Shown: positions 1 through 42,138 of the stretch, one piece after another
How positions within the stretch are numbered: position 1 is the stretch's first letter
Layout of the letters: each line of letters opens with the position of its first letter
Assembly (NCBI GenBank): GCA_903870245.1
Contig: CAIQCB010000016.1
Span: 1-42,138, forward strand
Length of the DNA stretch: 42,138 nt
Reading direction: 5' to 3'
DNA from: an uncultured Methylocystaceae bacterium
GTDB lineage: Bacteria; Pseudomonadota; Alphaproteobacteria; Rhizobiales; Beijerinckiaceae
Made by a program: the position numbers and the translations under genes
The notes under the pieces: generated by a model
What the model saw: the letters and a program-made list of their open reading frames with translations, nothing else
Told to the model about the DNA's origin: nothing
Database searches by the model: none

Positions 1-147
1 CTGGTCATAGGCCGTAAACGTCGCCCCACCGGTCTCAGCCAAAACCTTCGTGATCGCCGCCGTCAACGACGTCTTGCCATGGTCAACGTGACCAATCGTG
101 CCAATGTTGCAGTGCGGCTTCGTGCGTTCAAACTTTGCCTTTGCCAT
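1..147 (-). CDS. tuf: Elongation factor Tu, N-terminal part (cut by window edge)
   Basis: EF-Tu is the GTPase that delivers aminoacyl-tRNA to the ribosome. Only the first 49 codons are present. The translation begins [20 protein letters not shown] and continues with the G1 P-loop GHVDHGKT, which is diagnostic of EF-Tu. The start is the ATG whose complement is at 145-147, preceded on the minus strand by a GGGAA ribosome-binding sequence. The gene runs off the left edge. It is divergent from the DUF2232 gene at 445, and the roughly 300-base space between them must hold its promoter. Which tuf copy this is cannot be told from the window. Confidence 0.97.
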
Positions 148-218
148 CGTTCCCATTCCATGAAGGCGGGTCACATGCCCGCACGCGGCGGCGGTTTACG
201 GGTAAAGAGGGCTCAGGG

Positions 219-260
219 CAAGAGCTTTGGGACAAGAGCTTTGGGGCAAGTCTTTTGGGT
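219..260. repeat. Three tandem 14-bp imperfect repeats upstream of tuf
   Basis: Units CAAGAGCTTTGGGA (219-232), CAAGAGCTTTGGGG (233-246) and CAAGTCTTTTGGGT (247-260) follow each other without gaps. Units 1 and 2 differ at one base and unit 3 at a few more. They lie about 70-115 bases upstream of the tuf start. Read on the minus strand each unit ends in a CTTG step resembling an alphaproteobacterial -35 element, so they could be stacked promoter or regulator sites. Function is inference only. Confidence 0.6.
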
Positions 261-400
261 CAAAAAGGAGCGGGGCAAGATGATTGAGGGACCTCTCGCA
301 GTCCCCTCGCCTTGTCGCGACATGTCGGCGGCATTATTTCCTGTCCCAGGCGAGAATTTAATGACGATCGTGTGAATCGCCACACTGTCCGCGCCAGTTG

Positions 401-415
401 GTCTTAGTCTAAGAC
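401..415. promoter_or_regulatory. Short inverted repeat before the DUF2232 start
   Basis: GTCTTA and TAAGAC form perfect 6-base arms around a 3-base centre, 29 bases before the ATG at 445. It could be an operator or a weak hairpin in the leader. It is too short to be sure it is not chance. Confidence 0.3.
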
Positions 416-444
416 TCCAGATCGCGACCTGCAGCGCCAACCCC

Positions 445-1461
445 ATGGAAAGTCTGATCGTGCCCGACAAAAGCGCCTACACAGCCGAGAATATCGCAAT
501 ATCGGTGCTTGGCGGACTCGCTGCCGCTGTGATGTTTGCCGTCGTCGCCCGTGGCGGCGTGAGCGGCCTGATGCTGGCGCATCTCGCGCCGCTCCCGATC
601 ATGATTATTGCGCTGGGATACGGTTTGCGACATGGAGCTTCCGCCGCACTCCTCGCGACCGCGATCCTGTCCATCTACCCGCATCCCGTCGTCGGCATGA
701 TTTATTCGATGATGGTCGCGGCTCCGGCATGGCTTGCCAGTTTTGTCGCAAGCGGGGCGCCGCGCGGAAAACGCAACCTGATCGCCTCAGACTATCCCGG
801 GTGGGGCGCTACGGCCCCGGCTGCTTTCATCGCCCTCATCGTTTCGCTTTGGCTAATCGTCGCTTCTCTGAGTTTTGGGTCCCTTGACGAGGCGCTCAAT
901 CCTGTCCGCGCCCGGGCCTTTCTCATCCTCGACGAGATGATCAAGAATAACAAAAGCCTGGAGGGCAAGTTCGACCCTGTCGCGCTCTCCGGTTCCGTCG
1001 CGATGGCTATCCCCGCCTTCGTTGCCGGTTATACAGTTATGATCCACATAGTGAATTTGTGGATTGCAGGACGCCTGTCGCAAGTCTCCGGTTTGATGAC
1101 AAGCCCCTGGCCGGACATCGCCGAGGGTTTTAGGGCTCCCAAGCCCATTGGCGGGATTTTTCTGTCCGGTCTTGCGCTCAGCATATTTAGCGGGCCCTCG
1201 GCGGCGATCGGATTTGTGCTGGTCTCCACGATGGGCCTTGTGCTTTCATTGCAGGGTCTGGCTGTCGCTCACGCGCGCCTGCGCGCTCGCCCCAACGGCA
1301 TGATCATTCTCGCAGTCGTATATTTTCTTGTCGGTCTGCTCGGATGGCCACTAGTCCCGTTTATTTTCATAGGTTTGGCGGATTTGGTCTTCGACTTCCG
1401 TCGTCGCCCGCCGACAGGCGCGGCAAGCCCCCGCGACAGCGCAACGCCGAAAGCGGATTGA
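445..1461 (+). CDS. DUF2232 integral membrane protein
   Basis: A 338-residue hydrophobic protein with about eight membrane segments, starting near residue 15 (ISVLGGLAAAVMFAVV). Alternating hydrophobic stretches continue to about residue 315, followed by a charged Arg/Pro-rich tail. This is the pattern of the DUF2232 (YybS-like) family, which in alphaproteobacteria sits between rpsR and rplI. The molecular role of the family is not established. rplI follows after 54 bases on the same strand, which supports the assignment. The usual upstream partners rpsF and rpsR are missing. No strong ribosome-binding sequence precedes the ATG, so the exact start is less certain than the gene. Confidence 0.8.
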   Translation: MESLIVPDKSAYTAENIAISVLGGLAAAVMFAVVARGGVSGLMLAHLAPLPIMIIALGYGLRHGASAALLATAILSIYPHPVVGMIYSMMVAAPAWLASFVASGAPRGKRNLIASDYPGWGATAPAAFIALIVSLWLIVASLSFGSLDEALNPVRARAFLILDEMIKNNKSLEGKFDPVALSGSVAMAIPAFVAGYTVMIHIVNLWIAGRLSQVSGLMTSPWPDIAEGFRAPKPIGGIFLSGLALSIFSGPSAAIGFVLVSTMGLVLSLQGLAVAHARLRARPNGMIILAVVYFLVGLLGWPLVPFIFIGLADLVFDFRRRPPTGAASPRDSATPKAD

Positions 1462-1515
1462 CAAACGCCCTGTTTTTCTCAAAAAAGCGCCAATCCTTGG
1501 AGAAAGAAACAAAAA

Positions 1516-2079
1516 ATGGAAGTTATACTGCTCGAGCGCGTGGCTAAGCTGGGCCAGATTGGCGACACCGTTCGCGTCCGCGATGGATACGCCCGCAATT
1601 TCCTTCTCGCCCGTGGCAAAGCGCTGCGCGCCACGGAAGGCAACAAGAAGCATTTCGAGACCCAGCGCGCCCAGATAGAGGCCCGGAATCTCGAAGCCAA
1701 AAAAGAGGCCCACGCCGTCGCGGAGAAGCTTGACGGCCAAACCTTTGTTATTATCCGCCAGGCAGGCGAAAGCGGCCACCTTTACGGCTCGGTCGCGACC
1801 CGCGATATCGCCGATGCTGCGACGGCCGGCGGATTCTCTCTGAACCGCAACCAGGTGGTTCTGACCCATCCCATCAAGTCGCTGGGGCTTCACTCCGTGC
1901 CGGTGCATCTGCACCCGGAAGTCGACGTGAAAGTCATTGTTAATATCGCCCGCTCGGAAGAAGAGGCCGAACGCCAGGCGCGCGGAGAGAGCGTGACGCT
2001 CAAGGAGGAGACCTCCATGGACGATCTGGGACTTGAGGTCGGCGCGGCGCTGGCGGAAGCAGGCGACGTCGAACTCTAA
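1516..2079 (+). CDS. rplI: 50S ribosomal protein L9
   Basis: L9 binds domain V of 23S rRNA through its N-terminal domain. The start [20 protein letters not shown] and the following [15 protein letters not shown] are the classic L9 N-domain signature. A charged connecting helix (residues 45-80) and the C-terminal domain with HLYGSV follow. At 187 residues it is longer than the 149-residue E. coli protein; the extra length is an acidic C-terminal tail, as is usual in alphaproteobacteria. GGAG lies 13 bases before the ATG. A strong terminator at 2103-2131 separates it from dnaB. Confidence 0.97.
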
Positions 2080-2102
2080 ATCGAACCTGACAGGATACCG
2101 AC

Positions 2103-2131
2103 AAAGCCCGGGAGAAACGCCCGGGCTTTTA
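2103..2131 (+). terminator. Rho-independent terminator after rplI
   Basis: A 7-base perfect GC stem (GCCCGGG 2106-2112, CCCGGGC 2120-2126) with a 7-base loop is followed by a short T-run. It starts 24 bases after the rplI stop. It implies that dnaB has its own promoter in 2132-2362. Confidence 0.9.
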
Positions 2132-2362
2132 TTATTTGATCTACAGTTCGGCTCACGAAACCGATTCGGATCGTTACGCAAGTGGTTTCGCGTATATCTT
2201 TCGTCGCGATGTGGAAAAGACTCGCAACTTACCTCCGGCGCATGAAGATCAACGGCGCCCGCTGGCGTCCCGGGCCGCATCATGCGACTGTTCCTCTCGG
2301 TCCCGACGAGACGCCGTATCGACTTCGAAACAGTCATCGCTCGCGAACAACCCCAGAGAACC

Positions 2363-3871
2363 ATGCCTCCAATCGAACAGTTGGCGGAGCGTCGGCCCTA
2401 TCAGGTCGCGCCCGCCGAAACATCGCAGGGCTATCGCAGTCCGCCGCATAACATCGAGGCGGAGCAGGCGCTGCTTGGCGCCATTCTGGTCAATAACGAC
2501 GCTTATGACCGCGTCTCGGACTTTTTGCGCGCTGACCATTTCTCCGAAGAATTGCACCGGCGGATATATGAGGTCGCCTCGCAGTTGATCCGCGCCGGCA
2601 AGCTGGCGACAGTTGTGACGCTCAAGACCTTTCTCGCTGATATCGAATTACCGGCGGGCATAACCACTCAGGCCTATCTTGCCCGTCTAGCCGCCGAGGC
2701 GACGACAATCATTAACGCCGAGGACTATGGCCGCATTATCCATGACCTCGCTCAGCGCCGTAATCTCATCAGCATAGGCGAAGAGATCGTCAATGCCGCC
2801 TATGATTCTCCGGTTGACGCCTCGCCGCAGGCCCAGATTGAGGAGGCGGAGCGCCGGCTGTATTCGGTCGCCGAGACCGGTCGCTACGACGGGGGGTTCC
2901 AAAAATTCTCAGAGGCCCTGGTCATCGCCATCGACATGGCGAACAGCGCCTACATGCGCGACGGCCACCTGTCCGGCATCGCCACGGGCCTGATCGATCT
3001 CGACGAGAAAATGGGCGGCCTGCAAAAATCCGATCTGATTATCGTCGCCGGCCGTCCCGGCATGGGCAAGACTGCGCTCGCCACCAATATCGCCTTCAAC
3101 ATCGCCCGGGCCTACCAGTACGAAACCGAGCCGGACGGCTCGCACAAAACGATTAATGGCGGCATCGTCGGTTTTTTCTCGCTTGAAATGTCGGCCGAAC
3201 AATTGGCGACCCGCGTCATCGCCGAACAATCCGGCGTGCCAAGCTATAAAATCCGGCGCGGCGACATCAATGAGGACGACTTTCGCCGCATCACCGAATC
3301 TGCTCGCGAGATGCAGAGCATCCCGTTTTACATTGACCAGAGTGGCGGCATCTCCATCGCTCAGCTGACCGCTCGCGCCCGCCGGCTGAAGCGCCAGAGG
3401 GGCCTTGACCTGCTCGTCGTCGACTATCTGCAACTTCTGGCCGGCTCAAAAACCCGCGGTGATAACCGCGTTCAGGAGCTGACCGAAATCACCACAGGCC
3501 TCAAGGCGCTGGCCAAGGAGCTTAATGCGCCGATCATCGCTCTCTCGCAGCTCTCGCGCCAGGTGGAAAACCGCGACGACAAGCGCCCGCAACTTTCCGA
3601 CCTGCGCGAATCCGGCTCCATCGAACAGGACGCCGACGTCGTGGTTTTTGTTTATCGCGAGGAATATTACCTGCGTAATCGTGAGCCGCGCGAGGGCACC
3701 GAAGAACACATTCAATGGATGGCGGCGATGGAGAACGCCCACGGCCGCGCCGAAGCGATCATCGGCAAGCAACGTCACGGCCCGACCGGGACCGTCCAGC
3801 TCGCCTTTGAGGCGGAAGTGACCCGCTTTTCCAATCTGGCGGACGAAGACAAAATGCCGGCGCGAATTTGA
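2363..3871 (+). CDS. dnaB: Replicative DNA helicase DnaB
   Basis: The hexameric 5'-3' helicase of the replication fork, acting with DnaG primase and DnaA/DnaC-type loaders. The N-terminal domain contains PHNIEAEQALLGAIL. The RecA-like domain has Walker A GRPGMGKT (residues 230-237), Walker B LLVVDYLQLL, and the DLRESGSIEQDADVV block with the arginine-finger region. The 502 residues fit the family. The frame is open upstream to an ATG at 2282, but the extra 27 residues are Arg-rich and unlike DnaB, and no ribosome-binding sequence precedes 2282. The ATG at 2363 (MPPIEQLAERR) is therefore preferred. Confidence 0.96.
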   Translation: MPPIEQLAERRPYQVAPAETSQGYRSPPHNIEAEQALLGAILVNNDAYDRVSDFLRADHFSEELHRRIYEVASQLIRAGKLATVVTLKTFLADIELPAGITTQAYLARLAAEATTIINAEDYGRIIHDLAQRRNLISIGEEIVNAAYDSPVDASPQAQIEEAERRLYSVAETGRYDGGFQKFSEALVIAIDMANSAYMRDGHLSGIATGLIDLDEKMGGLQKSDLIIVAGRPGMGKTALATNIAFNIARAYQYETEPDGSHKTINGGIVGFFSLEMSAEQLATRVIAEQSGVPSYKIRRGDINEDDFRRITESAREMQSIPFYIDQSGGISIAQLTARARRLKRQRGLDLLVVDYLQLLAGSKTRGDNRVQELTEITTGLKALAKELNAPIIALSQLSRQVENRDDKRPQLSDLRESGSIEQDADVVVFVYREEYYLRNREPREGTEEHIQWMAAMENAHGRAEAIIGKQRHGPTGTVQLAFEAEVTRFSNLADEDKMPARI

Positions 3872-3881
3872 ATGCGGGCAT

Positions 3882-3910
3882 AAAAAAGGCCGGGTGTCCC
3901 CGGCCTTTTC
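3882..3910. terminator. Bidirectional terminator between dnaB and the PRC-barrel gene
   Basis: The arms GGCCGGG (3888-3894) and CCCGGCC (3899-3905 region) close a tight loop, flanked by an A-run on the left and a T-run on the right. It can therefore end transcripts from both convergent genes. It starts about 11 bases after the dnaB stop. Confidence 0.88.
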
Positions 3911-3931
3911 CAGACAGCGCTCCAGCAAGGG

Positions 3932-4390
3932 CTATTCGCTGACAGGATTCCAGACACCCATTTTCTTGTCGAATTTGTAGCCCGTGGCCTTTTTGAGAAT
4001 GTCCTTGGTCGTGTTCATCGTCAGCCAGGACTTGTCGTTTTTGGCGGTGATCGTGATGGCTGTCACCGGCACCGCAACATGCTTTGCGCCAATTCCAAGA
4101 AAACCGCCAACATCCATCATCACGGCGCTGATCGAACCGTCGGCGTTGAACAGCATGTCGGATATCTTGCCGAGTTTCTTTTCGTTCATGTCATAAACAG
4201 GCTGCTTGTACCAAGCCGAAACAATCGAACCATAGGACGGCAGTTTTTCCAACGGGATGACGAGGACGTCGATCGTCTCCTGCTGCTGTGGCTTTGCCGG
4301 AGCCGCCGGTGAAGAGGACTCAGCGCGGGCAAGCGGCGCGACGGACAGCGCGATCGCAAAGGTCAGAGCGGCGATAATGGCCTTCAACAT
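3932..4390 (-). CDS. Exported PRC-barrel domain protein
   Basis: A 152-residue protein with a clear Sec signal peptide (MLKAIIAALTFAIALSVAPL, cleavage after ARA near residue 23) and a Pro/Gln-rich linker. A PRC-barrel domain covers about residues 55-145, with the hallmark strand-turn pattern KLGKISDMLFNADGSISAVM and VGGFLGIGAKHVAVP. PRC-barrels are small beta-barrels used in RNA metabolism, photosynthetic reaction centres and, in exported rhizobial forms, stress-related envelope proteins; no specific function can be assigned here. It is monocistronic: mch ends 45 bases upstream on the same strand and a terminator lies downstream. Confidence 0.85.
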   Translation of the reverse strand: MLKAIIAALTFAIALSVAPLARAESSSPAAPAKPQQQETIDVLVIPLEKLPSYGSIVSAWYKQPVYDMNEKKLGKISDMLFNADGSISAVMMDVGGFLGIGAKHVAVPVTAITITAKNDKSWLTMNTTKDILKKATGYKFDKKMGVWNPVSE

Positions 4391-4435
4391 GTTAAAATCT
4401 CCCCGAGAATCGCGTCGCGCGCGAATGCACGACCC

Positions 4436-5494
4436 TCACCTAGGCAGCACGGCCCAGTAATCCAGGTCAAGCAGAACGGCCGGATCAGGCTTGCCGTCCG
4501 GTCCGTTAAGGGGGAAGTCGGCGCATGGCTTGTCCTTTGTGGCGACCAGACGCAAGCGTAATGCGCCAATATCGGCGCGGCCGGGGATCTCGGCCTTGTC
4601 CAGCACCTCGCTCCACGCGAAGATCGTGCCTCCAGCAAACAACGGGTTAACGTGGCGTCCGCCGTTGACTGCGGAAATATGGAAGACGTTTTCGAGGCCA
4701 TTAAACGACAGTGCGCGGGCCATGGAGATTACGTGGCCGCCGTAGATGATGCGTTTTCCGAAACGACCCTGAGCCTCGTAATACTGATTGAAATGCACCT
4801 TCGAATTGTTCTGGTAAAGGCGGGTGGCCAGCATATGCTCGGCTTCCTCGACCGTCATGCCGTCAATATGGTCGATCTTCTCGCCCTTTTCGTAATCGCT
4901 CCAGAAAAAGGGTGAGCCGGCGAGCGCCTTGTCGTAGGCGGCGACCCGTATCGTCGGCACGGCCTTGCCGAGTTCGGATGGCGGAACCGCTTTTGGCAGT
5001 TCAGGAACGACATCCGGGCCGACGGCGGCGTTCTTGTCTCGTTTTTTCACCATCACCCAGCGGGCATAGGACAACACTGTCTCGCCCCGCTGATTCTTGC
5101 CGGTGGTGCGCACATAGACGACGCCGGTCTCTTTGTTGGAGTTTTCCTTCAGTCCGATCACTTCGGAGACAGCGTCGAGCGTGTCGCCGGGATAGACCGG
5201 AGCGAGGAATTTAAAATCGGCGTAGCCGAGATTGGCGAGCGCATTCAACGACACGTCGGGCACGGTTTTGCCGAGCACCAGATGAAACACAAGCAGATCG
5301 TCGATCGGCGCTTCTGCGTAGCCGATGGCCTGTGCGAAGGCCTTCGAGGACTGGACGGCGAAACGCGGCAAATAGAGCGCCGTATAGAGCGCCGTTTCGC
5401 CTACGGTTACAGTACGCGGCGCGGCATGACGGATGATCTGCCCGAGTTTGAAATCCTCGAAAAAATTACCGACATTGATTTTGGATTTGCTCAT
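4436..5494 (-). CDS. mch: Mesaconyl-CoA hydratase (beta-methylmalyl-CoA dehydratase), MaoC-like
   Basis: Interconverts mesaconyl-C1-CoA and beta-methylmalyl-CoA in the ethylmalonyl-CoA pathway of acetyl-CoA assimilation. The 352 residues make a double hot-dog protein. The N-half has NFFEDFKLGQIIRHAAPRTV and VYPGDTLDAVSEVIG. The C-half carries the hydratase motif region YEKGEKIDHIDGMTVEEAEH, RLYQNNSKVHFNQYY and GGHVISMARALSFNGL. These match my memory of the Rhodobacter sphaeroides Mch sequence closely across the full length. DUF167 ends 3 bases before its start, so it is probably cotranscribed with yggT-DUF167, a linkage that seems incidental. Its presence suggests C1/C2 metabolism through this pathway. 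Confidence 0.92.
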   Translation of the reverse strand: MSKSKINVGNFFEDFKLGQIIRHAAPRTVTVGETALYTALYLPRFAVQSSKAFAQAIGYAEAPIDDLLVFHLVLGKTVPDVSLNALANLGYADFKFLAPVYPGDTLDAVSEVIGLKENSNKETGVVYVRTTGKNQRGETVLSYARWVMVKKRDKNAAVGPDVVPELPKAVPPSELGKAVPTIRVAAYDKALAGSPFFWSDYEKGEKIDHIDGMTVEEAEHMLATRLYQNNSKVHFNQYYEAQGRFGKRIIYGGHVISMARALSFNGLENVFHISAVNGGRHVNPLFAGGTIFAWSEVLDKAEIPGRADIGALRLRLVATKDKPCADFPLNGPDGKPDPAVLLDLDYWAVLPR

Positions 5495-5497
5495 GTC

Positions 5498-5851
5498 TCA
5501 ACCATCCATTGGGGCCAGCGACTGCAAGGCGTCGAGGTAAACGGCGGGCGCGCCCGCGATGAAAATCTGCTTGATCCTGGCGGTTTCCCCGGATCGGATC
5601 GAGACCGCGCTTTTTGGAGCCCGAAGCCAACCGGCCACCAGATCGATCATGGCGGCATTGGCTTTCCCGTTTTCCGGCGCGGCGCGAACCCGCGCCTTCA
5701 GGACCCGACGACCATCTGACAGGGTTTCCACGCCATCGATCGAATCCCTGCCGCCTTTCGGGGAGAGACGTAGCCAGAGTGCGATCCCCTCCGCCTCAAG
5801 CCGCCAGCAGGCGGGGCCCTCAGCCGAAGGCAAAACCGGCCCCGCCGGCAA
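5498..5851 (-). CDS. DUF167 (YggU-like) protein
   Basis: A 117-residue protein of the YggU/DUF167 family with the characteristic core LWLRLSPKGGRDSIDGV, then LKARVRAAPENGKANAAMI and SIRSGETARIKQI. The family is a small conserved alpha/beta fold of unknown biochemical role. Its start lies inside the 3' end of yggT (32-base overlap). YggT-YggU linkage is common in proteobacteria and supports both calls. The only in-frame ATG is at 5851, but a later non-ATG start cannot be excluded because the first 15 residues are outside the conserved domain. Confidence 0.88.
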   Translation of the reverse strand: MPAGPVLPSAEGPACWRLEAEGIALWLRLSPKGGRDSIDGVETLSDGRRVLKARVRAAPENGKANAAMIDLVAGWLRAPKSAVSIRSGETARIKQIFIAGAPAVYLDALQSLAPMDG

Positions 5852-6113
5852 TCAAATCGCGCAGAAACTGCAATAATAGCAACAGGATGACAGGAGAGAT
5901 GTCGACCCCGCCAAAATCCGGCAACACCGAACGGATCGGGTTCAGCACCGGCTCCACGAGATTATTGAGGGTCCGCCAGAGGGAATAGGCGGCGCTGGAG
6001 CGCATATTGATGACATCGAACGCGATCAGCCACGACATAATCGCCATGCCGATCACAAGATACCAGTAGAGGTCGATGATCGTGACGAGAAGCTTGATGA
6101 CGGCAAAACTCAT
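5820..6113 (-). CDS. YggT family membrane protein
   Basis: A 97-residue protein with two hydrophobic blocks: residues 7-32 (LLVTIIDLYWYLVIGMAIMS) and about 72-95. Between them is the family motif LNNLVEPVLNPIRSVLPDFG followed by DISPVILLLLLQFL. YggT proteins are small inner-membrane proteins, in other bacteria linked to osmotic tolerance and cell-division clusters; the mechanism is unknown. It is the first gene of a minus-strand run yggT-DUF167-mch and lies 168 bases from the tRNA-Ala on the other strand. Confidence 0.92.
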   Translation of the reverse strand: MSFAVIKLLVTIIDLYWYLVIGMAIMSWLIAFDVINMRSSAAYSLWRTLNNLVEPVLNPIRSVLPDFGGVDISPVILLLLLQFLRDLIAGGAGFAFG

Positions 6114-6281
6114 GGGCGAAATCCAGTGGTGGCAGGGCTCTCTCTGGGGTCTGTCTAGCCACCCTGCCCGCCCCCGGCAAGCCTCTCCCGCGCTTGTTCG
6201 ACGAAGGCCTCAGGGCACGTCCTGCAGCAACGCCGGACAATTGACAGGGTCAAGCGGTGAGTGTACCCACCCGCTCGGAGC

Positions 6282-6357
6282 GGGGCTGTAGCTCAGATGG
6301 GAGAGCGCTGCAATCGCACTGCAGAGGTCGGGGGTTCGAATCCCCCCAGCTCCACCA
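6282..6357 (+). tRNA. tRNA-Ala, anticodon CGC
   Basis: A 76-base cloverleaf with a 7-bp acceptor stem (GGGGCTG/CAGCTCC, one G-T pair), D-arm GCTC/GAGC, anticodon stem CTGCA/TGCAG with loop ATCGCAC, and T-arm GGGGG/CCCCC around TTCGAAT. CCA is encoded. The anticodon CGC is at 6315-6317 and reads the GCG codon. The sequence downstream is AT-richer and gene-poor for about 1 kb, which is typical of integration next to a tRNA 3' end, but I found no second copy of the 3' end within the window. Confidence 0.97.
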
Positions 6358-7402
6358 ATTAAAACAATATATTACATATGCAGCTTTGGCGCCGCCTCGC
6401 TTGGCGACCCGTGGTTACACATAGCGTTTGATCCGGGTTGGCGGCGAAGCCATTGCGCATATGAACCATGATCACGATCCTTAAAGGCCCGGACGCCTGA
6501 GCATGGCCACTCCGGATTTTTTGCCGACGCCTCCTCTCAGGGGGCTGATGAATTTATCCGGGGGAGCCGGATTTGCGGGCGGCAGATTGCACCGGGCGCC
6601 GCGTCTGACGGTTACACTTTCGTCCAGCCAGTCGATTCCGACGCCGCCGCCCGGAAATCAACGGCGTATCATTTAGGAAGCTGTTTGAGCATGCGATCCC
6701 AGAAGACGCGCTAATCTCATTAGCCGACCAGAGATATGCCGATATTTATGATTAGCTGTATAATTTAGCGTTGCTCAGCTTCGAGCCTCGCAGATTTTCC
6801 TCACGCCGGGCACCCAAAAAAGGGTTGGCTCAACCACAATGAGCAATGAATGATTTTAGTCATTCGACTGATGATCCCGGCAGATATTTCCAAGAGCGCT
6901 CCTGCACTATCAGCCTGGGTTCATGCTTGTTGGTGGATGGTCTGACAACTTGCATCATCATGCAAACTGCTGTTGTGTGTATATATTCGAGTTTAATATA
7001 TTGGAAAGGACATGAATTGAAAGATTTCTCAAATCCTTCGGTTAACTCACTTTCTGCCAGAGAATTGCAAAATTTAATTAGTAAAATCAAGCAGCATTCT
7101 CCGAGCGAATTATGGTTATCCTCAAGTTGGCATGTGCTGAGCAGCACATATTTTATGATTAAATAAGCATTTAAGTCACTGTTAGCTAATGAAGCGTCGC
7201 ACCCAATTAACTGGGCAAAGACGTTAATGACCAGAACTTTCAATCAACTACACCATCTGGCAATGATAGCTTTGAATTCATCATCAACCTGAATTCAGCC
7301 GGCTTCCCAGGTGTTAGGGGTGAATTTCTGACTCAAAATCAGCTGGTTATAAATGACTTATGCCGAATTTTATCGTTTCCTCGCCTATCGGAGATGGATC
7401 TA
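6358..7402. other. Gene-poor, AT-rich stretch downstream of tRNA-Ala
   Basis: About 1 kb with no gene I can defend. 6358-6720 is GC-rich and looks like worn coding sequence: one short frame at 6431-6478 translates to IRVGGEAIAHMNHDHD, faintly like the HMNxDH signature of heme-utilisation (DUF2470) proteins. 6720-7400 is AT-rich. Two overlapping open frames on opposite strands (6846-7166 and 6860-7243) show no domain, signal peptide or biased codon use. The last part probably holds the promoter of the downstream cassette. Confidence 0.5.
7273..7297. promoter_or_regulatory. Paired TGAATTCA palindromes upstream of the GNAT/radical SAM cassette
   Basis: The 8-base palindrome TGAATTCA occurs at 7273-7280 and again at 7290-7297. 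The centres are 17 bases apart, between one and two helical turns. They lie about 105 bases before the candidate peptide start at 7403. A TATAAAT element follows at about 7348. Such paired palindromes can be operator half-sites; no regulator gene is nearby, so the role is inferred. Confidence 0.3.
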
Positions 7403-7522
7403 ATGCCAAATAACAACTCTGATCCTGTTGAGATCGAAGCGGAGCACATCGATAAATCAATTATTATCTGTCCTGTAAGCGCCAGGGGCGCATCACACGC
7501 CCATGCATCTCATCTCTGTTAG
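7403..7522 (+). CDS. Candidate 39-residue peptide upstream of GNAT and radical SAM genes
   Basis: The frame starts ATG at 7403 with GGAG nine bases upstream and ends TAG at 7520. The N-half (MPNNNSDPVEIEAEHIDKS) is acidic and leader-like. A hydrophobic III leads into a C-half with Cys23, an Arg-Gly-Ala stretch, the mirror-symmetric SHAHASH (residues 31-37) and a terminal Leu-Cys39. An acidic leader, a Cys/Ser/His-rich tail and two modification-type enzymes immediately downstream (62 bases to the GNAT start) are the layout of a ribosomally made, post-translationally modified peptide. I recognise no known precursor family. A frame of this size can arise by chance, so both its reality and its function are uncertain. 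Confidence 0.35.
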   Translation: MPNNNSDPVEIEAEHIDKSIIICPVSARGASHAHASHLC

Positions 7523-7584
7523 ATACTTCTGATGCGCACTCCTGGAGAACGGCGGAAAACTGGCTGACATCGCAAACGGAGTGG

Positions 7585-8307
7585 ATGATGCAAACTCGTT
7601 TAGCAGTAGAAACTGACTTGCCTGCTATAATGAAAATAGAGAAAGAGTCTTTCGGCAAGCATGTGGGCGCCGAGGGCATGGCGCTTGAAGACATCATGCG
7701 TCAGCGCATACAAATTTGCAACAGCGTGTCTCCTGGTTGGTTTTGGGTGGCGGAGACAGACGAATCTTTATGCGGATATATTGTGCTCCAGCCGACAGAA
7801 TTGTCTATATCCCAATGTGTTTCTTGGGACGTTGCAACTGACCATGGCACACTCCGTTCGACATTTTCAGTCGGCGGCGAAACTGTTTTTGGTGTGTCTA
7901 TGGGAGTTGCAACGCGGGCGCCATCGGGGGCTTTTTATTCGCTCTTGCAACGAACCATCCTGCAAACGCTGCGTACCGGGAAAACCCGGTTGATGCTCTG
8001 TTCGCGCCTGCCAAACTTGAAGAGAGAAGCCGAAAGGGGTGTGCCGCCTGAAATCTACTGGAAACTCACAGACCCTGACGGCTTACCGTGCGATAGACTT
8101 TTAAGGAAGTTTTATTCCGCCTTTGGCGTGGGTCCAATTGCATTTTTGCGGGACGGATGGCCAGTCGATGTTGACTCAGGAGGGCATGCGGCGCTCGTTG
8201 TGGTCGAAGACTTGTTTTTGTCTCTCGAGCATCTTGCTCAAAGGCTTTATGCATCGGGTAAAAAAGACGCAGAGAGATCATTAAAGGAGTCAACCCATGA
8301 ACCATGA
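7585..8307 (+). CDS. GNAT-fold N-acetyltransferase (divergent)
   Basis: A 240-residue protein. The N-terminus TRLAVETDLPAIMKIEKESF is the usual GNAT first strand and helix. Residues 101-120 (VFGVSMGVATRAPSGAFYSL) occupy the place of motif A; RAPSGA at 111-116 is a degenerate form of the R/Q-x-x-G-x-G/A acetyl-CoA loop, with Ser at the first Gly. Near residue 175 FYSAFGVGP, then SGGHAALVVVEDLF, resembles motif B. An insertion of about 50 residues after motif A and a C-terminal helix make it longer than simple GNATs. GGAG precedes a double ATG (7585/7588); the second is better spaced. It overlaps the radical SAM gene by 11 bases, so the two are translationally coupled. The substrate is unknown. 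Confidence 0.75.
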   Translation: MMQTRLAVETDLPAIMKIEKESFGKHVGAEGMALEDIMRQRIQICNSVSPGWFWVAETDESLCGYIVLQPTELSISQCVSWDVATDHGTLRSTFSVGGETVFGVSMGVATRAPSGAFYSLLQRTILQTLRTGKTRLMLCSRLPNLKREAERGVPPEIYWKLTDPDGLPCDRLLRKFYSAFGVGPIAFLRDGWPVDVDSGGHAALVVVEDLFLSLEHLAQRLYASGKKDAERSLKESTHEP

Positions 8308-9358
8308 TCTCGATAACGAAAAGCTTCAGTATTTAAACGGTGGCAGACGCCAATGGTGGGACATTGGTGAAAAGCGTCTGGTTTCTTCAGCGACTGCATA
8401 CATTCAGTATGGATGTCCCGATTGGGGAGAAACAAACGGCGAGAGAAACTCTCTTTGTCAATTTTGCGGGTTTCCAAATGGAGTCCGGATTTACCGGGAT
8501 CTATACTATGGCGGCGCTTCGATTCCACCCGAAGATCATCTCCGGCTCTTTGAAAAGACATTAAAATATTTTGAGCGTGAAGGAGAAATCCACACGCTTA
8601 TGATTTTCAATGCGGGAAGTTTTACGGCCATGCCTCTCCCACTTCAGGAAAGCCTTATGCGGACCGCGATTGCCGTGCAGGGTGTGCGCAGGGTGGTCAT
8701 CGAATCCCGTGCGCCATTAATATCAGAAAGGCTGATAGAGCCTCTGGCACAAATCACACGAAACTCGGGCGTTTCGTTGACAGTCCGCATCGGTATAGAA
8801 ACAAAGGACGATCGACTGCGACTCAAAGTCCTGAAAAAGGGCCACAGCCGCACTCAACTGAGTGCTGCTAGTATTCTGTTGCGGAAGCAGGGCGTGACCT
8901 CCGGCGGATACGTCATGCTAAAACCCTCTCCCGGCCTGGATCCCGCATGGTCAGTGAAGGAAACAATCGACACAATAAAGTGGATTTTAGCAGATGATGG
9001 TCTCGGCATGGACGAGATCTATCTCGGTCCCACATGCGTGAGCCCGGATACTCCCCTGTCAAGACACTGGCAAGCAGGAGATTTTACTCCCCCTTCGCTC
9101 TGGAACGTCTATGACGTGCTTGCCACGACGGCAGGACGATTCCCCGGAAGGATTCATCTGCTGCAGTTCAAAGATGAGCCGCCGTTTGTGGCTGTCCCGT
9201 CAAACCATGTTCCGCGCGGTCTACCACAATCGTTGGAAGGCATCAAAGGATGCGATGCGGAATTCCATTCAATGTTCGATAACTATCGGGCCAGCATGAA
9301 ACCTGATGCGCTCCGCGATATTGCCTGTTCCTGCAGGCAAAATCATCGGGCTATGTAA
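8297..9358 (+). CDS. Radical SAM protein, Elp3/RaSEA-like (extended Cys motif)
   Basis: A 353-residue protein. Cys40, Cys54 and Cys57 (YGC, then LCQFCGF) form a CX13CX2C cluster motif rather than the standard CX3CX2C. This wide first gap is what I know from the Elp3-related radical SAM group that includes archaeosine synthase RaSEA. LMIFNAGSF, VVIESRAPLISERL, VRIGIETKDDRLRL and GGYVMLKPSP follow the order of the SAM-binding barrel strands in that group. The C-terminus carries CSC, reminiscent of the CxC end of RaSEA-like proteins. AAAGGAG lies seven bases before the ATG. It overlaps the GNAT gene, so the two enzymes probably act together. The substrate (tRNA, peptide or small molecule) cannot be read from sequence. 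Confidence 0.82.
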   Translation: MNHDLDNEKLQYLNGGRRQWWDIGEKRLVSSATAYIQYGCPDWGETNGERNSLCQFCGFPNGVRIYRDLYYGGASIPPEDHLRLFEKTLKYFEREGEIHTLMIFNAGSFTAMPLPLQESLMRTAIAVQGVRRVVIESRAPLISERLIEPLAQITRNSGVSLTVRIGIETKDDRLRLKVLKKGHSRTQLSAASILLRKQGVTSGGYVMLKPSPGLDPAWSVKETIDTIKWILADDGLGMDEIYLGPTCVSPDTPLSRHWQAGDFTPPSLWNVYDVLATTAGRFPGRIHLLQFKDEPPFVAVPSNHVPRGLPQSLEGIKGCDAEFHSMFDNYRASMKPDALRDIACSCRQNHRAM

Positions 9359-9731
9359 AACCTAAATGCTCGGCAGAAGGTAGTGCACATTGAATATTTC
9401 CTTTCTGTTGAACCATCAGCAGGAAGGATAAATCATATGAGTTCGGAGTTTCTCACAAAAGCCTTGCAGATCAGGATTTAGTCGACTTATGACCCAGGGA
9501 GTTTTGTTACTGACTTAACGCAACGTTATCTCCTAGTTGATCATCAACAATGCCACCATGATCTTGCAGATTTGACAATGCCTCAGACGCTCCGATTTAT
9601 CTTTACATCTATTTTCAGTTCGAAGGCTTGATCAGCAAGTTGTCGGAGTTTTCAGGGCCAATTCTCTTTAAGAATTTGGCGGCTCAGCCAATCGGACCGA
9701 GAGCCGCCTAATCTCGTGAATAACATGTCAT
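9359..9731. other. Intergenic region after the radical SAM gene
   Basis: No gene is seen. There is a 13-base inverted repeat GTTGAT-C-ATCAAC at 9536-9548 and a longer hairpin at 9678-9708 (listed separately). The base composition is AT-rich like the upstream gap, suggesting that both belong to the same inserted stretch. Confidence 0.5.
9678..9708. terminator. Hairpin between convergent radical SAM and barrel-protein genes
   Basis: GGCGGCTC (9678-9685) pairs perfectly with GAGCCGCC (9701-9708) over a 15-base spacer that itself contains TCGG/CCGA. It sits about 24 bases from the stop of the minus-strand gene. No strong T-run follows on either side, so it may be a weak or Rho-assisted terminator. 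Confidence 0.5.
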
Positions 9732-10007
9732 TCAGCTGCTGTAGCCGTATACGATATCGCCAATTACGCCTGCTTCCTGCCGGATAGCCTTCAGAGCGTC
9801 TGATTCCATCCACTGCGATGCAATGTCCCTCGATTCAATATCGAAAATCATTGCCACATGATTCGGGTTTTCAACGCTTCTGAAAACATGTGATCGGATG
9901 AAGCCATATTTCTTTCGCTGCTCCTCATGGCTATCGAATACAGATTTCCATTTTGCGAAGTCTTTCACGTCGATTTCTTCGAAAATCATCTCTTTCCGAA
10001 TAGTCAT
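9732..10007 (-). CDS. Small dimeric alpha-beta-barrel (ABM/cyclase-like) protein
   Basis: A 91-residue protein, MTIRKEMIFEEIDVKDFAKWKS, with a central FIRSHVFRSVENPNHVAMIFDI and a final VYGYSS. The pattern beta-DFxxWK helix-RSHVFRS strand-NPNHVAMIF strand-helix is that of ferredoxin-like dimeric barrels (ABM or DUF1330-like), often annotated as cyclase or quinol monooxygenase. No catalytic residues can be named. GGGAG lies six bases before the ATG at 10007, which favours it over the in-frame ATG six codons upstream. It is monocistronic and convergent with the radical SAM gene. Confidence 0.7.
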   Translation of the reverse strand: MTIRKEMIFEEIDVKDFAKWKSVFDSHEEQRKKYGFIRSHVFRSVENPNHVAMIFDIESRDIASQWMESDALKAIRQEAGVIGDIVYGYSS

Positions 10008-10697
10008 TCTGCTTCTCCCTGACATGCTGCAAAGCAGTTTTTATGGATAAATACATCTTCCCCATTACCTCCCGGGATTCTGTGCTGTATCGCACAGCTG
10101 AAACGATCACTATGTCTCGTTTCTGCGCCCGCAGGACAAGAACCATGGTTGAATAGCGCAATTTTTCTGGTGCATCGTTGTCTTTTAGGAGCGATGATGG
10201 TGCAGAATAACACGCCGGTTAGGAAGTCGTCGGCACTCGTATCTATATGACTTGCGCGCTTAAAGCGCGATCTCCACTCAGCAACTGTCCGCCTGCAATT
10301 CAGCATCCACAAACGACGGTTCCGGGCAACACAAGCACTGCGGGCGAAGTCTGGCGGTACGCGCTTCATGCCCCACTCTGGCAAAAAGATTCATGATAGA
10401 TTGCGACCTCCACTGGTTGTTAAAATTCGATACATACATGTTTATGATTTGAGCAAAAAGATCATAAAAGATTACCAAAAACATCTCAATAATTTAAATG
10501 TCTGTAGTATCGATATATTATATTATCTATTTCATGATGTTGCGTAGCGCTAAACAGCACAGAAAAACGCTGTTGGAGTTTGCAAAAGCATTCAACCGTT
10601 TTTCCGGGGAGGACGTGTGGACTTTCACCTGACTTCATCTAGACATGTTAAAACTGCTGTTTGGCGCCGTTGACCGCCCATGAAGGAGAAAGCGCTC
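10008..10697. other. Long gene-poor region before the DUF1254 pair
   Basis: About 690 bases without a gene I can support. 10026-10400 has short open frames on the minus strand with no domain. 10430-10560 is strikingly AT-rich and precedes the DUF1254 operon, so it likely contains its promoter. I see no clear operator or terminator. Confidence 0.5.
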
Positions 10698-12218
10698 ATG
10701 AATCTAATAGTAAAGCTTACGCTGCCACTCGCAGCGCTTGGCTTTTCGACGCCTCTCCATGCACAGCTCAATCGTTACGTCACATTGGCTAACAGCCCGA
10801 TGGCGGCGAACCGTCCGTCCGTGACGACAGGTAACCTGCTCAGGGACGAGTTACTGTTCCAGCGCGCGACGCAAACCTATTTGTGGGCATTGCCGCTCAT
10901 TAACACGCTCGGCATGAAGTTCGGTTCGGAAAAGGTCTTTGGCGCTGGCTACAACATACTTCCCATATGGAAGAGGAGGCTTGACTCAAATACACTGGTG
11001 ACGACGCCGAATTCGGACGTCCTCTATGCGATGAGCTACGTCGACCTCGGAAAGGATGGCCCGCTAATATTGGAGATCCCGCCGATGTTGCAGGGCATAC
11101 TGCTGGACTTCTGGCAGCGACCCATTCCCGTCGACGGCGGCAAATTCATGGGCGATGTTGGACTGGCCGGACCCGACGGCGGAAAAGGCGGTAAATTCCT
11201 GTTATTGCCGCCCGGCTACAAGGGCGAACTTCCCGAGGGCTATTATGTCTATCGTTCCGCGACCAACAATGTCTTCATCTTTTTGCGCGGATTTTATGAT
11301 GATCCGAAAAATCTAACGCCAGCCGTCGTGCATCTGGAAAAAACGAAAATCTATCCACTTGATGGCGAAAAGAACGTCAAGCCGATGAAATTCCCTGACG
11401 CCTCAGGCGTCCCTGCCGATATGCTTCCGGTCAGTGACGGCCGCGCATTTGATCAATTGAAGCAATTGGTCGACAGCGAAGGAGCCGCATTGGCTAGCTC
11501 AGATGGTCTTGGCATGCTTGCGTCGGTCGGTATCATCAAAGACCGTCCCTTTGCGCCTGATGCGAAAACACGTGACATACTTAATCAAGGCGCAAAGACA
11601 GCTTACAAGATGAGCCGTGTCATCGGTTTCGAAGATAAGCTGAGCGGCAGCTCTCTGAGGATTTACCCGGATCGGCGCTGGTTGAACCCGATGGACAACG
11701 CCACCCCACAAAGCCAGGCAACTGAGATGGACCTTTCCTTTGTGAATAAAGCCGACGGATATCTGGCGCTGGACCCAAGGATTTGGTTCTTCACAAATTA
11801 CTACTCGATCAGCCCTGGAATGATGTCCAGGACGCCGGGCAAAGGCGCCGGGTATATGATCGCCTTTACTGATAATTCGGACAAACCACTTGTCGGCGGA
11901 AACAATTATCGCCTGAACTTGCCTGCAAACATCCCGGCGGCAAACTTTTGGTCCGTAACGCTCTACGAAGCCGAGAACGGCTCGGGTTTGGCCAATGGTC
12001 AACCCTTTCCATCGCTTGGATCGCGGGATAAGCTCAAACAGAACGCCGATGGCGGCACAGACCTTTATTTCGGCCCGAGGGCGCCTGAAGGCAACAAGGC
12101 GAATTGGCTCGCGACTGTTCCGGGAAAAGGCTTTTTCGCAATCATCAGGCTTTACGGCCCAACCGAGGCTGCGATCAACAAGAGCTGGAAGCCCGGCGAC
12201 ATTGTGAAAATGAGATAA
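10698..12218 (+). CDS. Exported DUF1254/DUF1214 protein (first of tandem pair)
   Basis: A 506-residue protein with a Sec signal peptide (MNLIVKLTLPLAALGFSTPL, cleavage near HAQ). The DUF1254 domain runs from about residue 45 (RATQTYLWALPL, TTPNSDVLYAMSYVDL, LLDFWQRPI). The DUF1214 domain at the C-end has AANFWSVTLYEAENG, GGTDLYFGP and GFFAIIRLYGPTEA. DUF1254/DUF1214 proteins are periplasmic, of unknown chemistry. AAGGAG nine bases before the ATG at 10698 selects this start over the upstream ATG at 10680. The second copy follows after 67 bases. No other partner points to a function. Confidence 0.9.
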   Translation: MNLIVKLTLPLAALGFSTPLHAQLNRYVTLANSPMAANRPSVTTGNLLRDELLFQRATQTYLWALPLINTLGMKFGSEKVFGAGYNILPIWKRRLDSNTLVTTPNSDVLYAMSYVDLGKDGPLILEIPPMLQGILLDFWQRPIPVDGGKFMGDVGLAGPDGGKGGKFLLLPPGYKGELPEGYYVYRSATNNVFIFLRGFYDDPKNLTPAVVHLEKTKIYPLDGEKNVKPMKFPDASGVPADMLPVSDGRAFDQLKQLVDSEGAALASSDGLGMLASVGIIKDRPFAPDAKTRDILNQGAKTAYKMSRVIGFEDKLSGSSLRIYPDRRWLNPMDNATPQSQATEMDLSFVNKADGYLALDPRIWFFTNYYSISPGMMSRTPGKGAGYMIAFTDNSDKPLVGGNNYRLNLPANIPAANFWSVTLYEAENGSGLANGQPFPSLGSRDKLKQNADGGTDLYFGPRAPEGNKANWLATVPGKGFFAIIRLYGPTEAAINKSWKPGDIVKMR

Positions 12219-12285
12219 CTCGACAAAAGCGCTGCCGTCGCACATGGCGGCACTGAGATCGTTCTCAATTCAATGAGAAAGCACG

Positions 12286-13758
12286 ATGAAAGCCGTCCAA
12301 CAGAAGAATCTCTTTGCCGCAGCCTTCACCTGCATTCTGTCCATATCAACTGCTCAGGGGCAACAACTACCAACCACCGGCGTCGTCAATTCACTGGTCG
12401 GAAAACTCACATTCAAAAACGGCTATCCAACCGACGCCACGGTTTTGAAGCTCTTCGACGATATTGACATGCAGCGGGCTACGCAAACATATCTGTGGGC
12501 TCTCCCCTTGATGGCTATGCACCAATGGCAAAATGAACAGCGCGACAAATTTGGCGCAGGAAATCTGGATTACGTTGATTACTTCACTTTCACCGACAAG
12601 CTCGGATTACTTACGGCCAATGCGACAACGCCCTACATCATGGCTTTTCCCAACCTGAAGGAAAGCGGTCCTCTGGTCATGGAGGTTCCGCCGGGTCCAA
12701 CCGCAGGCGGCGTTACGGATTTCTGGCAACGTCCGTTGAGCGATAGTGGTCAGACCGGACCCGACAAGGGAAAGGGAGGCAAGTATCTCGTGCTTGGTCC
12801 TGATGATCCCGACATCAAACCGGAGGGCTATTTTGTTGTCCGCTCCCCCACGGTCAATGTCTGGATGGCGCATCGCGCACTTGATCCAGATCCTGTCAAG
12901 GCCAAGGCAACGGCGGCCGCGTTACGACTTTATCCTTACAGCCAACGCGACAACCCTCCACCCACACGACACCTGACTCCCGACGGTCGGAGATGGAGTG
13001 GTATGCAGCCTCATGGACTGGCGTATTGGGAAGGACTTTCGAAGGTTATCGACGAAGAGCCGATCCTTGAACGAGATCGCATGATGTTCGGCATGTTACA
13101 GCCCCTTGGCATTGAAAAAGGTAAGCCCTTCAAGCCGAATGATCGTCAGAAGAAAATACTGTCCGGGGCAACGCTGGTGGGCGAAGCCATGGCTCGAACC
13201 ATCGGCTACGCCAAACGCTTCGAGGGTGTGAAAGTATGGCCGGGAAAGCAGTGGGACATTTCCCTTTATCTGAAAGAGACGACACAGGAAGCGCCTACCC
13301 ACACCCAATTGGACGAACGAACGTCATGGTTCTACGAGGCGGTAGGCGTTTCGGCGGGTATGATGGGGCGCACGGTTGGCGCAGGGCAGGTCTATCTCGA
13401 AGCGTCAAGGGACAGGGACGATCATTGGCTTGACGGCAGTAAGTCCTATCGCCTGCGCGTCCCGCCAGATGCGCCGGTAGCGCAGTTCTGGTCCTTTACC
13501 GTTTACGATAATGAGTCGCGCTGTTTCGTCGATACAGGCGCGCCGCCAGATCGTTCCTCTCGTGACAACATCGCAAAAAACGCTGATGGCTCGGTCGATC
13601 TTTATTTTGGACCGAAGCCACCGACAGGTAAGCCGATGACAAACTGGATCAAGACCATACCGGGCAAAGGGTGGTTTACGTACTTCAGGCTCTACGGTCC
13701 GACACAGGCGTATTTCGACAGGAGTTGGGTGCTCCCGGACATCGAGGCGCTCAAGTGA
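12286..13758 (+). CDS. Exported DUF1254/DUF1214 protein (second of tandem pair)
   Basis: A 490-residue paralogue of the preceding gene. The signal peptide is MKAVQQKNLFAAAFTCILSI with cleavage near AQG. It shares RATQTYLWALPL exactly with its neighbour, and also DFWQRPL, DLYFGPKPP, GKGWFTYFRLYGPT and a final helix ending PDIEALK. Outside these blocks the two differ strongly, so the duplication is old or the copies were gained separately. The order and spacing suggest one transcript. Both proteins are predicted periplasmic and may form a mixed complex; this is inference. Confidence 0.9.
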   Translation: MKAVQQKNLFAAAFTCILSISTAQGQQLPTTGVVNSLVGKLTFKNGYPTDATVLKLFDDIDMQRATQTYLWALPLMAMHQWQNEQRDKFGAGNLDYVDYFTFTDKLGLLTANATTPYIMAFPNLKESGPLVMEVPPGPTAGGVTDFWQRPLSDSGQTGPDKGKGGKYLVLGPDDPDIKPEGYFVVRSPTVNVWMAHRALDPDPVKAKATAAALRLYPYSQRDNPPPTRHLTPDGRRWSGMQPHGLAYWEGLSKVIDEEPILERDRMMFGMLQPLGIEKGKPFKPNDRQKKILSGATLVGEAMARTIGYAKRFEGVKVWPGKQWDISLYLKETTQEAPTHTQLDERTSWFYEAVGVSAGMMGRTVGAGQVYLEASRDRDDHWLDGSKSYRLRVPPDAPVAQFWSFTVYDNESRCFVDTGAPPDRSSRDNIAKNADGSVDLYFGPKPPTGKPMTNWIKTIPGKGWFTYFRLYGPTQAYFDRSWVLPDIEALK

Positions 13759-14097
13759 TCAACCTTTCTCAGAAATTGCACCTACGCTCACTCACAATCC
13801 ATGATTGAAAAGCATACGCTGCGATAATGCATAAGCTCATCGAAACAGTACGCCTCATGCTAAAAAACGCTACGCGAGCACAGATAACACAAAAGGATAT
13901 GTCTGCTGCGGTTCGGCGGGGTATTCGCACGCTCGATATCAAGTTTATTTTGTTGGCTGGGGCTATGGGATTGCCAAAACTCGTCCGTCGAGCTTCACTA
14001 GACGTTAAACTGAGTGTAATCCGGAGAATGTTTGTTGAACCACTTCGGACATGTTCTTTGGTCACGAAAAATAGAAGCGCAGAGAAGGAAGATCCTT
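13759..14097. other. Intergenic region after the DUF1254 pair
   Basis: About 340 bases with open frames on both strands (13827-14156 plus, 13769-14065 minus). Neither shows a domain, a signal peptide or a ribosome-binding sequence, and the plus one runs through the start of the next real gene in another frame. I see no clear terminator. Confidence 0.5.
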
Positions 14098-14364
14098 ATG
14101 AAAAAGTTTCTGCTTATTATCGCCACGGGGTTGGGCGCATCCCCTGCCTATGCTGACCGAGGCGCGGCAGACGCGTGCGCTGCTGGACTTTCGGCAAACT
14201 CAAAGGCCATCTACGCCGCTGCTGTCGGTCAGGTTCACCCCGGCGCGGATAATAAAGCGATCGTCAAGGGTATCGTTGAGAATATGGTTAGTTCTGGACA
14301 ACTGGGAATGTTGAACGCAAAAAGTGAAGCGCAAGCTGCTGGAGTATGTCTGAAAAAACTCTGA
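14098..14364 (+). CDS. Small exported protein of unknown function
   Basis: An 88-residue protein with signal peptide MKKFLLIIATGLGASPAYA. The mature part of about 69 residues has two cysteines (DACAAGL near its start and AGVCLKK at its end), likely a disulfide, and an Ala-rich helical core (KAIYAAAVGQV, AIVKGIVENMVSSGQLG). I recall similar small exported proteins as uncharacterised in related rhizobiales, but no function is known to me. AAGGA lies eight bases before the ATG. A hairpin follows 16 bases after the stop. It stands alone between the DUF1254 pair and the outer-membrane protein gene. Confidence 0.75.
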   Translation: MKKFLLIIATGLGASPAYADRGAADACAAGLSANSKAIYAAAVGQVHPGADNKAIVKGIVENMVSSGQLGMLNAKSEAQAAGVCLKKL

Positions 14365-14380
14365 AACCAAACCATACAAT

Positions 14381-14406
14381 CTGGAGGCCGAACAGGAGGC
14401 CTCCAG
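14381..14406 (+). terminator. Hairpin after the small exported protein gene
   Basis: CTGGAGGCC pairs perfectly with GGCCTCCAG over an 8-base loop, 16 bases after the stop at 14364. A short T-containing tract (CATTTAACTT) follows. It is probably the terminator of this gene, though the U-tract is weak. Confidence 0.65.
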
Positions 14407-14769
14407 CATTTAACTTAACCATAATATAATTTTCCGCCCGGCAACGCCCGCACAGGGCACCCCACGCCAGCAGGACCCCGGGCCGTCAACCTATTCCAAC
14501 GATATCAGGCCGGAGCATTCCCTCTTTCGTTCAGGCTGAGGGCGTAGACCTTATTTTTAACCGGCCTGGCTCCGGGTTGATGAAATATAAAACTTGAGCT
14601 GTGCAAATCCGTTGATCTGGCGGCGCCTCAAAAAATACGCCTATGATTATTCTTGTTCAGAAAATTTCAGCTAAAAAGCCCGATCCTTTCGGGATCGGGC
14701 TTTTCTTCGGAACCTCTTCGACGCCGACATGGACGGACAACATGCGGCGTCGACTGTTCCTGAGCGCGG
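14407..14769. other. Intergenic region before the outer-membrane protein terminator end
   Basis: No gene is seen. The only clear structure is the hairpin at 14674-14705. The rest is mixed GC/AT sequence without repeats or convincing open frames. Confidence 0.5.
14674..14705. terminator. Bidirectional rho-independent terminator for the outer-membrane protein gene
   Basis: A perfect 9-base stem, GCCCGATCC (14678-14686) with GGATCGGGC (14692-14700), around TTTCG. It is flanked by AAAAA on the left and TTTTC on the right, so it works in both directions. It lies about 65 bases past the end of the minus-strand OMP gene. Confidence 0.9.
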
Positions 14770-15555
14770 TCAGTAACGGGCGGCGACCGGCGCGGCGCCC
14801 CAGTTGAAGTGGTAGTTGACGCCAGCGCGCACCGTATTCCAGCGCGTGTGGTTATTCACGTTGTTGATGCTCGTGCCCCAGTTGCCCCACCAGGTGTTGC
14901 TATTGCCGCCGGAGACGTCGGTATAGAGATATTCGGCCTTTACCGACCAGTTGGGCATAAACATCCACTCAGCGCCGCCGCCAGCCGTCCAGCCGGTCTG
15001 GGTGGTGGAGTTGTTATTCCAGCCAAAGGCGCCGCCATTGCGCTGCACGTCAGCATAGGCAAAACCGCCCGTGCCGTAGAGAAGCAGCGTCGGCATGACG
15101 ATCAGACCAAGACGGCCGCGTACCGTGCCGAACCAAGGAACACTCACGCCGGTGCGATCGCCAAAATTGCCAAACCAGTAGTAATTCCCGCCATTGCCAT
15201 TCGAGCCCATTGAGGTGCCCTGGAAATCGGCTTCACCGCCGATCAACACACCCATGCCGCCCATATCGAGGTTGCTGATCTGGTAATTATAGCCGATCTG
15301 GCCACCACCGATCACGCCGCCGGACATACCGTTGGTGACGCCGCCGTTCATGCCAAACAGGTTCCAGGCGTTGCCGTTGCCATTGCCGGCGTCCCAACCG
15401 CCGCCAATGTTGAGACCAGCATAGAACCCCGTCCACATCGGGGGCGGCGGCGGCGGAACATAAGCGGGAGCGGCCTTGCGAGAAGGCAGATCTGCGGCCA
15501 GCGCCGAGGTGGTGAGAGCAGCCATAGCAATGGCCGAAAGAAGAAACTTTTTCAT
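14770..15555 (-). CDS. Outer-membrane beta-barrel protein (Omp25/31-like)
   Basis: A 261-residue protein with signal peptide MKKFLLSAIAMAALTTSALA, then ADLPSRKAAPAYVPPPPPP, the Pro-rich start typical of rhizobial Omp25/Omp31 porin-like proteins. WTGFYAGLNIGGGWD begins the first strand. The body is rich in Gly, Asn and Trp, with alternating strands such as GTVRGRLGLIVMPTLLLYG, TQTGWTAGGGAEW and WSVKAEYLYTDV, ending in VRAGVNYHFNWG. The family forms an 8-stranded barrel in the outer membrane. An ATG three codons upstream (15564) is too close to AAGG; the second ATG at 15555 is better spaced. A strong terminator follows. Confidence 0.9.
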   Translation of the reverse strand: MKKFLLSAIAMAALTTSALAADLPSRKAAPAYVPPPPPPMWTGFYAGLNIGGGWDAGNGNGNAWNLFGMNGGVTNGMSGGVIGGGQIGYNYQISNLDMGGMGVLIGGEADFQGTSMGSNGNGGNYYWFGNFGDRTGVSVPWFGTVRGRLGLIVMPTLLLYGTGGFAYADVQRNGGAFGWNNNSTTQTGWTAGGGAEWMFMPNWSVKAEYLYTDVSGGNSNTWWGNWGTSINNVNNHTRWNTVRAGVNYHFNWGAAPVAARY

Positions 15556-15842
15556 TTTACGCATACCTTACGCTGACGAGAAACCCGGAAGCCTGACACA
15601 TATTCGCGCATCAAGTTGCGTCTATAAAGCGCCCCGGAGGTAAACAGTTTCTTAAATTCCTCTGGCGCATGATTTAATGACACGCGGTGTTGCATAGATG
15701 CCACATCCCTCCCCAGCGGAGAGAGTCTGGCGTTAACAGGGGCGCTCGCCGGTGACGGGTTGAGATTCAACACAACCACGGCTTGCCAGAACTATCTGTT
15801 CCAGCGATGGTTGATCATCGTCACATCAATCTTGGGGCTGAC
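15556..15842. other. Divergent region between the OMP gene and a small exported protein gene
   Basis: About 290 bases with no gene. It must carry the promoter of the strongly terminated OMP gene on minus; the elements TTTACC and TTATAG near 15620-15645 (minus) are badly spaced, so I do not assign a promoter. No repeats are seen. Confidence 0.45.
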
Positions 15843-16115
15843 ATGCGTTACTTATACACATTCGCGATCTTGTTTTTGACGTTCGTTTGTTCTGGCTCAT
15901 CGACGCCGGCGAGGGCTCAGTTTGGCGGAGGCTCTATCGATTTTGGCGCTCTCGAGTCAGGGGTCCTGCCCGGAGGGGCCGAGTTGCCCGACCTTACAGG
16001 CGACACGCTCGATCCAGAAGTCGAAGCCCGTCAGCCGAAGCGGGCTCAGGCATTGCCGCCGCCGGACGATCTCTTTAACGCTAGCTCCAGACCACCGGCG
16101 AAAAAGCGCCGGTGA
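15843..16115 (+). CDS. Small exported protein, unknown
   Basis: A 90-residue frame: signal peptide MRYLYTFAILFLTFVCSGSS with likely cleavage after ARA near residue 28, then FGGGSIDFGALESGVLPGG and a Pro/Asp-rich, low-complexity tail ending in basic PAKKRR. No domain is recognised. GGGG seven bases before the ATG at 15843 and the clean signal peptide favour this start over the longer frame from 15783. An 8-base stem with an AAAAAG loop (16093-16114) spans the stop codon but lacks a T-run. Codon use is GC-rich like the core genes, which supports it being real. Confidence 0.55.
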   Translation: MRYLYTFAILFLTFVCSGSSTPARAQFGGGSIDFGALESGVLPGGAELPDLTGDTLDPEVEARQPKRAQALPPPDDLFNASSRPPAKKRR

Positions 16116-16203
16116 TGGAAGTTCTCTGCGCCCGCTATATTTACGGAATCAAACGGACCGGCGTCTGCCGGGCTTGAGCAACCTACTGAATGGACCGCTA
16201 ACA

Positions 16204-16413
16204 ATGAAACTTGTCGCCTCGGCCCTGTTCTGGGTTGGCGTCGCGCTCGCCCTCCCCTTCGTTCTTCTGTTTGGCGCCTCGATTATGCGTATGACAACGG
16301 AAGGATTCCAGTCTCAATACGTCAATTCAGCCTTCCTTGGCTTGTTTTGCGCCGCCTTTTCTGTGGCCGTCGGTTACATGTTGAGGCAAATGCTGATGGA
16401 ACGTATCGATTAA
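16204..16413 (+). CDS. Small two-helix membrane protein, unknown
   Basis: A 69-residue frame with two hydrophobic segments: residues 5-27 (ASALFWVGVALALPFVLLFG) and about 42-62 (SAFLGLFCAAFSVAVGYML). They are joined by a polar loop containing MRMTTEGFQSQYVN, and the tail is charged (MERID). No family is recognised. The frame is open further upstream, but that part is not protein-like; the ATG at 16204 begins the hydrophobic segment directly. The ribosome-binding sequence is weak. It could be cotranscribed with the small exported protein gene 88 bases upstream. Confidence 0.5.
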   Translation: MKLVASALFWVGVALALPFVLLFGASIMRMTTEGFQSQYVNSAFLGLFCAAFSVAVGYMLRQMLMERID

Positions 16414-16894
16414 GTTCCGACATCCCCTGCGCCGGTTTCACTTGCGCAATATCAGTTCAGCATATCCGCTGGCCCTGAAAACGTCCGTTTCCCGGACCTG
16501 CCAGGTTCAAGGACAGTGCGGAAACAATCGACGAGGTGCCACCCCCGTTGATTTTTTTACCGCGCTGCCCAGTATCTTGCATTATTCCTATTCAATTGAC
16601 GACAATTATCTTTGTTCTGATCCCCGAAAATTTTCCAGCAAATTCATTGAGCGGGCAATGACGTAATCCGATCAGCATAACCGTTAGGAGCGAACGCCTG
16701 GCGCTTCGATGCGGCCCAGTATAATTCACGGTAAAATTACGATTTTGACGTGGTGTGGTTTATTCGCAGTCACGGCAAGTGAGCCGGCCTGACGCGTCGC
16801 GACAAAACTCAATGCTGCAAGCTATCATTGAAAACACATGGGTGGTGATGGCGCGCCAGATGCGCCAGAATAATTTTAGCGTCCGGGACGACAG
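16414..16894. other. Gene-poor region
   Basis: About 480 bases with no gene, strong hairpin or repeat that I can support. A 74-codon open frame at 16442-16666 has no domain, no ribosome-binding sequence and unusual composition, and is rejected. Confidence 0.5.
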
Positions 16895-17386
16895 TCAAAT
16901 CTCTTCATCCGATTGATTCAAGAAAATCATAATCAATCCAATACTGCCGATAAACCGAAACGCCGGCTCCTGCATGTTGTAATCGCCAGCACGCCACATC
17001 TGATACCACTCGCCGCCAATGGTTGCGAAACCGACAAAGTAAAGCCCGAGACCGGCAGCAAGCCCACACACGGCCAGCGACTTTTCTCTATTGAAAGCCT
17101 TCGCTGAGTCGTTTCGAACGCGCCACAAACGCAACACGCCGATCATTGTCGCCAGGCCTCCAGCGAGTTCGAGGCCGATGATCCCGAGATAAAGGGCGTG
17201 ATGAAGGGCGCTGGCGACAATAGCCCTACCGGCGAAAGGCCCGGGCGGGATCTTATCCATCGTCAGAATGTGTTTCACCGCGTCGAAGTTGGTTTGATAA
17301 TCGATGAGATTATTGACCCCTACAAGCAAAAACAGAAGACTTGCGCCCGCCACGAGCGCGATTTTGACAATTCTAACGGGCCACAT
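16895..17386 (-). CDS. DUF2165 family integral membrane protein
   Basis: A 163-residue predicted inner-membrane protein with about four membrane segments: residues 5-25 (RIVKIALVAGASLLFLLVGV), 60-85, 105-122 (LAVCGLAAGLGLYFVGFA) and 143-158. Between them is NNLIDYQTNFDAVKHILTMD, the conserved early loop of DUF2165, and later GEWYQMWRAGDYNMQEPAFR near the last helix. The function of the family is unknown. GGAGG seven bases before the ATG at 17386 picks this start over an in-frame ATG 14 codons upstream. It stands alone and divergent from the GST gene. Confidence 0.85.
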   Translation of the reverse strand: MWPVRIVKIALVAGASLLFLLVGVNNLIDYQTNFDAVKHILTMDKIPPGPFAGRAIVASALHHALYLGIIGLELAGGLATMIGVLRLWRVRNDSAKAFNREKSLAVCGLAAGLGLYFVGFATIGGEWYQMWRAGDYNMQEPAFRFIGSIGLIMIFLNQSDEEI

Positions 17387-17553
17387 ATCGATCCTCCCCA
17401 GCGTCGAGCCCCACATAGGCGTCTTCACAAGAGAACCCGTACCGCAAGGGGGACAGGCTCACAATGAAACTATCCACAGGCCGGTTAGGAAAGAATCGCC
17501 CAAACTGATAGGGTAGACTTCAATAACTGAAAGTCGATTGGTTGGGGGAGCCT

Positions 17554-18252
17554 ATGATCGATCTTTATTATTGGGCAACGCCAAATTGCCATAAAATCAC
17601 AATCTTTTTTGAAGAAGCTGGATTGCCCTATACGTTGCGGCCGGTTGATATTGCGCGCGGGGACCAGTTCAAACCCGAGTTTCTGGACATCGCTCCCAAC
17701 AACCGGATACCAGCGATTGTCGATCATGCGCCCGCTGACGGCGGTGAAGATATTGCGATATTCGAATCGGGCGCGATTTTGCTTTATCTTGCCGAGAAGA
17801 CCGGTTTTTTTCTGCCCGGGGACATGCGCCAGCGCCTGAAAGTTCTTCAATGGCTGTTCTGGCAGGTCGGGGGCCTGGGTCCTATGGCGGGACAAAACCA
17901 TCACTTTGGCCGCTACGCCCCCGCACGCATACCCTACGCTATCGACCGATACCGTAACGAGACTGCCCGACTTTACGGCGTTCTTGATCGTCAGCTTGTC
18001 GGTAAGTCGTATATCGCGGATGATTACTCCATCGCGGACATGGCCTGTTATCCTTGGATCGCTCCCCATGCCGATCAGGGGCAGGATCTCGATGATTACC
18101 CACATCTGAAGCGATGGTTCGAGTCCCTGAGATCTCGTCCCGCGATTGCGCGCGCCTATGCGGCGGGTGATGCTTACGTCCGTCGAGGGCCAGACTTCAA
18201 TGCTCTGGAGCGAGAGATACTTTTTGGACTGACGGCGAGCCGCTCAGTTTAG
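17554..18252 (+). CDS. yfcG: Nu-class glutathione transferase / disulfide reductase, YfcG-like
   Basis: A 232-residue cytosolic GST fold protein. MIDLYYWATPN, QFKPEFLDIAPNNRIPAIVD, ESGAILLYLAEKTG and LQWLFWQVGGLGPMAGQNHH match E. coli YfcG block by block as I remember it. YfcG is a glutathione-dependent disulfide-bond oxidoreductase. Thr9 and Asn11 of the TPN motif, which contact glutathione in that class, are present. The next residue is Cys12 where E. coli has Gly, which may add a thiol near the active site. GGGGGAG lies just before the ATG at 17554; the frame also opens at a TTG at 17542, which lies inside that ribosome-binding sequence. pyrE follows after 38 bases. Confidence 0.9.
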   Translation: MIDLYYWATPNCHKITIFFEEAGLPYTLRPVDIARGDQFKPEFLDIAPNNRIPAIVDHAPADGGEDIAIFESGAILLYLAEKTGFFLPGDMRQRLKVLQWLFWQVGGLGPMAGQNHHFGRYAPARIPYAIDRYRNETARLYGVLDRQLVGKSYIADDYSIADMACYPWIAPHADQGQDLDDYPHLKRWFESLRSRPAIARAYAAGDAYVRRGPDFNALEREILFGLTASRSV

Positions 18253-18290
18253 CATCTGATTTTTCAAACCCACGGGAGACAGACCCGCAC

Positions 18291-18974
18291 ATGTCGAATG
18301 ACAGAATTTTCGTTGCTCAGGAAACCGCCAAGGCCTTGATCGAAGTCGAGGCGATCCTGGTCAACGCCCAAAAACCCTTCATCACCACGGCGGGCTGGGC
18401 GTCGCCGGTTTATATCGACATGCGAAAAATCATCGCTTTTCCTCGCCTGCGCCGGCGGTTGATCGATTTCGCGACGAAGGCCATCGAGCGTGACATAGGT
18501 TATGAGTCCCTCGATATTGTCGCAGGCGGCGAAACTGCTGGCATCCCCTTTGCCGCCTGGATTGCGGACAGCCTGATGCTGCCGATGCAATATGTCCGTA
18601 AAAAGCCGAAAGGCTTCGGACGCAACGCCCGCATCGAGGGACAATTAATCGACAGGGGCCGGACGCTACTTGTCGAGGACCTCGCTACCGATGGCGGCTC
18701 GAAGAAAGACTTCGTCCAGGCGCTCCGCGAGTCTGGCCAAAGCTGCAATCATGTCTTTGTTTTCTTTTTCTATGATATTTTCAGGGGCGCTCGTGAGGAA
18801 CTGGCGGAGCTCGACATCCATTTGCATTGCCTCGCAACCTGGCGCGACGTTCTGCTGGTGGCGCGGGAACATGGCTATTTTCCCGAGGACAGCTTGAACG
18901 AGATCGAATCTTTCATCGCCGATCCGATCGCCTGGTCGGCGGCGCATGGCGGCGCCGATAGACCAAAAGCTTGA
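18291..18974 (+). CDS. pyrE: Orotate phosphoribosyltransferase
   Basis: Converts orotate and PRPP to orotidine 5'-monophosphate in pyrimidine synthesis; cytosolic dimer. In the 227 residues the type-I PRTase PRPP motif is LLVEDLATDGGSK (about residues 124-136). YVRKKPKGFGRNARIEG is the flexible catalytic loop region with its conserved lysines, and SPVYIDMRKII lies near the N-terminus. The form with DLATDGGS instead of DVxTTG is the one seen in alphaproteobacteria. GGGAG lies upstream of the ATG. The DUF-free downstream neighbour is a VanX-like gene, 42 bases on. Confidence 0.95.
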   Translation: MSNDRIFVAQETAKALIEVEAILVNAQKPFITTAGWASPVYIDMRKIIAFPRLRRRLIDFATKAIERDIGYESLDIVAGGETAGIPFAAWIADSLMLPMQYVRKKPKGFGRNARIEGQLIDRGRTLLVEDLATDGGSKKDFVQALRESGQSCNHVFVFFFYDIFRGAREELAELDIHLHCLATWRDVLLVAREHGYFPEDSLNEIESFIADPIAWSAAHGGADRPKA

Positions 18975-19016
18975 CAGGACTATAAGCGCTGACCGCGGAG
19001 AGAGGACACCGCGTCG

Positions 19017-19703
19017 ATGATCGATCTGATCGCCAGAAGAGAGACTGCAAGCTCAGGCTGGAGCTTCCTCGCCGCCATTTTTATGATCTGTTCATCCGTC
19101 GTTGAAACAAAAGCCGGCGAACCTCCTCCCGGGTTCAGCCGTCTGGCTGATGTTGCGCCTGATATCGAACAGGACATGCGCTACGCCGGTTCCGATAATT
19201 TCACCGGCAATCCCGTTCCCGGTTACCGCGCGCCTGACTGCTGGTTACGCACTGAGGCCGCTCAGGCGCTCGCCGCCGTTCAGGCTGAAGCACAACGCCG
19301 GGGGTTCTCGCTGGTGGTTTATGATTGTTACCGTCCGCAGCGTGCGGTCGAGGCTTTCGTACTCTGGTCCCGCAATCCCGATCAATCGACAAAATCCGAC
19401 TATTTTCCACATATCGACAAGCGCAAGCTTTTCGCCCGCGGCTACATCGCGCAGCGCTCATCGCATTCGACCGGGCTCGCCGTCGACATTGGCGTGCCGG
19501 GTTGGGATTTCGGTTCACATTTCGATTACTTTGATCGAAGCTCCTGGACAAAAAACCGCGTGACGCCTGAGGCAAGGCGGCATCGTGAGGCGCTGGTTAA
19601 TGTGATGCGGCGTTATGGCTTCATCAATTATCCGCGAGAATGGTGGCATTTCACCTATGGGGACGCCGAAAGGGCGCCAATCCTGGACGCCGAAATCGAT
19701 TAG
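19017..19703 (+). CDS. D-alanyl-D-alanine dipeptidase, VanX/DdpX-like (M15)
   Basis: A zinc peptidase that cleaves the D-Ala-D-Ala dipeptide. All catalytic residues of the VanX family are visible in 228 residues: Arg106 in YDCYRPQRAV, zinc ligands His150 and Asp157 in SSHSTGLAVDIG, the general base Glu208 and zinc ligand His211 in EWWHF. The N-terminus (residues 12-33) is hydrophobic and signal-like, so it is probably exported to the periplasm, as in DdpX, for recycling D-Ala-D-Ala. No vanH or vanA neighbour exists, so a role in glycopeptide resistance is unlikely. recG starts 12 bases after its stop. Confidence 0.9.
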   Translation: MIDLIARRETASSGWSFLAAIFMICSSVVETKAGEPPPGFSRLADVAPDIEQDMRYAGSDNFTGNPVPGYRAPDCWLRTEAAQALAAVQAEAQRRGFSLVVYDCYRPQRAVEAFVLWSRNPDQSTKSDYFPHIDKRKLFARGYIAQRSSHSTGLAVDIGVPGWDFGSHFDYFDRSSWTKNRVTPEARRHREALVNVMRRYGFINYPREWWHFTYGDAERAPILDAEID

Positions 19704-19715
19704 GCTTGGACACCT

Positions 19716-21830
19716 ATGCGCCCCGACATCCTCGCCCCCTTATTTGGTCGAGTTGCGGCCCTGCCCGGCGTTGGTCCGAAAACCGCGAAGCTCCTTGATC
19801 GTTTACTGGCGCGTCCCGGCGCGGGCCCCAATCATGAGGCGCGCGTGCTCGATCTGTTATTTCATTTGCCTGTAAATGTTATTGATCGCAGTCAACGGCC
19901 CACCATCGCAGCCGCGCCGCTTGAAACCATGGTTGTCGTCAAGGCGCGCGTGGTGGAGCACCGTCGTCCGCAGGGGCGCTATGCGAAAGCGCCGTTTCGC
20001 GTGCTGGTGGAGGATGAGACAGGCGATATCGAACTGGTGTTTTTTCTGGCCAATCCCGACTGGATTGAACGCAGCCTGCCCATCGGCGCAATGCGCTGGA
20101 TATCGGGTCGTATCGAACTTTACGACGGACGCCGTCAAATGGTGCATCCCGACCGGGTATTGGACGAGGCTGGTCTGGCGAAACTTCCTCCATTCGAGGC
20201 AGTCTACGGGCTGACCGAAGGACTTCAGGCGCGATACGTGCTGCGAGCGTCCGAATCGGCGCTGGAAAGAGTCCCTGTCCTGCCCGAGTGGCAGGAGCCC
20301 AGCGTGCTCGCCGCCAACAAACTCCCGGATTTTATGGAAGCGATCCGTCTGGCGCATCGACCTGACAGCGCTAAAGCCTTGTCGCCGCAAAACCCTGCCC
20401 GCCAACGGTTGGCGCTCGATGAATTACTGGCGAGCCAGCTCGCCCTGCGGCTTGTGCGGGCGCGCATGCGGCGGCCGCCGGGCCGGGAAAACGTCGGTGA
20501 CGGGCGGCTTACATCGGCGATCGAGGCGTCCCTGCCCTTCCGGCTCACCGGCGCGCAAAACCGGGCTCTGGCCGATATTCGCGCCGATATGGCCTCGGAT
20601 AAGAGAATGCTTCGGCTTGTGCAGGGCGATGTCGGCTCTGGCAAAACCATCGTCGCCGCCCTTGCTATGGCGATCGTCGTGGAATGCGGACGACAGGCGG
20701 CCTTGATGGCGCCGACGGAAATACTCGCCCGACAACACTACCACCGTCTCGAACCGATCCTTGCTCCCCTGGGGCTGCGCGTCGGGCTGCTCACCGGCCG
20801 TCTCAAACCTGCCGCACGCAAGGCGCTACATTCCGAAATCGCCCGCGGCGACGTGGATATTGTTGTCGGCACCCATGCGCTGGTGCAAGGAGACCTCGCC
20901 TTTCATGATCTCGGCATTGCCGTCGTCGACGAGCAACATCGTTTTGGCGTACAACAACGCCTTGCGCTCGGCGCCAAGGGCGACGCCGTCGACACATTGG
21001 TAATGACGGCGACGCCCATCCCCCGCACGCTTGCCCTGACCGCCTTCGGGGATATGGACTCCTCGGCGCTTGATGAAAAACCGCCGGGACGCAAGCCAAT
21101 CTCGACGCGCGCCCTGCCCTCCTCAAGAATTGGCGAGATCGTCGCGGGCCTCCAGAGAGCGCTGACCCAGGGCGCACGCGCCTATTGGGTGTGTCCGCTG
21201 GTTGAGGAAAATGAGGACCTCGATCTCGCCGCCGCTGAGGAACGCGCGGCCGATCTGCGGCAGTATTTTGGCGATAGGGTGGGGCTCATCCACGGGCGAA
21301 TGAAGGGACCTGAAAAAGACGCCGCTATGGAGGCGTTCCTGCGCGGGGATACGCAGATCCTCGTGGCGACGACAGTCATCGAAGTTGGCGTGGATGTGCC
21401 GGAGGCGACGATCATGGTGATCGAGCATGCTGAACGTTTTGGCCTGGCTCAACTACATCAGTTACGGGGTCGTGTGGGTCGCGGCGCTGGCGAGTCGAGC
21501 TGTCTTCTTCTCTACAAGGGGCCACTGAGCGAGATGGCCAGGGCGCGGTTGATGACGTTACGCCAGACAGAAGATGGTTTCCGTCTGGCGGAAGAAGATT
21601 TACGCCTGCGTGGCGAGGGAGAAATTCTAGGCACACGTCAGGCGGGGCTTCCGGCGTTTCGGCTCGCGGACATCCTCGCGCATGCGCGCCTGCTTGCGAT
21701 TGCGCGCGACGACGCCGAACTGATCTTGCGTCGTGACCCCGATCTTAAAAGCGATCGGGGGGAGGCCTTGAGGGCTCTGCTCTATCTGTTCGAGCGCGAC
21801 GAGGCGATCCGTCTGCTGCGGGCCGGGTGA
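19716..21830 (+). CDS. recG: ATP-dependent DNA helicase RecG
   Basis: Branch-migrating helicase that remodels stalled forks and Holliday junctions. In 704 residues: the wedge/OB domain (VVVKARVVEHRRPQGRYAKA, DETGDIELVFF), then superfamily 2 motifs: I GDVGSGKT (about 303-310), Ia APTEILARQH, II DEQHRFGVQQR, III TATPIPRTLALT, V ATTVIEVGVDVPEATIM and VI QLRGRVGRG. The TRG region GFRLAEEDLRLRGEGEILGTRQ, needed for translocation, is intact. The length is normal for the family. It probably shares a transcript with the VanX-like gene. Confidence 0.97.
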   Translation: MRPDILAPLFGRVAALPGVGPKTAKLLDRLLARPGAGPNHEARVLDLLFHLPVNVIDRSQRPTIAAAPLETMVVVKARVVEHRRPQGRYAKAPFRVLVEDETGDIELVFFLANPDWIERSLPIGAMRWISGRIELYDGRRQMVHPDRVLDEAGLAKLPPFEAVYGLTEGLQARYVLRASESALERVPVLPEWQEPSVLAANKLPDFMEAIRLAHRPDSAKALSPQNPARQRLALDELLASQLALRLVRARMRRPPGRENVGDGRLTSAIEASLPFRLTGAQNRALADIRADMASDKRMLRLVQGDVGSGKTIVAALAMAIVVECGRQAALMAPTEILARQHYHRLEPILAPLGLRVGLLTGRLKPAARKALHSEIARGDVDIVVGTHALVQGDLAFHDLGIAVVDEQHRFGVQQRLALGAKGDAVDTLVMTATPIPRTLALTAFGDMDSSALDEKPPGRKPISTRALPSSRIGEIVAGLQRALTQGARAYWVCPLVEENEDLDLAAAEERAADLRQYFGDRVGLIHGRMKGPEKDAAMEAFLRGDTQILVATTVIEVGVDVPEATIMVIEHAERFGLAQLHQLRGRVGRGAGESSCLLLYKGPLSEMARARLMTLRQTEDGFRLAEEDLRLRGEGEILGTRQAGLPAFRLADILAHARLLAIARDDAELILRRDPDLKSDRGEALRALLYLFERDEAIRLLRAG

Positions 21831-21838
21831 AACTGTGC

Positions 21839-22369
21839 TTACCGGGAGCGTAAAAGGCGTGGCAGCCGACGTATCTCTGCGCCGGCCTCAGCCCGGGCCC
21901 GCGCGAGTTCGTAACGCTGCTGAGCGTCGAGCCAGCTCTCCGGCGTCTCGTCGAACCAGTGGCCCAATCGCAAAGCAGTGTCCGCCGTTACCCCCCGCTG
22001 ACCATTTATGATCGCCGTAACACGGTTAACCGGCACACGAATGTCACGGGCGAGATCGGATGCGGTCTTGCCATGGGCGCGCAATTTTCCAGCCAACAAT
22101 TTGCCAGGATGGGAGTGATCCCGCACCGCCACGACAAGATGTTCGGAGGCGGCCGATGGCGCAGACACAGGCGCCTGAACTTGCGCAGCCGCCCGAGCTT
22201 GTGAGATGGATTTTCCGGACCTGGATTTGTGAGAGGCTTGTCGCGAGCGAAGCGGCGGCTTCCCGGAATTTTCTGGTTTTTTTTCTCTCTGCGGCGCCGA
22301 CAAAGGGTCGCTCTTGGCGAAGGAACCCTCGAGAAAAAGTTTGGTCAGGGCGTCGCGATAGGCGCTCAT
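21839..22369 (-). CDS. HigA-like XRE-family protein with long N-terminal extension (orphan)
   Basis: In this 176-residue protein, residues 87-160 are a full HigA antitoxin domain: HPGKLLAGKLRAHGKTASDL, IRVPVNRVTAIINGQRG, TADTALRLGHWF, PESWLDAQQRYEL. HigA binds DNA by its helix-turn-helix and neutralises the RelE-fold toxin HigB. Here residues 1-86 are an added Ser/Ala/Lys/Arg-rich, probably disordered segment, after a short helix MSAYRDALTKLFLEG. No higB-like gene lies on either side. GGGAGG five bases before the ATG makes the start secure, so the extension is genuine. It follows tgt by 62 bases on the same strand. It may be a chromosomal regulator rather than an antitoxin. Confidence 0.85.
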   Translation of the reverse strand: MSAYRDALTKLFLEGSFAKSDPLSAPQREKKPENSGKPPLRSRQASHKSRSGKSISQARAAAQVQAPVSAPSAASEHLVVAVRDHSHPGKLLAGKLRAHGKTASDLARDIRVPVNRVTAIINGQRGVTADTALRLGHWFDETPESWLDAQQRYELARARAEAGAEIRRLPRLLRSR

Positions 22370-22431
22370 GCTTGCCTCCCGGTAGACAAATCAGGCGCCC
22401 CAGCCTGCGCAGGTTTTCAAGCGCCGGGCCC

Positions 22432-23884
<1,453 letters not shown>

Positions 23885-23888
<4 letters not shown>

Positions 23889-24940
23889 GGTTGCGCCAGC
23901 GACAGCAGGCAGGCGTCTCCATAAGAGTAAAAGCGGTAATCTTCGGCAATAGCATGAGCGTAAGCCGATTTCATCCGATCGACCCCTGAGAATGCGCAAA
24001 CCAGCATGAACAAGGTGGAACGCGGCAAATGAAAGTTGGTGAGTAAAAGATCAACCGCACGGAACCTGTAACCCGGCGTGATGAAAATATCCGTCCGCTC
24101 CGCGATAGGATCGATCTCGCCGTTTGATCTGGCGGCGCTCTCCAGCGTTCGCAACACTGTCGTCCCCACGGCCACGATCCGGCCGCCACGATCTCGGACA
24201 GAATTCAACGCGCGGGCCGTATCCGGCTCGATGCGGGCAAACTCCTCATGCATTTTATGGGTCGCGGTGTCCTCGGACTTGACGGGCAGAAAGGTGCCTG
24301 CCCCGACGTGAAGGGTCACGCGGTGGAATCCGACGCCCATGTCTTCGATGCGCGCGATCAGTTCGGGCGTGAAGTGCAGGCCGGCGGTCGGCGCCGCCAC
24401 CGCGCCCGGCTCGCGGGCGTATACCGTCTGGTAATCCGCTTCGTCCCCGGCGTCGGCAGCACGCTTTCCTGCGATATAGGGCGGCAAGGGCATCGCGCCG
24501 ATAGTTTCAATCGCCGCGTCCAGCACTTCGCCTGACAGCGCGAACTCCAGGATAATTTCGCCAGCGCTTCCCCTGTCGACGACATTCGCAACAAGGGCGT
24601 CGTCGCCAAAGCGAATGAGATCGCCGATATGGATTTTCTTGGCGGGCCGCATCAGCGCCCGCCAGCGACAGGAGTCCAGCCGCTCAATCAAGGTCGCTTC
24701 GACTTGTGCGACAAGATCCTCGCGCAAGCGTCGGCCGGACAAACGCGCGTGTATGACGCGCGTGTCGTTAACGACGAGGGCGTCGCCCGGCAGCAGATAA
24801 TCCGTCAAATCGCGAACGACCCTGTCGACGAAATCGCCGGAGGGCGGCACGACCAGCAGGCGGGCGCTGTCACGCGGATGAACAGGTCGCAGGGCGATCC
24901 GTTCCGGCGGCAGTTCGAAATCGAAAAGATCGACGCGCAT
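23885..24940 (-). CDS. queA: S-adenosylmethionine:tRNA ribosyltransferase-isomerase
   Basis: Transfers the ribose of SAM to preQ1 in tRNA, giving epoxyqueuosine. The 351 residues show the family signatures [108 protein letters not shown] and the C-terminal [12 protein letters not shown]. The length is normal. It is the first gene of the coupled set queA-unknown-tgt. A strong hairpin (24957-24986) lies just upstream and isolates it from the cyclophilin genes, so its promoter must be close to the start. Confidence 0.97.
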
Positions 24941-24956
24941 AATCCGGGCTCAACCG

Positions 24957-24986
24957 CAAAATGGCCGGGCGAGCCCGGCCATTTGT
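24957..24986 (-). terminator. Terminator after the cytosolic cyclophilin gene
   Basis: ATGGCCGGGC (24961-24970) and GCCCGGCCAT (24973-24982) form a long near-perfect stem (the inner bases open as the loop). On the minus strand it is followed by TTTT. It sits 22 bases after the stop of ppiB and 17 bases before the queA start. Confidence 0.88.
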
Positions 24987-25007
24987 CAATTTTCAGGCGT
25001 GAGATGT

Positions 25008-25463
25008 CTAGCCGAGCGTCGCCTTGATGATTTTATCAGGATTGATCACCGGTTCGCCGCGCTCGATTTGATCGACGTTTTCCATGCCAGAGATCACCTC
25101 GCCCCACACCGTGTATTGCCTGTTCAGGAAAGGCGTGTCGGCAAAGCAGATGAAAAACTGCGAATTGGCGGTATCGGGATGAGAGGCGCGGGCCATGGAG
25201 CAGGTTCCGCGCACATGTGGCTGGGCGTTGAATTCGGCCTTTAGATTTTCGTATTTCGAGCCGCCGGTGCCGGTGCCGCGCGGGCACCCGGTCTGGGCCA
25301 TGAAGCCGTCGATCACCCGATGAAAGACGATGCCGTCGTAAAAGCCCTCTGAAACGAGTTTCTGGATCCGGGCGACATGATTGGGCGCCAGATCGGCGCG
25401 GAATTTGATGACGACCGGTCCCTTGGTCGTCTCAAGCGTCATTGTGTCGGCGACGTCGGTCAT
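25008..25463 (-). CDS. ppiB: Peptidyl-prolyl cis-trans isomerase, cyclophilin type (cytosolic)
   Basis: Catalyses cis-trans isomerisation of X-Pro bonds. The 151 residues have the cyclophilin core: GFYDGIVFHRVIDGFMAQTG (with the catalytic Arg in FHRV), GTGTGGSKYENLKAEFN, CSMARASHPDTANSQFFICF and VWGEVISGMENVDQIERG. There is no signal peptide, so it is cytosolic. It is the second of two adjacent cyclophilin genes on minus, 67 bases after the exported one, and likely a duplicate of it. It ends at a strong terminator. Confidence 0.95.
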   Translation of the reverse strand: MTDVADTMTLETTKGPVVIKFRADLAPNHVARIQKLVSEGFYDGIVFHRVIDGFMAQTGCPRGTGTGGSKYENLKAEFNAQPHVRGTCSMARASHPDTANSQFFICFADTPFLNRQYTVWGEVISGMENVDQIERGEPVINPDKIIKATLG

Positions 25464-25530
25464 AGTGACTCCAGTTCATGAGAGTAGAGGCGCCATGCGG
25501 ACAAGAGCCGCAGGGCCTGATTTTCTGCGA

Positions 25531-26088
25531 TCAGCTATTGTCGCCTGCTACGCGCATCTTGATGATCTTGTCGGGATCGGCGACCTTGCCATTATCAGAC
25601 TTGTCGCCCTTCTTGATCTTGTCGACGATATCCATGCCGGAGACGACCTCGCCAAACACGGTGTATTTTCCGTTCAACTGCGGCTGATCCGCAAAGCAGA
25701 TGAAGAACTGCGAATTGGCTGAGTCCTTGTCGCCCGGATCACGCGCCATGCCCAGCGCGCCGCGCTTGAACGGGGTGTCGCTGAATTCGGCCTTCAGGTC
25801 GAGATACCTCGATCCACTCATGCCGGTGCCTGTCGGATCACCCGCCTGGGCCATGAAACCATCAATCACGCGATGGAAGACAATGCCGTCGTAGAAATGC
25901 TCCTTTGCGAGCTTTTCAATGCGCTCGACATGTTTGGGCGCAATATCCGGACGCAATTTGATGGTGACGCGGCCGTCCTTGGTGTCGAGGTAGAGCGTGT
26001 GCTCGTCTTCGGCGCGCACGAGCGACGCTGCGCCGAGCGCAAAGGAGAAAGCCACAGCGGCAAGAGCAAAACGACGGTTAAAGTTCAT
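25531..26088 (-). CDS. Peptidyl-prolyl cis-trans isomerase, cyclophilin type (exported)
   Basis: A 185-residue protein with signal peptide MNFNRRFALAAVAFSFALGA (cleavage after VRA), hence a periplasmic cyclophilin (PpiA-type location). The core is DGIVFHRVIDGFMAQAGDPT, GTGMSGSRYLDLKAEFSDTP, LGMARDPGDKDSANSQFFIC and FGEVVSGMDIVDKIKKGDKS. GGGAGG five bases before the ATG at 26088 sets the start, four codons inside the longest frame. coaD ends 15 bases upstream, so coaD and both cyclophilins probably form one transcript. Confidence 0.94.
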   Translation of the reverse strand: MNFNRRFALAAVAFSFALGAASLVRAEDEHTLYLDTKDGRVTIKLRPDIAPKHVERIEKLAKEHFYDGIVFHRVIDGFMAQAGDPTGTGMSGSRYLDLKAEFSDTPFKRGALGMARDPGDKDSANSQFFICFADQPQLNGKYTVFGEVVSGMDIVDKIKKGDKSDNGKVADPDKIIKMRVAGDNS

Positions 26089-26103
26089 ACAGCCTCCCAT
26101 TGG

Positions 26104-26598
26104 CTATTTATCGCGCCCTTGAAGGGCGCGTTGCAGGGCCTCGACGGAAGCGGGCGGCGCAAAAGCCGACACATCGCCGCCGAGCGCCGAGATTTGTCTC
26201 ACCAGCGTGCCGCTGATGTGGCGTAGCCCCGGCGCAGCAGGCAGAAAGATCGTTTTAATCTCCGGCTCCATGGCGCCGTTCATGCCCGCCATCTGCATCT
26301 CATAGTCGAAATCGGTGGCGTCGCGCAAACCGCGCAGGATGGCGCAGGCGCCGGCGGCGCGCGCCGCGGCCACTGCCAGGCCGTTGAATCCGATGACCTC
26401 TATTCTTGCCGGAAAACCGGCGCAGGCCTCTTCAATAATGCTGCGACGCGCCTCGAAGCTCAGCCACGGGGTTTTGCCCGGATGGACGCCTATGGCGACA
26501 ACCACCCGGTCGAACAGCGCAGCGCCCTGACGGATTACGTCAAGGTGCCCATTGGTCAGTGGATCAAAGGTGCCTGAATACAGGGCGGAGCGGGTCAT
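26104..26598 (-). CDS. coaD: Phosphopantetheine adenylyltransferase
   Basis: Joins 4'-phosphopantetheine and ATP to dephospho-CoA, the penultimate step of coenzyme A synthesis; cytosolic hexamer. The 164 residues begin [20 protein letters not shown] with the nucleotidyltransferase T/HxGH motif. [19 protein letters not shown] and the C-terminal [19 protein letters not shown] (the ISSTxVR motif, with Gly for the second Ser) follow. The length is exactly that of the family. It is first in the coaD-cyclophilin-cyclophilin run and divergent from yejA. Confidence 0.96.
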
Positions 26599-26829
26599 TC
26601 GGCACCTATAGGCGATTTCGTCCGCCGCTCATACCCGGCGGCAAAATCTGTGTCTGGCAACGGCGCTCGTGCGCGCTTGTCGACGAAGAAGAGGCGCGTC
26701 ATTGGATCGATTTGGGGAGAATGAGATAATAATTGCAAGCGCCTCGCCAAAATCCGACATAATCGTGGCAAACAGTCGACTTGGAACGAATCGTCAGGGT
26801 AGACCCTGCATCGGACGACCGGAGAGAAT

Positions 26830-28719
26830 TTGGCCGATTTCATGCTTCCATTGACGCGCCGGCGTCTTTTGCACGCCGGCATGATTGGGGCCGCAGCCGG
26901 TTTCGCCTCCCCGGCGCCGGGAAAGGCCGTCGCCTCGCCGATCGCAAGGGCGCCAGCGCCCGGCGAAATCGAAAGCCATGGCCTCTCAACGTTCGGCGAC
27001 CTCGCCGAGTCTCCCGATTTCAAGCATTTTGGCTATGTGAACCCGAATGCGCCGAAGGGGGGGACCCTGGCGCTTTCTCCGCCAAGTCCAACCTTCGACA
27101 CTTTCAACGCCTATGTTTTGCGCGGCAATCCGGCGACTGGGATGTCGCTCGTCTTCGACACGCTGATGAACCAAAGTCTCGACGAGCGTGACGCCTATTA
27201 TGGCCTTGTGGCCCGCAAGGTGCGGATTTCCTCCGACAAACTAACCTACACCTTCTTCCTGCGGCCAGAGGCGCGGTTTCACGACGGCACGCCGCTGACC
27301 GCGAGCGACGCGGCTTTCTCGCTCAATATCCTGAAAGCAAAAGGCCATCCTGTCATCAGCCAGATGCTGCGCGATCTCGTGAGCGCAGAGGCGGTCGCCG
27401 ACGATGTGCTGATCTGTCGTTTTGCGCCCGGACGTTCTCGCGATCTGCCGCTGACAGTGGCCAACCAGCCGATATTCTCCCGCGCCTTTTACGAGAAGCG
27501 CGATTTCGAGGCGACAACGCTTGAGCCGCCGCTCGGCTCCGGACCCTACAAGGTCGAAACTTTCGACCAGGGTCATTTCATCGCCTTCAGCCGCGTCAAG
27601 GACTACTGGGCGAAGGATTTGCCGATCGCCATCGGTCAGGGCAATTTTGACATGATACGCTTCGAGTATTTTGGCGACAGCCAGGTCGCCTTCGAGGCCT
27701 TCAAGGCCGGCGCCTTCACCGAGCGCGAGGAGAACATCGCCCGCGTCTGGGCCACCGGCTACGAATTTCCCGCCGCCCGCGACGGTCGCGTCAAACGCGC
27801 CATCGCTCCCAACAACAATATCCCGAGCATTCAGGGCTGGGTCTTCAATACCCGTCGCAAGATATTCAGAGACCCCCGCATCCGCGAGGCGATTGGCTAC
27901 GCCTTCGATTTCGAATGGACGAGCCGCAATCTCATGTACGACGCCTACAGGCGGATATCTTCCTATTTCGAAAACTCGGAACTGGCGGCCAAGGGCTTGC
28001 CAAGCGATGCAGAAAAAGCCCTGCTCGATCCCTGGCGGGATCAGCTGCCGCCTGATGTGTTTGGCGAACCCTACATGTCGCCGGTCTCGGACGGCTCGGG
28101 TCAGGACCGCATCCAGCTGAAAAAAGCCAACGATCTGCTCACCGCAGCCGGCTGTCAGCGCCGCGATGGCCAGCTTTTTCTCCCGGATGGCGCGCCGCTG
28201 TCCTTCGAGTTTCTTGACAACTCGAACACCTTCGAGCGGCACACCCAACCCTTCATCAAAAATCTGAAATTGCTCGGAGTCAGCGCGCATATGCGCGTTG
28301 TTGACGCGGCGCAATACAAGAAACGTCTGGAAGACTTCGATTTCGACGTCGTTCATGACGTCCTGATCATGGCCTGGAGCCCCGGCGAGGAACTGCGCGC
28401 CTATTTCGACTCCAGCACCGCTGATGTGAATGGAACCCGCAATCTCCCTGGCATTCGTCATCCGGCGATTGACGCGCTGGTCGACAGGGCCCTTAAGGCC
28501 AAGACGCGGGAGGAGCTTGTCGCCTGTTGCCGGGCGCTCGACAGGGTGCTGCGGAGCCAGCATTACTGGGTGCCGCACTGGTATAACCCGGTGCATCGCT
28601 ACGCCTACTGGGATCTTTTCGGTCAACCGGAGCATATGCCGAAATTCGACACCGGCGTATTGTGGACGTGGTGGTGGGACGAGGCGAAAGCCAAAAAGAT
28701 CAACTTTACAGGACGCTGA
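26830..28719 (+). CDS. yejA: Oligopeptide ABC transporter, periplasmic binding protein YejA
   Basis: The substrate-binding component of the YejABEF importer, which takes up oligopeptides and, in enterobacteria, the peptide-nucleotide antibiotic microcin C. A 629-residue SBP_bac_5 protein with a twin-arginine-like signal [20 protein letters not shown] and cleavage near [56 protein letters not shown] and the C-terminal [19 protein letters not shown] are YejA-typical. GGAGAG is correctly spaced for a TTG start at 26830; an ATG at 26842, just before the TRRR motif, is the alternative. yejB follows after 17 bases. Confidence 0.94.
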
Positions 28720-28736
28720 CAACAGGACGCCGACAT

Positions 28737-29849
28737 ATGGGAGCCTATATCGCCCGCCGATTATTGCTGATGATCCCAACGATCCTCGGCATCATGCTCA
28801 TCTCATTTGTCATCGTGCAATTTGCGCCGGGCGGGCCAGTCGAGAGGATCATCGCGCAATTGCAGGGGTTCGATGTTGGCGCGTCGGGTCGCTTCTCGGG
28901 CGGCGGCGGCGACGTGGGTCAGGGGGCGGCGAGCCAAACCGGGCCGATCGCGGCCGAAACCGCCACAAGGTATCGCGGCGCGCAGGGGCTCGATCCGAAG
29001 TTCATCGCTGAACTGGAAAAACAATTTGGTTTCGACAAGCCGGCATGGGAACGCTTCCTGCTGATGATCAAGAACTACGCCATGTTCGATTTCGGCAAGA
29101 GCTACTTTCGGGATGAAAGCGTATTGACTTTGATTTCCGAACGTCTTCCCGTCTCTATGTCGCTAGGTTTGTGGATGACGCTCATCTCCTACTCGATCTC
29201 GATACCGCTCGGCATCGCCAAGGCGGTCCGGGATGGCGAGAGGTTCGACCTCTGGACCTCCAATCTGATCATCATCGGCTATGCGATCCCGAGCTTCCTG
29301 TTCGCCATGCTACTGATCGTGCTCTTCGCCGGCGGCTCTTTCTGGCAAATTTTTCCGCTGCGCGGGCTGACCTCGGATAATTTCGATCAGCTCTCGTTGT
29401 TCGGCAAGATTCTGGATTATCTCTGGCATATCGTCCTTCCGGTGAGCGCCTTGACCCTCGGGGCCTTCGCCACACAAACCTTCCTGACCAAAAACTCCTT
29501 TCTTGACGAGATCCGTAAACAATATGTCCAGACAGCGCGCATGAAGGGACTTACCGAGCGCCGTGTTCTCTATGGCCACGTGTTTCGCAACGCCATGCTC
29601 ATCGTCATCGCCGGCTTTCCCGGCGCTTTTGTCCACGCCTTTTTCACCGGTTCAGTGCTGATCGAAACGATCTTCTCGCTCGACGGCCTCGGCTATCTGT
29701 CGTTCGAAAGCATCGTCAATCGCGACTATCCGGTCGTATTTGCAAGCCTGTATATTTTTGCTTTGCTCGGCCTGGTGGTGAATTTGATCTCAGACCTCAC
29801 CTACACCTGGATCGATCCCCGCATCGATTTCGAAACCAGGGAGGTTTGA
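28737..29849 (+). CDS. yejB: Oligopeptide ABC transporter permease YejB
   Basis: A 370-residue inner-membrane permease. It starts [20 protein letters not shown] and has about six membrane segments. Between helices 1 and 2 is the YejB-specific Gly-rich periplasmic insert (about residues 46-85, with [18 protein letters not shown]). The BPD permease EAA-like loop [20 protein letters not shown] lies near residue 265. It pairs with YejE to form the channel. YejE starts 2 bases after its stop, so they are translationally linked. Confidence 0.95.
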
Positions 29850-29851
29850 CG

Positions 29852-31018
29852 ATGGACGTCATCACTCACGGCGCGGCCCCGCTTGCGCCGCCCATTTCGC
29901 GTAGCGGATGGCTACAGTTGACGCCTCTCGACCGCAGACGTCTCGTCAATTTCAAGGCGAACCGTCGCGGCTACTTGTCCTTTTGGCTTTTCACGATCCT
30001 TTTCGTCATGTCGCTGCTATCGAATATCCTCGCCAACGATCGCCCCATACTTGCCTGGTACAAGGGCGAACTGCTGTTTCCAGCCTTCGTCAATTATCCC
30101 GAGGAGAAATTCGGCGGTTTCCTGGCCCGAACCGACTACCGCGATCCTGTGATTGAGAGCGAGATCAACACGCATGGCTGGATGGTCTGGCCGCCCGTGC
30201 ACTTCTCCTATGATACCCATAATCTGGCGCTCCCCACACCGGCGCCCTCCCCCCCGACATGGATGCTCAGCAAGTCGCAATGCGAGATCGCCGCGGCGAA
30301 AACGCTGCGTCCGGGCCAAACAAACCATGGCTGCGCCGACATTGAATGGAACTGGCTCGGCACCGACGATCAGGGCCGCGATGTCGTTGCAAGATTGCTT
30401 TATGGTTTCCGTATCTCGGTGCTCTTCGGCCTGATCCTCGCGACAATCTCTTCGATCGTCGGCGTCGCCGCTGGCGCCGTGCAGGGATTCTTCGGCGGAC
30501 GCGTCGATCTTGTGCTGCAGCGTTTCATCGAAATCTGGTCATCCCTGCCGCAGCTATACCTGTTGATCATCATCTCTTCCTTTCTGACACCAGGTTTTTT
30601 CGTGCTGCTCGGCATACTTCTGCTTTTCTCATGGGTCTCGCTCGTGCATGTGGTGCGGGCGGAATTTCTGCGGGCGCGAAATTTCGAATATGTCAACGCT
30701 GCGCGTGCGCTGGGACTTAGTAATTTTCGCATCATTACGCGACACCTCCTGCCTAACGCGACAGTCGCGACCCTGACCTTCCTTCCCTTTATTCTCAATT
30801 CGTCCATCACCACCCTGACCTCGCTTGATTTTCTAGGCTTCGGCCTGCCGCCGGGCTCGCCCTCGCTTGGAGAAATACTCTTGCAGGGCAAGTCTAACCT
30901 TCAGGCTCCATGGCTCGGGCTGACCGGCTTCATCATCATCGCGCTGATGCTCTCACTGCTTGTCTTCATCGGTGAAGCGGTCCGCGACGCTTTCGATCCG
31001 AGAAAGAATTTCGGATGA
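29852..31018 (+). CDS. yejE: Oligopeptide ABC transporter permease YejE
   Basis: A 388-residue permease. DRRRLVNFKANRRGYLSFWL begins the first membrane segment. The large periplasmic domain (about 55-165) contains VNYPEEKFGGF and NTHGWMVWPP, and NWLGTDDQGRDVVARLLYGF follows. The last five helices carry the EAA loop NFEYVNAARALGLSNFRIIT and GFGLPPGSPSLGEIL. GGGAGG seven bases before the ATG at 29852 defines the start. Its stop overlaps the yejF start (ATGA). Confidence 0.95.
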   Translation: MDVITHGAAPLAPPISRSGWLQLTPLDRRRLVNFKANRRGYLSFWLFTILFVMSLLSNILANDRPILAWYKGELLFPAFVNYPEEKFGGFLARTDYRDPVIESEINTHGWMVWPPVHFSYDTHNLALPTPAPSPPTWMLSKSQCEIAAAKTLRPGQTNHGCADIEWNWLGTDDQGRDVVARLLYGFRISVLFGLILATISSIVGVAAGAVQGFFGGRVDLVLQRFIEIWSSLPQLYLLIIISSFLTPGFFVLLGILLLFSWVSLVHVVRAEFLRARNFEYVNAARALGLSNFRIITRHLLPNATVATLTFLPFILNSSITTLTSLDFLGFGLPPGSPSLGEILLQGKSNLQAPWLGLTGFIIIALMLSLLVFIGEAVRDAFDPRKNFG

Positions 31019-32637
31019 CGGATATGACGGACGCACCACTCCTCGACGTTCGCGATCTAAGCGTCGCCTTTCGGCAAGGCGGCCGCGAGACGCGCGCCGT
31101 CGATCAGGTCTCTTTCTCGGTCGCGCGGGGCAAGACTCTGGCTCTTGTCGGGGAGTCCGGCTCCGGAAAATCTATCAGCGCGCTGTCCATCGTCCGCCTG
31201 CTGCCGCCCGGCGCACAGGTCAGCGGTGAGGCTCGGTTCGACGGCAGAAATATGCTCACCGTAGATGATGCAACGCTCCGCTCTGTGCGTGGCGCCCGCA
31301 TCACTATGGTTTTTCAGGAGCCGATGACCTCGCTCAACCCGCTCCAGACGATCGAAAGACAGATCGCGGAAATTCTCGAACTGCATGGCTTGAGCGACGC
31401 CAACGCCCGAAGAAGCCGCGTCGTCGAACTGTTGACGGAAGTCGGCATTCCTAATCCTTCAGCCCGGCTCGGAGCCTATCCGCACCAGCTCTCCGGCGGT
31501 CAGCGCCAGCGCGTGATGATCGCCATGGCGCTCGCCAACAAGCCCGATCTTCTGATCGCTGACGAGCCGACGACCGCGCTTGACGTCACGGTTCAGGCCC
31601 AAATCCTCGCCCTGCTGGAGCGTTTGCAACAGACCTATGGCATGGCGATGCTGTTCATCACTCATGATCTGGGACTGGTGCGCCGCTTCGCCGATACAGT
31701 CTGCGTCATGCAAAAAGGCAAGGTCATTGAAACCGGAGAGGTCGAGACCGTATTTTCGGCTCCCCGCCATCCCTACACCCGCGCGTTACTCTCCGCTGAG
31801 CCGAAGGGCGATCCAATCGTCAGCGACGACGCTGCGCCGGTAGTCGTTTCAGCCGATAATCTACGGGTCTGGTTTCCGATCAAAGCCGGCTTTATGCGTC
31901 GCACAGTCGATCATGTGAAAGCGGTTGACGGGGTCTCGCTCATCATCAGAGAGGGGGCGACGGTGGGCGTCGTCGGCGAATCCGGTTCCGGGAAAACCAC
32001 GCTGGCGCTGGCGCTTTTGCGTCTCATTCGTTCGGAAGGTCCGATTGTTTTCCTCGGCGACCGCATCGACGGCAAGAGTGTCGCCGAGATGCGCCCGCTG
32101 CGACGCGATATGCAAATCGTGTTTCAGGACCCTTATGGTTCGCTGTCGCCGCGCATGTCGGTGGCCGAGATTGTCGCCGAGGGCCTCACTGTCCAGCGTC
32201 CCGAACTCACGCTGAACGAACGTCGCGAGATCGTCGCGCAGGCGTTGACGGAAACGGGCCTCGATCCCGCAACCATGGATCGCTATCCGCATGAATTTTC
32301 CGGCGGCCAGCGACAGCGCATCGCCATTGCCCGCGCCATCGTGCTGGAGCCAAAATTCGTGGTTCTTGACGAGCCGACCTCGGCGCTCGACATGTCCGTT
32401 CAGGCGCAGATCATTGACCTTCTCCGCGATTTGCAACGCCGTCGCGCCCTGGCCTATCTCTTCATCAGTCACGATCTGCGCGTGGTGAAGGCGCTGGCGG
32501 CGCATCTTATCGTCATGCGACATGGCAAGGTCGTGGAGGAAGGTCCCGCAACGCAGGTTTTTGATCATCCTCAACAAGAATATACCCGCGCGCTCTTCGC
32601 CGCCGCCTTTCGCAATCAGGTCGAGTCTCTCTCGTGA
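31015..32637 (+). CDS. yejF: Oligopeptide ABC transporter, fused double ATPase YejF
   Basis: A 540-residue protein with two ABC ATPase domains that power uptake through YejBE. NBD1: Walker A GESGSGKS (46-53), signature LSGGQRQR, Walker [16 protein letters not shown]2: [34 protein letters not shown]. Each has the oligopeptide-type C-terminal HPYTRAL or QEYTRAL segment. Start ATG at 31015 within the ATGA overlap; an alternative ATG lies three codons on. Its stop in turn overlaps the next gene (GTGA). Confidence 0.96.
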
Positions 32638-33431
32638 ACGAAGCCGCTCGCCAATCGGCGACGATCATCGGCGCGCGGTGTCCTTTTTCCCAAATTGATC
32701 TCGCTATCATTTTCGACGACGATCTCTGCGGGCTCGTCGAGATCATGGCTGTTAACGATCGTATCGCTTATGGCGAGCTGCCGGGATTTCCGATTGGCGC
32801 CGGCGTCGAAAACGGAGTCGTCGTGATCGGCGAGATTGATGAAGCCCCGGTTCTGATGCTTCAGGGCGTCGCCACCTTTTATGAAACCGGCGATCCGGGC
32901 CTGATGTCCGGGCCGATGGAGACACTCTCCCTGCTCGGCGTCAGCGCGGTATTGATGATCGGCCCGGGGCATTCAGTGAATCCTGAGCTGCAATCAGGAA
33001 ATTTTGTCGTCATCGCAGATCATATCAACATAACGGGGTTCGATCCTCTGATCGGACAAGCCGACGGCGTTCTCGATTTGACCGAGGCTTACGACAAACG
33101 TCTGATGCGACGTCTCAAATTTGCCGCAACCACCGCCGTCATGCCCATGATCGAAGGGGTTATGATGTGGTTTTCAGGCCCAACCTACCAAACGCCCGCC
33201 GAAGCGCGCATGGCGCGCAAGCTAGGCGCGGATGTGATCGGCTGGACCATCGCGCCGGAAGCGATCCTGGCGCGCAGATGTGGTTTGCCATTCGCGGGGA
33301 TCACGCTGGTGACGTCCTTTGCGTCAGGCTACGCCGGAGGCAAACCATCGCTCGAACAGACGTCGACCGCACTGGCCGCAAATATTGGCGCGCTCAAACG
33401 GTTGTTAAAAGCTTTCGTTCGCGCAGGTTAG
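32634..33431 (+). CDS. Purine nucleoside phosphorylase homologue with degenerate active site
   Basis: 265 residues that align along their length with trimeric PNP: YGELPGFP, LMLQG, VNPELQSGNFVVIADHINIT, EAYDKRLMRR, SGPTYQTPAEARMARKLGAD, APEAILARRCGLPFAGITLV. Against human PNP as I remember it, phosphate-site Ser33, Arg84, His86 become Ala14, Val79, Thr81, and Ser220 becomes Thr205. Purine-site Glu201 and Asn243 become Gln186 and Ser228, and Met219 becomes Trp204. Normal phosphorolysis of inosine/guanosine is therefore doubtful; a binding role or a different substrate is possible. The GTG start overlaps the yejF stop, so it belongs to the Yej operon. Length and reading frame are intact, arguing against a decaying gene. 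Confidence 0.85.
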   Translation: MNEAARQSATIIGARCPFSQIDLAIIFDDDLCGLVEIMAVNDRIAYGELPGFPIGAGVENGVVVIGEIDEAPVLMLQGVATFYETGDPGLMSGPMETLSLLGVSAVLMIGPGHSVNPELQSGNFVVIADHINITGFDPLIGQADGVLDLTEAYDKRLMRRLKFAATTAVMPMIEGVMMWFSGPTYQTPAEARMARKLGADVIGWTIAPEAILARRCGLPFAGITLVTSFASGYAGGKPSLEQTSTALAANIGALKRLLKAFVRAG

Positions 33432-33542
33432 GCGTTTACCGCTCTGATTGAAGCAGTAAGCGACTCTGTCCTTATGTTTTTTGGCGCTTTCTTTCCGTGA
33501 AGCGATTTGCGCGATGGCGGAAAGCGCTCTCAACGTCAACGC

Positions 33543-34403
33543 CTAACCGCGGCAGGATGGCAATCGCCGGAGGCCAATGATATCGCCCGCGCCCGCCGCG
33601 AGATTGCGCTCCCGCACCTGCGCCAGCGGTTCGCTTGAGACGAGCATGTGAGTTCCATTGGCGTGCAAGAGCGTATCGGCGTCGCGCATAATCCCGACAT
33701 GACCTTTCCAGAAAACCAGATCGCCGCGTCGAAGCGGCGCCTCCAACGCGAGGGCGTCGCCAAGTCCTGCAGCCTGCATGTCACTGTCTCTCGGGGCGTT
33801 GAAGCCGGTGGCGAGCAGCGAGACTTGCACCAGACCGGAGCAATCGACGCCCAGTGAGGATTTGCCGCCCCATAGATAAGGGGCGCCGATTAGCGTTTCC
33901 GCCACGGAGACGAAATCCGTCGCCAGTTTATCCAGCGGCGCAAGATGCGCGCGCCACATGAAACCCTGCTCCGGCGTCACCAGAAAATCGTCGCGCTCTT
34001 CGATGATCGTGATATCGCCGCCCAGGGGCGCTGCTGCGATTGGCGGCAACTTTATGCTGGGCCCGGGATAGATAAACGTGCGCGCTACCGCGACGCGATG
34101 CGTCGGCGGATCGTTGCGGCTCCACAACGCATTCAGCGCAACCCAGCCGACATAATTGTCGCGCGCCGCCTGAACCCAGCCCCAGCCTTCCTCCTCGTCG
34201 TAGAGAGTGACGCGTTCGCCGTAAAGAAGCTGGGTATCGACCGCGCAGTCCGGACGCGGCTCGCGTCGCATATCGATCACGCCCTCGCGAACCTGAAAGA
34301 TTGCGCCCTCGACATAACGCGGCGCGGCGATACGATCCCTGAGATGAGCGGCGGCGAGATCGGGACGCGCCGGCGTCACGCGACGATCGTAGGTATCGCT
34401 CAT
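33543..34403 (-). CDS. NlpC/P60 cysteine peptidase with SH3-like domains
   Basis: A 286-residue protein. SH3-like domains in the N-half (about residues 30-150; LLYGERVTLYDEEEGWGWVQ, DNYVGWVALNAL) lead to the NlpC/P60 catalytic domain: nucleophile Cys in SSLGVDCSGLVQ, first His in FWKGHVGIMRD, and a third polar His in LLHANGTHM. Such enzymes cut gamma-D-Glu to diamino-acid bonds in murein peptides. No signal peptide is seen, so it may act on imported muropeptides. Its ATG at 34403 overlaps the stop of the aminopeptidase gene upstream (ATGA), a coupling that fits peptide recycling. Confidence 0.92.
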   Translation of the reverse strand: MSDTYDRRVTPARPDLAAAHLRDRIAAPRYVEGAIFQVREGVIDMRREPRPDCAVDTQLLYGERVTLYDEEEGWGWVQAARDNYVGWVALNALWSRNDPPTHRVAVARTFIYPGPSIKLPPIAAAPLGGDITIIEERDDFLVTPEQGFMWRAHLAPLDKLATDFVSVAETLIGAPYLWGGKSSLGVDCSGLVQVSLLATGFNAPRDSDMQAAGLGDALALEAPLRRGDLVFWKGHVGIMRDADTLLHANGTHMLVSSEPLAQVRERNLAAGAGDIIGLRRLPSCRG

Positions 34404-35797
34404 GAAACGATCCCTCTCTCTTGCGCCCGTCGCTCGATCAGATCGTAGAGAAGGCGCGCCGCCTGGATTTCTCCGCCTTCGGGCCGGCCCGGTTTCGCGG
34501 ACGGCGTCCAGCAATAGCAATCGAAATGCGCCCAGCGCATTGGGTCGCCGACAAAACGGCGCAGGAACAACGCCGCGATAATGGAGCCCGCAAAGGGGCC
34601 GCTGGAAGTGCTGACAAGATCGGAAATCTTGCCATCAAGTCCCTTGTCATAGGCGTCCCAGAGCGGCAAACGCCACACCGGATCATGAACGCCGCGACCC
34701 TGAGCGGCGATGTCGTCTGCGAGCGCGTCGCATGCGGTGTAAAAGGGCGGCAGCTCCGGGCCAAGCGCAACCCGCGCAGCGCCGGTAAGCGTCGCAAAAT
34801 CGAAGAGAAGATCGGGCGCGTCCTCGCAGGCCAGCGCCAGCGCATCGGCAAGGATCAATCGACCCTCGGCGTCGGTATCGCCGATCTCGACCGAGAGCCC
34901 CTTGCGGCTGGGATAGACGTCGCCGGGTCGAAAGGCGTTGGCTGAAATCGAATTTTCAACGATCGGCAGCAACACGCGCAGCCTGACCGGCGCGCCGCCA
35001 TCCATCACCATGGACGCCAGCGCCAGCGCCACAGCCGCGCCGCCCATGTCCTTCTTCATCAACTGCATGGCGGAGGCGGGCTTGATGTCGAGACCGCCGC
35101 TGTCGAAACACACGCCCTTGCCGACCAGCGTCACCTTGAGTCCATCCTGCGGACCGTGACTGAAATCGACCAGACGGGGCGCCTGCGCGGCGGCGCGGCC
35201 CACGGCGTGGATTAGCGGAAAATTTTCGGCAAGCAGCGCATCTCCGACAATGGTGCGGCAGCTTGCGCCATATTTGGCGGCAAGGGCCTGCGCGGCTTCG
35301 GCGAGCGCCTCGGGCCCCATATCGTTGGCCGGCGTGTTGACGAGATCGCGACCGAAGGCGACCGCGCCGGCGATTCGCTCGATGCGCGCGCGGTCGACGC
35401 CCTGCGGGGCGCACAGGCGGGGCTTCACTTTTTTCGCCGGGACATAGCGCGTGAAGGAATAGGAGGAGAGCAGAAAAGCCAGGGCCGCCTGCGCCGGATC
35501 GACGACGCCGGCGCCAAATCGATAAAGCCCTGTTGGCAAGTCTGCCGCCAGCTTGCCGGCCAGCAACGAATCCCGACTTTTGGCGGCGGGGGCCTCGACT
35601 CCAAAAAAGACGCGCGGGCTAACGCCTGTTCCGCCCGGAACGATCAACACGCCGCCGGGCCGCGCCTCGAAACCGGCGGCGTCGGCGAGAGCTGCGACTT
35701 CCGCGCCGGCGGCGGCGCGCGCCTGAGGCCAACTTTCTGTATCGACGAAATCGATGGCCGTAGCCTCGGGCGACCAGTCTTCAAGCTTCGACGTCAT
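34400..35797 (-). CDS. Leucyl aminopeptidase family M17 metallopeptidase
   Basis: A 465-residue cytosolic di-metal aminopeptidase. The catalytic C-domain has VTLVGKGVCFDSGGLDIKPA with Lys and Asp ligands, MKKDMGGAA (Asp ligand) and GDTDAEGRLILADAL (Asp and Glu ligands plus the catalytic Arg). Family M17 usually reads NTDAEGR; here Asn is Asp, a mild change. The N-domain is short, as in the alphaproteobacterial group often called PepB-like. The start MTSKLEDWSPEA is the only sensible ATG. It is followed by the coupled NlpC/P60 gene, so imported cell-wall or other peptides are the likely substrates. Confidence 0.93.
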   Translation of the reverse strand: MTSKLEDWSPEATAIDFVDTESWPQARAAAGAEVAALADAAGFEARPGGVLIVPGGTGVSPRVFFGVEAPAAKSRDSLLAGKLAADLPTGLYRFGAGVVDPAQAALAFLLSSYSFTRYVPAKKVKPRLCAPQGVDRARIERIAGAVAFGRDLVNTPANDMGPEALAEAAQALAAKYGASCRTIVGDALLAENFPLIHAVGRAAAQAPRLVDFSHGPQDGLKVTLVGKGVCFDSGGLDIKPASAMQLMKKDMGGAAVALALASMVMDGGAPVRLRVLLPIVENSISANAFRPGDVYPSRKGLSVEIGDTDAEGRLILADALALACEDAPDLLFDFATLTGAARVALGPELPPFYTACDALADDIAAQGRGVHDPVWRLPLWDAYDKGLDGKISDLVSTSSGPFAGSIIAALFLRRFVGDPMRWAHFDCYCWTPSAKPGRPEGGEIQAARLLYDLIERRAQERGIVS

Positions 35798-35953
35798 GCG
35801 TCCTCGCGGTTTGCGTCACTGTGCAGGCGAATCTCGTTTCATCATAGCGCCCCCTGAGTCCACGAGGGCAACAGGGGGACCAGAAGCGGCGAACAAGGGG
35901 GGATCGGGACCTGATTTACGATTGGTTAAGCTTAAGAATTTATTGCTTAGCTT

Positions 35954-36799
35954 ATGATAGATTCGTACAAAAATGACGCATCCGGGCGCCCCCGGTCCCC
36001 TGCTGTAGCCCTCCTTATTGTCATGATTGCTGCGGGGATGGGCCTCCCATTAGGCGGCTGCAAGACGGCCCTGCCCGATATTTCAGGCGCCATGGGCGGT
36101 CTTTCGGCGCCAGTCGCGCCGCCGAAGGATGACGTCTCGCTGCGCCGTTTCACAGAAGATTGGGGACGTCGCTACGACGCCAATCGCTCCGACAAGAACA
36201 CAGCGCTGACCTACGCAAGGGGGCTTCATGCGTTAGGACAAAACGCCCAGGAGGCGGCGGTTCTGCAAGGCCTTGCCATCCAAAATCCTGAGGACATGCA
36301 GGTGCTCGCCGCCTATGGCAAAGCCCTCGCCGACGCCGGACAACTCAAGCAGGCGGAGGATATACTGTCCCGCGCCCACACGCCTGAAAGGCCGGACTGG
36401 TCGGTGCTATCAACCCAGGGCTCCATCGCCGACCAACTCGGCGATCACGATGCAGCGCGCGGCTATTACGAAACGGCGTTGAAAATCCAGCCCAACGATC
36501 CGAGGGTGCTCTCCAATCTTGGCTTATCCTACGCTTTATCGCGTCAATTGCCGAAAGCCGAGGAAACGCTGCGTTTGGCCGCCGGCCAGCCAGGGGCCGA
36601 CGAAAGGGTGCGGCAAAATCTGGCGCTGGTGCTTGGCCTCCAGGGCAAATTCGCAGAGGCGGAGGAACTCCTGCGCCGCGACCTGTCGCCCGAGGACGCC
36701 GCCGTTAACATCGCATCAATCCGCGAGATGATCGCGCAATCAGACGCCTGGCGTGACATTCAGGCCGGCGCGGCAAAGTCAGACAAGCGAGCGCGTTGA
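35954..36799 (+). CDS. TPR-repeat lipoprotein (TadD-like)
   Basis: A 281-residue protein. An uncleaved or lipoprotein-type N-terminus (AVALLIVMIAAGMGLPLGGC) has a lipobox LGGC near residue 36. About five tetratricopeptide repeats follow from residue 85 to 245, for example AAYGKALADAGQLKQAEDIL, GDHDAARGYYETALKIQPND and VLSNLGLSYALSRQLPKAEE. TadD of the Flp pilus system has the same layout, and the match is reasonable, but no other tad genes are present, so a different TPR scaffold is possible. No ribosome-binding sequence is obvious. It is transcribed away from the aminopeptidase gene. Confidence 0.8.
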   Translation: MIDSYKNDASGRPRSPAVALLIVMIAAGMGLPLGGCKTALPDISGAMGGLSAPVAPPKDDVSLRRFTEDWGRRYDANRSDKNTALTYARGLHALGQNAQEAAVLQGLAIQNPEDMQVLAAYGKALADAGQLKQAEDILSRAHTPERPDWSVLSTQGSIADQLGDHDAARGYYETALKIQPNDPRVLSNLGLSYALSRQLPKAEETLRLAAGQPGADERVRQNLALVLGLQGKFAEAEELLRRDLSPEDAAVNIASIREMIAQSDAWRDIQAGAAKSDKRAR

Positions 36800-36906
36800 C
36801 CTCAACCATCGGCTGATCAGGGTCGGACAAGTTCGCATTAATCTTAAACTTGACATTATAGTCTTCCGCATCAAGGGATTATCCCTGATAATCCATGAGG
36901 GGACCA

Positions 36907-37437
36907 ATGCTTTATCCTCGCAGCATGATGTTTCTGGCCAGCGTCGCTTTGGCGCTGTCGACGCCTGTCCTTGCCCAGACCGGCGACGCAGCCAAGCCCG
37001 CACAGATCGATCGCAACGGCGTGCTGATCCTGGTGCGCTCCACGCTTCTGGCGCTTGATCACGCCAACAAGACCGGCAACTACACTGTCCTGCGGGACCT
37101 CGGATCTCCGCAGTTTCAGTCGAATTCGGATGCGCGACTGGCGGAAATCTTCGCCCAGCTCCGGCGCGACAGGCTTGATCTTGCAGGAGTCGCCGTTCTT
37201 GATCCGCAACTCACCCTCATGCCGCAAATCGAGCCCAGCGGCATGATGCATATGAGAGGTTTTTTCCCCTCCGCGCCGACGCAAGTGAATTTTGAATTGC
37301 TCTACGCGCCGGTGAACGGACAATGGCGGTTGTTCGGTCTTTCTGTTGGTCTCGGATCGTCCGCGCCCATAGCGCCTGCCGCGCCGATGGCCGCTGCCTC
37401 CAGGCCATACGCCGGCGCCAAACCGCCGGGTAAATAG
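36907..37437 (+). CDS. Exported protein of unknown function
   Basis: A 176-residue protein with signal peptide MLYPRSMMFLASVALALSTP (cleavage near VLAQ). The mature domain of about 120 residues starts IDRNGVLILVRSTLLALDHA and has SPQFQSNSDARLAEIFAQLR, PSGMMHMRGFFPSAPTQVNF and NGQWRLFGLSVGL. This helix-then-curved-sheet order resembles NTF2/SnoaL-like domains, often of unknown role. The tail is Ala/Pro-rich. GAGGGG precedes the ATG at 36907. It follows the TPR gene by 107 bases and could share its transcript. Confidence 0.75.
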   Translation: MLYPRSMMFLASVALALSTPVLAQTGDAAKPAQIDRNGVLILVRSTLLALDHANKTGNYTVLRDLGSPQFQSNSDARLAEIFAQLRRDRLDLAGVAVLDPQLTLMPQIEPSGMMHMRGFFPSAPTQVNFELLYAPVNGQWRLFGLSVGLGSSAPIAPAAPMAAASRPYAGAKPPGK

Positions 37438-37639
37438 CCCTTCCAAAGAAGTCAGAGAAACGGCGATTGACTGGTTATCGCGCAGCATCGCCGATCTTTT
37501 CATCAATAACGCGAATTAACGTGCAAATATCAGGCGAATATAGCCTCTTATTTAATCTTTTGCGCATCTGGCGCCAAGATTATGACCTCGATGAAGAGTC
37601 CTGGGCATAATGCCTCAAGTCTGATCGTCGAGAAAACCA

Positions 37640-38947
37640 ATGCGTAAAATCTCATCAATGACGATGGCGCTGCTCCTGTCGGCGACTCCGGCCCTCGCCC
37701 AGCAAAACGCCCCCACAATCGATAGCGGCGACACCGCCTTCATGATTGTCGCCACGGCCCTGGTGCTGATGATGACGTTGCCCGGCCTCGCGCTGTTTTA
37801 CAGCGGGATGGTTCGCAAGAAGAACGTCCTGGCCACCATGGCGCAGAGCCTGATCGCCACAGCGATCGTCTCGATATTGTGGATCGCCATCGTCTACAGT
37901 CTGGCTTTCTCTGGCAATGGTCCGTGGATCGGCGATACGGCGCGAATGCTGCTGAGGGGCATCGGCCCGGAGACGATCAGCCCTCTCGCCAAAACCATTC
38001 CCGAAATTCTGTTCATGGCCTACCAAATGACTTTCGCGGTCATCACCTGCGCGCTTGTCGGCGGTTCGGTCGCCGAACGCATGCGCTTCTCGGCGTTCAT
38101 GCTATTCAGTATTGTCTGGTTGTTCCTCGTCTATGCGCCGTCCGCGCATTGGGTGTGGGGCGGCGGCTTTCTTCAAACTCTCGGCCTCCTCGACTATGCA
38201 GGCGGCACTGTTGTGCACATCAACGCCGGCGTCGCCGGTCTTGTCGCCGCAATCATAATGGGCAATCGCATCGGATTTGGGCGCGAAAATCTGGCGCCTT
38301 TTGATCTGTCGCTGGCCGTGATCGGCACAGGACTGCTCTGGGTCGGTTGGTTTGGCTTCAACGGCGGTTCGGCGCTGGGCGCCAATTCACGCGCCGTTTT
38401 CGCGATCGTCGCCACCCATCTCGCCGCTTGTTCGGGCGCGCTGATGTGGTCAACGCTGGAATGGATTCAACGCGGCAAGCCCTCGGTGCTGGGCGTCGTC
38501 TCCGGCGCGGTCGCCGGTCTCGGCACGATCACGCCGGCCTCCGGCTACATCCTGCCCTGGCATGGCGTCATCATCGGTCTGATCGCCGGCGGCGTTTGCT
38601 ACTGGATGTGCACCGTCGCCAAACATCTCTATCATTACGACGACACGCTCGACGTCTTCGGCGTGCATGGCGTCGGCGGCATTCTGGGCACGCTGCTCGC
38701 CGGCGTCTTTGCGACGCGCGCGGTCACCGCCTCGGGCGCCGATCCCGGCGTCTCAGGATTGCTCGACGGCAATCCGTCGCAACTGCTCGTTCAGGCGATT
38801 GGCGTGGTTGTGACGATCGTTTGGTGCGCCATCGGCACCTGGCTGTCCCTGAAGATTGTGTCATTGTTCGTGACGCTGCGCGTAAACGCTGACGACGAGC
38901 GCGAGGGTCTCGACATCGCCCTGCATGGCGAGGCGCTCCACCAGTGA
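37640..38947 (+). CDS. amtB: Ammonium transporter
   Basis: Trimeric inner-membrane ammonium channel. 435 residues with signal peptide MRKISSMTMALLLSATPALA followed by 11 membrane segments. DTAFMIVATALVLMMTLPGL starts M1. The pore twin histidines are in GGTVVHINAGVAGL and DVFGVHGVGGILGTLLAG. SAHWVWGGGFLQTLGLLDYA holds the conserved Asp. The C-terminal tail VNADDEREGLDIALHGEALH is the PII-binding type. No glnK gene lies next to it (in most proteobacteria glnK precedes amtB). A strong hairpin ends the transcript at 39020-39044. Confidence 0.96.
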   Translation: MRKISSMTMALLLSATPALAQQNAPTIDSGDTAFMIVATALVLMMTLPGLALFYSGMVRKKNVLATMAQSLIATAIVSILWIAIVYSLAFSGNGPWIGDTARMLLRGIGPETISPLAKTIPEILFMAYQMTFAVITCALVGGSVAERMRFSAFMLFSIVWLFLVYAPSAHWVWGGGFLQTLGLLDYAGGTVVHINAGVAGLVAAIIMGNRIGFGRENLAPFDLSLAVIGTGLLWVGWFGFNGGSALGANSRAVFAIVATHLAACSGALMWSTLEWIQRGKPSVLGVVSGAVAGLGTITPASGYILPWHGVIIGLIAGGVCYWMCTVAKHLYHYDDTLDVFGVHGVGGILGTLLAGVFATRAVTASGADPGVSGLLDGNPSQLLVQAIGVVVTIVWCAIGTWLSLKIVSLFVTLRVNADDEREGLDIALHGEALHQ

Positions 38948-39019
38948 TACCCCCCGCCTGCTTCGGCAATCAAAAGGCCGACGCCGGCGTCAAATGTTGC
39001 GGACACCAAAGCAATCGGT

Positions 39020-39044
39020 CATCCGGCGCCGGACGCGCCGGATG
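39020..39044. terminator. Hairpin between amtB and the first adhesin gene
   Basis: CATCCGGCGC (39020-39029) pairs perfectly with GCGCCGGATG (39035-39044) around CGGAC. It lies between two convergent genes, 73 bases after amtB and 18 bases after the adhesin stop. No good T-run flanks it, but the stem is very stable, so termination in one or both directions is likely. Confidence 0.7.
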
Positions 39045-39061
39045 CCTCTTGTGCCGTAAAA

Positions 39062-40387
39062 TCACCATTCGATCAGGCCGCCGATGCCGCCGCCGACGCC
39101 GCCATAGCGCAGGCCGCCGCCAAAACTGGCGGTCATGACCGCATTATCGGTCACCCGCAGCTGCGCGCTGGCGCCAAAGGCGTTCTGACCACGAAAATTA
39201 CCCCATTTGGCGAAGATCGAAAATTTCTTGCCCGGCGACAGGTTCGGCGCGCCAGAGGCGGCTATCGCGATCGCCGAGCCCTCGTAGCCGCGCTGCACCG
39301 ATTGTTTCAGCGCGCCGACATTTTGCCAGAGTCCGGCGACATTGGCGCCGAGCGTATCAATGTTACTGCGCATGCCCCCGATATCGTCGGGACCGAATTG
39401 CGACGTCGCCAATCTTCCTGCGGAGTCCGATGACACGAATTTGGTCGGCCCTTGCTGTGCGGCGGCGCTGGCGGCGGAAACGATGCCCGGCGCCGCAAAA
39501 GTCGTATTCGCCGCGCCCAGCATCATCTGATTGGCGGCGGTGTTGACAGCGCCGACGCCAATCGCCGTCGATCCGGCAAAACCCGCCGTTGAGGCTCCCG
39601 AACCAAGGGCCATCGCGTTCGCGCCGGTGGCGTTCGCTGAACTGCCGATGGCGATGGCGTCGGCGCCGTTGGCCCTTGAGTCATACCCTATCGCGGATGA
39701 GCGCTCCCCCTCAGCCCGGGCTGAATATCCAATCGCCGTCGCTTCGGCGCCTGTCGAAATTGACTCACGCCCCACCGCCGTCGCGGCGCGGGATCCGGCG
39801 AAGGCGCCATCCCCGATCGCAGTCGCGAAATCGTCCTGGGCGCCAGTCAGGTATCCTATCGCCGTCGCATGCAGGCCGAGGGCGTTCGCCAGGTTTCCAA
39901 TCGCCGTCGTGCTCTCGCCTTCAGCGAAGGCTGAATCGCCAATTGCCGTCGCAGAAACGCCGTTTGCGGTGGAGCCAGCGCCAAGAGCCGTCGCAGCGAA
40001 TTCAGTTGCGTTCGAGCCGCCGCCATAGGCCGAGGCAAAGGAGCCATTGGCGCGGGCGCCGGAGCCTGTCGCCGTCGCAGCAGAGCCAGTGGCGTTAGAG
40101 TCGCGGCCATAGGCCGAGGCGCTTGCGCCATTGGCGCGGGAATTGGCGCCTGTCGCCGTTGCGTTTGAGCCATTGGCCACGGCGCTCGCGCCCACCGCCA
40201 GAGCATTGGTCCCCGTGGCGGCGCCGTTAGGCACAAACTGCGCCGAGGCCGGGTTGGCGAAAACGATCAATCCTGTCAGCGCGCCGCCGGCGAGCGCGCT
40301 GGTCTGCAAAATTGTGGAAACGGTAACTAACGGAGCAATCCTGCAATGGGCGCCAGAGCCGGTTGGTGGGTTGGTCTTGGATAACAT
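39062..40387 (-). CDS. Trimeric autotransporter adhesin (YadA-like), complete
   Basis: A 441-residue surface protein. The long signal region (about 1-50; VSTILQTSALAGGALTGLIV) ends near SAQ. The head is a run of about 18 YadA-type 14-residue repeats (pattern AxGxxAxAxGxxSxA; NALAVGASAVANGSNATATG). A short stalk with DDIGGMRSNIDTLGANVAGL and WQNVGALKQSVQRGYEGSAI leads to the membrane anchor: NAFGASAQLRVTDNAVMTAS, GGGLRYGGVGGGIGG and terminal IEW, ending in the aromatic residue needed for outer-membrane insertion. GAGG precedes the ATG at 40387 (nine bases), which beats the ATG 22 codons upstream. The head is long relative to the stalk, as in compact adhesins. Confidence 0.92.
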   Translation of the reverse strand: MLSKTNPPTGSGAHCRIAPLVTVSTILQTSALAGGALTGLIVFANPASAQFVPNGAATGTNALAVGASAVANGSNATATGANSRANGASASAYGRDSNATGSAATATGSGARANGSFASAYGGGSNATEFAATALGAGSTANGVSATAIGDSAFAEGESTTAIGNLANALGLHATAIGYLTGAQDDFATAIGDGAFAGSRAATAVGRESISTGAEATAIGYSARAEGERSSAIGYDSRANGADAIAIGSSANATGANAMALGSGASTAGFAGSTAIGVGAVNTAANQMMLGAANTTFAAPGIVSAASAAAQQGPTKFVSSDSAGRLATSQFGPDDIGGMRSNIDTLGANVAGLWQNVGALKQSVQRGYEGSAIAIAASGAPNLSPGKKFSIFAKWGNFRGQNAFGASAQLRVTDNAVMTASFGGGLRYGGVGGGIGGLIEW

Positions 40388-40712
40388 GACGGCAAACCTC
40401 TGAAATTTTCTCCCCCGCCGGGCTGGGTTCGAAGGACGAGGAACAGGCGTCAACCGAGCGCGTTGACGTTCATAATATTGTTATGCTTATGGTTAATTCT
40501 GAGTTACGAGAATCTTCGGGATAAGCCAGCGCGCAGACCGGCGCTTAAAAATCACGCGCTTGCGAAGGCCTCTCAACTGGCGCGAAAAACGCCCGGAAAT
40601 CTGATCACAAAAGGAAAATTCGCCGACCCCGACGCTGCCGTGTAAGTTGCGCGGCGATGTAATTTTTTTGCCCGGGGCGTAAGAGCGCCGAAATTTAATC
40701 TCTTTGGGCCGC
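40388..40712. other. Region between the two adhesin genes
   Basis: About 325 bases with no gene. An AT-rich tract near 40470-40500 precedes the first adhesin gene on minus and probably holds its promoter (a TATTAT element is visible on that strand, with no good -35). A short plus-strand frame at 40463-40645 has no domain. No terminator-like hairpin with a T-run was found after the second adhesin gene. Confidence 0.5.
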
Positions 40713-42138
40713 TTACCAGGCGAGCGTCATGCCCGCCCGGCCGCCGACGCCGCCGTAACGCAGACCGCCGCCGACGCCTGCGTTGAGAACGGCGTGTTCG
40801 TTGAGACGCAGATGCGCCTGCGCGCCGAAGGCGTTCTGGCCACGGAAACCGCCCCAGTTGGCGGTAATTGCGAATGTCTTGTTCTCTGGCAGATAGCCGC
40901 CGGTCGTCGCCATCGCCACGGCTGCGCCTTCGTAACTGCGCTGCACCGACTGTTTCAGCGCGTCGACGTTTTGCCAGAGTCCGACGACATTGGCGTTCAG
41001 ATTGTTGATGTTATTGTTGATATTGTTGATATTGTTATTCACCGCCCCAAGCGCGTCGCCAACATTATCGTAGCTGTTCCCCTGAATGTTGTAGGCCGGC
41101 CCGGTCCACGAACCTGTCGCGGCGTTCCAGTTTGCGCCGCCGCCGAGCCCATTGGCCGCGCCGGCCGCCGCCGTATTGGTCGCTGTCGCCGCCGCATAGA
41201 GCTGTGAGCCGTTGACCGCATCGGTCGAGGTCGAGGACAGCACGCCCGCGCCGACGTTCTGGATTTGCCGCTCGGCCCCCGCCGTCCCGACGCTGACCGT
41301 GCCGCCTGTCGGAGCGGTCCCGGCGATGATCCCGCCGCTGACGGTATAGGCGCCTGTGTTGCGCGCCGCCGTCACCGAATTCGAGCCGATCGCAACGCTG
41401 CCGGCGACGCCGGCCTGCGCGTTACGACCGATAGCCACGGCGTCTGTCGCCGTGGCCCGAGCGCTGTCGCCCAACGCCGTCGCTGATGCCCCGGTGGCGT
41501 TGGCGCCCGCGCCCCAGGCGGAGGCGTTGGCGCCATTGGCGACGGCGCCATTGCCGCAGGCCAGCGCATTGGCGCCGGTCGCCGAAGCGCCTGTGCAATC
41601 GACGCCGGCCCCATTGGGGAGATTGGCGTAATAGAGCTGGCCGGTCCCGTCGGTCGTGACCATGAAGGTCGAACCGCTCTGATTGTTCGCACCCGTCGTC
41701 AGGCCCGAGAGGCGGTAATTATTGGTCGACGTTCCGAAAACCTGCTGATTATCGAACTGCGTCGTCGCGCCGGCGCCGAAGGCCGTCGAGTTGACGTTGC
41801 TCGCGCTCGCGCCCACGCCAATCGCCAATGCATTGTCGACGTCGGCATAGGAATCCGCGCCAAGAGCGATAGCGCCGGTTCCGGCCGCAAATGCATTGAC
41901 GCCACCGGCCCATGCGTTGTCACTGGCAGCCCAGGAATTATCGCCGATCGCCGTCGCCGATAGGCCGATTGCCTTGGCGGAATTGCCAATAGCGGTCGTG
42001 TTTTCGCCAGCGCCGGCAGTAGCGTTTGCGCCTACAGCGACCGATCTGGTTCCAGAGGCGAGCGCACCCGTGCCCACGGCCGACGAATCGGCTTGCTGAG
42101 CCTGGGCGCCAACACCGGCGGCGAAAGCGCCCGTCGCA
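40713..42138 (-). CDS. Trimeric autotransporter adhesin (YadA-like), 5' end outside the window
   Basis: A second YadA-type protein; the frame stays open through the right edge, so the signal peptide is missing. At least 475 residues are visible. Head repeats occupy the first third (NSAKAIGLSATAIGDNSWAA) and again after a GLTTGANNQSGSTFMV connector. The neck motif AVNGSQLYAAATATN is present, followed by a short Asn-rich stalk (NNNINNINNNINNLNANVVG). The anchor repeats its neighbour's: LWQNVDALKQSVQRSYEGAA, RGQNAFGAQAHLRLNEHAVL, GGGLRYGGVGGRAG and terminal LAW. The downstream adhesin is a paralogue with a similar anchor. Confidence 0.93.
   Translation of the reverse strand, partial: ATGAFAAGVGAQAQQADSSAVGTGALASGTRSVAVGANATAGAGENTTAIGNSAKAIGLSATAIGDNSWAASDNAWAGGVNAFAAGTGAIALGADSYADVDNALAIGVGASASNVNSTAFGAGATTQFDNQQVFGTSTNNYRLSGLTTGANNQSGSTFMVTTDGTGQLYYANLPNGAGVDCTGASATGANALACGNGAVANGANASAWGAGANATGASATALGDSARATATDAVAIGRNAQAGVAGSVAIGSNSVTAARNTGAYTVSGGIIAGTAPTGGTVSVGTAGAERQIQNVGAGVLSSTSTDAVNGSQLYAAATATNTAAAGAANGLGGGANWNAATGSWTGPAYNIQGNSYDNVGDALGAVNNNINNINNNINNLNANVVGLWQNVDALKQSVQRSYEGAAVAMATTGGYLPENKTFAITANWGGFRGQNAFGAQAHLRLNEHAVLNAGVGGGLRYGGVGGRAGMTLAW

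What the first reader, a model, noticed from the sequence alone, without database searches (positions are those of the whole stretch)
7403..9358. Candidate peptide-GNAT-radical SAM cassette beside a tRNA gene
Three plus-strand frames sit together in a gene-poor, AT-rich insert: a 39-codon frame with a good ribosome-binding sequence, a divergent GNAT enzyme, and a radical SAM protein overlapping it by 11 bases. The layout fits a minimal modified-peptide (RiPP-like) or small-molecule pathway, and no known cassette of this composition comes to mind. No transporter or peptidase is adjacent, so it may be intracellular or use host functions.
Basis: partly seen in the sequence, partly recalled or inferred. 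Interest (0 to 1): 0.75.

Follow-up and report, generated by a model that had tools for sequence, protein, structure and literature searches.

The report
Overlapping acyltransferase and radical-enzyme gene pair
Next to a transfer-RNA gene sits a rare two-gene unit, an unusual acyl-transferring enzyme and a free-radical enzyme related to RNA-modifying enzymes; the small peptide proposed beside them is probably not a real gene, so this looks like an uncharacterised enzyme pair and not a modified-peptide pathway.

Summary
The two larger genes are real. A divergent GNAT (7585-8307) overlaps by 11 bases a radical SAM enzyme (rSAM, 8297-9358) with its own ribosome-binding sequence, in AT-rich DNA after tRNA-Ala(CGC). 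The rSAM lies in the archaeosine-synthesis RaSEA/Elp3 clade but below every family cut-off; its best solved relatives are Elp3. The GNAT matches no NCBIfam model. Its best relative found is the C-terminal region of a cyanobacterial polyketide synthase, then GNAT/nitrilase fusions. The pair is rare: of 297 genomes sampled in the order, two carry the rSAM and three the GNAT family. The one other rSAM genome also carries the GNAT, 3.8 kb away. The 39-codon frame is unsupported: 22% of simulated sequences give one, and the second locus has none. Best reading: an accessory two-enzyme unit in which the GNAT acylates a small molecule or nucleoside and the rSAM does radical chemistry on the same substrate. 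It does not pass as a RiPP cassette, a RaSEA or an Elp3. New variant of a known kind; substrate unknown.

The parts
6282..6357 (+). tRNA-Ala (CGC); marks the left edge of the AT-rich stretch
   Evidence: ARAGORN, Rfam tRNA 66.5 bits. A tRNA-Ala(CGC) lies near the same MaoC-type gene in 9 of 9 same-genus stretches, with different DNA after it.
7403..7522 (+). 39-codon frame of the finding; probably a chance frame or remnant, not a precursor peptide
   Evidence: Open frame runs from 7211; 22% of simulated sequences give such a frame. No counterpart at the second locus; no plasmid match for the longer frame.
7585..8307 (+). Divergent GNAT-type acyltransferase, 240 aa
   Evidence: Pfam Acetyltransf_9 only E 0.094; no NCBIfam match at E up to 1. 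34% identity over 84% to the C-terminal region of a Dolichospermum polyketide synthase, E 3e-23. Weaker relatives: GNAT domains fused to carbon-nitrogen hydrolases, about 23%. D-x-D-S-G-G-H-A motif shared with the synthase and L017/L018.
8283..8289 (+). Ribosome-binding sequence AAAGGAG of the rSAM gene, inside the GNAT gene
   Evidence: Read from sequence.
8297..9358 (+). Radical SAM enzyme of the RaSEA/Elp3 clade, 353 aa
8414..8467 (+). Cluster-binding motif C40-X13-C54-X2-C57 (CPDWGETNGERNSLCQFC)
   Evidence: Homologs: C-X10-C-X2-C in G633 and G796, C-X7-C-X2-C in L002, C-X4-C-X2-C in the Streptomyces F8 protein.
9251..9334 (+). C-terminal cysteines C319, C344, C346 (possible metal site, inferred)
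   Evidence: Invariant in alignments A4 (8 rows) and A7 (6 rows).

Best explanation
This is a rare, probably horizontally acquired two-gene unit. A divergent GNAT (acyltransferase family) and a RaSEA/Elp3-clade radical SAM enzyme are probably translated together and work as partners on one non-peptide substrate. Shown: intact overlapping genes, family placement, rarity in the samples searched, and co-location of the same two families in a second genome. Inferred: the GNAT moves an acyl group from CoA or a carrier protein onto an amine of a small metabolite or nucleoside. The rSAM then cleaves SAM and abstracts a hydrogen from that conjugate, rearranging or fragmenting it, as RaSEA acts after ArcS. 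The short upstream frame is not part of it.
For: Overlapping genes with an internal ribosome-binding sequence. The rSAM belongs to the RaSEA/Elp3 clade by profile, PDB profile search and fold; it groups with the G633 rSAM at 94/93. Of 297 genomes sampled in the order the rSAM occurs in 2 (E up to 1e-7) and the GNAT family in 3 (E up to 1e-3). The single other rSAM genome, G633, is one of those 3, with the GNAT 3823 bp from the rSAM. If independent, that chance is about 2/296 times 0.002, or 1.5e-5 (post hoc, one event). In published work RaSEA forms a complex with ArcS, which first adds lysine to the base (PMC11298593, passages). GNAT relatives sit in polyketide-synthase and carbon-nitrogen-hydrolase contexts, which favours small molecules.
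Against: In G633 the two genes are divergent with a 1171-aa NACHT protein gene between them, so they are not one operon. The G633 GNAT is closer to the nitrilase-fused GNAT L017 (local score 174) than to this GNAT (92). Five genomes and one plasmid carrying other rSAM relatives have no such GNAT (0 of 6). The CoA-binding motif looks degenerate (my reading). The GNAT fold prediction failed (pLDDT 36.8). The window rSAM sits on a long branch. No substrate is identified.
Confidence: 0.42

Rival explanations
1. A split Elp3-like enzyme: the GNAT hands an acetyl or other acyl group to the rSAM, which makes an acyl radical and joins it by a C-C bond to an RNA base or metabolite, as Elp3 does with its fused domains.
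For: rSAM plus GNAT is the Elp3 domain pair; Elp3 is the best fold and PDB-profile relative of the rSAM. Elp3 needs both domains in concert (PMC7663514, passages).
Against: The GNAT does not match the Elp3 model at E up to 1. RaSEA scores higher than Elp3 (74.5 against 26.3 bits). The gene order is reversed (that the KAT domain is C-terminal in Elp3 is recalled). The GNAT's found relatives are polyketide-synthase and nitrilase GNATs.
Confidence: 0.15
2. The two enzymes are unrelated cargo of an accessory region, or leftovers of a larger decayed pathway, and do not act together.
For: AT-rich, 48% coding stretch; the DNA after the tRNA is not shared by 9 same-genus stretches. The G633 genes are not in one operon and its GNAT is a different subgroup.
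Against: The 11-base overlap and internal ribosome-binding sequence here; the improbable co-location in G633; both frames intact.
Confidence: 0.22
3. A minimal RiPP pathway with the 39-residue peptide as substrate.
For: Short frame with GGAG upstream, ending 62 bases before the GNAT.
Against: Frame at chance level; none before the G633 GNAT; no Pfam SPASM match; no transporter or peptidase match among 14 frames scanned in 6358-10679.
Confidence: 0.05
4. A signalling or defence-linked small-molecule module: in G633 the same families flank a NACHT protein and a LuxR-type regulator, so the pair may make a signal or modify nucleotides or tRNA under attack.
For: NACHT domain and a sub-threshold LuxR (GerE) match beside the G633 genes; tRNA-linked variable site.
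Against: No PADLOC match at E up to 1 for either protein; neither the NACHT nor the LuxR-type protein has a relative in the window.
Confidence: 0.1

Closest known systems
RaSEA (TIGR01210), archaeosine-forming radical SAM enzyme
   Same: Best-scoring curated family; long-spaced C-Xn-C-X2-C motif and C-terminal cysteines; the published enzyme works with a partner
   Different: 74.5 bits against a cut-off of 212; the ArcS domain PF17884 is not found in this genome; the neighbour is a GNAT. Other bacterial relatives score 133-173 bits, so the window protein is more divergent than they are
Elp3 (TIGR01211), tRNA U34 radical SAM/acetyltransferase
   Same: rSAM core with the top fold match; rSAM and GNAT work as one unit in Elp3
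   Different: Separate genes; GNAT does not match the Elp3 model; score far below cut-off
GNAT-like C-terminal region of a CyrF-like polyketide synthase, and GNAT/carbon-nitrogen hydrolase proteins
   Same: Closest sequence relatives found for the GNAT; D-x-D-S-G-G-H-A motif shared with the synthase and two of the fusions
   Different: Those GNATs are fused to other enzymes; the synthase plasmid gave no match to this rSAM
Nit1C cluster (nitrilase, radical SAM, GNAT, AIR synthase)
   Same: Published precedent for neighbouring rSAM and GNAT genes (PMC1199592, passages)
   Different: Its rSAM is described as nearest to biotin-synthase-related enzymes; the held rSAM model TIGR04043 did not match here, though it matched another protein (that TIGR04043 is the Nit1C rSAM is recalled)
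Actinobacterial RaSEA-like rSAM, including Streptomyces linear plasmids
   Same: 27-30% identical rSAM
   Different: Own clade with support 100/99; on the two plasmids beside P450, SHMT and glycosyltransferase genes, no GNAT found

Membership tests
RaSEA (TIGR01210) | Score over the curated equivalog cut-off (212 bits) | tested here: not met
   74.5 bits; 75.9 bits in the genome search
RaSEA (TIGR01210) | Partner ArcS encoded in the genome | tested here: not met
   PF17884 absent in 2 of 2 genomes (G000, G633); 3 archaeal control genomes positive. That PF17884 marks ArcS is recalled
RaSEA (TIGR01210) | Three-cysteine cluster motif with CxxC | tested here: met
   C40, C54, C57
Elp3 | Radical SAM and KAT (GNAT) domains in one polypeptide | tested here: not met
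   Two genes, GNAT first
Elp3 | Score over the TIGR01211 cut-off (350 bits) | tested here: not met
   26.3 bits for the rSAM, none for the GNAT
Elp3 | Elp3-type rSAM fold | tested here: inconclusive
Elp3 | Acts on U34 of tRNA | not testable with these tools
   -
RiPP pathway | Conserved precursor peptide gene | tested here: not met
   None beside the one second locus; chance-level frame
RiPP pathway | SPASM-type rSAM, peptidase or transporter nearby | tested here: not met
   Pfam scans of the rSAM and of 13 other frames in 6358-10679; three further short frames overlapping the GNAT or rSAM were not scanned
Nit1C cluster | Nit1C-type rSAM and GNAT families | tested here: not met
   No such NCBIfam model at E up to 1; the library holds TIGR04043; that its name stands for Nit1C, and that a Nit1C GNAT model is held, is recalled
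GNAT superfamily | Acetyltransferase fold and CoA-binding motif | tested here: inconclusive
   Weak Pfam match; relatives carry Acetyltransf_1 over its cut-off; fold prediction failed

The most novel reading that the evidence does not exclude
A mobile, two-protein counterpart of Elp3 or RaSEA: a GNAT supplies an acyl group and a separate RaSEA/Elp3-clade radical enzyme attaches or remodels it by radical chemistry on an RNA base or small molecule, a two-subunit radical acyl-transfer system that my searches found no description of in bacteria.
Probability: 0.15. Interest if true: 0.75.

Novelty: new variant of a known kind. Interest (0 to 1): 0.42.

Why it matters
Elp3 and RaSEA are unusual because radical chemistry is tied to a second activity that supplies the group being moved. 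A bacterial pair with the two activities on separate, overlapping genes would let each half be tested alone. It could also uncover a new modified nucleoside or metabolite.

Tried and rejected
RiPP reading: rejected as main explanation. Archaeosine pathway: rejected, no ArcS domain found. Nit1C: no model match. Known defence family: no PADLOC match. Viral origin: five viral-contig scans with rSAM or GNAT queries gave no relative; the phage collection gave none for the rSAM. Plasmid DNA similarity to 6600-10600: none at E up to 1e-5. A repeat of the tRNA end marking an integration end in the window: none by ungapped match; the edges of the insert were not proved. GNAT fold from a single sequence: failed (pLDDT 36.8), so no fold search was run on it. 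Genome-wide pattern scan for W[QR]AG-x-[FY]-x-PP-x-LW: 13 loci, 9 encoding rSAM relatives at 27-30% identity over the aligned parts and 4 without a confirmed match; no GNAT match in the 13. That pattern would miss the G633 type, whose motif reads YQNG, so it does not prove rarity. Class-level search: 2 of 289, the other being one domain of a 1552-aa fusion protein. G796 carries a 63% identical but broken-off rSAM on a 5-kb contig, uninformative about neighbours.

A first tree (16 rows) wrongly included the L009 frame, which is a PutA proline dehydrogenase. I rebuilt it without L009: with 17 rows including the very divergent L006 and G999 the window and G633 rSAMs still group, with L006, at 90/90; with 15 rows, without these and the partial G796, at 94/93, down from 97/94. 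The G320 match counted is this same PutA, so at least one of the 12 there is false. Relatives left out: L004, L005, L006, L009, L011, L012, L023, L025, L027, L069, L075.

Literature: no paper held radical SAM, GNAT and RaSEA together or TIGR01210 with radical SAM and acetyltransferase; a COG1244 search gave none. Only these open-access searches back any statement about print.

Full report
Observation. The window holds two intact plus-strand genes after tRNA-Ala(CGC): a 240-aa GNAT-like frame at 7585-8307 and a 353-aa radical SAM frame at 8297-9358, overlapping by 11 bases, with AAAGGAG before the second start. The stretch 6358-10679 is 47.8% GC against 58.9% elsewhere in the window and 48% coding by my count. 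The 39-codon frame is present, but its reading frame is open from 7211 and has an in-frame ATG at 7394. In 2000 simulated sequences of the same first-order composition, 22% had at least one ATG frame that long with a ribosome-binding-like site.

The GNAT. It has no NCBIfam match at E up to 1 and only a marginal Pfam match. Its best relative found is the C-terminal region of a Dolichospermum plasmid polyketide synthase (34% identity, E 3e-23). That gene's neighbours (amidohydrolases, 2OG oxygenase, MATE transporter, sulfotransferase, adenylyl-sulfate kinase) look like a cylindrospermopsin cluster; that label is recalled, not tested. Next come GNAT domains of proteins with a carbon-nitrogen hydrolase domain (domains confirmed for L017, L020 and L072). 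The D-x-D-S-G-G-H-A motif is in this GNAT, the synthase and L017/L018; it is changed in L020 and G633. The CoA-binding motif of this GNAT and of the synthase domain looks degenerate next to the fused GNATs (my reading).

Distribution. The rSAM was found in 1 of 101 relatives searched, the home genome. In 398 genomes of the phylum there were 12 matches at E up to 1e-3; all but its own are weak (best 7.5e-7), and at least one is false. In 297 genomes of the order there were 2 at E up to 1e-7. In 289 genomes of the class there were 2 at E up to 1e-10, the other a domain of a large fusion protein. In 103 genomes of G633's family there were 2 with the G633 protein as query. These samples overlap. 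The GNAT profile hit 5 of 398 (phylum) and 3 of 297 (order). Five genomes and one plasmid with other rSAM relatives lack the GNAT.

Second locus. G633 (same order) carries a 30% identical rSAM that groups with the window protein at 94/93 support; both branches are long, and support was 97/94 and 90/90 in trees with other rows. A GNAT found by the GNAT profile (E 3.5e-10) lies 3823 bp away. The order is: rSAM and a 1171-aa NACHT protein on the minus strand, then GNAT and a LuxR-type regulator (GerE match below cut-off) on the plus strand. If independent, this co-location has a chance near 1.5e-5, but it is one event examined after the fact. The G633 GNAT is more like a nitrilase-fused GNAT than like the window GNAT. 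No plus-strand frame of 20 or more codons starts in the 200 bases before the G633 GNAT, and the peptide finds no relative there.

Context. A tRNA-Ala(CGC) lies near the same MaoC-type gene in 9 of 9 same-genus stretches fetched: within about 1.1 kb in eight and about 4 kb away in one. No window frame of 60 aa or more from beyond position 6400 was found in those stretches of 4.9-19.8 kb at E up to 1e-6. One relative has two tRNA-Ala(CGC) copies about 5.5 kb apart. This fits a variable site. No integrase was among the 36 window frames scanned with Pfam, and no tRNA-end repeat was found.

Mechanism. RaSEA works in a complex with ArcS, which first attaches lysine to the base that RaSEA then processes (PMC11298593, passages). 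Elp3 couples a KAT domain to an rSAM domain and is proposed to add an acetyl radical to U34 (PMC7663514, passages). By analogy, the GNAT here would acylate a substrate and the rSAM would act on that conjugate. The analogy is inference. The ArcS domain is not found, the GNAT does not match the Elp3 model, and no substrate is known.

Verdict. A real, rare GNAT-rSAM pair of the RaSEA/Elp3 clade; the peptide is not supported; function open. New variant of a known kind.

Noticed in passing
L013:9962-10693: The C-terminal 244 residues of a CyrF-like polyketide synthase are a GNAT relative, whereas the review passage I saw calls CyrF a minimal KS-AT-ACP enzyme (PMC2885083).
   Followed up: partly
L075:5864-10522: A 1552-aa protein in a 1.5-Mb genome (G999) joins a variant radical SAM domain (over its cut-off), a RaSEA-like one and weak nitroreductase and ATP-grasp-type matches, all in one chain.
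   Followed up: partly
L066:9656-16363: NACHT protein with rSAM on one strand and GNAT with LuxR-type regulator on the other: a possible signalling or defence arrangement.
   Followed up: partly
window 6282-6357; L056:12971-18611: tRNA-Ala(CGC) looks like a variable site across the genus; one relative has two copies about 5.5 kb apart.
   Followed up: partly
window 7211-7522: A 103-codon open frame without an ATG, GTG or TTG until 7394 may be a gene remnant; no Pfam or plasmid match.
   Followed up: partly
window 9732-10025: Minus-strand 97-aa frame with a weak antibiotic-biosynthesis-monooxygenase match (E 0.0009), downstream of the rSAM.
   Followed up: no
L014:7791-16690; L015:5791-12690: Streptomyces linear plasmids carry a RaSEA-like rSAM followed by P450, SHMT, glycosyltransferase and carbamoyltransferase genes: an apparent pathway I did not look up.
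   Followed up: no
window 10680-13758: Two tandem DUF1254/DUF1214 proteins directly after the AT-rich stretch.
   Followed up: no
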